A stretch of DNA of 41,091 nucleotides from the NCBI GenBank assembly GCA_026985385.1, contig JALSQM010000062.1:1-41091 (forward strand), written 5' to 3'. This document shows, one piece after another, positions 1-41,091 of the stretch. Each line of letters starts with the position of its first letter. Positions within the stretch are counted from its first letter, which is position 1. Under the pieces are notes generated by a model, which saw only the letters and a list, made by a program, of their open reading frames with translations, had not been told where the DNA came from and did not search any database. The position numbers were made by a program, and so were the translations under genes. Source of the DNA: Acidilobaceae archaeon (GTDB lineage: Archaea; Thermoproteota; Thermoprotei_A; Sulfolobales; Acidilobaceae).

Positions 1-2
1 AG

Positions 3-296
3 AAGCTGGTGGAGCAGGACAGGAAGTTCGAGGCTCTAGCAAGGAAACTGCTGGAACACGATAAGAGGTTTGAAGCTATAGAGAGGAAACTATTAGAGCA
101 CGACCGGAGACTCGAGGCGATAGAGAGAAAGCTATTAGAGCACGATAAGAGGTTCGAGGTTATAGAGAAGAAGCTGCTGGAACACGACCGGAGGTTCGAG
201 GCCCTCGAGAGGAAGTTATTGGAGCATGATAGGAGGTTTGAGTCTATAGAGAGGAAGCTGCTGGAACACGATGAGAAGTTTAGGGTGGTCGTTGAG
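3..296 (+). repeat. Seven tandem 42-bp units inside the coiled-coil gene
   Basis: Units begin at 3, 45, 87, 129, 171, 213 and 255, each 42 bp and each encoding 14 residues. Unit period equals two heptads, so changes in copy number would lengthen or shorten the coiled coil without breaking frame. The last unit (255-296) is the most diverged. Synonymous differences between units show they are not a very recent expansion. The array may begin upstream of the window. Confidence 0.9.
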
Positions 297-722
297 GAGC
301 TCAGGGATATTAGGGAGGAGGTTAGGAGGATCTGGGAGACCCTATCGGAGCATAATAGGAGGATGAGCGTCGCCGAGCTGGAGCTGGGAGCGTTGGCTGA
401 GAGCTTCTACTCTAGGAGTGTATACGAGGATCTGAGGGAGGAGATACGCGGTAGGGGTGAGAGGATCCTGGCCCGGCATAGGAATTACCGCGTGGACGAC
501 AGCGAGATCGACCTCCTCATCGAGACTGATAGGACTGTCTACGTGGTAGAGGTTAAAGTGAAGCCCAAGCATGAGGATGTCGGCGCTCTACTTGCTAAGG
601 CGGATCTGGTGAGGGCTAAGCGCCCCGGTAAGAGCGTCGTGGCGGTACTCGCAGGGGCTCTGATAGGGGGTGAGGTGGAGGAGTACGCTAGGAGCAAGGG
701 GGTCAGGGTCTACGCCTACTAG
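3..722 (+). CDS. Coiled-coil protein with C-terminal PD-(D/E)XK nuclease-like domain (5' end outside window)
   Basis: The frame is open to the window's left edge, so the gene is partial; the GTG at 9 is only an internal valine of a repeat unit. The first ~98 codons are seven copies of a 14-residue unit of the form KLLEHDRRFEAIER, a heptad-like pattern that should form a long coiled coil. After a linker, the last ~80 residues contain SEIDLLIE then VYVVEVKVKP, the D...ExK spacing of PD-(D/E)XK nuclease-like folds. This architecture resembles the DUF3782-type proteins common in Thermoproteota, whose function is not established. Nuclease activity is inferred from the motif only. The stop codon shares the bases CTAG with the stop of the convergent gene that follows. 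Confidence 0.75.
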   Translation, partial: KLVEQDRKFEALARKLLEHDKRFEAIERKLLEHDRRLEAIERKLLEHDKRFEVIEKKLLEHDRRFEALERKLLEHDRRFESIERKLLEHDEKFRVVVEELRDIREEVRRIWETLSEHNRRMSVAELELGALAESFYSRSVYEDLREEIRGRGERILARHRNYRVDDSEIDLLIETDRTVYVVEVKVKPKHEDVGALLAKADLVRAKRPGKSVVAVLAGALIGGEVEEYARSKGVRVYAY

Positions 723-1237
723 CCCAGCTCGAAGACGAGGCTCTCATAGCCGGGTATCCTCGAGCCCCTCTCCACGCGGACCTCGAGGATCCTGGAGTCG
801 CTGGATAGCCTCACCCTACCCGGCATCTCGTAGTCTAGGATCCTCGAGCCGGGTGGGAGTATCCACGTGACCGTGTAGGGGTATTCGGCCACCTCGGGCT
901 CGTAGTAGTCCTCGTATACGTTCCTCCCCCTCCTAGGCTTGTAGGGGATCCTCACCTCGAAGACAGCGGTCGACCTAGACTTCTCCCCCCTCACGTCGAT
1001 GTATACACCATCAACGACCGCCCTCACCTCCTCCCCGTTGATAAGCATCCTCTCCTCGTCGAGGAAGCCCTGCATGTTAGCCCGGAGGGTCTCCACCTCC
1101 CCCCCGTAATCACCGCTCCTGAGGAGCCTCCAGTAGAGGGCCTCCCTATCCTCGTAGTCGAACACTATAGTGTACCATATCACGCCCCTGCAGACGTGGA
1201 AGAACCCCTGACCATAGAGGGGCCTCAACGCCGACAC
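719..1237 (-). CDS. Conserved-looking hypothetical protein
   Basis: This 172-residue product is not recognised. It is rich in charged and aromatic residues with alternating beta-like stretches (VVDGVYIDV, AVFEVRIPY), has no signal peptide or membrane segment, and looks soluble. The listed start is a GTG; a second GTG at 1183, just before IWYTIVFDYED, is equally possible and would remove 18 residues. Its TAG stop shares the bases CTAG with the stop of the convergent coiled-coil gene. The 267 bases between this gene and the next plus-strand gene hold a TATA-like run near 1378-1387 and otherwise nothing I can identify. Confidence 0.6.
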   Translation of the reverse strand: MSALRPLYGQGFFHVCRGVIWYTIVFDYEDREALYWRLLRSGDYGGEVETLRANMQGFLDEERMLINGEEVRAVVDGVYIDVRGEKSRSTAVFEVRIPYKPRRGRNVYEDYYEPEVAEYPYTVTWILPPGSRILDYEMPGRVRLSSDSRILEVRVERGSRIPGYESLVFELG

Positions 1238-1504
1238 CCACGCCTAGGTGGCTCGGCACGCTCGTGTGACTCCATCCCCCCACGGGGGGTCGAGGGGTCC
1301 GGGGTCCTCATGGCCTCGCAGCTCCCAGTGGGGCCTCGGCTGTCCTGGCCCGCATCACCGCCTCCCGGGGGCTCAGCGCTTTTAACCATCCTCACAGGCT
1401 CCTCCCGTCAATCCCGCGGTGTGCTCTGGGTGTGCGCGCACTAAAATGAATCCCCGGGGAGGGGCTTAGCGTGGCGGAGCCTCTTCCCGAGGCGTGGGTG
1501 GTGT

Positions 1505-2431
1505 GTGGTGTTCGAGGTCCCCGTCTGGGCTAGCGTGGGGCTCGGCCGCGCGGTGCTGCCCGGGGGATCCCTCGAGGCCGTTGCCTTCCTGGGGGGCCGC
1601 GTGTACCCTCTGAGCCTGGCCGGGTATGATAGGGTTGTTGACGTGCTGAGGGAGGTTGACCCCGGGGAGTTCGAGGCCCTCGCTGTGAGGGCTTCGAGGC
1701 TCCATAGGGGGTACCCGGTCGGCTCCGTTTACCTGGCGGCGCCCCTAGAGGGTGGGGGGAAGCTGCTGGGCCTAGGCCTGAACTATGCTGGCCACGCGAG
1801 GGAGACGGGCAGAGGCCCCCCGCCTAGGCCCGAGGTCTTCGCCCTCACGTGGAACAGCGTTGTAGGCCCCCTGGACCCGATAATAGTTGCCTCGGAGGAC
1901 CTGAGGGTCGACGTCGAGGTCGAGCTGGCCGTGATCGTAGGGCCCGGGGGCAGGGGCCTCACGCCCGGGGAGGCATTAGAGGCCGTGTGGGGCTACACAG
2001 TGGCCGACGACGTTAGCGCGCGGTACGAGCAGTTCGAGATCGGGGTTAGCCAGTTCTGGAGGGCCAAGTCGTGGGACACCTTCACCCCCCTGGGCCCCCT
2101 CATAGTCCCCCGACCCAGGCTGGATCCCTCCCGGGGCCTGAGGCTTAGGAGTAGCATCAACGGCAACACGCTCCAGGACTCCACGACCGCCGACATGATA
2201 CACGGGGTGGCCGAGGTGGTCTCCTACATATCCGAGGCGGCGACCCTAAGGGCGGGCGACGCCATACTAACAGGCACCCCGGAGGGCGTGGGCCACGCTA
2301 GGAGGCCGCCGGTGTACCTGAAGCCCGGTGACACAGTTGAAGCCTGCATAGAGTCGATAGGGTGCCTACGCAACACAGTCGTGCTCGACCCCGCAATCAA
2401 GCCATCCACACTCACAACCCCCAGCCCCTAG
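1505..2431 (+). CDS. Fumarylacetoacetate hydrolase (FAH) family protein
   Basis: Members of this family are metal-dependent hydrolases, decarboxylases or isomerases acting on 2-oxo acids from aromatic or related catabolism, in the cytosol. The C-terminal FAH domain spans about residues 85-300. Visible signatures are GLGLNYAGHARE, VDVEVELAV (probable metal ligands E138 and E140), YTVADDVSAR (D169), WRAKSWDTFTPLGP and AILTGTPEGVG. Length (308 aa) is typical of the single-domain HpcE/FAHD1 type with a short N-terminal extension. The start could be GTG 1505 or GTG 1508. No aromatic catabolic partner lies nearby, so the substrate (acylpyruvate, oxaloacetate or hydroxyheptadienedioate type) cannot be assigned. 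Confidence 0.9.
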   Translation: MVFEVPVWASVGLGRAVLPGGSLEAVAFLGGRVYPLSLAGYDRVVDVLREVDPGEFEALAVRASRLHRGYPVGSVYLAAPLEGGGKLLGLGLNYAGHARETGRGPPPRPEVFALTWNSVVGPLDPIIVASEDLRVDVEVELAVIVGPGGRGLTPGEALEAVWGYTVADDVSARYEQFEIGVSQFWRAKSWDTFTPLGPLIVPRPRLDPSRGLRLRSSINGNTLQDSTTADMIHGVAEVVSYISEAATLRAGDAILTGTPEGVGHARRPPVYLKPGDTVEACIESIGCLRNTVVLDPAIKPSTLTTPSP

Positions 2432-2536
2432 GGGGCCTCGTCACGCGGCAGCGCCCGCCGGTGTGACCCCGAGAGTACCCGGCCGCGCAGGGCTAGGCTG
2501 CAGCGCCACCAATAGCCCCCAGGGGGTGATGGGGGG

Positions 2537-2788
2537 TTGGCCGTCTCAGATCTCAGCATGGCCCTCCACCAGCTCTCGAGGGCGCTTAGCATACACCCGC
2601 ACGTCGACGTGGGCTACGTGGCCGCTATGGCTGGGCTTGTGCTGCTGCTAACATTCGCGGGCATTGGAACGGCTCTAGCGCTGGTCAGGCTCGCTAGGAG
2701 GGTTTGGAACGCCACCCCGCGTGGGCTGCTGACCGCGCTGCTCGTGGGCGCCTGGGTGCTTATACTGATAGGAATCCTGGTGCCCTAG
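2537..2788 (+). CDS. Small two-helix membrane protein
   Basis: An 83-residue product of unknown function with two hydrophobic segments at about residues 28-48 and 64-82, separated by a basic loop (RLARRVWN). The start is TTG, and it is supported by a GGTGAT Shine-Dalgarno match at 2525-2530 six bases upstream. The TAG stop overlaps the TAG stop of atpD on the other strand through CTAG at 2785-2788. I do not recognise the family; the proximity to atpD is convergent and so gives no operon argument. Confidence 0.6.
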   Translation: MAVSDLSMALHQLSRALSIHPHVDVGYVAAMAGLVLLLTFAGIGTALALVRLARRVWNATPRGLLTALLVGAWVLILIGILVP

Positions 2789-3447
2789 CGCTGAGCGGCC
2801 TCAGCCTCGGCCCTCCGCTCGAAGAGTCTCTTGAGCATCTTCAGCCTTATGAAGTCCTCCCTCATCCTCTCCTCCAGGACTCCCCTGATGAACTTTATGG
2901 CGGCGTCGTAGCTTGGCAGTATCACGTAGTCTAGGGCGTTTATCAGCCTCTGCGTCTCCCTCAGCTCGTCGAGGAGGAGCCTTATCATCTCATCATACTC
3001 TAACAGCTTGAGGAGCTTGGGAAGAAGGTCACGGGCCCTCCGGTAGGCCCTCGCCAGCCTGGGGTGAACATCGCCTGGCAGCGCGGGGCTGGCGATGCTG
3101 GACTCGTCCAGGTTGAAGGTGGGGGTCTTCACGGCGAAGAGGATCCTCCTACCCACGCTTACATCCAGGCTCTCGGGGGCCGCCTCGGCGTAGGACTTAA
3201 CCCTCTCCAACCCCTCAGCGGAGGCCCCCACGTAGTAGTCGGTGAAGACGTCCCCGATGGTCTTGAAGACCTCCTCCTGGTACCTGTTATACTCCTCGGC
3301 AGCACTCTTAATGTAGTGGAGGAGGACCTCCCTCTTCTCCTCCATCACAGTCCTAATCCTCTTAATCATAGCGTACTCGCGGCGCAGCCTGATCAAGTTA
3401 ATCTTAGTCGGCAGAACCTTCCTGGGGTCTACAGCCAATAACGCCAC
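2785..3447 (-). CDS. atpD: A/V-type ATP synthase subunit D
   Basis: Subunit D is the central-stalk rotor shaft of the archaeal A-type (V-type-like) ATP synthase. It passes into the A3B3 head and couples ion flow through the membrane ring to ATP synthesis. The 220-residue product has the family's usual length and layout: an N-terminal helix beginning VLPTKINLIRLRREY, a short central non-helical part (~95-125), and a C-terminal helix ending in FIRLKMLKRLFERR. The start is GTG with a GAGG match upstream. It stands alone here, without the A, B, C, E or F subunit genes. A TATA-like run on the minus strand lies at about 3474-3481. Confidence 0.93.
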   Translation of the reverse strand: MALLAVDPRKVLPTKINLIRLRREYAMIKRIRTVMEEKREVLLHYIKSAAEEYNRYQEEVFKTIGDVFTDYYVGASAEGLERVKSYAEAAPESLDVSVGRRILFAVKTPTFNLDESSIASPALPGDVHPRLARAYRRARDLLPKLLKLLEYDEMIRLLLDELRETQRLINALDYVILPSYDAAIKFIRGVLEERMREDFIRLKMLKRLFERRAEAEAAQR

Positions 3448-3545
3448 CCGGCCTCGCTGAGAGCAGCACAGCTATTTTAAGCCGAGCCCACGGGAAGGGG
3501 GTCTTAAAGAGGCTTTAACTGATTACTGAGAGGCGCTGGCTGTGA

Positions 3546-3562
3546 AGGGCTAAATATCCCGC
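3546..3562 (+). promoter_or_regulatory. Candidate TATA box of the DUF917/hydantoinase operon
   Basis: The sequence GGGCTAAATATCCC ending about 40 bases before the GTG start contains an A/T core (CTAAATAT) in a GC-rich setting and is the best box A candidate in the 151-base gap after atpD. Placement fits a short leader carrying the GGGGTGGTA ribosome site. It was judged by eye only. Confidence 0.35.
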
Positions 3563-3598
3563 TATCCTTGGGGGGCCGAGAAGAGGGGTGGTAAGTAG

Positions 3599-4696
3599 GT
3601 GGGAGAGTGGAGGTTAAAGCCTGAAGATGTCGATGACATCGCAGTTGGAGCAGCGGTACTCGGCGCTGGCGGGGGTGGGGATCCATATCTAGGCAAGTTA
3701 ATGGCTCGGAGAGTTTTGGAGAGGGGAGCCGAGATCGTGCTCGTTGACCCGGATGATGTAGATGACGAGTCCTTTATCGTGGCCCCAGCCTTCATGGGAG
3801 CCCCGGTTACTATGTTTGAGAAATTGCCGAGTGGAGCAGAGTCCGTTAAGGTCATCAAAATACTGGAAGGCTTCATGAACAAGAGCTTCGATTATCTGAC
3901 ACCCATAGAGGCTGGAGGGCTAAACTCTACTATCCCTCTCTATGTAGGCGGGGTTACAGGTAGAACCCTCATAGACGGTGATGGCATGGGCAGGGCATTC
4001 CCGGAGCTTCAAATGGTCACTTTTCACCTCTATGGAGTTAAGGCTACCCCCATGGCTCTAGCAGATGAGAAGGGTAATGGAGTCATACTGGATACCATCG
4101 ACAACTATTGGGCCGAGAGGATAGCCCGAATGGTCACGGTTAGGATGGGCGGCTGGGCCTCTATAGCGATCTACCCTATGGAGGGGCGCATATACAAGAA
4201 GGCAGTCATACCTAAAACTATATCGAAGGCAGCTGAAATAGGCAGGGAGCTAAGAGACGCCAAGAATAGTGGCCGTGACCCCGTAGATGCTCTGCTCGAG
4301 GCTGCCGGGGGCTTCAAGCTCTTCGAGGGGAAGATAGTCGATGTAAGTAGATGGACCGAGGCAGGCTTCGCTAAAGGCCGGGTCGAGATAGAGGGGCTAG
4401 GTGACTATAAAGGTCGGAGAATGATTGTTGACTTCCAGAACGAGAACCTAGTCGCCAGAATCGACGGTGAGGTAGTAGCGTCGGTTCCAGATATAATATC
4501 CATTCTCGACATGGAAACTGGCGAACCCATAACCACGGAGAGGCTCAGGTATGGCTTTAGGGTAGTCGTAGCGGGCATACCGTGCGACCCAAAGTGGAGA
4601 ACCCCCCACGCCTTAGAGGTGGTTGGCCCCCGCTACTTCGGCTATAACGTCAATTATGTGCCGATAGAGGAGAGGATCAAAGTCTTAGCATATTAG
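3599..4696 (+). CDS. DUF917 (S-Me-THD-like) family protein
   Basis: DUF917 proteins (PF06032) are typically encoded next to hydantoinase/oxoprolinase subunits, as here. The Pfam domain has, as I recall, been renamed after an S-methyl thiohydantoin desulfurase, so action on a hydantoin-like ring is plausible; the substrate here is inferred. The 365-residue product has the diagnostic glycine-rich GAGGGGDPYLG motif at residues 22-32 and the later FHLYGVKATPMALADEKGN and FQNENLVAR blocks. The start is GTG behind GGGGTGGTA. The hydantoinase gene follows within a few bases, and both lie in a segment clearly richer in A/T than the flanking genes, which suggests acquisition by transfer. Confidence 0.88.
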   Translation: MGEWRLKPEDVDDIAVGAAVLGAGGGGDPYLGKLMARRVLERGAEIVLVDPDDVDDESFIVAPAFMGAPVTMFEKLPSGAESVKVIKILEGFMNKSFDYLTPIEAGGLNSTIPLYVGGVTGRTLIDGDGMGRAFPELQMVTFHLYGVKATPMALADEKGNGVILDTIDNYWAERIARMVTVRMGGWASIAIYPMEGRIYKKAVIPKTISKAAEIGRELRDAKNSGRDPVDALLEAAGGFKLFEGKIVDVSRWTEAGFAKGRVEIEGLGDYKGRRMIVDFQNENLVARIDGEVVASVPDIISILDMETGEPITTERLRYGFRVVVAGIPCDPKWRTPHALEVVGPRYFGYNVNYVPIEERIKVLAY

Positions 4697-4707
4697 AGGT
4701 GGTATTA

Positions 4708-6282
4708 ATGGCGGGTTACAGGGTAGGAATAGACGTCGGAAGCACGAATACTGACGCCGTAATCGTTGACAGGAAGGGGGGACTAGTCTACGCAGTGAAA
4801 ACCCCTACAACAAGTGATGTGACAAGCGGGCTCCTAAAGGCGCTAAAGCAGGTGGTTGAGGGCTCTGGCGTTCCGCCCGAAGAGATAGTTTCGGTGAACT
4901 TCGGTACGACACATGGGCTCAACGCTATAGTCCAAAGGCAGGGGCTCCTCAGGGTAGGCGTGATACGGATAGGCCTCCCAGCGACACGCATAGTCGAACC
5001 CATGGCCGACTGGCCAGCCGATCTGCGCGAGGCCGTTGGGGGCCTAGTAGCGATGGTTAGAGGAGGCTTCGAGTATAACGGTGAGGAGATAGCCCCCCTT
5101 GACGAGGATGCCGTGAGAAGGGCTGCAGAGCAGTTTAAAACCATGGGGGCAGAAGCCGTCGCTATAACCTCGGTCTTCTCACCTGTGAGGCCCGACCACG
5201 AACTCCGGGCCGCCGAGATAGTATCCGATGTAATGGGCGAGGTACCCATATCACTCTCTCACACGATAGGCAGTATAGGCCTCCTCGAGAGGGAGAACGC
5301 CACAATACTTAACGCAGCTATCATAGGGGTTATGAGGAGGGTTATTGAGGCCGTCCGCGGCACCATGGAGGAGTTGGGGTTAGAGCACGCAAAACTCTAT
5401 GTCGCCCAAAACGATGGGACAGTAATAGCCGCCGAGTATGCTGAAAAGTACCCCATACTAACGGTCGTCGCAGCGGTGTCAAACAGCATCAGAGGGGCCT
5501 ACGTGCTGACGGGGTTAAAGGATGCAATTGTAGTCGACATGGGTGGCACTACGACAAACGTGGGGGTTTTAGAGCACGGCTTTCCTAGGGAGTCTTCCTT
5601 AGCAGCAGAAATAGGTGGAGTACGCACCAGCTTCATGATGCCCGACTTCGTAGCCATAGGAGTTGCTGGAGGTAGCGTAGTTAAGGTACGCGGTGAAGAG
5701 GTAATAGTAGGTCCCGAGAGCGTTGGCTACGAGTTAGTTACAAAGGGGATCGCATGGGGCGGTAACGTAATGACGGCCACAGACATAGCATTAGCCCTCG
5801 ATAGGATGAGCATTGACGACCCCAGATGCGACCCTGAGAGGCCTAAAAGACTAATCCCTAGAGATATAGCGGAAAAGGCGTACAGTTACATCGTATCACG
5901 AGTCGAGGAGGCAATCGATAAAATCAAAACGAAGCCTGACCCCATGCCCGTCGTGCTTGTGGGTGGCGGAAGCGATATGCTACCGAGGAAGCTAGCGGGC
6001 GCCTCCGAAGTCATAAGACCGGAGGGCGCCCAGTCGGCTAATGCGATAGGAGCCGCAACAGCAATGATAGGTGCTACGATAGAGAAGACCTTCAACTATG
6101 AATACACCCCCCGCCCAAGGGCCCTCGAAGAAGCGAAGAGGGAGGCTATGAATAGGGCTATAGAGGCTGGCGCCGATCCCTCTACACTCGAGGTAGCCCT
6201 AGTAGAGGAGATAGCCATACCCTACCTACCCGGTAATATAGTCAAGGTAAGAGTGAAGGTCGCCGGCCAAGCACGCCTATGA
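4708..6282 (+). CDS. Hydantoinase/oxoprolinase family protein (HyuA-like)
   Basis: HyuA and 5-oxoprolinase relatives use an ASKHA ATPase fold to drive hydrolysis of cyclic amides such as hydantoins or 5-oxoproline. Visible signatures are GIDVGSTNTD near the N-terminus (phosphate-binding loop), VNFGTTHGLNA near residue 63, and VVDMGGTTTNVG near residue 275. Length (524 aa) fits a HyuA subunit, and no HyuB-type gene is present. I set the start at ATG 4708, because GAGGTGGT at 4696-4703 lies just upstream; a GTG at 4699 overlaps that site. The gene follows the DUF917 gene by 11 bases, so the two are probably co-translated. The NCS1 permease gene downstream has its own promoter-like sequence. Confidence 0.9.
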   Translation: MAGYRVGIDVGSTNTDAVIVDRKGGLVYAVKTPTTSDVTSGLLKALKQVVEGSGVPPEEIVSVNFGTTHGLNAIVQRQGLLRVGVIRIGLPATRIVEPMADWPADLREAVGGLVAMVRGGFEYNGEEIAPLDEDAVRRAAEQFKTMGAEAVAITSVFSPVRPDHELRAAEIVSDVMGEVPISLSHTIGSIGLLERENATILNAAIIGVMRRVIEAVRGTMEELGLEHAKLYVAQNDGTVIAAEYAEKYPILTVVAAVSNSIRGAYVLTGLKDAIVVDMGGTTTNVGVLEHGFPRESSLAAEIGGVRTSFMMPDFVAIGVAGGSVVKVRGEEVIVGPESVGYELVTKGIAWGGNVMTATDIALALDRMSIDDPRCDPERPKRLIPRDIAEKAYSYIVSRVEEAIDKIKTKPDPMPVVLVGGGSDMLPRKLAGASEVIRPEGAQSANAIGAATAMIGATIEKTFNYEYTPRPRALEEAKREAMNRAIEAGADPSTLEVALVEEIAIPYLPGNIVKVRVKVAGQARL

Positions 6283-6464
6283 AAGGCGCCTCTCCATCCT
6301 TCATTAGGCGGGTTAGAGAATTATCTCCAAGTTATCCTCAGTACTCCCTACCTCTCCCACTGTTGTCAAGGTAACACCATCGCCATAGCTCTGAAGCTGT
6401 TCTCGCAGTCCTCTAGAGGTTAGAGCCTACGGCTAGATTTACATAGATTGATATGCACGAATAA

Positions 6465-6515
6465 ATCGCTTCTATAAAAAGATTCGATAATTAGGGGTAC
6501 TGGCATTCTAGGGGT
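6465..6515 (+). promoter_or_regulatory. Candidate promoter and ribosome site of the NCS1 permease
   Basis: A TATA-like run CTATAAAAAG at about 6472-6481 lies about 40 bases before the TTG start, with CTAGGGG (6509-6515) as a possible ribosome site. The rest of the 239-base gap after the hydantoinase gene is AT-rich. It includes a 10-bp palindrome CCTCTAGAGG (6410-6419) but no recognisable riboswitch or gene. Confidence 0.45.
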
Positions 6516-6521
6516 TAATAA

Positions 6522-7931
6522 TTGAAGCCGCCTATCCTGGGGGCAGCCCCCCAGGCGATTAGCGTGAGCAGGCAGGAGGCCTCCGCTGGAGTAGACGTCT
6601 ACGGCGACTATGCGACTCTACCTGTGCCGAAGAGCGAACTTAGATCAACGCTTAACATCTTCATGGTATACATGGGAGTACTAGCGGTCATAGCTGCAAT
6701 CTTCGCTGGCTCCGGTTTAGCGCAAATGTATGATCCGCTCACAACAATAAAGGTTAGCCTCGCCGGTAACGCTCTATTAGCCCTCTTCGGGGGGTTGATA
6801 GCCTACATAGGAGGCTCTACAAGGGCTAATACTTACATGCTACTCAGATACCCCCTAGGAAGACTCGGCGCCGCTATAGGTAGTTTGATAGTTTCAGGCA
6901 TACCCCTCATAATATGGTTCGCCGTTGAGACATGGCTCTTTGGTATGACCGTAAATGTGATATATCCACACCACGCTCTAACGAGCATTGCAGCGGCTTC
7001 CCTTTGGGGAGGCCTATTAATGATGTTAACCGCCTATTATGGCTTTAGAGCCATAGCTGTTCTGAGTTATATAACCGTTCCCTTCTGGTACGTACTTGTA
7101 ACGATAGGATTCTTCGCGGCGATAGACCTCCACGGAGGATTCAACGCCCTTTGGAAAGCGAAGCCCCCTCATCCGGCGGCGCTAAGCCTCGGAATAACCT
7201 ACGTCTTCGGAGTTTATGCGGCGGGATCGGTCATAACCTCCGATGTGGCAAGGTACGGAGAGAGGAAGTGGTCAGGAGCCGCGGCCTGGTCGGCACACGT
7301 CCTAATCTTCATGACTCTATTACTCTTCGCCGGAGCGGCCATGACTATACTCACCAAGAGTCCAAACGTGATAGTAGCTATAGCTCAGATAGGGATGGGC
7401 GTCGGAGCCCTACTACTAGCGATCTTAGGTCAGTGGACTACTAACGATAACAACCTCTGGAGCGCCTCTCTCGCGTGGATAAACGTTACGGGTAGACTAA
7501 CAAAGAGGCAGTGGGTTCTCATAACAGGCGTGATTGGGACGCTAATAGCAGCACTCTGGGGAGGCTACTATGGGATGAGCATGGAGCCCTTCATAAAGTT
7601 TGGCGTAGAACTCGGGAACTTCATACCACCCGTAGGCGCGGTACTCATAGCTGATTACTATATAGTAAGTCGAATACTTGGCAGGAGATACACCTTCGGC
7701 CCTGGAACCCGCTACAGCATTGCAAATGTGCCCGGATTACTCGCAGTATTCCTAGGCGGCGCGGCTGGCTGGCTCGCAACTCATAAGGGACTCCATCTAC
7801 CGACGGGGGTAGGGACCATCGACTCCATAATAGTTGCGTTCCTACTCTACCTAGCCTTGGCCCTCACATTGGGTAGAGCCGGCGTGCGCTTCGAAATAGG
7901 CGAGTGGGTAGAGAGGCCCACAGGCTTCTAG
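6522..7931 (+). CDS. NCS1-family permease (cytosine/purine/hydantoin type)
   Basis: NCS1 transporters are cation-coupled importers of nucleobases and, in Mhp1, hydantoins, with a 10+2 helix LeuT-like fold. This 469-residue protein has about twelve hydrophobic segments from residue ~45 to ~455. A CodB-like stretch includes FGVYAAGSVITSDVARYGER and the downstream GQWTTNDNNLWSASLAW. The start is TTG. Its position just after a HyuA-like hydrolase makes a hydantoin or related cyclic ureide the likely cargo, although cytosine or purine uptake cannot be excluded from sequence alone. Base composition matches the two genes before it and not the GC-rich flanks. Confidence 0.88.
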   Translation: MKPPILGAAPQAISVSRQEASAGVDVYGDYATLPVPKSELRSTLNIFMVYMGVLAVIAAIFAGSGLAQMYDPLTTIKVSLAGNALLALFGGLIAYIGGSTRANTYMLLRYPLGRLGAAIGSLIVSGIPLIIWFAVETWLFGMTVNVIYPHHALTSIAAASLWGGLLMMLTAYYGFRAIAVLSYITVPFWYVLVTIGFFAAIDLHGGFNALWKAKPPHPAALSLGITYVFGVYAAGSVITSDVARYGERKWSGAAAWSAHVLIFMTLLLFAGAAMTILTKSPNVIVAIAQIGMGVGALLLAILGQWTTNDNNLWSASLAWINVTGRLTKRQWVLITGVIGTLIAALWGGYYGMSMEPFIKFGVELGNFIPPVGAVLIADYYIVSRILGRRYTFGPGTRYSIANVPGLLAVFLGGAAGWLATHKGLHLPTGVGTIDSIIVAFLLYLALALTLGRAGVRFEIGEWVERPTGF

Positions 7932-7943
7932 GAGGTGCGAGAG

Positions 7944-8348
7944 ATGTCTGAGCAGGAGTCTCTAAAGAGGCTCGCTCTCATCTCGATAGCGGTCATGTTA
8001 ATACTGGGAGTAGCCTCAATGGCTGTCGGAGCCACGCTAGAGAACTACAGAGCGCGCTACCTCCTCATGCTACTAGGCGGCATAGTAGTCGTAGACTCTG
8101 CAGTATATCTCCCCATAGTATATGCAAGGAGAGAAGATCCTAGAAGAATAGCCGTACCCGCTCTTCAGAGCTTATGGATATCGACGTCGATGGGCTTAGG
8201 CTACCTTGTTACAGCTCCAGCACCCTACTTCCAACTCTCAAAAGCCCTGGAGGCGTTCATGGCGGTAGTAGGAGCCATAATGCTAGTATACGGCCTCTAC
8301 TCCCTACTGGTCATAAGTAGGAGAAGCGGGGTACCCCTAGCAGTTTAA
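7944..8348 (+). CDS. Four-helix membrane protein of the hydantoin cassette
   Basis: A 134-residue product with four hydrophobic segments at about residues 9-30, 38-58, 70-90 and 104-126, ending RRSGVPLAV. The family is not recognised. The start is ATG 7944, preceded by a perfect GGAGGTG at 7931-7937 that overlaps the last base of the permease stop; a GTG inside that site is not a credible start. This tight coupling suggests it is made with the NCS1 permease, perhaps as an accessory or small subunit, but that role is inferred. A T-rich run after the stop probably ends the transcript. Confidence 0.7.
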   Translation: MSEQESLKRLALISIAVMLILGVASMAVGATLENYRARYLLMLLGGIVVVDSAVYLPIVYARREDPRRIAVPALQSLWISTSMGLGYLVTAPAPYFQLSKALEAFMAVVGAIMLVYGLYSLLVISRRSGVPLAV

Positions 8349-8364
8349 GCCCTCTGCCCTATAA

Positions 8365-8390
8365 ATTTATTTCTTTAATTTTTCTTTTTT
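8365..8390 (+). terminator. T-rich transcription terminator
   Basis: A run of mostly T (TTTATTTC, then TTTAATTTTTC, then TTTTTT) begins 17 bases after the last stop of the permease cassette. Archaeal RNA polymerase terminates at such oligo-T stretches without needing a hairpin. The remaining bases to about 8600 show a weak TATA-like TCTATAAGG near 8533 and nothing else I can name. Confidence 0.7.
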
Positions 8391-8604
8391 AATGCCGCCC
8401 TCAATACTCTCCACTCAAGCTTGAACCTTAAGATGATACACTTAGATTCCTCTAAGGCTTGCTCTCTACCTCACATAGGCAATGCTCCTCGAGTCCCCGT
8501 CCACGCCGTAGAACACTATCAATCACAATCAACTCTATAAGGGCCCCTCGACCCCTTGTCTGAGAGGCCCCGCTTTAGGAGCCCGCCCGACCCCCTGGAG
8601 CCCG

Positions 8605-9099
8605 GTGTCAGCCGGGGCTGGATGGGGGTGGGTGTCAGGGGCGGGGCACACCGCCTTGGGTGAGCGCCTGGTTGAGGGTACCATCATAGTTATTGACCTC
8701 GACAGGTTCGAGGAGGAGGTTAGGAGGAGGGGCTGGAGCGAGTGGAGGCCCAACGAGGCCACGGGCCTCCTAAGCAGCCTCGTCGAGTGGCTGGCCCGCA
8801 AGTGGATGGGTGTTGTGGTGTATGGGCTCGACTGGGATAGGGGCACTGAGGAGGCCGTCATAGAGATACCCCTAGTCGAGCCCTGGGAGGTTGAGGGGGA
8901 CCTCAGGAGGATCCTGGAGGCCCTGAGGAGGGAGGCCGGCGTCACGGCGACGGCCGTGGCGCTCAGGGGCCCCGTGCTGGCTAGGCCTGCTAGGAGTAGG
9001 AGGGAGGCCTACCAGGGGACACCCGCGAGGAGGGAGGCCTGGAGGATCCTGAGGGAGGCTAAGAGGAGGGGTGGGGGGCGCCTCATAGTTGTGGGCTAG
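8605..9099 (+). CDS. Hypothetical protein with a faint GGDEF/cyclase-like pattern
   Basis: I do not recognise this protein with confidence. From about residue 25 it reads VIDLDRFEEEV, and it ends with an ILREAKRRGGGRLIVVG stretch. These resemble the first strand (DxDxFK) and the last helix-strand (AL..AK..GRN.V) of GGDEF/GTP cyclohydrolase III-type nucleotidyl cyclase folds, but no GGDEF loop is visible. The listed start is GTG. The first ~20 residues are glycine-rich and less convincing, and TTG 8656 behind GGGGCGGGG is an alternative. The stop shares CTAG with the stop of the convergent S26e gene. The fold assignment is inference. Confidence 0.6.
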   Translation: MSAGAGWGWVSGAGHTALGERLVEGTIIVIDLDRFEEEVRRRGWSEWRPNEATGLLSSLVEWLARKWMGVVVYGLDWDRGTEEAVIEIPLVEPWEVEGDLRRILEALRREAGVTATAVALRGPVLARPARSRREAYQGTPARREAWRILREAKRRGGGRLIVVG

Positions 9100-9386
9100 A
9101 GCTCTATGGCGGGCTTCGGCTTCCTCTCCTCCCTGCTCCTGATCTTGATTATACCGTAGTGTATGGCGCAGTTGATGCAGTAGCACTTCGTGACCGGGTA
9201 CCTCATTATTATGGCCCCCTTCTTCTCGAGCTCCCTAGCCAGCTGCGGGTCAACGGGGCTATACATCCTCGTGACACATATGGCCTTATCCTCCGGGACT
9301 AGCTTGCCGCAGTTGTCGCATTGGATGAGGCGAGTCCTACCCTTGGCGCCCTTGTGCCTACCCCTATTCTGCCTCTTCTTCGGCAT
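9096..9386 (-). CDS. rps26e: 30S ribosomal protein S26e
   Basis: S26e is a small-subunit protein near the mRNA exit and platform region; in Archaea it occurs in Thermoproteota and relatives and is absent from most Euryarchaeota. The 96-residue product begins MPKKRQNRGRHKG. It has the zinc-ribbon pair CDNCGK (~23-28) and CYCINCAIHYGI (~68-79), with CVTRMYSPVD between them, as expected for the family. The start is ATG. A TATA-like ATTTATACC on the minus strand at about 9427-9435 lies in the short divergent region shared with the next plus-strand gene. Confidence 0.97.
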   Translation of the reverse strand: MPKKRQNRGRHKGAKGRTRLIQCDNCGKLVPEDKAICVTRMYSPVDPQLARELEKKGAIIMRYPVTKCYCINCAIHYGIIKIRSREERKPKPAIEL

Positions 9387-9424
9387 ACCCTATTCACACC
9401 CTCTAAGACTAGCTGGGCCCGTGA

Positions 9425-9437
9425 GGGTATAAATCCT
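9425..9437. promoter_or_regulatory. Single TATA element between divergent genes
   Basis: GGTATAAATCC is the only clear A/T-rich box in the 111-base region between S26e (minus strand) and the next plus-strand gene. Read on the plus strand it gives TATAAAT, on the minus strand TTTATACC. Distances allow it to serve S26e with a very short leader, or the plus-strand gene with a leader of about 40 bases, or both. Confidence 0.45.
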
Positions 9438-9497
9438 TGGGAGGAGGCGGGCCCGCGGAGTACGTGGCTGAGGGCCGCTAGTGGAGGTGCACGCTAA

Positions 9498-10097
9498 ATG
9501 CCCGGGGAGGAGGGCGAGGCGAGGGTCTGCGCCAGGCTCGAGGAGGGGGACATCAAGGCCCTCGAGGAGCTCGCCGAGAGGCTGGGCGTCAGCGTTGAGG
9601 AGCTCGCATCCATAATACTAGACGTAGTAGCGGACTACCGGGGCCTCATAGCTGAGTGGGCTGATAAGCTGAGGGTTAAGAAGCACAACAAGCCGGTTAG
9701 CATATTCGAGGAGCTAGTCTACTACGGAGTCGAGGCCTGGAGGGGCCTAGTGGAGCCAGTGCTCAGGAGGCTCCACGCGAGCGGGCGCTTCGAGCTCGAG
9801 ATGATAGAATTCGACCCCGACACCCCAGCGATAGAGATGGAGTTCTACGCCCTAGAGGGGAGCGATCTAATGGCTGACAGGCTCAGGATATACTGGACCC
9901 CGCAGGGTGTGACAATGGAGGTCTACTACTACCTCGAGGAGGGGATCGAGCCCCCAATAGCCCCTAAGAGGGAGGTCGAGTGGGACTACCTACCGGACGA
10001 GCACGCCATAGTACTGACGTTCACGGCCCCAAGCATAGACAAGCTACCCCCGGTACACGCGGTAGACAGGAGGGCCGAGGCAATCCTCTACAAGTAA
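9498..10097 (+). CDS. Hypothetical protein, acidic, with helical N-terminus
   Basis: A 199-residue, strongly acidic soluble protein that I do not recognise. Residues ~12-45 (EGDIKALEELAERLGVSVEE) look like two helices with a turn, as in DNA-binding helix-turn-helix or ribbon-helix-helix tails, but the match is generic. The remainder alternates beta-like stretches (FELEMIEFDP, VTMEVYYYLEE). The ATG start is supported by the absence of any nearby alternative. It ends convergently with the pilin-like gene, leaving 107 bases that contain a GGGCCC-CAGG-GGGCCC hairpin at 10139-10154. Confidence 0.65.
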   Translation: MPGEEGEARVCARLEEGDIKALEELAERLGVSVEELASIILDVVADYRGLIAEWADKLRVKKHNKPVSIFEELVYYGVEAWRGLVEPVLRRLHASGRFELEMIEFDPDTPAIEMEFYALEGSDLMADRLRIYWTPQGVTMEVYYYLEEGIEPPIAPKREVEWDYLPDEHAIVLTFTAPSIDKLPPVHAVDRRAEAILYK

Positions 10098-10204
10098 ACC
10101 CGCGGGGCCCACGTCGGCCACACTAGGGCTCCACACACGGGCCCCAGGGGGCCCTTCGGTGTTGCCACCCGTCCCCATTCCCTTCGAGTGGAAGCGGCTA
10201 TGGC

Positions 10205-11008
10205 TCAGCTGGTGCTCAGGGGTAAGTTGGCGAGCAGCGCTATATAATACTTGCCCGTGAAGGGGAATAGCATGGCCAGCGAGAGGCTCTGGGGTGTCTG
10301 GGGTAGCTCTACGTATATGAATAGGGTAGCCGTGCCCCCGGTTGGCAGCTCCACCCTCCATAGGGGTATGTAGGCCAGGTTCACGCCCAGGTTACTCGCG
10401 AGCTTCGAGAGGCTTAGGCCTGAGAGGCCAGCCTCCACCTTGGAGGCGTCAACGTCCTCGTAGGGCAGGGTTATGTTGAGCTTCGTGGTGTAGGGGTAGG
10501 AGTATATCTCGTCGCAGGTCGGGAGCCAGGGGTTTCCGGGTACAACGTAGGAGTTCCTGCCGACAACGTCCACCACCCCGTCACCGTTGACGTCCTTAGC
10601 GTAGAAGAGGAGAACCCTCAGCCTCGGGGGGGTGTAGGAGTAGTCGTAGGGCACATACCTAACCTCGGGCTCCAGGATAACCGGCAGGTTCAACCCCCGC
10701 CGGGCGGGTAGCACCGTCAGGTAGACAATCCTAGGCCCCCCAGCCCTATTCGTGAGTGTAACCATGTAACAGGCTGTCTCCACGGGCGTGGAGGTGTTGA
10801 TGTAGGATGCGTCAACGTGGACTGAGATGCTGGTGGCGTAGTCGCCGTATATGCTGGTCAGCGCCTCGGCCTCGTAGGCCCTACTCGCATGCCCCGTGAA
10901 GTAGGCGTAGAGGGCCAGGCCTAGGGCGAGCACGGCGGAGGTGAGTATAGCAACCGTTATAGCCGACGCCTGAGCCCTCCTGAGGCGCCGGCCTCTCGGG
11001 GAGCCCAC
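10205..11008 (-). CDS. Type IV pilin-like secreted/surface protein
   Basis: The N-terminus MGSPRGRRLRRAQASAITVAI is a short basic segment followed by a long hydrophobic stretch to about residue 40. That is the class III (type IV prepilin/archaellin) signal layout, with probable cleavage near the RRA/QASA junction by a PibD-type peptidase. The remaining ~225 residues are threonine-, tyrosine- and valine-rich with NxS/T sequons (YINTST, KLNITLP), typical of archaeal surface proteins. The 267-residue length exceeds a small pilin, suggesting a pilus-associated adhesin. The divergent surface-protein gene at 11714, behind the Fur-type regulator, has the same kind of signal, so the two may belong to one surface structure. 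That link is inferred. Confidence 0.7.
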   Translation of the reverse strand: MGSPRGRRLRRAQASAITVAILTSAVLALGLALYAYFTGHASRAYEAEALTSIYGDYATSISVHVDASYINTSTPVETACYMVTLTNRAGGPRIVYLTVLPARRGLNLPVILEPEVRYVPYDYSYTPPRLRVLLFYAKDVNGDGVVDVVGRNSYVVPGNPWLPTCDEIYSYPYTTKLNITLPYEDVDASKVEAGLSGLSLSKLASNLGVNLAYIPLWRVELPTGGTATLFIYVELPQTPQSLSLAMLFPFTGKYYIALLANLPLSTS

Positions 11009-11047
11009 GGCGGAGCACCACCCCTAATGTTGCCCCTGTATTTAGCC

Positions 11048-11106
11048 GCGTATAACATATATTAATATAAGCGTTTGCGGCCCTCTTCTACCTGGAAGCG
11101 AGGTGG
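11048..11106 (+). promoter_or_regulatory. Promoter and ribosome site of the Fur-type regulator
   Basis: An AT-rich block (CATATATTAATATAAGC, about 11056-11072) stands out in a GC-rich setting 43 or more bases before the TTG start, and GAGGTGGA at 11100-11107 is a clear ribosome site. The same AT block may also serve the divergent pilin-like gene, whose start is 50 bases to the left. Confidence 0.55.
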
Positions 11107-11114
11107 AGTAAGAA

Positions 11115-11576
11115 TTGGAGTCTAAATACGAAAACCCGGGCTTGGAGAATGGCTGGAGCCTGAGGGCGGCCGAAAAGCTTAGGGAGTCGGGGTACAAGCT
11201 GACGCCCCAGAGGCTTAAGATACTCGAGATACTAGAGCGTGACTATAAGAGGCACCCCTCCTTCAAGGAGCTACTGGAGGCTGTCAAGGCTGAGATGCCC
11301 ACGGTGAGCGCCTCCACGCTCTACTCGTTCCTCCTGACACTAGAGAAGCTCGGCTTGATAAGGCTCTTCTCCTGGGAGGGGGAGACTAGGGTTGAGGTAG
11401 ACACCAAGCCCCACATTAACGTGCTTAAGGTCCACTCCAACGAGATAGTAGACGTCTACGACCCCGAGCTCGCGGGGGTAATAGAGGAGAGGCTCAGGGC
11501 CCACGGCATCAAGGGCAGGCTCGCCCTGATAAATGTAGTAGTCTACGAGTCCAACGGCGAGGGAGGGGCCAGCTAG
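11115..11576 (+). CDS. Fur-family transcriptional regulator
   Basis: Fur-family proteins are metal- or peroxide-sensing dimeric repressors. The winged-helix part is clear: LRESGYKLTPQRLKILEIL (about residues 23-41), HPSFKELLEAV and TVSASTLYSFLLTLEKLGLI, matching the family's TPQR and YR.L..L...GL positions. The metal-binding part is degenerate. Where typical members have HHH..C..C, this protein has KPHINVLKVHSNEIVD with no cysteine pair, so only two histidines remain. Either it binds metal differently, as reported for some regulators of this fold, or it senses something else. The start is TTG behind GAGGTGGA. The surface-protein gene lies immediately downstream and is a candidate target. Confidence 0.85.
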   Translation: MESKYENPGLENGWSLRAAEKLRESGYKLTPQRLKILEILERDYKRHPSFKELLEAVKAEMPTVSASTLYSFLLTLEKLGLIRLFSWEGETRVEVDTKPHINVLKVHSNEIVDVYDPELAGVIEERLRAHGIKGRLALINVVVYESNGEGGAS

Positions 11577-11713
11577 CCGAGCCTTATTATCCCGAGGCGG
11601 GAGAGTGCAAACTGTGGGGAAGCGCCACGCCTAAAGTAGGGAGGCGCAGCACACAACACAGGCGGGGTCAAGCCGAGGTAATAGGTGGCCTCATAGTACT
11701 CACACTCATATTC

Positions 11714-14065
11714 ATGTTCGCGGTACCCATACTCCTAACCTCCTACTACAACGCGGAGAAGAGCATCGCGACGCAGAGGATAGCATCACAGGAGAGGCTC
11801 TCAAGCTACAACGAGAGGCTCAGCATAGGCCCCGTCAACCCCTACAACCCACTCTACCAGCGGGCCGGCTGGGTGCCGGGTGTCTGGATAAATAATACCG
11901 GCACCGTACCCGTTACCCTGGCGAAGCTCTACCTGATCAACATAGCCAACAACACGATATACGCCGTCTTGAACCTCACCGACGCGAGGCCGGGCACCAC
12001 TCCCCTCATCTCAGACATGCTGCTAGACGTTAACCCAGTTACACTACTCCCCGAGAAGCAGCTCCCACCCCCCGGAACCCCGATAACACTCCAGCCAGGC
12101 GACACACTACTCGTGGCGTTCAACTCCACACTCATAGCGCCGATAGCCGGCTCGCTCGTGGTGAGGGTCGAATCCGCAAACGGGATCATGCACCCCGTAG
12201 CCGGGGGCGGGGCGGGCCAGACCCTCCTAAGCCCTCCACAGGGCGCCGGCGGCGCCGGGCAGGCCGGGGCGTCTTGGAGGGGCATCTACGCCCCCCAGAG
12301 CGGCTTCAAGCTCATCGGCTATGACGAGCTGGTTAAGGAGGGGAGCATAGAGGCTTGGAGGCCGCCTATACACGTGTACACAGCCGAGTATAGCTGGTGG
12401 TATGGCCTCTCACCCTCTTCCATAGACTTCTTAGAGTCATTCATATACGATGACACGGAGTATCCCGGCCTCTACTACCTCTACGTGGTCGTCAACGATG
12501 AGGGTAAGTACCTAGTTCTGGAATATAATGGTGGGAGGAACATTATCCCCCTAGAGAGCGGCTATCAAATAGTTGTTAGGGGCTTCGTGGGCACATACGA
12601 CACCGGCCCCGAGGATCAGCCGGCTACCTACATTAACGGCTACGCCTTCGAGGTGGAGGTCCTAGACTCCTATGGAAACACGATTATCGATGTCGGCCCC
12701 TACTCTAAGGTAGTGTTGCCAACATCCACCAGCGTCTCCGAGACGGACTTCGACGAGAACGGGGTGAAGGAGCTTACAGTCTACAGCTACCTCAACGGCC
12801 CAGCCTTCGCCGGTAGCAGTATTGATGTAGACGCAGACAACGACGGCAGCGACTTGACCGATGCCTTGGTGTGGACCTACATGGTGGCCAGAGACATTAG
12901 TGGGGTGGACTTCATCAGTATCACGGCTAAGATAAACTACTACTGGACAGACACGTTCTATGGCAGCTGCCCCACCTGGAACTTCCGCCACCTAAAGATA
13001 TTCTCCCTAGCCGTGTGGAGGTACAACCCCTCCACGGGTAGCTGGGTGCTCTACCAGAGGAAGGACTTCACGTACACGAACAACAAGCCGCTCCAGTTCC
13101 AGGTGACGGCCTTCTTCCCCGTGGATAGGAATGGAACCTATCGTGTAGGTGTGATCTTCTATGACAACTACCGCGACTGGGAGGGCTACGGCTACGAGTG
13201 CTATAAGGACTTCACGTACAGCCTTGAGTACCTGCTGGTGGAGTACGGCGTCGTTAACCCCTACTTCAAGGAGAGCCCTCCAGTATACATAGTGGCTATA
13301 CCCGACTCGAGCATCATAAGCGGCATCGGCGAGGAGGAGTACGCGGCCCTCCACAACGTGAGCATCGATGACGCCAAGGTGGATGCTATGAATGAGATAC
13401 TCAACCTCCTCAAGGGCGAGCTGGGCTATGCTGGCGTCACTGGGTACACTGTCATAACGTCGGCCGACGAGTTGTATAAGCTCCTCTTCGTTAACCCGCC
13501 CAAGTACGCTATCATCTACTGGCTCCAGGGTAATGTCTCGATAGACTCGGTTCTAGGAGCCTACGGCGTCGATACCAGCACGCTGAGGGACTACATTTAC
13601 ACCTACCACTGGGTCTGGGTCTGGCCCTACGGCAACCTCTCAGGCATAGGCATAGACACCCTGGAGGGCGGTTACGCCCTGCTCTCGAGCGGCCCCTACA
13701 TGCTCAACATAACCCCCGCGGGCCTAGCGGCTAGGTCGGAGGCGTACGCCTTCTACCTCTACCCGCAGGTCAACTTTACTCAAGCAGTGGAGGTGGGCAG
13801 GGGAGTGAACTGGAGCACGGTGGTCGTGTGGAACGCCACATTCTACGCTGACAACGCCAGCAGCCCCACCCTCTTCGGAACCGCCGCCCTCTGGGTGTAC
13901 AACCCGGCGTCACTCGAGTTCGGCGGGGGCATGGTGATATACAACCCGGTACACGTCGACTGGAACCACAGCGGGGACGGCGCCGTTCCCGAGACTGTGG
14001 TCCAGCAGATAGTCTACTCGTCACTGAGGGCCTGGAGCATACTCAGGTTCGGCTCCACCAGCTAG
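11714..14065 (+). CDS. Large pilin-like/adhesin surface protein (true start upstream, unresolved)
   Basis: The first ATG (11714) gives 783 residues but begins in the middle of a hydrophobic segment. The same frame is open upstream and encodes RRGQAEVIGG then LIVLTLIF (11660-11713), a class III signal of the archaeal pilin type, yet no ATG, GTG or TTG occurs in that frame back into the Fur gene. A GTG at 11614 in the next frame runs into TAA at 11632, so a single-base shift would join GKRHA to this signal. The body is rich in Y, T, N and W with many NxS/T sequons, plus a possible calcium-type stretch DVDADNDGSD near residue 375. It is probably an extracellular adhesin or pilus tip; no named family was recognised. 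Confidence 0.7.
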   Translation: MFAVPILLTSYYNAEKSIATQRIASQERLSSYNERLSIGPVNPYNPLYQRAGWVPGVWINNTGTVPVTLAKLYLINIANNTIYAVLNLTDARPGTTPLISDMLLDVNPVTLLPEKQLPPPGTPITLQPGDTLLVAFNSTLIAPIAGSLVVRVESANGIMHPVAGGGAGQTLLSPPQGAGGAGQAGASWRGIYAPQSGFKLIGYDELVKEGSIEAWRPPIHVYTAEYSWWYGLSPSSIDFLESFIYDDTEYPGLYYLYVVVNDEGKYLVLEYNGGRNIIPLESGYQIVVRGFVGTYDTGPEDQPATYINGYAFEVEVLDSYGNTIIDVGPYSKVVLPTSTSVSETDFDENGVKELTVYSYLNGPAFAGSSIDVDADNDGSDLTDALVWTYMVARDISGVDFISITAKINYYWTDTFYGSCPTWNFRHLKIFSLAVWRYNPSTGSWVLYQRKDFTYTNNKPLQFQVTAFFPVDRNGTYRVGVIFYDNYRDWEGYGYECYKDFTYSLEYLLVEYGVVNPYFKESPPVYIVAIPDSSIISGIGEEEYAALHNVSIDDAKVDAMNEILNLLKGELGYAGVTGYTVITSADELYKLLFVNPPKYAIIYWLQGNVSIDSVLGAYGVDTSTLRDYIYTYHWVWVWPYGNLSGIGIDTLEGGYALLSSGPYMLNITPAGLAARSEAYAFYLYPQVNFTQAVEVGRGVNWSTVVVWNATFYADNASSPTLFGTAALWVYNPASLEFGGGMVIYNPVHVDWNHSGDGAVPETVVQQIVYSSLRAWSILRFGSTS

Positions 14066-14133
14066 AATAAGCACTAAGCGGAGCCGTCGCGCCCCCACTA
14101 TTCTATTACACCCCCCGCAGCCCTCCTGCGGCG

Positions 14134-15810
14134 GTGCACAGCGCATTGCATAGGCTCCATTGCAGGGGAGACATACTGGGCGTGATAAGCCGAATCGACG
14201 GTAGGGGCTACAAGGCCTACCGAGACCTCCTAGGGGCCTGCGGGGAGGCCGGCGGGCTGCTAGTCAGGGTCGCCAGGGTTCAGGGGGACCCCTTCGCTCC
14301 CCCCAGCGTCGTCGCCGTGGAGGCCCCCACCGACAGGGTTCCCCGCGAGGCCTTGAAGTGGCCCGTGCCCCTGGCTGACTGGCTCCATAGGAGGCTCTAT
14401 TCAGCGCTCAGGAGGCGCTCTAGGAGGGTTGGGGAGGGGCATAGCGGGCTCCTAGCAGTCCCCAGGCCCGGCCCCGTGATCCTTAGGAGGAGCAGCGTCG
14501 AGGTCCGCGGTGGGAGGATCACATTCAGGGTCTGGGCCGGGCTACCCAGTAGGGGCCGGAGGATCCTGGGCGGCGAGGCGCGCCGCATGCTCCTCGAGGC
14601 GATCCCAGCCGCCGTCTCGGAGGTGCTCGGGGAGGCCTCCCGGGGCCCCCGGGGGCTCTGGGAGCACATCCACGCATGGAGGCTGCAGGAGACTCTGAGG
14701 GCCCAGCTCAGGCCTCGGGGGCTCGTGGCGTTTGTGGGGGACGGCTCCATACTGCCTAGGCGCTGTGGGGGCTGCGAGGACCCCCTGCCGGGTGCTGTGC
14801 CCTTCGAGTCTCCCCCGAGCCTCAGGGTGGAGCTCGAGGGGCCGGGTGGCGAGTCCGTCACGGGCATGGGTGTTAGGCGTGGCGTAACTGTGATTGCCGG
14901 GAGCGCCTTCCACGGGAAGACCACGCTCCTCGAGGCGATAGCGGCCGGGGTCTGGGACCACGTCCCAGGCGATGGGAGGGAGAGGGTTGTAACCGTTAGA
15001 AACGCCATGTACGTCCAGGCGGAGGATGGGAGGTTCATAAGCTGCGTCGACGTCTCACCCATGATACACGACCTACCCGGAGGAGAGGACACGAGGTGCT
15101 TCTCAACGGAGAACGCGAGCGGGGCGACAAGCACCGCCGCTGCTATACAGGAGGCCGTCGAGGCCGGGGCGGAGCTCGTGCTACTAGACGAGGACACGGC
15201 CGCCAGCAACATACTCTACAGCGACGAGCGCGCCCGGGGGCTGACGAGGTGGCACACCGTGACCCCGCTGGCGAGCCTGGCTAGGAGCATGGCTGAGAGG
15301 GGGGTCTCCCTGGTTATAGTGTCGAGTGGGAGCCTCCCCCTACTAGCCGTGGCTGACACCGTCATAGTTATGGAGGCCTACAAGCCCAGGGATGCCACTA
15401 GCCATGCAAGGGAGCTAGCGGCCAGGTACGGCGTCGAGGTCCCCCAGGCGGGGTATAGGCCCCCGAGGCCCAGGCTCGTGGGGTCGACGCCCCGCCTGGT
15501 GAAGCCCAAGATAAGGGCTTGGAGGCTCGAGGACAAGGCCCTACCCGCCAGCGTCGACCTGAGGAGGGACCTCCACCTAGTGGAGGAGGGGCAGCTTAAC
15601 ACGGTGCTCCTAATCGTTAGAGACCACCTACCCAGGGCCCGGGGGAGGATCCTCTCCGAGTGGCTCAGGGAGATAGAGGGGATCATAGCCGAGGGGGGCC
15701 CCCAGGCCCTAGCCTCGGGGGAGCCGGGGCCCTCCCTGAGCGAGGTTAGAGGCCTCGACGTGGCGTTCGCCGTCAACAGGCTCCCCGGGCTCTCGGCGAG
15801 GCAGCCCTAG
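14134..15810 (+). CDS. ABC-class predicted ATPase (PF09818 type)
   Basis: This matches the 'predicted ATPase of the ABC class' family, soluble proteins of unknown role without transporter partners. Visible in order are IDGRGYKAYRDLLG (about residues 22-35), the Walker A GSAFHGKTT (256-264) followed by GVWDHVPGDGRERVVT, AEDGRFISCVDVSPMI, TENASGATSTAAAIQEA (signature-like region), LVLLDEDTAASN (Walker B with the family's LxDED), and VADTVIVMEAYKPRDAT. Length (558 aa) is normal for the family. The start is GTG. It follows the surface-protein gene by 68 bases, which include a CCGCAG..CTGCGG hairpin, and precedes an MFS gene by 50 bases. The cellular role is unknown. Confidence 0.88.
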   Translation: MHSALHRLHCRGDILGVISRIDGRGYKAYRDLLGACGEAGGLLVRVARVQGDPFAPPSVVAVEAPTDRVPREALKWPVPLADWLHRRLYSALRRRSRRVGEGHSGLLAVPRPGPVILRRSSVEVRGGRITFRVWAGLPSRGRRILGGEARRMLLEAIPAAVSEVLGEASRGPRGLWEHIHAWRLQETLRAQLRPRGLVAFVGDGSILPRRCGGCEDPLPGAVPFESPPSLRVELEGPGGESVTGMGVRRGVTVIAGSAFHGKTTLLEAIAAGVWDHVPGDGRERVVTVRNAMYVQAEDGRFISCVDVSPMIHDLPGGEDTRCFSTENASGATSTAAAIQEAVEAGAELVLLDEDTAASNILYSDERARGLTRWHTVTPLASLARSMAERGVSLVIVSSGSLPLLAVADTVIVMEAYKPRDATSHARELAARYGVEVPQAGYRPPRPRLVGSTPRLVKPKIRAWRLEDKALPASVDLRRDLHLVEEGQLNTVLLIVRDHLPRARGRILSEWLREIEGIIAEGGPQALASGEPGPSLSEVRGLDVAFAVNRLPGLSARQP

Positions 15811-15860
15811 GCCACCATATTAAGCCTACCGATAGTTACCCCCGGCGTAGGCGTGGGGGC

Positions 15861-17126
15861 TTGGAGGGGGGCAGTAATAGGAACGTGGCTGCGCTACTAG
15901 TCTTCAACGCCCTCCGAGGAGCCGCTGTAGGGGGGTTCATGGCCCTCCTACCCATGTACATGGCCAGCATAGGCTATAGCATGTCAATGATCGGGGGCGC
16001 CGCGGCTGCCGCCAGCCTGGCGATAAGCCTGCTACTACCCGGGGCGGGCTACCTCATAGACAGCCTGGGCAGCAGGGAAGTGACGGCGCTCTCCGGGGCG
16101 CTGATAGGCCTGGCCCCCCTGATACCCGCGCTCACCGGGCGCCTCTCACTACTAGCGGTCTCCTACGCCCTCTTCCTAGCCGCCTTCCTCGTCGGCCAGC
16201 CCTCCCGCATGGCCTTCCTGGCTAGGAGCGTTAGCAGGGCCAGGTTCGGCTACTACGTGGGCGTGACCTCCACCGCCTTCAGCGCCTCAGCCCTTGCGGG
16301 GCCCGCCATGTCGGGTATAGCAGCCGAGAGGATAGGGTACCAGTACTCATTCATAGCCCTGGCAGCCCTCGCAACAGCGGGCCTCGGAGCCTTCGTTGCC
16401 CTATCCGTGAAGCCCCCCGGGGAGAGGGTGGAGAGGAGGGTGGGGGGCCTACTCGAGGCGTACAAGAGGGCCCTGAGGCCCAGCCCGAGCCTGGCCGCGG
16501 TCCTGGGCTTCGTCGCCCTCGACAGGTTCTCCTGGAGCCTCTGGGCACCAACGCTCACGGCCTACCTGTACAAGAAGGGCTTCACACCCGGCGTCGTCGG
16601 GGGCCTAGCGAGCCTGATGAGGGCCACCAACATGGCCCTCCTAACCCCCGCTGGGAGGGCCGTCGACAGGCACGGGGCCTGGGTCTGGATAGCGGCGAGC
16701 GAGGCCCTCGGGGCGCTGGGGGCGCTCCTCGTAGGCCTCAGCGGGGGCCTACCCGGCGTAGCCACTGGGATGGCGCTGATAGGGTCTAGTATAGCGTTCT
16801 GGATACCCTCCTACAACGCCGTGATCGAGAGGATCACCCCCAGGGAGAGGCTGGGGGAGGCATACTCCGTCGCCAACAGCGTCAGGGGCCTCAGCGGGGC
16901 CCCGGGCCCCTACGTGGGGGGGCTACTATACGACCGCGTAGCGGAGGCCGCCCCATTCGAGGCCTCGGCAGCCATGCTCGTTACCGCGTCACTCGTGGCC
17001 GCCACCATCGTTAGGAGAGCCGAGGCCCGGGGATCCCAGGAGCTTGGAGAGGAGCCCAGCCGCTCTAGGGGCGCCGAGGCAGAGGCCCCGGGGAGGGTTG
17101 GGGCGCCTCTCGAGGGCGGCTCTTGA
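15861..17126 (+). CDS. Major facilitator superfamily (MFS) transporter
   Basis: MFS proteins are secondary transporters with twelve helices. This 421-residue product shows hydrophobic segments throughout residues 8-385, the motif-A-like loop GYLIDSLGSRE between helices 2 and 3, and its second-half counterpart TPAGRAVDRHG. The substrate cannot be read from sequence; the general look is of the drug/sugar-type exporters. The start is TTG within a GGAGGGG context. The last 45 residues (from about VTASLVAATIV) lie on DNA that also encodes, on the opposite strand, the C-terminal 45 residues of the glycosyltransferase. That 138-base tail-to-tail overlap is unusually long for this window. Confidence 0.88.
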   Translation: MEGGSNRNVAALLVFNALRGAAVGGFMALLPMYMASIGYSMSMIGGAAAAASLAISLLLPGAGYLIDSLGSREVTALSGALIGLAPLIPALTGRLSLLAVSYALFLAAFLVGQPSRMAFLARSVSRARFGYYVGVTSTAFSASALAGPAMSGIAAERIGYQYSFIALAALATAGLGAFVALSVKPPGERVERRVGGLLEAYKRALRPSPSLAAVLGFVALDRFSWSLWAPTLTAYLYKKGFTPGVVGGLASLMRATNMALLTPAGRAVDRHGAWVWIAASEALGALGALLVGLSGGLPGVATGMALIGSSIAFWIPSYNAVIERITPRERLGEAYSVANSVRGLSGAPGPYVGGLLYDRVAEAAPFEASAAMLVTASLVAATIVRRAEARGSQELGEEPSRSRGAEAEAPGRVGAPLEGGS

Positions 17127-18212
17127 AGCCGACGCGAGCCTCCCGGGCGTGCACTCCCCCTCCCTGAGGTGGGGGTAGCCGTAGGCTCTCGACATGTGGC
17201 GGGCTATCTCCTCCTGCTCGAAGTGGCCGGGTATGGGTATGAGGACCGCTGGGATCCCCGCGCATAGGAGGTCGGCGGTCGTCGTCCTCCCGGACCTCGA
17301 TATGAAGAGGTCGGCCGCCGCGTAGTAGTCTAGCAGCCCCGCCGGGGCCGGGTCGCGGGGCACCTCCACCAAGCCCCTCCTAGGCTCCCAGCGGGTCCGG
17401 GGGCCGGGTAGGGCTAGGATCCTCACCCTGCCGCCGAGCGCCTCCCCTACAGCCCTCTCCAGGGCGGGGGCCGCCTCCTCGATGCAGTCTAGGAGTGACG
17501 CGCTGGCAGCTGAGGTGCCCCCAACAGTGGCGACGACTAGGTGCTCGCCCTCGCCTAGGCCGAGCCTCTCCCTGGCCTCGCTCCTAGGCGGCAGGCCCCC
17601 TGGGGGGTAGCTGGTTGCCAGGCCCGCTATGTAGGCGTGCCTCTCGAGCCACTCTGAGACCCTCCCACCGAGGAGGGGGTACCACCTAGCGGAGCCCAGG
17701 ATGCCGGGGTCGTTGAGGTAGATGAGCGCCCGGTAGCGTGGCAGAACCCTCTTGAAGTACCTGTTGAGGGCGAAGCTTACCACGAGCTCCCTAGGGTTTA
17801 GGCTGTATGGCTTGTAGAGTATGTCCGTCGCGAACACTATCCCCGACCTGACGCTGTCGGGGGTGGAGTAGACTAGCTCCCAGAACTCATCCGCGAACAC
17901 GAGGTCGTAGCCCTCTATCACCCCCTCTACTATCTCCCTGTTACGCTTGAGTATCGAGAGCCTAGAGGCGAGGTCCCTCAACCCCCTAACCCTGCCGTTG
18001 TAGAGGTCCTCTATAGCCGTCGAGAAGCTCTCGAGGCCCCGGCAGCCAGGCGCTATCGGCTCCCCGAGCCTCTCGAGGAACCCCAGGGCCGGCTCGGCCG
18101 TGCACCACTCAACCCTAACACCAGCCCGGCCACGGAGGAGCCCCGCTATCACAACGTCCCTAGCCACATGGCCTAGCCCGACGTGGCTCGGGAGAAAAAT
18201 AGCCCTAGCCAC
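16989..18212 (-). CDS. Glycosyltransferase, GT28/MurG-like (GT-B fold)
   Basis: The product resembles UDP-sugar glycosyltransferases of the GT-B fold. It begins VARAIFLPSHVGLGHVARDV (the N-terminal GxGHxxR loop). The C-terminal half contains HLVVATVGGTSAAS and then LLDYYAAADLFISRSGRTT with LLCAGIPAVLIPIP, which forms the nucleotide-sugar site as in MurG. The predicted start is GTG 18212; an earlier GTG at 18293 would add 27 residues unlike the family N-terminus. Length (407 aa) is normal. It has no peptidoglycan context, so glycan, glycolipid or protein glycosylation is more likely. Its 3' end overlaps the convergent MFS gene by 138 bases. Confidence 0.85.
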   Translation of the reverse strand: MARAIFLPSHVGLGHVARDVVIAGLLRGRAGVRVEWCTAEPALGFLERLGEPIAPGCRGLESFSTAIEDLYNGRVRGLRDLASRLSILKRNREIVEGVIEGYDLVFADEFWELVYSTPDSVRSGIVFATDILYKPYSLNPRELVVSFALNRYFKRVLPRYRALIYLNDPGILGSARWYPLLGGRVSEWLERHAYIAGLATSYPPGGLPPRSEARERLGLGEGEHLVVATVGGTSAASASLLDCIEEAAPALERAVGEALGGRVRILALPGPRTRWEPRRGLVEVPRDPAPAGLLDYYAAADLFISRSGRTTTADLLCAGIPAVLIPIPGHFEQEEIARHMSRAYGYPHLREGECTPGRLASASRAALERRPNPPRGLCLGAPRAAGLLSKLLGSPGLGSPNDGGGHE

Positions 18213-18426
18213 CCAGCACCGCCCGCGAGGCCGTAAGAGCCCGGGATACGTATACACTAGTTCGACTGCAACCAATAAATTAAGTGGGCACACATTTTTG
18301 ACTATTAGAGTGCTAGCACGGCTTCGAGCACTTGGAGTAGAAGTCCCCGACTATCTATGCTGCCAGTGTCATAGCGTGGCTAAGGTTAAAAGGGGTTCGT
18401 AGCAAATACTTTCGCGGGTAGCTGGC

Positions 18427-18672
18427 ATGGTCGTCCTGCCTGGGTACAAGTGGCTTGAGGCGGTTCCCGGCCGCCGCGGCGGCAGGCCCACGGTTAGGGG
18501 GACGAGGGTAACAGTTGATGATATCCTGGAAGCACTCTCAAACGGGTGGAGTGTTGAGGAGGTCGCCGAGAACTATAGGATACCCGTGGAAGCTGTATAC
18601 GAGGCGCTGAGATACGCGTTAGAAGTCCTGAAGAAGGTCGAGGTGATTGCCGTCGAAGCTACTAGCCGATGA
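18427..18672 (+). CDS. DUF433 protein, probable antitoxin
   Basis: DUF433 proteins are small helix-turn-helix proteins commonly paired with PIN-like DUF5615 proteins in putative toxin-antitoxin modules. This 81-residue product has the family core GGRPTVRGTRVTVDDILEAL (residues ~18-37), then GWSVEEVAENY and a final helix that would form the HTH. The start is ATG. The DUF5615 gene begins 26 bases before this gene's stop in another frame, which indicates translational coupling. The 214-base stretch before it, back to the glycosyltransferase start, holds an AT-rich block at about 18271-18300 that could carry promoters for both directions. Confidence 0.85.
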   Translation: MVVLPGYKWLEAVPGRRGGRPTVRGTRVTVDDILEALSNGWSVEEVAENYRIPVEAVYEALRYALEVLKKVEVIAVEATSR

Positions 18673-19009
18673 GAACGTGCCTTGGCCCCTTGTAAAGTCC
18701 CTCAGAGGTATGGGACTAGACGTAGTGTGGATCCCTGAGACCGGTTACCGGGGCATAAGCGATAACGAGTTAGTAGATATCGCTAATAGAGATGGTAGGA
18801 TAGTGCTGACGAGAGATAGTGATTTCCTAGAGCCTAGCTTGAGAAGGAGAGTAGTGTACGGTATAGTCTACATAGGCGAGCCTGTGAGGAGGGATAACGT
18901 TGAGAGGCTCGCCGAGAACATAGCAAAGACTCTAGAAGTAATGAAGGAGAAGCCCTTCTTAGCAATAGTCACTCGGAGCACCATAGAACTATATCCACTA
19001 GCGCGATGA
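18647..19009 (+). CDS. DUF5615 PIN-like protein, probable toxin
   Basis: DUF5615 is a PIN-like nuclease-fold domain. The 120-residue product shows the acidic positions expected of a PIN-type active site: LLADENVP near the N-terminus, GISDNELVDIA in the middle, and IVLTRDSDFLE, in the typical order D-E, D, D-D. RNase activity is therefore plausible but inferred. The start is TTG with GAGGTGA directly abutting it, inside the DUF433 coding sequence. Together the two genes form a VapBC-like pair. Base composition is somewhat more A/T-rich than the genes on either side. Confidence 0.85.
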   Translation: MPSKLLADENVPWPLVKSLRGMGLDVVWIPETGYRGISDNELVDIANRDGRIVLTRDSDFLEPSLRRRVVYGIVYIGEPVRRDNVERLAENIAKTLEVMKEKPFLAIVTRSTIELYPLAR

Positions 19010-19358
19010 TACCTATTCTGGTAGTCATTTTTGGAAACGTGTTAGAAGCCCGTCGAGGCCGTAAGCTTCTTACCCTGGCATAGGCGCGCCTATGATCTGC
19101 GGGCAGTATGGAGGTTGCCGCGTCCAAAACGCCACTAACGCCTCAAGTAACATCGCGTACACAAGAGTAGGCTGAAGACTCCTCTCAGCCATACCGGGGA
19201 GCTCTATGATCCCGCTTGGAGCGCTATTGACGAGATGAATAGCCTCAAGGCCACAGGTAACCCCCGCGACCGCGCGGGGACACCGGTTCAGCTGCCATTG
19301 TGCTTAACATTCTAAGCGCCTTAGGCTGCATTGGGTATTGCTGGGGGAGGCTGCTGGT
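19010..19358. other. Gene-free stretch, possible gene remnant
   Basis: No credible gene was found in these ~350 bases. One open frame on the plus strand (19151-19312) encodes a protein-like stretch including GELYDPAWSAIDEMNSLKATG, but it has no start codon before its internal methionine and ends at TAA 19313. This could be the decayed end of a former gene next to the toxin-antitoxin pair. A GC-rich inverted run CCCCGCG..CGCGGGG occurs near 19262-19280. No tRNA, C/D-box pattern or direct repeat is visible. Confidence 0.4.
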
Positions 19359-20000
19359 TTGAGGCTATACCTGGACGTTGAGACCTATAGGCCCCTCGAC
19401 GCGGCCCCCCTCACCGGGGAGAGGCTGATAGCAGTCGGGGTCCTCGAGGATTGGACTGCGTATAAGCCCGAGTCCTCGAGCGTCTGGGATGGCGATAGGG
19501 TTAGGCTGAGACTCTTCACTGAGTGGGGCCTCGGCGGTGAGGCCCGCCTGGTCAGGGCCTTCTACCGGTACCTATACAACATAGTCTCGGGGGGCTCGAG
19601 TGGCTCGATAGACTTCGTCTGCATTGTTGGGTTCAACATACTCAGATACGACATCCCCCTCCTCACACTCAAGGCTGTCGAGTACGGTGTCGGGGACCTC
19701 GCCTGGGCGAGTGGGGTCTGGAGTAGGGCCTTCATAGTCGACCTATTCCAAGTCTACCTGCCGGGTAACTGCATGAGGTTCAAGGGCCACACCCTCCAGT
19801 CCCTGGCGAGGGCAGCCAGGGAGGCCGGCGTCAGCGTAGAGGAGCCCCACGGCAGCGGGGCCGATGTGAGGGCCTGGTACGAGTCTCGGAGGTACTGGGA
19901 TATAGAGGAGCACCTCAAGTGGGATCTGAGGGCGTCCAGGATCCTGGACCTCAACTACCGGAGGATCCTAGGCCACATGACGTCGAGGGGCTGCCCCTAA
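19359..20000 (+). CDS. DnaQ-like 3'-5' exonuclease (DEDD fold)
   Basis: The product carries the three exonuclease motifs of the RNase H-like DEDD family: LYLDVETYRP at the N-terminus (Exo I, DxE), GFNILRYDIPLL near residue 100 (Exo II, N..xxD) and YWDIEEHLKWDLRAS near residue 190 (Exo III-like, ending in D). These resemble the proofreading domain of family B polymerases, but no polymerase domain follows, so it is a stand-alone nuclease of about 213 residues. I chose TTG 19359, since GGGGGAGG lies 8 bases upstream; TTG 19338 would add 7 residues. The TAA stop overlaps the TAG stop of the convergent ABC ATPase gene by four bases. Confidence 0.8.
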   Translation: MRLYLDVETYRPLDAAPLTGERLIAVGVLEDWTAYKPESSSVWDGDRVRLRLFTEWGLGGEARLVRAFYRYLYNIVSGGSSGSIDFVCIVGFNILRYDIPLLTLKAVEYGVGDLAWASGVWSRAFIVDLFQVYLPGNCMRFKGHTLQSLARAAREAGVSVEEPHGSGADVRAWYESRRYWDIEEHLKWDLRASRILDLNYRRILGHMTSRGCP

Positions 20001-20722
20001 CGCTCCATGGAGCCGCCCCTCAGGAGTGAGAGCTCCTCTAGGTATGGCTCCGCGTAGGGGGACTCGAGGAAGCCCCGGGGGCTGCAGGTGCACGCGAGCC
20101 TCCCAGACTCGAGGTATGCTACCCTATCAGCCAGCGCCAGGGCCTCGGGTAAGCTGTGGGTCACGTGGACCGCCGTGAAGCGGAGCCTCTCGTGGAGCTG
20201 GGCTAGGAGCCTCCTACCCTCAATCCTGGCCCTGGGGTCGAGGCTGCTGAGGGGCTCGTCTAGCAGGAGGACCCTGGGCTCCACGACGAGGGCCCTGGCC
20301 AGGGCGACCCTCTGCCTCTCACCCCCGCTGAGGGTTCCGGGCTTCCTCCCGAGGAGGTGTGCTATGCCGAGCCTCTCAGCTATAGCGCGGGCCCTCTCGA
20401 GGGCCTCCCCCCTCGGGATCCCGCGGAGGCGGAGGCCATAGGCTATGTTCTCAGCCACCGTCATGTGGGGGAACAAGGCGTAGTCCTGGGGCACCAGGGC
20501 GACGCCGCGGGCCTCGGGTGGTAGGTATGTGGCGTCCCTGCCCCCTATGAGTATCCTGCCCCTCCTAGGCATCACAAGGCCCGCTATAGCATGTAGGAGG
20601 AGTGTCTTGCCGACGCCGCTGGGCCCCAGGACGACCAGGTACTCCCCCTCGCCCACCTCGAGCCTCTCAACCTCGAGCCTGAAGTCGCCCGCCTCGACTA
20701 GTAGGTCCTCTACCACTATCAA
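19997..20722 (-). CDS. wtpC: Tungstate/molybdate ABC transporter, ATP-binding protein
   Basis: This is the energising subunit of an oxyanion importer. Visible are Walker A GPSGVGKT (~residues 33-40), the Q-loop VALVPQDYALFPHMTV, the signature LSGGERQRVALARAL, Walker B VLLLDEP and the H-loop VHVTHSLPEA. The 241-residue length matches the shorter WtpC/ModC types lacking the C-terminal molybdate-binding TOBE domains. The start is TTG and lies four bases into the permease 3' end, so the genes are translationally coupled. The metal (W rather than Mo) is inferred from the WtpA-like binding protein and the archaeal context; hyperthermophiles commonly use tungsten enzymes. Confidence 0.88.
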   Translation of the reverse strand: MIVVEDLLVEAGDFRLEVERLEVGEGEYLVVLGPSGVGKTLLLHAIAGLVMPRRGRILIGGRDATYLPPEARGVALVPQDYALFPHMTVAENIAYGLRLRGIPRGEALERARAIAERLGIAHLLGRKPGTLSGGERQRVALARALVVEPRVLLLDEPLSSLDPRARIEGRRLLAQLHERLRFTAVHVTHSLPEALALADRVAYLESGRLACTCSPRGFLESPYAEPYLEELSLLRGGSMER

Positions 20723-21507
20723 GACACGAGCACCCTCAGGGCCGTGAATACGCCCAGGGCGAGGGCCGCGTATATCGCCGCGAGGGCCGCCGCGTAGGGG
20801 AGGCCGTATATGCTCAGATACTCTAGTATGAGTATGTTGACGGTCTTGGGGTAGTAGGCCACAACGAGTAGGGCGCCCACCTCGCTGAGGCCCCGCGCCC
20901 AGGCGAGGAGGGATCCCGCTGCGATGCTCCTCAGGGCTAGGGGTAGGCTTATGTCTAGGAACGCCCTCAGCCTGGAGGCACCGAGGGTTCTAGCTACTGC
21001 CTCGAGGCTCTCAGGGATCGATTGGAAGCCCACCTTAACGGTATCCACTAGGAGGGGGGCCGAGACGAACGCCATCACCGCCACCACCCCGAGGAAGTGA
21101 TCCTCCAGGACTAGGCCTAGCCTAGAGAGGCCTCCCCCGAGGAGGCCCCTGGAGCCGTAGGCCTCGAGGATCATTATGCCAGCCACGGTGTGGGGGAGGG
21201 CTAGGGGTATATCCACTAGGGCCTCGACGAGCCTCTTACCCGGGAAGTCGAGCCTAGCCAGGGTGTAGGCCAGCGGGATCCCGAGTACTAGGAGGCCCGA
21301 GAGGGCCGCCGCCGAGGCTAGGAGGGACACCTTGAACGCGGAGACCACCTCACCCCTCAAAGGGCCCCCGAGGAGCCGGGAGGCTACGTGGGGGTCCACC
21401 TTGAGGTAGAGGGCGGCTATTGGCAGGGCTAGGAATAAGACTAGGAGGCTGGAGAGGGCCGCCAGCACCAGTAGGGCGGCCTCAAGCCTATGGGCTCCCC
21501 TCCTCAA
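20719..21507 (-). CDS. wtpB: Tungstate/molybdate ABC transporter, permease
   Basis: A 262-residue membrane protein with about six hydrophobic segments. It carries the EAA loop VARTLGASRLRAFLDISLPL at about residues 175-194, which docks the ATPase, and a typical preceding helix rich in P and L (DIPLALPHTVAG). Length and layout match ModB/WtpB. The start is TTG, 20 bases before the end of the binding-protein gene, and its own end overlaps the ATPase start, giving a compact A-B-C operon on the minus strand. Confidence 0.88.
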   Translation of the reverse strand: MRRGAHRLEAALLVLAALSSLLVLFLALPIAALYLKVDPHVASRLLGGPLRGEVVSAFKVSLLASAAALSGLLVLGIPLAYTLARLDFPGKRLVEALVDIPLALPHTVAGIMILEAYGSRGLLGGGLSRLGLVLEDHFLGVVAVMAFVSAPLLVDTVKVGFQSIPESLEAVARTLGASRLRAFLDISLPLALRSIAAGSLLAWARGLSEVGALLVVAYYPKTVNILILEYLSIYGLPYAAALAAIYAALALGVFTALRVLVS

Positions 21508-22534
21508 CGGCCAGGCCCCCGAGCTGCCCGGGGAGTCTGCCGTAGCCTCTCGGGTGGGTGTAGAATATGAATCCGTGGCTCTCGAAGACCTCCCTGCCGT
21601 GGGTGAGCACGTACCTGACGAACTCTACTGCGTCCCCGGGATCCCTCGCGTTGGAGGGGACCGTTAAGCCGTAGGCTATGGGGGCCATGGCTATAGCCTT
21701 CTCCTGGGGGGTACCGGCTAGTATGTGGACCACGACCCTCCCATATGCGTCTGCCAGGCCCGGATCCCCCAGGTTGGCCCTGGGGGGTAGGGGGGCGTAG
21801 GTGAGGTTGTGCTCTACGGCCTCGCTCTTGTAGAGTATTGCGTAGTCTATCTCCCCCGACTCGAGGAGGGAGAGCAGCTCGACACTCTTAGGCCTCACGA
21901 CTAGTCCTCCCCGGGGCGTGAAGGAGGCCGGTATGTAGATGTGGAGGATCCCGCCCCTCACCTCGTAGCGGGCTCCGGGTATCGAGGCGATAAGTGACTC
22001 CAGGAGCCTCGTGTCGTTGTAGTAGAGGGAGTAGAGCGCTAGGGCCCCCACGGCCCTGTAGCCGCAGGGATCCCTGTTGGGATCCGATGTCCCATAGGAG
22101 GCCCTCCCGGACTCTATGGCCTTGAGGGCCTCCGCCAGGCTACCCCCATGCCCCCTCCAAGCTATGACCATCTCATTGCCGGCGAATACTATGTACCACG
22201 ATGTGAGGTTCGGGTACAGGAATAGGGGTATAAGCCTGTAGTCGGCTACCGCTACAACGTCGCATCTAAGGCCCAGCTGGGATACCTGCCTCACTATATC
22301 GACGCTCCCAGAGAGCTTCAGGAGCACCTTAACCCCCGTCTCACGCTCGTAGCTCTGGGCTAGGCTCTTGAGGGGGAGCCCCAGGCTGCCGGCACTGCAG
22401 ACCACTATCTCCCGGGCGCTGGCCCCCTCGCCCCCAAGCCTGTGCTTGTATGCAGCGAAGCCTCCTAGGAGCGCTGCAGCCACCAGTGCTAGGATCACTA
22501 CTACAGCGATCCTCCTATTCAAGTGGTGAGGCAC
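21488..22534 (-). CDS. wtpA: Tungstate/molybdate-binding protein
   Basis: The extracytoplasmic binding protein delivers the oxyanion to the permease. It starts with a basic stretch (HLNRR) and a hydrophobic segment at about residues 10-30, which acts as signal or membrane anchor. The family blocks follow: IVVCSAGSLGLPLKSLAQSYERET, DVVAVADYRLIP and YGTSDPNRDPCGYRAVGAL, the last typical of WtpA proteins of Archaea. Length (348 aa) is normal. The start is GTG. The minus-strand TATA-like box lies only ~30 bases upstream, so the mRNA may be nearly leaderless. It is the first gene of the operon. Confidence 0.9.
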   Translation of the reverse strand: MPHHLNRRIAVVVILALVAAALLGGFAAYKHRLGGEGASAREIVVCSAGSLGLPLKSLAQSYERETGVKVLLKLSGSVDIVRQVSQLGLRCDVVAVADYRLIPLFLYPNLTSWYIVFAGNEMVIAWRGHGGSLAEALKAIESGRASYGTSDPNRDPCGYRAVGALALYSLYYNDTRLLESLIASIPGARYEVRGGILHIYIPASFTPRGGLVVRPKSVELLSLLESGEIDYAILYKSEAVEHNLTYAPLPPRANLGDPGLADAYGRVVVHILAGTPQEKAIAMAPIAYGLTVPSNARDPGDAVEFVRYVLTHGREVFESHGFIFYTHPRGYGRLPGQLGGLAVEEGSP

Positions 22535-22561
22535 CCATCGTGGATCCCGGGCTCGGGTACA

Positions 22562-22590
22562 TTATAAGCGTTATCCGATAACCGATAACG
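22562..22590 (-). promoter_or_regulatory. wtpA promoter with operator-like palindrome
   Basis: On the minus strand CTTATAAT (about 22562-22569) is a likely box A for wtpA. Immediately upstream of it lies GTTATCCGATAAC (22570-22582), a perfect palindrome around one central base, followed by a further CGATAAC (22583-22589) in tandem. Bound protein would contact the BRE/TATA region and could block initiation. The adjacent ModE-type regulator is the natural candidate binder. Binding is inferred. Confidence 0.6.
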
Positions 22591-22618
22591 AGGGGGAGGA
22601 GCGCTGGGTTTAGAGGGT

Positions 22619-23692
22619 TTAGAGGATCCTCCTACACCTATCCGGGGGTAGCTGGTATCCTGGAAGCTCCCGGGCTAGGCGCTCCAGCCTCCCCGAGCAT
22701 AGGAGCCCGTGGAACTCGGCTAGAGGACCTCGGGGGGGCCACGTGGGGTATAGGAAGTCGAACCACTCCCATGTGACGGGCTGGAAGTGGAGGGCGAGGA
22801 TCCTCGCTGCGGGTTCGATGACTAGGGCTACGTCTGCGTCGCCCCTCGCCACTGCTTCAGCTGCCTCCAAGTGCGTCTTCACCTCGAAGCCCCAACCCCT
22901 CACCCTCCCAGCTAGGCCCCCCGGCTCTGGGGGTAGACCCCGAGACTTCAGGGCGTCCCCGAGCAGCTTCTCGAGTAGAACCCTAGTGCCCGCGCCCCGG
23001 GGCCGGTTGGCGAGCCTTAACCTGCCCGATATGAGGCCCTCCACGGCCTCCTTGACCGTGATGGGATCCCTGGAGGCGAAGCCGACCCTCCTCCTATAGC
23101 CTCGGACGAGCGCGAGGTGCGCGGCCCCGCTGGAGGCTTTAACGTAGGGCCAGTTGTACTCCCCCGTATCGGGGTCTAGGAGGTGTAGCCCCGCCACGTC
23201 CGCGTCGCCGAGTATCACGCTGGCCACGCCGCCCAGGGAGCCCAGCCAGTAGGCCTCCACTGCAACGCCCGAGGAGTGGAGCTCCCCGAGGATCCTCTGG
23301 AGTAGTATGTCGTTGCTCCCCGCATATACGAGCCCCTCCCTCCCCTCGATCCCCCGGGCACGGGGCGCCTGGAATGGGATCCCTGTGAGGGCCTCGTAGG
23401 CCCTCCTGAAGCGTGCTAGTACCTCCCTGCCTAGGGGTGTGAGTCTGGCGCCCCCGCCGCGGGGCCCTCCCCTCCTAGCCTCGACGAGCGGGCCCCCTAG
23501 GAGCCTCGCTGCCCTCGCGAGCCTCTCCCAGAGCCTGGAGTAGGGTATGCCGAGGATCCTCGCAGCCGCGAGGATGGAGCCCCTCTCCTCTATTAGCTGG
23601 AGGGCCGCCGCTAGATCCTCGTCAACGGCTACCTCGCCCGAGCCTGTCACCAGCTCGAGGCGGATCCTCGCTTTGAGGTCGGGCCCCGGCAC
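22619..23692 (-). CDS. ModE-type regulator with periplasmic-binding-protein-like sensor domain
   Basis: Residues ~10-105 form a ModE/LysR-type winged helix-turn-helix: GSGEVAVDEDLAAALQLIEERG, AAARILGIPYSRLWERLARA and ARRGGPRGGGARLTPLG, matching the ModE DNA-binding domain. The remaining ~240 residues resemble a molybdate-binding-protein-like sensor (PBP_like, PF12727): YAGSNDILLQRIL, VASVILGDADVAGLHLLD and ANRPRGAGTRVLLEKLL. This replaces the TOBE (MopI) domains of bacterial ModE. It probably senses cytosolic molybdate or tungstate and controls the wtpABC operon, which follows on the same strand after 84 bases that contain a palindrome. The start is GTG; the divergent fusion gene starts 26 bases away. 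Confidence 0.88.
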   Translation of the reverse strand: MPGPDLKARIRLELVTGSGEVAVDEDLAAALQLIEERGSILAAARILGIPYSRLWERLARAARLLGGPLVEARRGGPRGGGARLTPLGREVLARFRRAYEALTGIPFQAPRARGIEGREGLVYAGSNDILLQRILGELHSSGVAVEAYWLGSLGGVASVILGDADVAGLHLLDPDTGEYNWPYVKASSGAAHLALVRGYRRRVGFASRDPITVKEAVEGLISGRLRLANRPRGAGTRVLLEKLLGDALKSRGLPPEPGGLAGRVRGWGFEVKTHLEAAEAVARGDADVALVIEPAARILALHFQPVTWEWFDFLYPTWPPRGPLAEFHGLLCSGRLERLARELPGYQLPPDRCRRIL

Positions 23693-23718
23693 CCTCGGAT
23701 GTCCCGCTGGTGGTCTAG

Positions 23719-26400
23719 ATGCCTAGGGTTAATACCGGGCCTCCCCAGGGGACTGGGAGGCCGGTAGCCTTGGGGCGTGGGGGGCGCAGGCGTCTGGCGG
23801 TGCTCTCGGCTGTGGCTGCGTGTCTCGTGGTGGTGTCTGCTCTGGGGGTAACCGCGGGTTCCAACGTTATGCCCGCTGTGGCCCCCCCGCCCAGGCTCGT
23901 GTCTGTGAGGGTCTCGCACTACTACGGTGGAGCCATGGCAGCCTTCATATTCAGGGTGGACGACTTCACAGTGGATCCCGCCTACTCGAGGATGCTGCCC
24001 GATAACACGGTCTACCCGACTGAGTGGTTCTACAACTACGAGGACGAGCTGATATCCCATATCACCAGCCGCTACCCATGGTTGAGGGTGACCGCCGGGA
24101 TAATAACAGTGTGCCACTCGGGCGGCTGCGGGGAGAGGTGGAGGCTCTACGCGAGTCTAGCAAGGCTCTACGGCTGGGAGTTGGCCTCCCACTCGAGGTA
24201 CCACGTGAGGCCGCCCAGGAGCCCCAGCGACTACCTGGGCAGCCTCTCCGATATCGAGGGTAATGTGACCGGCTACCGTGTGCTCACCTACATAGAGCCC
24301 TTCGGCCAGGCGACCAGAGGCGAGGTTTCGAACCTATACAGGCACGGTGTTAGAGTGGTCGCCACAACGACCCCCGAGCCGCCTATGCCCCCGGATCTTG
24401 ATGATGGCGCACCCTGGCTGCTGGGCTTCACCGTAAAGGCCTCCGACAGCCTACCCTGGAGGTCGCTCCTCGCAACCGAGCTTGGAGTGGCTATACTCGA
24501 TGGCGGCGTCGTCGTTGTCTACACTCACGCCACCTCCTATGATTGGAGGAGTCCCCAGCACCTGCTGGGCGCCATCGACTACATAGCCTCGACGCTCGAG
24601 CACTACCGCGGGCTTGTCTGGGTAACGACGCCCGGCGAGCTATACTCCTACATCGAGACAGCGTCCAGGGTCACATTGAACTCGAGCATTGAGGGGAACA
24701 CGTTGGTCGTCGACGTTAGTGGAAGCACCCCTAAGGGCCTCTGGAGGATCCCAGTCACAATAGAGGTTGATGGCCTCAAGGAGTCCTGGGTCAGGGGCGT
24801 GTACGTAGATGGCTCGAGGCTTGAGCCCCTAGGGCCGGGGATCCCGTCCATACCTAGAGCAGGCTACTCGTGGGCCTCGGGCAGACTCCTAGTTAGCGTT
24901 TATCCCCCATCGAGGATCCTGATCAAGCTATCACCCGAGGCCCGGGTGGCACTCGCCCCTCAGACGATAACCGCTACTGCTAGGGAGATCGGGAGAGCCA
25001 GGCTGGCGGCCTACACGATCTGGCTGCCCTTCGCGGCCGTGCTCTACACCGCCTACAGGACCGGCGGCGCCACGCTCTTCCGAGACCCGGCCTCCTGGGT
25101 TGAGAGGCGCCGGGGGAGCGCCTCGGGCGCCAGGTACATAGTGCTAATACCCGCTAGGAACGCTGCGTCCACCATAGCGTACTCCCTCCGCTCCGCCATC
25201 TCCCAGACAGTTAAACCCGTCGCTGTAGCCGTGCTGGATGACGCATCCCCCGACGACACTTTGGGGGAGGCCTTAGCGGCGATCGAGGCCTATAACCCGG
25301 TCCTCGCGGGGAAGGGGGTGGGCGAGGGCTTCGAGTATAGGGTTTACAGGCTATCCAGCGGCGTCTCCGTGCTACTGGTAAGGTTCCATAGGCACACCGG
25401 TAAGCCTGGCATGGTGAACGCAGTCCTCAACGGCCCCATGAGGGGCCTCGGCTACGATTACGTCCTAATACTGGACTCCGACACCGTGATAGAGGGGAGG
25501 TACGCGGAGAAGATCCTAGCCGCCATGAGGGGGGAGCCAGGGTACTCGGCCGCCAACGGTGTAGTCCTCCTCTGGAGGCCGGATCGCGGGGGGCGCCTGG
25601 CATGGCTCATAGCGAGGGCGTTTAGGATGGTTGGAACCTTCATACTCACACTCACCATCAGGGTCTTCGAGACCGCCGCCGGGAGCCTCGGGGGACTCAA
25701 CGGGGCCGCCCTCATGGTTGAGAAGAGGCTGCTCGAGAGGCTCGGAGGGCTCCCCAGCTCTACCACGGCTGAGGACGCCGAGTTAACGTGGAGGGCGCAC
25801 TTGGAGGGCTACAGGGTCGGCGTCGTGCCAGACGCTTTCGCCTACACAGTCGACCCCGGAAGCCTAGCGGGTCTCTGGAGGAAGTTCCTGAGAGTCTCTA
25901 CGGGCAGTATCGCCAGCGCCCTCAGGCTGGTGCCACGCCTCCTAGCCAGGGGCAGGCTCCTCCCCCTCGCCTCGATGCTCTACAACAGCTTCGGGGGGAT
26001 CCCGGTCACACTCTCACTCCTACACCTCTCACTCCTAGGCATCGCAGCGGCTCTGGGCCTCCATGTATCAGGGCTTGCGGCGAGGATAGTGCTGGCGCTA
26101 CCCTACACGCCCGCCGCCATAGTGTTGGCCCCCCTCCTCTCCAACCCCCTAGTCTACCTGGGCCTCGTCTACGCCATGGGCGTGGCGGAGTCCGCCCTCC
26201 TCCTGGCGGTGGTGGCCTCCATGTATAGGGGGAACCCCAGGATCAAGAGGTACGCCCTCGGATCCCTGCCATACACCACGCTCCTACCGGTGGTATTCTG
26301 GCTCAGCGCCCTCGCAAGCCTCGCGGCGCTGCCTATAGCGCTCTACAGGCTCGCACGCGGGGGCCTCGAGGCTAGGTGGGAGGTCCCACTATCCTCCTGA
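23719..26400 (+). CDS. Polysaccharide deacetylase-like/glycosyltransferase family 2 fusion, membrane protein
   Basis: An 893-residue fusion. After a basic N-terminus and a hydrophobic anchor (~25-45), residues ~65-310 resemble a NodB/polysaccharide deacetylase: FRVDDF (D81/D82) and HSRYH (158-162) are the metal-ligand positions, and VVYTHATSYDW a later motif. A beta-rich linker and a membrane segment (~435) precede a GT2 domain from ~472, with LIPARNAASTIAYSLRSAI, VLDDASPDD (~505), LILDSDTVIE (~585) and TAEDAELTWRAH (~683). Three to five hydrophobic segments end the protein. The glycan is expected to be a processive beta-linked polymer modified outside the cell, by analogy with Pga/Ica systems. 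The usual QxxRW is replaced by LWRKFLR. The 3' end overlaps the convergent regulator by 29 bases. Confidence 0.82.
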   Translation: MPRVNTGPPQGTGRPVALGRGGRRRLAVLSAVAACLVVVSALGVTAGSNVMPAVAPPPRLVSVRVSHYYGGAMAAFIFRVDDFTVDPAYSRMLPDNTVYPTEWFYNYEDELISHITSRYPWLRVTAGIITVCHSGGCGERWRLYASLARLYGWELASHSRYHVRPPRSPSDYLGSLSDIEGNVTGYRVLTYIEPFGQATRGEVSNLYRHGVRVVATTTPEPPMPPDLDDGAPWLLGFTVKASDSLPWRSLLATELGVAILDGGVVVVYTHATSYDWRSPQHLLGAIDYIASTLEHYRGLVWVTTPGELYSYIETASRVTLNSSIEGNTLVVDVSGSTPKGLWRIPVTIEVDGLKESWVRGVYVDGSRLEPLGPGIPSIPRAGYSWASGRLLVSVYPPSRILIKLSPEARVALAPQTITATAREIGRARLAAYTIWLPFAAVLYTAYRTGGATLFRDPASWVERRRGSASGARYIVLIPARNAASTIAYSLRSAISQTVKPVAVAVLDDASPDDTLGEALAAIEAYNPVLAGKGVGEGFEYRVYRLSSGVSVLLVRFHRHTGKPGMVNAVLNGPMRGLGYDYVLILDSDTVIEGRYAEKILAAMRGEPGYSAANGVVLLWRPDRGGRLAWLIARAFRMVGTFILTLTIRVFETAAGSLGGLNGAALMVEKRLLERLGGLPSSTTAEDAELTWRAHLEGYRVGVVPDAFAYTVDPGSLAGLWRKFLRVSTGSIASALRLVPRLLARGRLLPLASMLYNSFGGIPVTLSLLHLSLLGIAAALGLHVSGLAARIVLALPYTPAAIVLAPLLSNPLVYLGLVYAMGVAESALLLAVVASMYRGNPRIKRYALGSLPYTTLLPVVFWLSALASLAALPIALYRLARGGLEARWEVPLSS

Positions 26401-27031
26401 GGAGGTTGTAGGCCTTAGTGGATTCCCTCGAGTCAACTACTAGTATCGTGTCTAGGTAGCAGGATATGATCTGGGTAACGTTAACCCCATTCGACGCTAG
26501 GTAGCCTGTAACGTAGGCTATGACTCCGGGAGTCTCTATTATGTCGTGGGGGCTCACAATCACTATAGCGGTCTGACCCCCGATTACCTCCAGGGGCTCC
26601 CCCACATTGGAGATTATGGCCTCGGCGTCCTCGGAAGACACTACTACGGTAGCCGTCTTGAAGCCCTGCGTCACCTGGATGAACCTTACTCTCCCAGCAA
26701 GCTCCCCCGCGACCCTGAGCACCCTCGGCAGGGACTCGCCGGGGAAGGTGGCTACCGTTACCGAGTCGTGGACCACGAGGGCTGAGCGCCTGAGGATGGA
26801 TCTAACCCTCTCCACGCCCCCCTCCCTGATACTCTTTGAGAGCCTGTAGAGGGCCATCTTGGCGGCCGCAAAGCTCAGCCTCCTACCCGTGGAAGCCTCT
26901 ACCTCGGCGACCACCTGCCTCGCGAGCTCGCTTAGATTAACGATCCCACGCCGGAGGCACTCGATGAGGCAGGGATCCCTCAGAACCCTCTCTCGAACAG
27001 CCTCTGAGACCACTTCAGCCACTGCAGACAC
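26372..27031 (-). CDS. HTH-ACT domain regulator (probable amino-acid-responsive)
   Basis: The first ~75 residues, including LIECLRRGIVNLSELARQVV and LSFAAAKMALYRLSKSIRE, look like a compact helix-turn-helix seen in small archaeal regulators. The C-terminal ~70 residues carry an ACT-like domain (TPGVIAYVTGYLASNGVNVTQII followed by CYLDTILVVD), a fold that binds amino acids. The central part (VTVATFPGESLPRVL) may be a second ACT-like repeat. The GTG start lies three bases from a perfect 16-bp palindrome, suggesting autoregulation, and the divergent genes are a polar amino acid importer. Regulatory function is inferred; the family could also be a free-standing allosteric subunit. Confidence 0.72.
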   Translation of the reverse strand: MSAVAEVVSEAVRERVLRDPCLIECLRRGIVNLSELARQVVAEVEASTGRRLSFAAAKMALYRLSKSIREGGVERVRSILRRSALVVHDSVTVATFPGESLPRVLRVAGELAGRVRFIQVTQGFKTATVVVSSEDAEAIISNVGEPLEVIGGQTAIVIVSPHDIIETPGVIAYVTGYLASNGVNVTQIISCYLDTILVVDSRESTKAYNLLRRIVGPPT

Positions 27032-27033
27032 CT

Positions 27034-27049
27034 AGTTACATATGTAACT
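27034..27049. promoter_or_regulatory. Perfect 16-bp palindrome between regulator and amino acid transporter
   Basis: AGTTACATATGTAACT reads the same on both strands and lies three bases upstream of the HTH-ACT gene's start. About 15 bases further a looser inverted pair TTACT (27066-27070)/AGTAA (27079-27083) carries a similar half-site. The arrangement suits a dimeric regulator controlling its own gene and the divergent transporter operon. Confidence 0.65.
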
Positions 27050-27128
27050 CTCAAGTATAATAGTGTTACTATCGATTCAGTAAGAATCATAAACCCCCTC
27101 CAGCCGCTGGGGGTGGAGGTGATGTAGA

Positions 27129-27986
27129 GTGCCTGTGTCATCTAAGGTCTTGGGAGTTATAGGTGTTATAATAGCCTTCCTCGTAGGCGTCTTCGCGGGC
27201 GCTCAAGTCATCGGGGCCCACGGGTCGACCGGCCAGGTCCCCCAGGACTGCAAGTTACACTATAACCAGCTCGAGAAGATAAAGGAGAGGGGCGTGCTCA
27301 TAGTTGGCACTAGCGCTGACTGGCCCCCCTACGAGTATGTGACGCCCGACGGGAAATATGCAGGCATAGACATGGAACTAGCCAAGAGGATAGCTGACGC
27401 CCTAGGAGTCAAGCTCGAGGTCAAGGATATGAAGTTCGCCGCGCTCTTCGAGGCCGTCCAGAGGGGTGATGTGGACATTGTGATCGCGGACGTCGCAATG
27501 AAGCCTGGCAGGCTGGCGGCCGTAGACTTCACGATACCCTACAGGTGCGAGTCGGGTAAAGCCATAGTGGTCAGGGCCAGCGACGCCGGCTCCTACAACG
27601 GCTATGAGTGGCTCTACGGCAAGAAGATAGGGGTCCAGCTGGGGACCACCGAGGAGGATCTAGCCAAGAAATACTTCGGGGCCCACTCCACTATAGTCAC
27701 CTTCGACAGGGTATACCCCGAGATGACCATGGCACTCAAGCACGGCCAGATAGACGCCATGATAGTGGCGCCCGACGTGGCTAAGATCATAGTCTCCAAG
27801 GAGAAGGATCTAAAGATAGTCGACCACATACCCTTCTTCAGCTGCAGCGCAGTGGTAGTCCCGAAGTGCGCCTTCAAGCTCAAACAGGAGGTCTCACAGG
27901 TGATCTGGAACCTCAAGCAGAGCGGCGAACTCGACAAGATAGTGGAGGAAGAGGTGTCTAAGTGGCTGGGATCCCAGGCGCCCTAG
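27129..27986 (+). CDS. Polar amino acid ABC transporter, substrate-binding protein
   Basis: A family 3 solute-binding protein (SBP_bac_3). An N-terminal hydrophobic stretch (~7-25) is the signal or anchor. The domain begins about residue 50: KIKERGVLIVGTSADWPPYEYV, then YAGIDMELAKRIADALGVKLE, GDVDIVIADVAMKPGR and VDFTIPYRCESGKAIVV, the standard ligand-pocket order with R and D binding the amino acid's carboxylate and amino groups. Length is 285 aa. The start is GTG behind GGAGGTGATG (27114-27123). Specificity (Arg/His/Lys, Gln or other) cannot be told from sequence. It is the first gene of the importer. Confidence 0.92.
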   Translation: MPVSSKVLGVIGVIIAFLVGVFAGAQVIGAHGSTGQVPQDCKLHYNQLEKIKERGVLIVGTSADWPPYEYVTPDGKYAGIDMELAKRIADALGVKLEVKDMKFAALFEAVQRGDVDIVIADVAMKPGRLAAVDFTIPYRCESGKAIVVRASDAGSYNGYEWLYGKKIGVQLGTTEEDLAKKYFGAHSTIVTFDRVYPEMTMALKHGQIDAMIVAPDVAKIIVSKEKDLKIVDHIPFFSCSAVVVPKCAFKLKQEVSQVIWNLKQSGELDKIVEEEVSKWLGSQAP

Positions 27987-27989
27987 GGC

Positions 27990-28022
27990 GGGGGCTCCTA
28001 GCTAGCCGCGGCTAGCGCCCCC
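27990..28022 (+). promoter_or_regulatory. Strong stem-loop between binding-protein and permease genes
   Basis: GCTAGCCGCGGCTAGC (28001-28016) is a perfect 16-bp palindrome, flanked by GGGGGC (27990-27995) and GCCCCC (28017-28022) that can extend the stem around a small asymmetric bulge. It sits in the 74 bases between the binding-protein stop and the permease start. Such structures often protect the upstream mRNA so the binding protein is made in excess. No T-run follows, so it is not a standard archaeal terminator. Confidence 0.55.
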
Positions 28023-28060
28023 TCTGAGGCCTCCGATAGGCGCATGGGGGTGCCTGGGAG

Positions 28061-28726
28061 TTGATCGACTTGGCCATAGAGTACTCACACCTCCTAGCCG
28101 AGGGACTTGAGAGGACACTCGTAATCGGGGTTGCAAGCTTCACCCTGGGCTTCGCGGTATCGATGGCACTCAGCTTCGCGCGCTTCATGGGCCCCCAGCC
28201 CCTTAGAGCTTTCGCAGAGGCGTACATTGCCTTCATTAGGGGGACCCCCCTGCTGGTGCAGCTTCTCATGCTCTACTTTGGACTGCCCAGTGTAGGGGTG
28301 AGGCTCGACGCCCTCACTGCAGCGATACTAGCGATAGGCCTGAACAGCGGGGCCTACCAGGCCGAGATCATAAGGTCTACAGTGAAGGCTGTGCCCGAGG
28401 AGGAGGTTCTCGTGGGCAAGTCCCTCGGCCTCAGTGATGGCCAGGTGCTGAGGTACGTCATACTACCCCAGGCCGTCAGGAACGCCATACCAGCGCTGAC
28501 AAACGAGTTCGTCACACTACTCAAGGAGAGCGCCCTCGCAAGCGTGATAGGCGTGATGGAGCTGACCAGGGTGGGCGAGTTCATGACCTCCGCCACATTC
28601 AGGGCGCTCGAGTCCTACGTGCTCGTAGCGCTCATCTACCTAGCGGTCTCATACGCCTTCATGGGGGCCTCCAGGGGGGCTGAGAGGATGCTCGCTATAC
28701 CCGGCTTCGAGAGGTGGTCGAGGTGA
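28061..28726 (+). CDS. Polar amino acid ABC transporter, permease
   Basis: A HisM/GlnP-type permease of 221 residues with five or so hydrophobic segments. It has the family's FIRGTPLLVQLLMLYFGLP block (~65-85) and the EAA loop EVLVGKSLGLSDGQVLRYVILPQA (~122-146). Only one permease is encoded, so the transporter is probably a homodimer, as in GlnHPQ. The start is TTG preceded by GGGGGTG. The stop TGA lies inside the GTGA that also starts the ATPase gene. Confidence 0.92.
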   Translation: MIDLAIEYSHLLAEGLERTLVIGVASFTLGFAVSMALSFARFMGPQPLRAFAEAYIAFIRGTPLLVQLLMLYFGLPSVGVRLDALTAAILAIGLNSGAYQAEIIRSTVKAVPEEEVLVGKSLGLSDGQVLRYVILPQAVRNAIPALTNEFVTLLKESALASVIGVMELTRVGEFMTSATFRALESYVLVALIYLAVSYAFMGASRGAERMLAIPGFERWSR

Positions 28727-29478
28727 CCGAGGCCCTCCTAAGGCTTGACGGGGTCAGGGCCGCCTACAACGGTGTCGAGGTCCTACACGGCGTGAGCCTA
28801 GAGCTAGCCCCCTCAGAGAAGCTGGTGATCATGGGGCCAAGCGGCTCCGGTAAGACGACCCTACTAAGGGTCATACCGAGACTCGTAGAGCCCACCGCTG
28901 GCAGGGTGATATTCAGGGGCGTCGACATCACCTCCCTAAGCGAGCCAGAGCTTAGGAGGGTGAGATCCAGGATAGGCTACCTACCCCAGCACTACGGCCT
29001 CTTCCCCCACATGACCGTGCTGGAGAACATAACCCTCCCCCTAAGGGTGGTGAAGGGGATCCCAAGGGGTGAGGCCGAGAGGATAGCGGTGGAGCAGCTC
29101 AAGAGGCTGGGCATAGAAGACCTAGCCGACAGATACCCAGCACAGCTAAGCGGGGGCCAGCAGCAGAGGGCGGCACTCGCCAGGTCACTCGCCATGGATC
29201 CAGACATTCTCCTCCTAGACGAGCCCACAAGCGCCCTAGACCCCGAGTCGAGGCTCGACGTACTAGAAGCACTATACAGCGTTGCAAGGCTGGGGAAGTC
29301 CATGATAATAGTCACACACGAGATAGACTTCGCCCTCCACACAGCCGATAGGCTGGCCTACATGGAGAAGGGAGAGATAATAGCCGAGGGAGAACCACGC
29401 GAGATCGTAACAAGGAGTTCTAGGGTAAGGGAATTCCTATACAGAGTAACAGCCCGCTTGGGAGCACCCAGGCATTAG
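28723..29478 (+). CDS. Polar amino acid ABC transporter, ATP-binding protein
   Basis: A GlnQ/HisP-type ATPase of 251 residues. Visible are Walker A GPSGSGKTT, the Q-loop GYLPQHYGLFPHMTV, the signature LSGGQQQRAALARSL, Walker B ILLLDEP with TSALDPE, and the H-loop VTHEIDFALHTADR. I place the start at GTG 28723, overlapping the permease stop as GTGA with GAGGTGGT (28711-28718) upstream; an earlier GTG at 28714 lies inside that ribosome site. Together with the two preceding genes this completes a one-permease amino acid importer. Confidence 0.92.
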   Translation: MTEALLRLDGVRAAYNGVEVLHGVSLELAPSEKLVIMGPSGSGKTTLLRVIPRLVEPTAGRVIFRGVDITSLSEPELRRVRSRIGYLPQHYGLFPHMTVLENITLPLRVVKGIPRGEAERIAVEQLKRLGIEDLADRYPAQLSGGQQQRAALARSLAMDPDILLLDEPTSALDPESRLDVLEALYSVARLGKSMIIVTHEIDFALHTADRLAYMEKGEIIAEGEPREIVTRSSRVREFLYRVTARLGAPRH

Positions 29479-29504
29479 ACGATGCACTGAATAGCTGTTA
29501 ACTA

Positions 29505-30224
29505 TTATTTGTACCTCTGCTTAGCGCCGAGGTAGACCTCTCTTATCACGGGGTGATTCTTAGCCTCCTCTACCGGTAGCTCAATAACTATCTTACCTGT
29601 TTCAAGTAAGTAGACCCTATCCGCCACTTCTAGCGCCTTCTTAACATTCTGTTCAACGAGCAGTATGGAATGACCCTCCCTTTTTAGCTCCATTATCTTA
29701 TTAAATATTTCGTCTACAACTATCGGCGCGAGCCCCTGCGAGGGCTCATCCATCAGTATTAACTTAGGCCTTGCCATGAGGCTCCTAGCGATGGCTAGCA
29801 TTTGGGCCTCGCCCCCGCTCAGGGTTCGAGCTAGTTGTCCCCTTCTCTCACGCAATCGGGGGAACAGACTGTAAACCTCCTCCAGCCTCTTTTTGATCTC
29901 CTCCCGGCTCCTAGCATTATGCGCTCCCACTATGAGGTTTTCCTCTACTGTGAGGTATGGGAATAGCCTCCTACCCTCAGGCACGTAGCCTAACCCCAGC
30001 TTAGCCCTCTCCCATGGAGGAAGCCCTGTTATGTCCTCGCCATCGAAGACTACTGATCCTTTAACAACGTTGACAAGCCCCATTATTGCCTTAATGAGCG
30101 TGGTCTTACCAGCACCATTACGCCCTATGACAGCGACTACTTCTCCCTCGTCTACTTTAACGGTTACACCCCTGAGAGCAGCTATGGTACCGTAATATAC
30201 ATGTACATCATTAACCGCTAGCAT
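29505..30224 (-). CDS. livF: Branched-chain-type amino acid ABC transporter, ATP-binding protein LivF
   Basis: LivF-type ATPase of about 239 residues. It starts MLAVNDVHVYYG and shows Walker A GRNGAGKTT, the family-typical GYVPEGRRLFPYLTVEENL, the signature LSGGEAQMLAIARSL and Walker B LILMDEP followed by SQGLAP. I prefer ATG 30224 with GGGTGCTGG upstream; GTG 30233 would add three residues. It overlaps livG by 14 bases. The livHMGF genes are less GC-rich than the hut genes before them. Confidence 0.93.
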   Translation of the reverse strand: MLAVNDVHVYYGTIAALRGVTVKVDEGEVVAVIGRNGAGKTTLIKAIMGLVNVVKGSVVFDGEDITGLPPWERAKLGLGYVPEGRRLFPYLTVEENLIVGAHNARSREEIKKRLEEVYSLFPRLRERRGQLARTLSGGEAQMLAIARSLMARPKLILMDEPSQGLAPIVVDEIFNKIMELKREGHSILLVEQNVKKALEVADRVYLLETGKIVIELPVEEAKNHPVIREVYLGAKQRYK

Positions 30225-30972
30225 AGCCAGCACCCAGATAAGCCTCTATGACCCTCCTATCCGATGTTACCTCCTCGGGCTTCCCCTCTGCTAGCACCTC
30301 TCCATAATGGAGCACATACATATAATCGGATAACTCCACAGCTATGGGGACGTTATGTTCTATCAACATCACCGTTAAACCCCCGCGGTTCAACTCCCTA
30401 ACTAAGCCCGCTAGCTCCATGGCCTCCTCAGCGCTCATACCTGCAACCGGCTCATCGAGCATGAGTATTTTAGGGTCGAGAGCTAGGGCCCGAGCGATCT
30501 CGAGCCTCTTCTGGAGACCCAAAGGTAGCTCGCCCGCCTTTCTCTCCACGTAATCTTCCAGACCCACCTTCTTTATTATCTTGTATGCCTCGCCTATTAT
30601 ATCGCTTTTCGTCCTCCTCTTAATGAAACCCATGCCCCTATAGAATCTCCAACCTATCGCCGCTATCACGTTATCTAACACGCTAAGGCTTGGGAATCCC
30701 TGGGGAACCTGGAATGTGAAGCCCACACCCATAGATGCAACAATGTGAGGGGGCTTACCGTCGATTCTCTTACTCTCAAGCAGTACTTCACCCTTAGTGG
30801 GTTTGAGGAAGCCTGCTATGACCCGGAACAATGTAGTCTTGCCAGCGCCGTTAGGACCTATGATACCTGTTATAGAGCCTTTCCTAATTTTTATGGATAC
30901 ATTATTTAACGCTCTGATGCCGCCGAAGTATTTTGTAATATTTCTCGTCTCTAATATTATGTTATTAATCAC
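30211..30972 (-). CDS. livG: Branched-chain-type amino acid ABC transporter, ATP-binding protein LivG
   Basis: LivG-type ATPase of 253 residues. Its Walker A is GPNGAGKTT, followed by VGFTFQVPQGFPSLSVLDN (Q-loop with the LivG-type long spacing), the signature LPLGLQKRLEIARAL in place of canonical LSGGQ, Walker B ILMLDEP with VAGMSAEEAMELA, and the H-loop LIEHN. Two different ATPases, LivG and LivF, energise one importer in this family. The GTG start overlaps the livM 3' end by eight bases. Confidence 0.93.
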   Translation of the reverse strand: MINNIILETRNITKYFGGIRALNNVSIKIRKGSITGIIGPNGAGKTTLFRVIAGFLKPTKGEVLLESKRIDGKPPHIVASMGVGFTFQVPQGFPSLSVLDNVIAAIGWRFYRGMGFIKRRTKSDIIGEAYKIIKKVGLEDYVERKAGELPLGLQKRLEIARALALDPKILMLDEPVAGMSAEEAMELAGLVRELNRGGLTVMLIEHNVPIAVELSDYMYVLHYGEVLAEGKPEEVTSDRRVIEAYLGAGYASG

Positions 30973-31873
30973 CCCTTATACCCCCCGACCAGGCTCTTAG
31001 GATTCTCCGGAGGCTTATCAACCACTTACTCTCTCTGCCTAGTAAGCCCTCGGGTTTGAAGTAGAGCATTAGAACTATTATAGCCGTGTACATGATCATC
31101 CTATACTCCATTAAAGGCCTGAAGATCTCGGGTAGAAGAATTATCATTGCCGAGCCCACTATGGCCCCGACGATTGTGTCCATTCCACCTACGATGCTCA
31201 TCGATAGTATCATAATGGAGTAGGGAAAGGCGAAATCACTGTAAACGATGTAGCCCTTGAAATGCGCTAGTATGCTCCCCGCGACGCCACCATACATAGC
31301 TCCTATAGCGAATGCTAGGATCTTGTATTTCCGCACATCTATTCCGACGCTCTCCGCTACCTCTTCGTTATCCCTTAACGCCTCGAAGGCTAGGCCGAGC
31401 CAGGTTTTGTCTATGTATAGGGCCAAAGCTGCTAGTAGCAGTAATATCGTCCAGGACATAATTGTGTATGCAAAGCCTGTTATCCTCATGCCGAGGAGCG
31501 TGGGTTTAGGTATTCCTATTATGCCGTAGGATCCTCCGAAGAATTTATAGTAGAGGAACACGTAGACCACTATGAAGTTGAAACCTATCGTGGTTATGGC
31601 TAAGAAGTCCTCCCTGAGCCTTATACTTACCACTCCCAGAGCTGCTCCAGCTAGGAATGACGCCAATGCCGCTATAATTATCGCCTCCCAGAAGCTGAGT
31701 GAGTATCTGACCGTGGCTATGGCCGACGCCATAGCCCCCACGCCAACGAAGGCTGCCTGGCCTAGGTTGACCTGACCTGCCCTACCCATCGTTATGTTTA
31801 AGCCGAGGGCTGCTATACCGTAAGCTGCTATTACCGTGAGAAGTGTTGCCGCGTAGCCTGTTGAGATAGGCAC
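30965..31873 (-). CDS. livM: Branched-chain-type amino acid ABC transporter, permease LivM
   Basis: LivM-type permease, 302 residues, with eight or more hydrophobic segments. It has the typical GRAGQVNLGQAAFVGVGA near the N-terminus (~residues 30-47) and the cytoplasmic loop LRDNEEVAESVGIDVRKYKILAFAIGA (~185-211) that contacts the ATPases. The start is GTG with GGGGTGAT four bases upstream. It follows livH by about ten bases. Confidence 0.92.
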   Translation of the reverse strand: MPISTGYAATLLTVIAAYGIAALGLNITMGRAGQVNLGQAAFVGVGAMASAIATVRYSLSFWEAIIIAALASFLAGAALGVVSIRLREDFLAITTIGFNFIVVYVFLYYKFFGGSYGIIGIPKPTLLGMRITGFAYTIMSWTILLLLAALALYIDKTWLGLAFEALRDNEEVAESVGIDVRKYKILAFAIGAMYGGVAGSILAHFKGYIVYSDFAFPYSIMILSMSIVGGMDTIVGAIVGSAMIILLPEIFRPLMEYRMIMYTAIIVLMLYFKPEGLLGRESKWLISLRRILRAWSGGIRGD

Positions 31874-31883
31874 TTTATCACCC

Positions 31884-32759
31884 CTAGACGCGCCTTCCCA
31901 GAAGACCCTGAGGTCTTAGGATTAGGAGTACTATGAGGACGATGAATGCATACGCTTCCCGCGGTAGTATGTAGCTGAAATACGCTGTTAGCAGCTCTTC
32001 GGCCACACCGAGTATTAAGCCTCCTAGGAGTGCTCCCATTACACTGCCAAAGCCTCCGAGGACTATCACAACTAAGGCTTTGTAGGCGACTACATCGCCC
32101 ATGTAGGGCGATATCGATCCATAGTATAGACCATACATTATGGCTGCGATGCCTGCGAAAGCGGAGCCTAGCGCGAAGTTGATGTAGACCACCCGCGGCA
32201 CATTGACGCCTAAGGCCTTCGCTGTTTCCATGTCCTGTGAGAGGGCTTGTGAGGAGATCCCTATCCTCGTCCTCTTTAGCAGTAGCCAGAGGGCTAGGGT
32301 CGATGCTAGAGTAACTAGTATCGCCGTCAGGCCTGTAACATCTATGCGTAACACTCCCCAGTTGAGTGAGCCGCCGAAGCCGTGGAACCTGAACCCCTTA
32401 GGATAATGGCCGAAGACGTTCGCGACTACCTCCTCGGTCAGGAGGTAGATGGCTATGCTGAGCATCAAAGGTATGTGGCGGGGTTTATCCATTAACGGCA
32501 GATATATGGACTTCGCCAGTATCACGCCGTATACTGATGTTGCAGCTATCGACGCTAGAACGGCTATGGCAATGTTGCCTGTAGCGGAGTAGGCTATGTA
32601 CGCAGCATACGCCCCCACAACGAAGACTCCCGCGTGGGCTATGTGGAGTATCTTTAGCAGCCCATAAACCAGCGTCAAGCCTAGAGCCATAGCAGCGTAT
32701 ATCGACCCCACTGCCAGCCCGCTTATTATATGCGCTAACCCTTCTACTAGCGCGCCCAT
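31884..32759 (-). CDS. livH: Branched-chain-type amino acid ABC transporter, permease LivH
   Basis: LivH-type permease of 291 residues with about eight hydrophobic segments. It has GLAVGSIYAAMALGLTLVYG near the start and the ATPase-contact loop ALSQDMETAKALGVNVPRVV (~175-195). I place the start at ATG 32759, six bases after GGGTGATC (32765-32772 on the plus strand); an earlier ATG-frame start at 32777 would place that site inside the gene. A minus-strand TATA-like TATTTTTAAT lies near 32784-32793, so livHMGF may also be transcribed separately from the binding-protein gene. Confidence 0.92.
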   Translation of the reverse strand: MGALVEGLAHIISGLAVGSIYAAMALGLTLVYGLLKILHIAHAGVFVVGAYAAYIAYSATGNIAIAVLASIAATSVYGVILAKSIYLPLMDKPRHIPLMLSIAIYLLTEEVVANVFGHYPKGFRFHGFGGSLNWGVLRIDVTGLTAILVTLASTLALWLLLKRTRIGISSQALSQDMETAKALGVNVPRVVYINFALGSAFAGIAAIMYGLYYGSISPYMGDVVAYKALVVIVLGGFGSVMGALLGGLILGVAEELLTAYFSYILPREAYAFIVLIVLLILRPQGLLGRRV

Positions 32760-32892
32760 ATACCGATCACCCTTCAAGCTAGCATTAAAAATAGACTTCT
32801 GGAAGAAACATGGGAAGCCTCTACTAGACGTGAGGGTTGGTGGCCTACCACACCACCCTTATCCCTTTAGGTTATCTGGGTTACCCGCTAGC

Positions 32893-34086
32893 TCAGGTGC
32901 TAGGCGTTATTAGGTCTTTCTGAGTTATGACAGCGAATCTATGGAACTCCCCGTTCTTCACTATCTGCAGTGTTAGCGTCTTAATAGCGTTACCTCCCTG
33001 CGTGAAGCCGTATATGTGGCCTGCTACCCCGTCGAAGTCATGCAGGTTTCTGAGCGTGCTCATTATCTTGGCTTTATCGAGGCTTCCAGTCATGTTTATA
33101 GCCTTCGCTAAGACCATTACCGCGTCGAAGGCTGAGGCGCCCACCATATCTGGGGGTATCCCCCTAGCCTTCTCGTACTCTTGGATAAACTCCTTGACTA
33201 CGGGATTACTGCTGTCCCTATCGAAGTCGGTGACTATTATCACTCCTTCCGCGTACTTACCTGCTATCTCGATGAACTTGGGTGAGTCGAAGCCCTCTGC
33301 CCCCATTATCTTAGCTTTTATGCCCATCTCTCGAGCCTGCTTGACCGCTATAGCGTGTTCATAGTAGCCGAATATCATGAGTACGTCTAGGCCCTGCGAA
33401 TCCTCTATCGCCTTGATCCTGTTGAGCCACGGCGAGAAGTCCTTCGTCTCGAAGGGGAACTTATCCATGAAAACAACCTTGCCGCCTAGCTTCTCCACAG
33501 TCGCTTTAGCGTTGTCAGCTAGCGCCTTACCGTAGGGATTATCTATATAGAGTATGGCTACCTTTTTCGCTCCAAGCAGTTTAACCGCGGCGTACCCTGC
33601 CACGCGGCCCTCTACCTCAGCCACCATTCCCACCCTTATGACGTAATGTTTACCCTTAGTTATGAGTGGGTTAACGGCGTAGGCTACCACTAGTGGAACG
33701 CCCGAGTTTTCGAAGACATCTGACGCAGCGAGTGTGGTGCTGCTATAGGAGCCGCTTACAGCTGCGACTACACCGTCCTGCTCGATCATCTTATGGGCAA
33801 CAGCTATTGCCTGGTCAGGGTTTAAGGCGTCATCGTAGAGTACTAACTCTACTTTCTTACCTAAGACGCCTCCATGGCTATTTATGTACTTAACCGCGAG
33901 CTCGGCACCCGTTCTTGCCGCTATTCCATCTGCCGACGCAGGCCCCGTTAGTGGAGCGAAGAACCCTATCTTTATCACCTGAGGCCCGCTGGCCTTCCTT
34001 GAATGCCATGCATAGAAGGCTACACCCGCTATGATCACTATTATCACTACGATGGCCGCGGCCAACTTAGCACTTCCAGAGGCCAT
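32893..34086 (-). CDS. Branched-chain-type amino acid ABC transporter, binding protein (LivJ/LivK-like)
   Basis: A type I periplasmic-binding fold (Peripla_BP_6) of 397 residues, exported by an N-terminal hydrophobic anchor (~8-26). The domain runs from VIKIGFFAPLTGPASADG and GAELAVKYINSHGGVLGKKVEL through VAAVSGSYSSTTLAAS (ligand serine/threonine loop) and AILYIDNPYGKALADNA to the C-terminal lobe. The start is ATG after GGGGGG. The ligand could be Leu/Ile/Val, but another amino acid is possible, as the gene follows the histidine-degradation genes on the same strand. An imperfect stem-loop (about 32834-32858) separates it from livH. Confidence 0.92.
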   Translation of the reverse strand: MASGSAKLAAAIVVIIVIIAGVAFYAWHSRKASGPQVIKIGFFAPLTGPASADGIAARTGAELAVKYINSHGGVLGKKVELVLYDDALNPDQAIAVAHKMIEQDGVVAAVSGSYSSTTLAASDVFENSGVPLVVAYAVNPLITKGKHYVIRVGMVAEVEGRVAGYAAVKLLGAKKVAILYIDNPYGKALADNAKATVEKLGGKVVFMDKFPFETKDFSPWLNRIKAIEDSQGLDVLMIFGYYEHAIAVKQAREMGIKAKIMGAEGFDSPKFIEIAGKYAEGVIIVTDFDRDSSNPVVKEFIQEYEKARGIPPDMVGASAFDAVMVLAKAINMTGSLDKAKIMSTLRNLHDFDGVAGHIYGFTQGGNAIKTLTLQIVKNGEFHRFAVITQKDLITPST

Positions 34087-34151
34087 ATCAGACCCCCCTT
34101 TCTCGCGTTACTAAACCCTATTTTCAGGGGCTCCATTACTAAGGTCACCCC

Positions 34152-34170
34152 CAAAGGGATAAAGCCTTTG
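34152..34170 (-). promoter_or_regulatory. Operator-like inverted repeat over a TATA-like box
   Basis: CAAAGG and CCTTTG (34152-34157 and 34165-34170) form a perfect 6-bp inverted repeat around seven bases which, read on the minus strand, include CTTTATC, a possible box A for the binding-protein gene that starts at 34086. A regulator bound here would cover the promoter. A second, stronger A/T block at about 34196-34226 may be an alternative promoter. Confidence 0.45.
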
Positions 34171-34234
34171 CACTTTAGCCAAACAAGATACAAGTTAGTA
34201 AAGTATAGTAAGAATATTATTTAATAAAGAAGCG

Positions 34235-35497
34235 CTACATTAAAACGGGTTTCACTATAAGGCGCGACTCGGATACCACTACCCTGCCGGCTGCGATTAC
34301 GTAGAGTGCTTTATTCCAGCCCCACTCGTAGGTGAGCCACCTATAGTCCTCGGCGTCCCACACAACGAGGTCCCCCCGAAAGCCTGGGGCAACCCTCCCG
34401 GACACCCCCTCTAAGCCTAGGCTGGCCGCCGCGTTGACTGTGACTGCTGCGAGGGCCTCCATCGGGGTCAGCTTGAGGATGTAGGGTGCTACCTGCATGG
34501 CGGTCTGGGCTAGGGGCGTCATATTATTCGGGTTATAGTCGCTCCCAACGGCTATGGGGACACCCGCCCTCCTAAGGGAGTCTACGGGGGGCCTCTCAGC
34601 CTGCATCATCGCTAGTATACTGGTTGGTAGTAGCCCCGCGACGACGCGGGCCTTGGCTAGTGCTGTAGCGTTCTCGGGTGGCATGACCTCCAGGTGATCA
34701 ACGCTGTCGACCCCCGCCTCAGCTGCTACCAGGGAACAGCCCATGTACTCGAGCTGGTCGGCGTGCATCCTAAGTCTTAGGCCGGCCCTGTGGGCCTCGA
34801 GTAGTAGTGCCTTAGACTCCTCGGGCGTGAAGGCCCCGCGGTCGCAGAATACGTCGAAGTATACGGCGAGCCTCCTCCGGGCCGCCTCCCTTATAGCGGC
34901 CTTGAAGGATTCGATGTACGCCCCCCTATCACCCTCCCTCGGGGGTACGTGGGCTAGGAGCGTCGGTACGACGAGCTGGGGTGTGAGACCCCCAGCCTCC
35001 CTTATGATTGAGAGGTGCTCAACCTCCAGCCGGGGCTCTAGCGCGTAGCCGGTCTTAACCTCGACGACGGTCGTGCCGCCCTCGAGCATCCTGTAGAGCC
35101 TCTCGAGTAGGAGGCGTAGGAGCTCCCTCCTACTGGAGCGCCTGGTCGCCTCTATAGTCCTATAGATCCCCCCGCCCCTTGCTAGTATCTCAGAATAGCT
35201 CGCCCCCATGAGTTTAGCCTCGAACTCGTCCTCCCTACTCCCCGCGAAGAGGGCGTGGGTATGCATATCCACGAGGCCGGGTGTGGCGAGCCTGGAACCG
35301 GCGTCCACCCACTCGGGGGCACTATAGCGGGCCCTTATCCAGCCCGTGGGGCCGACCTCGATGATCCTCCCGCCCCTGAAGGCTACGGCGGCGTTCCTGA
35401 GTATCCCGGCCGTCTCCGGCGACGGCCTGGGGGTGGGTCCCCCCCTGAATGTGACGAGCTCGCCTATATTATACACTACCAAGTCGGCCCTGGGCAA
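34235..35497 (-). CDS. hutI: Imidazolonepropionase
   Basis: HutI hydrolyses 4-imidazolone-5-propanoate to N-formimino-L-glutamate, the third step of histidine catabolism, in the cytosol. The 420-residue amidohydrolase shows PGLVDMHTHALFAGSREDEF (metal ligands in HTH, ~76-95), the family's GGGIYRTIEATR, TTVVEVKTGYALE, LRMHADQLEYMG and GSDYNPNNMTPL (metal aspartate). The start is TTG behind GGGTGG that overlaps the stop region of the arginase-family gene, so the two are co-translated. Confidence 0.95.
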   Translation of the reverse strand: MPRADLVVYNIGELVTFRGGPTPRPSPETAGILRNAAVAFRGGRIIEVGPTGWIRARYSAPEWVDAGSRLATPGLVDMHTHALFAGSREDEFEAKLMGASYSEILARGGGIYRTIEATRRSSRRELLRLLLERLYRMLEGGTTVVEVKTGYALEPRLEVEHLSIIREAGGLTPQLVVPTLLAHVPPREGDRGAYIESFKAAIREAARRRLAVYFDVFCDRGAFTPEESKALLLEAHRAGLRLRMHADQLEYMGCSLVAAEAGVDSVDHLEVMPPENATALAKARVVAGLLPTSILAMMQAERPPVDSLRRAGVPIAVGSDYNPNNMTPLAQTAMQVAPYILKLTPMEALAAVTVNAAASLGLEGVSGRVAPGFRGDLVVWDAEDYRWLTYEWGWNKALYVIAAGRVVVSESRLIVKPVLM

Positions 35498-35499
35498 GT

Positions 35500-36423
35500 C
35501 TAGCCACCCAGCCTTGCCTCGCAGGCCTTGTGGAGTGTGTAGGCTACAAGTCTGGCGGCTAGCCTGCTCGTTGAGTCCCCCACGTCAACTGTTGGGGTAA
35601 CCTCCACAACGTCTAGGCCCCGGGGCTTGAGCTTCTCGGCGGCATAGAGGAGTACTTGGAGAGACTCGACGGGGCTCATGCCTAGGGGGGTCGGCGAGTT
35701 AACCCCGGGGGCGTAGGCCTGGTCTAGGTGGTCCATGTCTATGCTGATGTACGCCTCGCCACCCTGCTCGGCGAGCTTATCCACCGCTTCGAGGGCAGGC
35801 TCCAGGCCTCCGAGGAGCTGGATCCTTGGAACTATCAGGGCCCCAAGATCCCTGGCCCTCCCGGCTAGGTAGGGGGGGTTAGAGTAGTCTGCGACCCCGA
35901 CAACGGCTATCCTAAGCCTGCCCCCGTGGGCCTGGGCTAGGTCCCAGAGCCAGGAGCCGCTTGTGAGTCCCTCCGAGACGCTCCTCATATCGTAGTGGGC
36001 GTCCAACACTAGGATGCTGGCCTCACCACCCCCCTCGAGGAGGGGCTCGAGGGTCCACCTGGTTATAGAGTGGTCGCCCCCCAGGAAAACGGCTACCACT
36101 CCTGAGGCGTATGCCCTGCGCGCCGCCTCCACTATCCTCCTCGACGTCAACACTAAATCGCCGGGGGCCACCCTGACATCGCCTAGGTCTAGGATGCCGC
36201 AGGGGAACCCAGAGCCCAGCCCGGGCGCGTGGGGCCTGAGGCTCCTCAGGTACCCACGTATCCTCTGGGGCGCCAGCCTAGCACCGGGGACGCCTGCAGC
36301 GCTCCAGTCCCATGGAACGCCTACTAGGGCGGCCGCAGGGCCCCCGCTGGGGTTCCAGGGCATCCTCTCGTCTCGGGGGTCCCGGAGCAGGGATCCCCCG
36401 GGCTCCTGGAGTGGCTCCTCCAA
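35500..36423 (-). CDS. hutG: Arginase-family hydrolase, probable formiminoglutamase
   Basis: Ureohydrolase with the binuclear manganese motifs GGDHS (~132-136), LDAHYD (~155-160) and SIDMDHLDQAYAPGVN (~240-255). Its place between hutU and hutI indicates HutG, which splits N-formimino-L-glutamate into glutamate and formamide. By sequence alone agmatinase or another guanidino hydrolase would also fit. Length is 307 aa with a TTG start; a later ATG at residue 21 (MPWNPSGGP) is an alternative. The gene is tightly packed, with 39 bases after hutU and two before hutI. Confidence 0.85.
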   Translation of the reverse strand: MEEPLQEPGGSLLRDPRDERMPWNPSGGPAAALVGVPWDWSAAGVPGARLAPQRIRGYLRSLRPHAPGLGSGFPCGILDLGDVRVAPGDLVLTSRRIVEAARRAYASGVVAVFLGGDHSITRWTLEPLLEGGGEASILVLDAHYDMRSVSEGLTSGSWLWDLAQAHGGRLRIAVVGVADYSNPPYLAGRARDLGALIVPRIQLLGGLEPALEAVDKLAEQGGEAYISIDMDHLDQAYAPGVNSPTPLGMSPVESLQVLLYAAEKLKPRGLDVVEVTPTVDVGDSTSRLAARLVAYTLHKACEARLGG

Positions 36424-36462
36424 GGCAATGCTGCCTCCCGGGGCTCCCGGGCCTCTCGGCGG

Positions 36463-38205
36463 CTAGCACTTTATCATTGGGGCCTTGATTCCCTTCTCGC
36501 ATACCACCCTCCTAGCCCTCTCGTAGCCCGCGTCGGCGTGCCTCACCACTCCTATGCCGGGATCCGCTGTCAGCACCCTCTCGGCCCTCAGCTCGCTCTC
36601 AGGGCTCCCGTCAAGCACTAGGCCCAGGCCAGCGTGGAGGGAGTAGCCTATACCCACGCCGCCGCCGTGGTGGAAGCACACCCATGTAGCCCCGGCTGCG
36701 GCGTTGAGGAGGGCGTTTAGCACCGGCCAGTCTCCGACGGCGTCGCTCCCATCCTTCATGCCCTCCGTCTCCCTGTAGGGGCTCGCGACGCTCCCCGAGT
36801 CTAGGTGATCCCTACCTATCCACATGGGGCCTATCTCGCCGAGCCTGATGAGGCTGTTCATGAGCTTTCCGAACCTCGCCCTCTCACCGTAGCCCAGCCA
36901 CACGACCCTAGCTGGGAGGCCCTGGAACTTGACGTATTTCCTAGCCTTCTCCACCCAGCGGACGAGCCTCTTATTGTCCTTGAAGGTAGCTATTAGCTCG
37001 TCGTCGAGCCTCTCTATGTCCTTGGGGTTGCCCGTGAGGCTAGTGTACCTGAAGGGCCCTCTACCCTCCTCGAACATGGGCCTAATGTAGGCCTGGACGA
37101 ATCCCGGGAACTCGAATGCGTCCTTGTAGCCCGCCTCATACGCCATCTTCCTAATGTTGTTCCCGTACTCGAATACGACTGCGCCCCTCCTCTTGAACTC
37201 CACCATCGCCTTTACGTGCTCCTTCATGCTCTCTAGGGCCCTCCTCTTATACTCCTCGGGGTTCTCGTCCCTGAGCCTGTCGGCCTCCTCGAGGCTCATG
37301 CCTGCGGGCACGTAGCTCAGGGGGTCGTGGGCTGGTGTCTGGTCTGTCACCACATCCGGTATTATGCCCCTCCTCAGTATCTCGGGGAACACCTCCGCGG
37401 CGTTGCCCAGTAACCCTATGCTTAGGGGCTCCCTCTTCTCCTTAGCCTTCAACGCCATGTCGAGGGCCTTGTCGAGGCTGTCGGTCCACGTGTCGAGGTA
37501 GCCGTGGCGGATCCTCCTCTCAATCATCCTCTTGTCTACCTCTACGACTATGGCTACTCCGCCGTTCATCTTAACGGCTAGGGGCTGGGCCCCGCCCATC
37601 TCCCCGAGGCCCGCCGTTAGAACCAGGCGGCCCTCGAGGGTTCCCTCGGGGAAGTGCTTCTCGGCTGCGAATGCGAAGGTCTCGTATGTGCCTTGTAGTA
37701 TACCCTGGGTCCCTATGTAGGCCCAGCACCCAGCCGTCATCTGGCCGTACATTATCAGCCCCTTCCTCTCCAGCTCCCTGAAGTAGTCCCAGTCAGCCCA
37801 CTTCGGTACGAGTACGGCGTTGCTTATCACCACCCTGGGGGCTAGCTTGTGGGTCTTGAACACCGCGACGGGCTTCCCGCTCTGGACTACTAGGGTCTCG
37901 TCCTCATCCATCTCCATGAGCGTGTCTACTATGGCCTCGAACGCCTCCCAGCTCCTCGCGGCCCTGCCGGTGCCGCCGTAGACTATCAAGTGCTCTGGAT
38001 CCTTAGCCACCTCAGGGTCGAGGACGTGGAAGAGCATGCGGAGGGGCCCCTCCAGCTGCCACGAGCCGCTCCTAACATGAAGCTCCTCCCCGGTGATGTG
38101 GGTGACCCTCAGCCTCTCCCAGGGCTTATAGTATCCCTCCTCTATGAGCCTCCAGATAGGCCTATCCCTATACTTCTCCGCAACCCACTCAGGTATCCCG
38201 GACAT
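36463..38205 (-). CDS. hutU: Urocanate hydratase
   Basis: HutU converts urocanate to imidazolonepropionate using tightly bound NAD+ as an electrophile. The 580-residue protein is full length and shows the urocanase blocks [92 protein letters not shown] and [17 protein letters not shown]. The start is ATG with GGTGGAT upstream. It is first in the minus-strand order hutU-hutG-hutI. No hutH (histidine ammonia-lyase) lies in this window. The 233 bases upstream are gene-free, with a weak TATA-like CTATACAA (minus strand) near 38268-38275. Confidence 0.96.
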
Positions 38206-38438
38206 CTCAATCCACCATCCGCAGTATTACATGTATACTCAGGGGGTCTATCGAGATTCAGAGTTGGCTTGTATAGATTCGACCTCCTCGATCGCCTCCT
38301 CGCTCCAGCGCTAACCATAGCAGCCGGGCTCTACCCTTTCTCTTAATCCGCCAGTCCTGTCGATGGAGAGCGTGGAGTAGCCGTGGCCTAGCTCTCGGGG
38401 CTAGGCTCTTATCCTGGTTCCACTGCTCCGAGGTCTCG

Positions 38439-40217
38439 GTGTGGCGCTTGGAGGACCTGCCCAGGGTCATAGAGGAGGTGTTTTCACTCGTAAACCTCGA
38501 CCTCTACGGGGTAGCTGGGGTACTGGAGGGTGATAGGCTCCTAGTCACAGCCTTTAGGGAGGGGGCCTCGAACGTCTACGCATACACGCCTGAGGAGGGC
38601 CTCGTCAAGCTGAACAGGGAGCCGGTCTCCATGGTGGCCGAGCCGCCCAGGGGTGCTGGGAGGGTCGTCATAGCGAGGGACGTGGCCCGCGGCAGGGAGC
38701 TGCATAGGGCCTTCATAGCCTCCCTCGAGAGCCCCGGGGAGGAGAGGCCCTTAGTGGAGGGTCTCGAGCCCATGAGGCTCCTATCCCTGGTGGATAAGGG
38801 CGACAAGGTGTACCTCACGGGCGTCACCCCCGATGGCGTGGGGGTCTTCGAGGCTAGGCCTGGGAGTGATGCGAGGCGCGTCGGCCTAATACCGGGCCTC
38901 GGGGCCCTAGAGGATGTCGCCGGCAGGGTGGGTGTCGGCATAATATTCCAGCAGACGGGGAGGATCCCACTCTTCACCATAGACCTAGACTCCGGCGAGG
39001 CTAGGATCGTTGAGACGCCGGGTAGCGTCACGGCTGTGAGGGCGAGCCCCGAGGGCTGGGTTGCACTCGGCGTCGAGGGGGCTAGGGAGGCCGGGCTCTA
39101 CCGCTTCGACCCCGAGACCGGTAGAGTCGAGCCTCTAGAGCTAGCTGGGAGGGGCCTCAGGGAGTACAGGCCTACGATGATATCGTACATAGGATTCACG
39201 GGCAGGGGAGAGGCGGTCGTCGTAGCCTGGAGGGGTGTTAGGAGTAGGGTTTTCCTAGATGGGGACCCAGTCGAGGGCCCCGAGGGGGGCTATGGCCGTG
39301 CATACGACTGGAGGGGAGGCCTGGTAGCCACCTACACCAGCCTGAGGAGGCCCCACAGCGTGGTACACCTCAAGGATGGGAGGGCCGTGACCCTCCTCTC
39401 AGACCGCCTCCCCGACTGGCTCGAGGAGGCCCTCGGCGATGTTAGGGTCCACGACGTGGAGGCCCCGGATGGTGAGAGGGTTCCAGTAATAACGCTGGAG
39501 TCGAGGAGAGCCGGGAGACCAGGACCTACTGTTGTACACGTCCATGGCGGGCCCTTCGCGGCGGACGTAGACGCCTGGGGCATCTTCGCGGCGGCACTGG
39601 CCCTCGCCGGGTTCAACGTTGTAATGGTAAACTACAGGGGCTCAATGGGCTTCGGGGAGGAGTGGAGGAGCAAGATCATAGGGGATCCATGCGGGGCCGA
39701 GCTAGACGACATAGTAGCAGCCGCCCGCTGGGCCCGGGAGAGCGGCCTAGCATCCTATACCGCCATCATGGGCTACAGCTACGGCGGCTACATGACCATG
39801 TGCGCCCTAACCAGGAGGCCGGGCGAGTTCGCCGCCGGGGTAGCCGGTGCGAGCGTCGTCGACTGGGAGGAGATGTACGAGCTAAGCGACCCCGCCTTCA
39901 AGGCCTTCATAGAGCTGCTATTCGCCGGCGACAAGTCGAGGTGGCGGGAGAGGAGCCCCATAACACACCTAGACAACCTACGAGACCCGCTCTGCATCAT
40001 ACACCCCCAGAACGACTCGAGGACCCCCCTAAAACCCGTGCTACACTTCATGGAGAAGGCACTCGAGAAAGGGAAGAGGTTCGAGGCCCACATAGCGCCC
40101 GACATGGGCCACGCGGTAAACACAGCCGACGACGTAGTAAAAATACTACTACCAGCAATAATATTCCTATATAGGATCAAGACCGAGAGAGCCGCCGGAA
40201 CCCAGGAAACCAAATAA
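38439..40217 (+). CDS. Acylaminoacyl-peptidase / prolyl oligopeptidase family S9
   Basis: A cytosolic serine peptidase that removes acylated or unblocked N-terminal residues from short peptides. Residues ~1-320 form the beta-propeller gate and ~330-585 the alpha/beta hydrolase. The catalytic triad is visible as S447 in GYSYGGY, D526 in PQNDSRTP and H558 in MGHAV; HGGPF provides the oxyanion hole. From memory the protein is very like the Aeropyrum pernix acylaminoacyl peptidase, whose triad is S445/D524/H556, and shares blocks such as SVVDWEEMYELSD and RGS.G.GEEWR. The start is GTG. It lies beside the histidine-catabolic genes, divergent from them, and fits peptide use as a carbon source. Confidence 0.94.
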   Translation: MWRLEDLPRVIEEVFSLVNLDLYGVAGVLEGDRLLVTAFREGASNVYAYTPEEGLVKLNREPVSMVAEPPRGAGRVVIARDVARGRELHRAFIASLESPGEERPLVEGLEPMRLLSLVDKGDKVYLTGVTPDGVGVFEARPGSDARRVGLIPGLGALEDVAGRVGVGIIFQQTGRIPLFTIDLDSGEARIVETPGSVTAVRASPEGWVALGVEGAREAGLYRFDPETGRVEPLELAGRGLREYRPTMISYIGFTGRGEAVVVAWRGVRSRVFLDGDPVEGPEGGYGRAYDWRGGLVATYTSLRRPHSVVHLKDGRAVTLLSDRLPDWLEEALGDVRVHDVEAPDGERVPVITLESRRAGRPGPTVVHVHGGPFAADVDAWGIFAAALALAGFNVVMVNYRGSMGFGEEWRSKIIGDPCGAELDDIVAAARWARESGLASYTAIMGYSYGGYMTMCALTRRPGEFAAGVAGASVVDWEEMYELSDPAFKAFIELLFAGDKSRWRERSPITHLDNLRDPLCIIHPQNDSRTPLKPVLHFMEKALEKGKRFEAHIAPDMGHAVNTADDVVKILLPAIIFLYRIKTERAAGTQETK

Positions 40218-40255
40218 ACCCTAACAACTCGTCAAGCATCAAACGGAGGAGGCCG

Positions 40256-40333
40256 GGGCCCGTCGTCTAGCCTGGTTAGGACGCCGCCCTCACACGGCGG
40301 AGGTCCGGGGTTCAAATCCCCGCGGGCCCACCA
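40256..40333 (+). tRNA. tRNA-Val (CAC), CCA encoded
   Basis: Folds as a full cloverleaf: acceptor GGGCCCG/CGGGCCC, D stem GTCT/GGAC, anticodon stem CCGCC/GGCGG with loop CTCACAC (anticodon CAC at 40291-40293), T stem CGGGG/CCCCG with TTCAAAT, discriminator A40330, and an encoded CCA (40331-40333). No intron is visible. The 42 bases from 40289 to 40330 are repeated exactly at 41042-41083, so this gene appears to be the integration site of a small element, whose end now supplies the 3' half of the tRNA. Confidence 0.97.
40289..40330 (+). repeat. attL-like repeat (3' half of tRNA-Val)
   Basis: Identical over 42 bp to 41042-41083. The repeat starts within the anticodon loop (CTCACAC) and ends at the discriminator base. 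Identity stops sharply on both sides: the tRNA copy continues into CCAATAG, the distal copy into TCACCTAA. This is the pattern left by a tyrosine integrase recombining within a tRNA gene. Confidence 0.9.
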
Positions 40334-40399
40334 ATAGACACCAGCTCTGCTATCTCTTCGACGGTTATCTAAGACGATAAAGGGTTAAGAGCCTCGAGT

Positions 40400-40424
40400 A
40401 CCGTTTAAACCTATGAGGAGGGAG
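40400..40424 (+). promoter_or_regulatory. Promoter/ribosome site of the toxin-antitoxin operon
   Basis: TTTAAAC at about 40404-40410 is a TATA-like element and GAGGAGGGA (40415-40423) a strong ribosome site eight bases before the TTG start. If the TATA element is real, transcription would start too close to the gene to include that ribosome site, so the GATAAAGG run near 40376 may be the true box. Confidence 0.4.
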
Positions 40425-40431
40425 ACCGCAA

Positions 40432-40644
40432 TTGACCGTAGACAAAGCGGAGCTTTTATACAGGGAGCTACGTGAGTTAAGGACTATACTAGAACGTATC
40501 GAGGCCCTATTAGAAGAGCGACTTATCGGCATCGAAGAACCCTTGCCAGACGAGGCTGAAGCAATAAGAGAGTACGAAGATGAGAAAACGAAGGGAAAAG
40601 TAGAGCTTGTTGATTTAGAGGACGTCCTTAGGGAGCTAAAATGA
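40432..40644 (+). CDS. Antitoxin, RelB/ParD-like role
   Basis: A 70-residue, very acidic, helical protein (ELRELRTILERIEALLEERL, then EAEAIREYEDEKTKGKVELV) ending in LEDVLRELK, the kind of tail archaeal RelB-type antitoxins wrap around their toxin. No DNA-binding motif is obvious. The start is TTG behind GAGGAGGGA. It overlaps the toxin gene as ATGA (40641-40644), the usual antitoxin-toxin coupling. Assignment rests mainly on the partner. Confidence 0.8.
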   Translation: MTVDKAELLYRELRELRTILERIEALLEERLIGIEEPLPDEAEAIREYEDEKTKGKVELVDLEDVLRELK

Positions 40645-40907
40645 CGAGATATAACATCAATCTTACTAAAAAGGCTTTAAAGCAACTCAGCGAGCTTGAC
40701 GAGCCACTTAAAGGTAGGATTCTTGAAGCCCTAGTTATTCTGCGAGACTATGGCTTTTCCGGAAGACTTGACATTAAGAAACTACGTGGTTACAGGAATC
40801 ACTACAGGATTCGTATAGGCGAGTATAGAGTTCTGTTTGAACTAGAAAAACCTAACAAAATAATAGTATATGCAATACTTCCTAGAAAGAAGGCTTATAA
40901 GAGATAA
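40641..40907 (+). CDS. RelE/ParE-superfamily toxin
   Basis: An 88-residue basic protein with the RelE fold signature: N-terminal YNINLTKKALKQLSELDEP, the loop IKKLRGYRNHYRIRIGEYRVLFEL (~48-71), and the final VYAILPRKKAYKR strand. R57 or R61 in the YRIRIGEYRV block and the terminal K/Y/R residues are the positions used by mRNA-cutting RelE toxins, so ribosome-dependent mRNA cleavage is likely but inferred. The ATG start overlaps the antitoxin stop. Confidence 0.9.
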   Translation: MTRYNINLTKKALKQLSELDEPLKGRILEALVILRDYGFSGRLDIKKLRGYRNHYRIRIGEYRVLFELEKPNKIIVYAILPRKKAYKR

Positions 40908-40955
40908 GATATGGTTCTCGTTGTGAAACCGTCGCTTCATGCATATCTGATGGTA

Positions 40956-40979
40956 AATGATATCACTTTAGATATCATT
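40956..40979. repeat. Perfect inverted repeat in the element's tail
   Basis: Arms AATGATATC (40956-40964) and GATATCATT (40971-40979) are exact reverse complements around a six-base spacer, 49 bases after the toxin stop. A nine-base direct repeat CATGCATAT occurs on either side (40938-40946 and 41001-41009). It could be a terminator-like hairpin or a protein-binding site (for example for an integrase or excision factor). No gene lies in 40908-41041. Confidence 0.7.
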
Positions 40980-41041
40980 GTTGCTATTACTTTTAGAGTA
41001 CATGCATATAGCTAGTATGAACTCTTGTATATCTTTGCGTT

Positions 41042-41083
41042 CTCACACGGCGGAGGTCCGGGGTTCAAATCCCCGCGGGCCCA
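41042..41083 (+). repeat. attR-like repeat (3' half of tRNA-Val)
   Basis: Exact copy of 40289-40330. The bases before it (ending TTTGCGTT) do not resemble the 5' half of a tRNA, so this is not a second complete tRNA gene. It is followed by TCACCTAA where the intact tRNA has CCAATAG. The window ends eight bases later. Confidence 0.9.
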
Positions 41084-41091
41084 TCACCTAA

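Follow-up and report, generated by a model that had tools for sequence, protein, structure and literature searches.

The window analysed here, a stretch of 41,091 nucleotides from an Acidilobaceae archaeon, carries a putative regulator gene, a perfect palindrome close to its start and, in the opposite direction, an amino acid importer; the locus raises the question of which amino acid such a regulator would sense and which genes it would control. Our preferred reading, to which we assign a probability of about 0.72, is an autoregulated arginine-sensing regulator, which would control arginine uptake in apparent auxotrophs and argG-argH-carA-carB in prototrophs. Operator conservation, promoter architecture, gene context, and genome content were computed; DNA binding, arginine binding, and the sign of control are what we infer. 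The features of the locus are as follows.

26372–27022, minus strand: regulator gene, helical N-terminal domain plus tandem ACT, 216 amino acids from the proposed GTG at 27022–27020; reading frame open to GTG 27031
27034–27049, no strand assigned: operator 1, perfect 16-bp palindrome AGTTACATATGTAACT, 14-mer core GTTACATATGTAAC at 27035–27048; kept upstream of orthologues
27054–27061, minus strand: putative regulator TATA box, ATTATACT, separated from operator 1 by 5 bp; consensus match only
27065–27084, no strand assigned: candidate operator 2, degenerate, GTTACTATCGATTCAGTAAG, that is GTTAC-N10-GTAAG; in the 14-mer register GAATCGATAGTAAC (27065–27078) its centre is 30 bp from operator 1; positional conservation
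27086–27093, plus strand: putative importer TATA box, ATCATAAA, with operator 2 lying 7 bp upstream; consensus match only, weak in the window
27115–27121, plus strand: Shine–Dalgarno-like GGAGGTG of the importer gene, from the sequence
27129–27986, plus strand: substrate-binding protein of family 3; the arginine contacts of Thermotoga ArgBP have their counterparts in D64, W65, E69, F103, R128, Q170, and D209
28061–28726, plus strand: importer permease, by profile match
28714–29478, plus strand: importer ATPase (GlnQ-like), by profile match

The first-pass annotation had described a regulator with an ACT domain. This is borne out, the reading frame being the one it gave (26372–27031, minus strand) and Pfam ACT_7 (PF13840) matching above its curated cut-off (8e-11; 42 bits against 27); the same family matches all 27 aligned orthologues (E up to 0.1). 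The AlphaFold2 model, built from four sequences (mean pLDDT 85.1), has helices at the N-terminus and, after them, two units of the ACT type, and Foldseek matches it to aspartokinase regulatory domains with E down to 1.6e-8; in model and fold search alike the beta-alpha-beta-beta-alpha-beta fold of ACT is present twice. Regulatory domains of aspartokinases are themselves tandem ACT domains. The N-terminal domain is all-helical, with Lys55 and Arg60 invariant. Folded alone and compared with the PDB, it gives no significant match (best E 1.5), and no recognised DNA-binding family is seen among the Pfam matches of the orthologues; DUF7523 (PF24367) matches residues 9–41 only of the regulator, below threshold (19.8 bits, cut-off 27), and 19 of the 27 orthologues (E up to 0.1). 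The label "HTH" thus derives from the helical domain, its two invariant basic residues, and the conserved palindrome, which together make a DNA-binding role plausible.

The same annotation had placed the palindrome three bases from the regulator start. This is true of the first GTG of the frame only (27031, about 2–3 bases away). Orthologues start at the residue corresponding to codon 4 of the window frame, usually behind a G-rich Shine–Dalgarno-like stretch, and the Shine–Dalgarno-like AGGTG precedes GTG 27022–27020; hence, we take the latter as the start codon, which leaves 11 bp between it and the 16-bp palindrome.

The perfect palindrome itself is there, at 27034–27049. Allowing up to 3 mismatches, AGTTACATATGTAACT has one match in the window (0.01 expected); the proposed search of the rest of the genome yielded no second exact copy in the assembly of 1,247,188 bases, the runner-up having 3 mismatches, although uniqueness is not absolute, the assembly being 63.85% complete. 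When the 106-bp region between the two genes was shuffled 20,000 times, 35 of the shuffles held a perfect 16-bp palindrome. Palindromicity was dropped as evidence on its own, since the window holds four perfect 16-bp palindromes against 1.22 expected from shuffles; a perfect palindrome alone being weak evidence, the case has to be made by conservation.

Regulators were gathered from relatives, three of the near ones being Acidilobaceae MAGs, and from across the phylum (398 genomes); the orientation was established for 61 loci. In 48 upstream regions sharing no 16-mer, all inverted 5-mer pairs with spacers of 0–12 (13 spacers) were counted. GTTAC-N4-GTAAC is the top palindrome, found in 6 of the 48 regions, compared with a maximum of 3, and usually 2, in 200 dinucleotide-shuffled sets; sites within 2 mismatches of GTTACANNTGTAAC occur in 20 of 48 regions, against 0.35 expected. 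Exact copies are seen at loci in the family of the window, in another family of its order (L104), and in the distant family f35 (L112, L125, L134). On conservation at orthologous loci, chosen beforehand in the first-pass annotation as the refuting test, the finding is that the palindrome is kept upstream of orthologues well beyond the family. In five genomes (G015, G023, G233, G250, G011) the regulator promoter holds the only exact copy among the matches listed; many regulator promoters on the arg side have no recognisable site.

Genome-wide, sites with 1–2 mismatches are no commoner than matches to a reversed-pattern control, and a whole-genome regulon based on such matches was dropped; we retained only sites with positional or cross-species support. 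Further sites were observed elsewhere: one perfect site precedes an acyl-CoA-dehydrogenase-like ORF by 410 bp, close to the end of a contig (G005:C87, L150), another within an ORF (G057, L176), and GATACATGTGTAAC is situated between two genes at G000:C113:8997 (L064).

The related half-site pair that had been claimed near the importer promoter is present as well, at 27065–27084, and its offset recurs in seven lineages. There, of 114 offsets compared, 29–30 bp upstream of operator 1 gives the best 14-mer, with a mean of 3.7 mismatches, the mean over all 114 offsets being 8.07 (sd 0.89). Operator 2 of the window has 5 mismatches from the consensus, while that of L037 is nearly perfect (GATACATATGTAAC); the block CTTACTGAATC(G/T)AT(A/G)GTA at operator 2 is kept in L034, L035, and L036. 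The regulator TATA-like box lies between the two operators, at 4–8 bp from operator 1 in eight relatives, and the importer TATA-like box, stronger in relatives than in the window, is found there 5–10 bp beyond operator 2, so that operator 2 sits between two divergent TATA-like boxes. Two other arrangements were considered and rejected: a single shared bidirectional TATA box with an operator on either side, as the spacing in relatives fits two separate boxes better, and a hairpin masking the Shine–Dalgarno stretch in the importer leader, as it was no better than shuffles (z −0.87).

The divergent importer of the first-pass annotation is confirmed as a family-3 binding protein, a permease, and an ATPase, together spanning 27129–29478. 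The closest solved structures of the binding protein are 4ymx, 6svf, 4i62, 4zv1, and 4prs, the last of which, like 4psh, is the arginine-binding protein (ArgBP) of Thermotoga (PMC4022495). The latter binds arginine, with a KD in the low nanomolar range, but not glutamine; its arginine anchors include Asp37, Glu42, Gln142, Phe38, Phe76, Arg101, and Asp183 (PMC4022495). Their counterparts in the window protein are Asp64, Glu69, Gln170, Trp65, Phe103, Arg128, and Asp209, respectively; Trp at the Phe38 position is also found in most relatives. The comparison covered these seven positions, which comprise guanidine, aromatic, carboxylate, and amino contacts: the window protein has compatible residues at all of them, as do 16 of 17 relatives, and L121 has no counterpart of Asp183.

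Gene neighborhoods point in the same direction. The same family-3 ABC importer is divergent from the regulator at 18 of 61 loci, and argG, argH, carA, or carB adjoin it at 21 (in both cases with families confirmed on representatives), argG and argH being the commonest biosynthetic neighbors; one locus (L053) has an adjoining LysX/ArgX gene of the LysX type, and the remaining 21 have neither gene set. L035 has an agmatinase gene next to the regulator, and one regulator clade is near a binding protein of family 5, which is typical of peptide uptake. On supported branches of the regulator tree the importer label changes at least 4 times and the biosynthesis label at least 7 times, on separate branches, which makes both associations recurrent. 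Among the genomes tested, none of the 11 of the importer type yielded argG, whereas all 15 of the biosynthesis type have it, the latter half of the comparison being partly circular. The genome of the window is 64% complete, hence its missing argG is weak evidence; the lineage seems to be an arginine auxotroph. Three genomes of genus g13 have a site, with 1, 2, and 1 mismatches, respectively, 44–57 bp ahead of a unit of two genes, the second of which encodes carbamate kinase (assigned by a scan in G015, and by resemblance in the other two); in G015 it is the sole 1-mismatch site of the genome. The orthologous gene of this unit in the genome of the window and in G003 has a related pair, TGTAAC-N7-GTTACA, just upstream. 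The tandem ACT architecture supports the amino-acid-responsive switch proposed earlier; gene context, genome content, the importer pocket, the carbamate-kinase sites, and the agmatinase of L035 narrow the probable ligand to arginine.

On the preferred reading, the N-terminal helical domain would bind the palindrome GTTACANNTGTAAC as a dimer, and the tandem ACT domains would bind arginine. Occupancy of operator 1, between the TATA box and the start of the regulator gene, would block transcription of the regulator itself; this position is a usual one for archaeal repression, which makes autorepression likely, and we hold this part of the scheme with good confidence. Occupancy of operator 2, between the divergent TATA boxes and just upstream of that of the importer, would set importer expression, and here activation and repression appear to us evenly balanced. 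At this site the regulator could exclude TFB; archaeal regulators can also activate from just upstream of the TATA box, as reported for Tar (PMC6737238), and the site of the carbamate-kinase unit, like operator 2, is placed just upstream of a TATA box. The target in apparent arginine auxotrophs would be arginine uptake, with the carbamate-kinase operon added in one related genus, and in prototrophs the same regulator would act on argG-argH-carA-carB.

Among the competing explanations, that the palindrome is a chance feature is hardly credible: the four perfect palindromes of the window, against 1.2 expected, would speak for it, but operator 1 is conserved in sequence and position in independent lineages. 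The palindrome might also belong to another protein, the ACT protein not being a DNA-binding regulator at all. The lack of a significant PDB fold match for the N-terminal domain and of a recognised DNA-binding Pfam family speak for this; however, the palindrome follows the regulator gene across lineages with different neighbors, and the invariance of Lys55 and Arg60 likewise argues against this explanation, which we regard as improbable. Somewhat less improbable, though still unlikely, is the same switch with a ligand other than arginine, such as another cationic amino acid (lysine, ornithine) or a general nitrogen signal. The ACT domain has many known ligands, carAB serves pyrimidine synthesis too, and both the LysX-type neighbor and the clade near the peptide-type importer fit it; on the other hand, the two commonest biosynthetic neighbors, argG and argH, are arginine-specific, and the binding protein of the importer retains the guanidine contacts seen in a protein that is specific for arginine and to which glutamine does not bind.

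The strongest contender, which we place somewhat short of even odds, concerns the sign of control: as a classical co-repressor system, the arginine-loaded protein would fill operators 1 and 2, about three helical turns apart, and, by keeping TBP, TFB, or polymerase away, silence the promoters in both directions. The flanking of the regulator TATA box by the operators at a fixed 29–30 bp is consistent with this, as are the closeness of operator 2 to the BRE position of the importer and the fact that uptake is usually repressed by its substrate. Against it, the importer TATA box in relatives lies 5–10 bp beyond operator 2, where archaeal activators such as Tar act (PMC6737238), and the carbamate-kinase site is similarly placed.

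Known systems resemble the proposed one in part. Bacterial ArgR/AhrC exert arginine-sensing control of arginine genes via palindromic boxes. The arginine sensing and the palindromic boxes would be shared with the working proposed here, whereas the sensor of the window regulator is an aspartokinase-type tandem ACT and the operator differs as well; ArgR models from Pfam and NCBIfam give no match to the regulator at E up to 1. Regulators of the Lrp type are the best studied class for amino acids in Archaea. Those of the Lrp/AsnC family (LysM, Sa-Lrp, BarR) have one RAM domain, compared with two ACT units of the ACT_7 type here, and no AsnC/Lrp model is among the Pfam matches of the regulator. CASTOR1 is the arginine sensor of mTORC1. 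The regulator shares the tandem ACT fold with proteins of the CASTOR1 type and with aspartokinase regulatory domains, and differs from them in its fusion to a putative DNA-binding domain; Castor1_N matches 1 of 27 regulator members, a single and weak hit. TrpY of Methanothermobacter, likewise an archaeal amino-acid regulator at the divergent promoters of its own and a target gene, binds boxes where these promoters overlap and represses its own transcription (PMC6737238); its model (NF053754 of NCBIfam) scores 13.1 bits on the window regulator against a cut-off of 180, the match being confined to part of the ACT region, and its target genes are other ones. For Tar (TK0271) of Thermococcus, too, the promoters of amino-acid genes carry a palindrome adjacent to BRE/TATA (PMC6737238), but, by its description, the palindrome is a different one, TGGACA-N8-TGTCCA, and the protein activates the aromatic pathway.

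Amino-acid-responsive regulators are a known kind in Archaea, and the present one would be a variant among them. The view that its class is little studied there fits the open-licence literature, in which nothing relevant was found on this regulator family, on DUF7523, or on archaeal arginine repressors, nor any paper on an arginine regulator like the one proposed here. We lean, with some reserve, toward a family of arginine regulators, new to the literature and found in Thermoproteota, which would do the work of ArgR with a DNA-binding domain unrelated to that of ArgR and a tandem ACT sensor of the aspartokinase type, and whose operator is kept across distant lineages while its target has repeatedly been exchanged between arginine synthesis and uptake after pathway loss. 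The interest is moderate, as a ligand, an operator, and target genes would be assigned to an unnamed regulator family present in many Thermoproteota, and the predictions can easily and directly be put to the test with a single purified protein and a handful of promoters. If true, the family would also offer a clean natural experiment, in which one regulator and one operator are retained while the target alternates between synthesis and uptake.

In the loci L102 and L136, the operator upstream of the regulator now reads GTTCTGG(G/C)TAGAAC; the palindrome is retained and its position is unchanged, as if both half-sites had changed together. The sequence TGTAAC-N7-GTTACA is conserved in L165, in the window's own genome (G000:C113, near 27590-27628), and in L166 (G003:C11), in both cases directly upstream of an orthologue of the gene that opens the carbamate-kinase unit; the gene behind the L165 site is a candidate second target in this genome. 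A perfect GTTACATTTGTAAC is seen in L150 (G005:C87:57-70), close to a contig end; an acyl-CoA-dehydrogenase-like ORF follows 410 bp downstream, and no arginine link was seen for this site.

Between the genes for the binding protein (stop at 27986) and the permease (start at 28061) of the arginine-type importer lies a 16-bp perfect palindrome, GCTAGCCGCGGCTAGC (28001-28016), and a stem-loop here could uncouple the levels of the two proteins. Other importers in the window, assigned by resemblance, are:

19997-23692, ABC importer of the molybdate/tungstate type, separate from the arginine-type importer
29505-34086, strand opposite to the arginine-type importer, ABC importer operon of the branched-chain-amino-acid type

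The former is adjoined by a regulator combining a ModE-like HTH with a binding-protein-like part; the latter comes immediately after the arginine-type importer.

The window's genus has a second regulator paralogue (L030, G000:C38:21-317; L044, G003:C73; L043, G001:C18), whose neighbours, instead of arginine genes, are one nuclease-like and one DppA-like aminopeptidase-like gene; in L044, GTTACATGTGGAAC is found upstream of it. In f9, one family of the order, the regulator lies near an ABC importer or divergent from it (L116, L127, L129, L130, L133). The binding protein of this importer belongs to family 5 (peptide type), which suggests that the regulator's target changed once more in f9.
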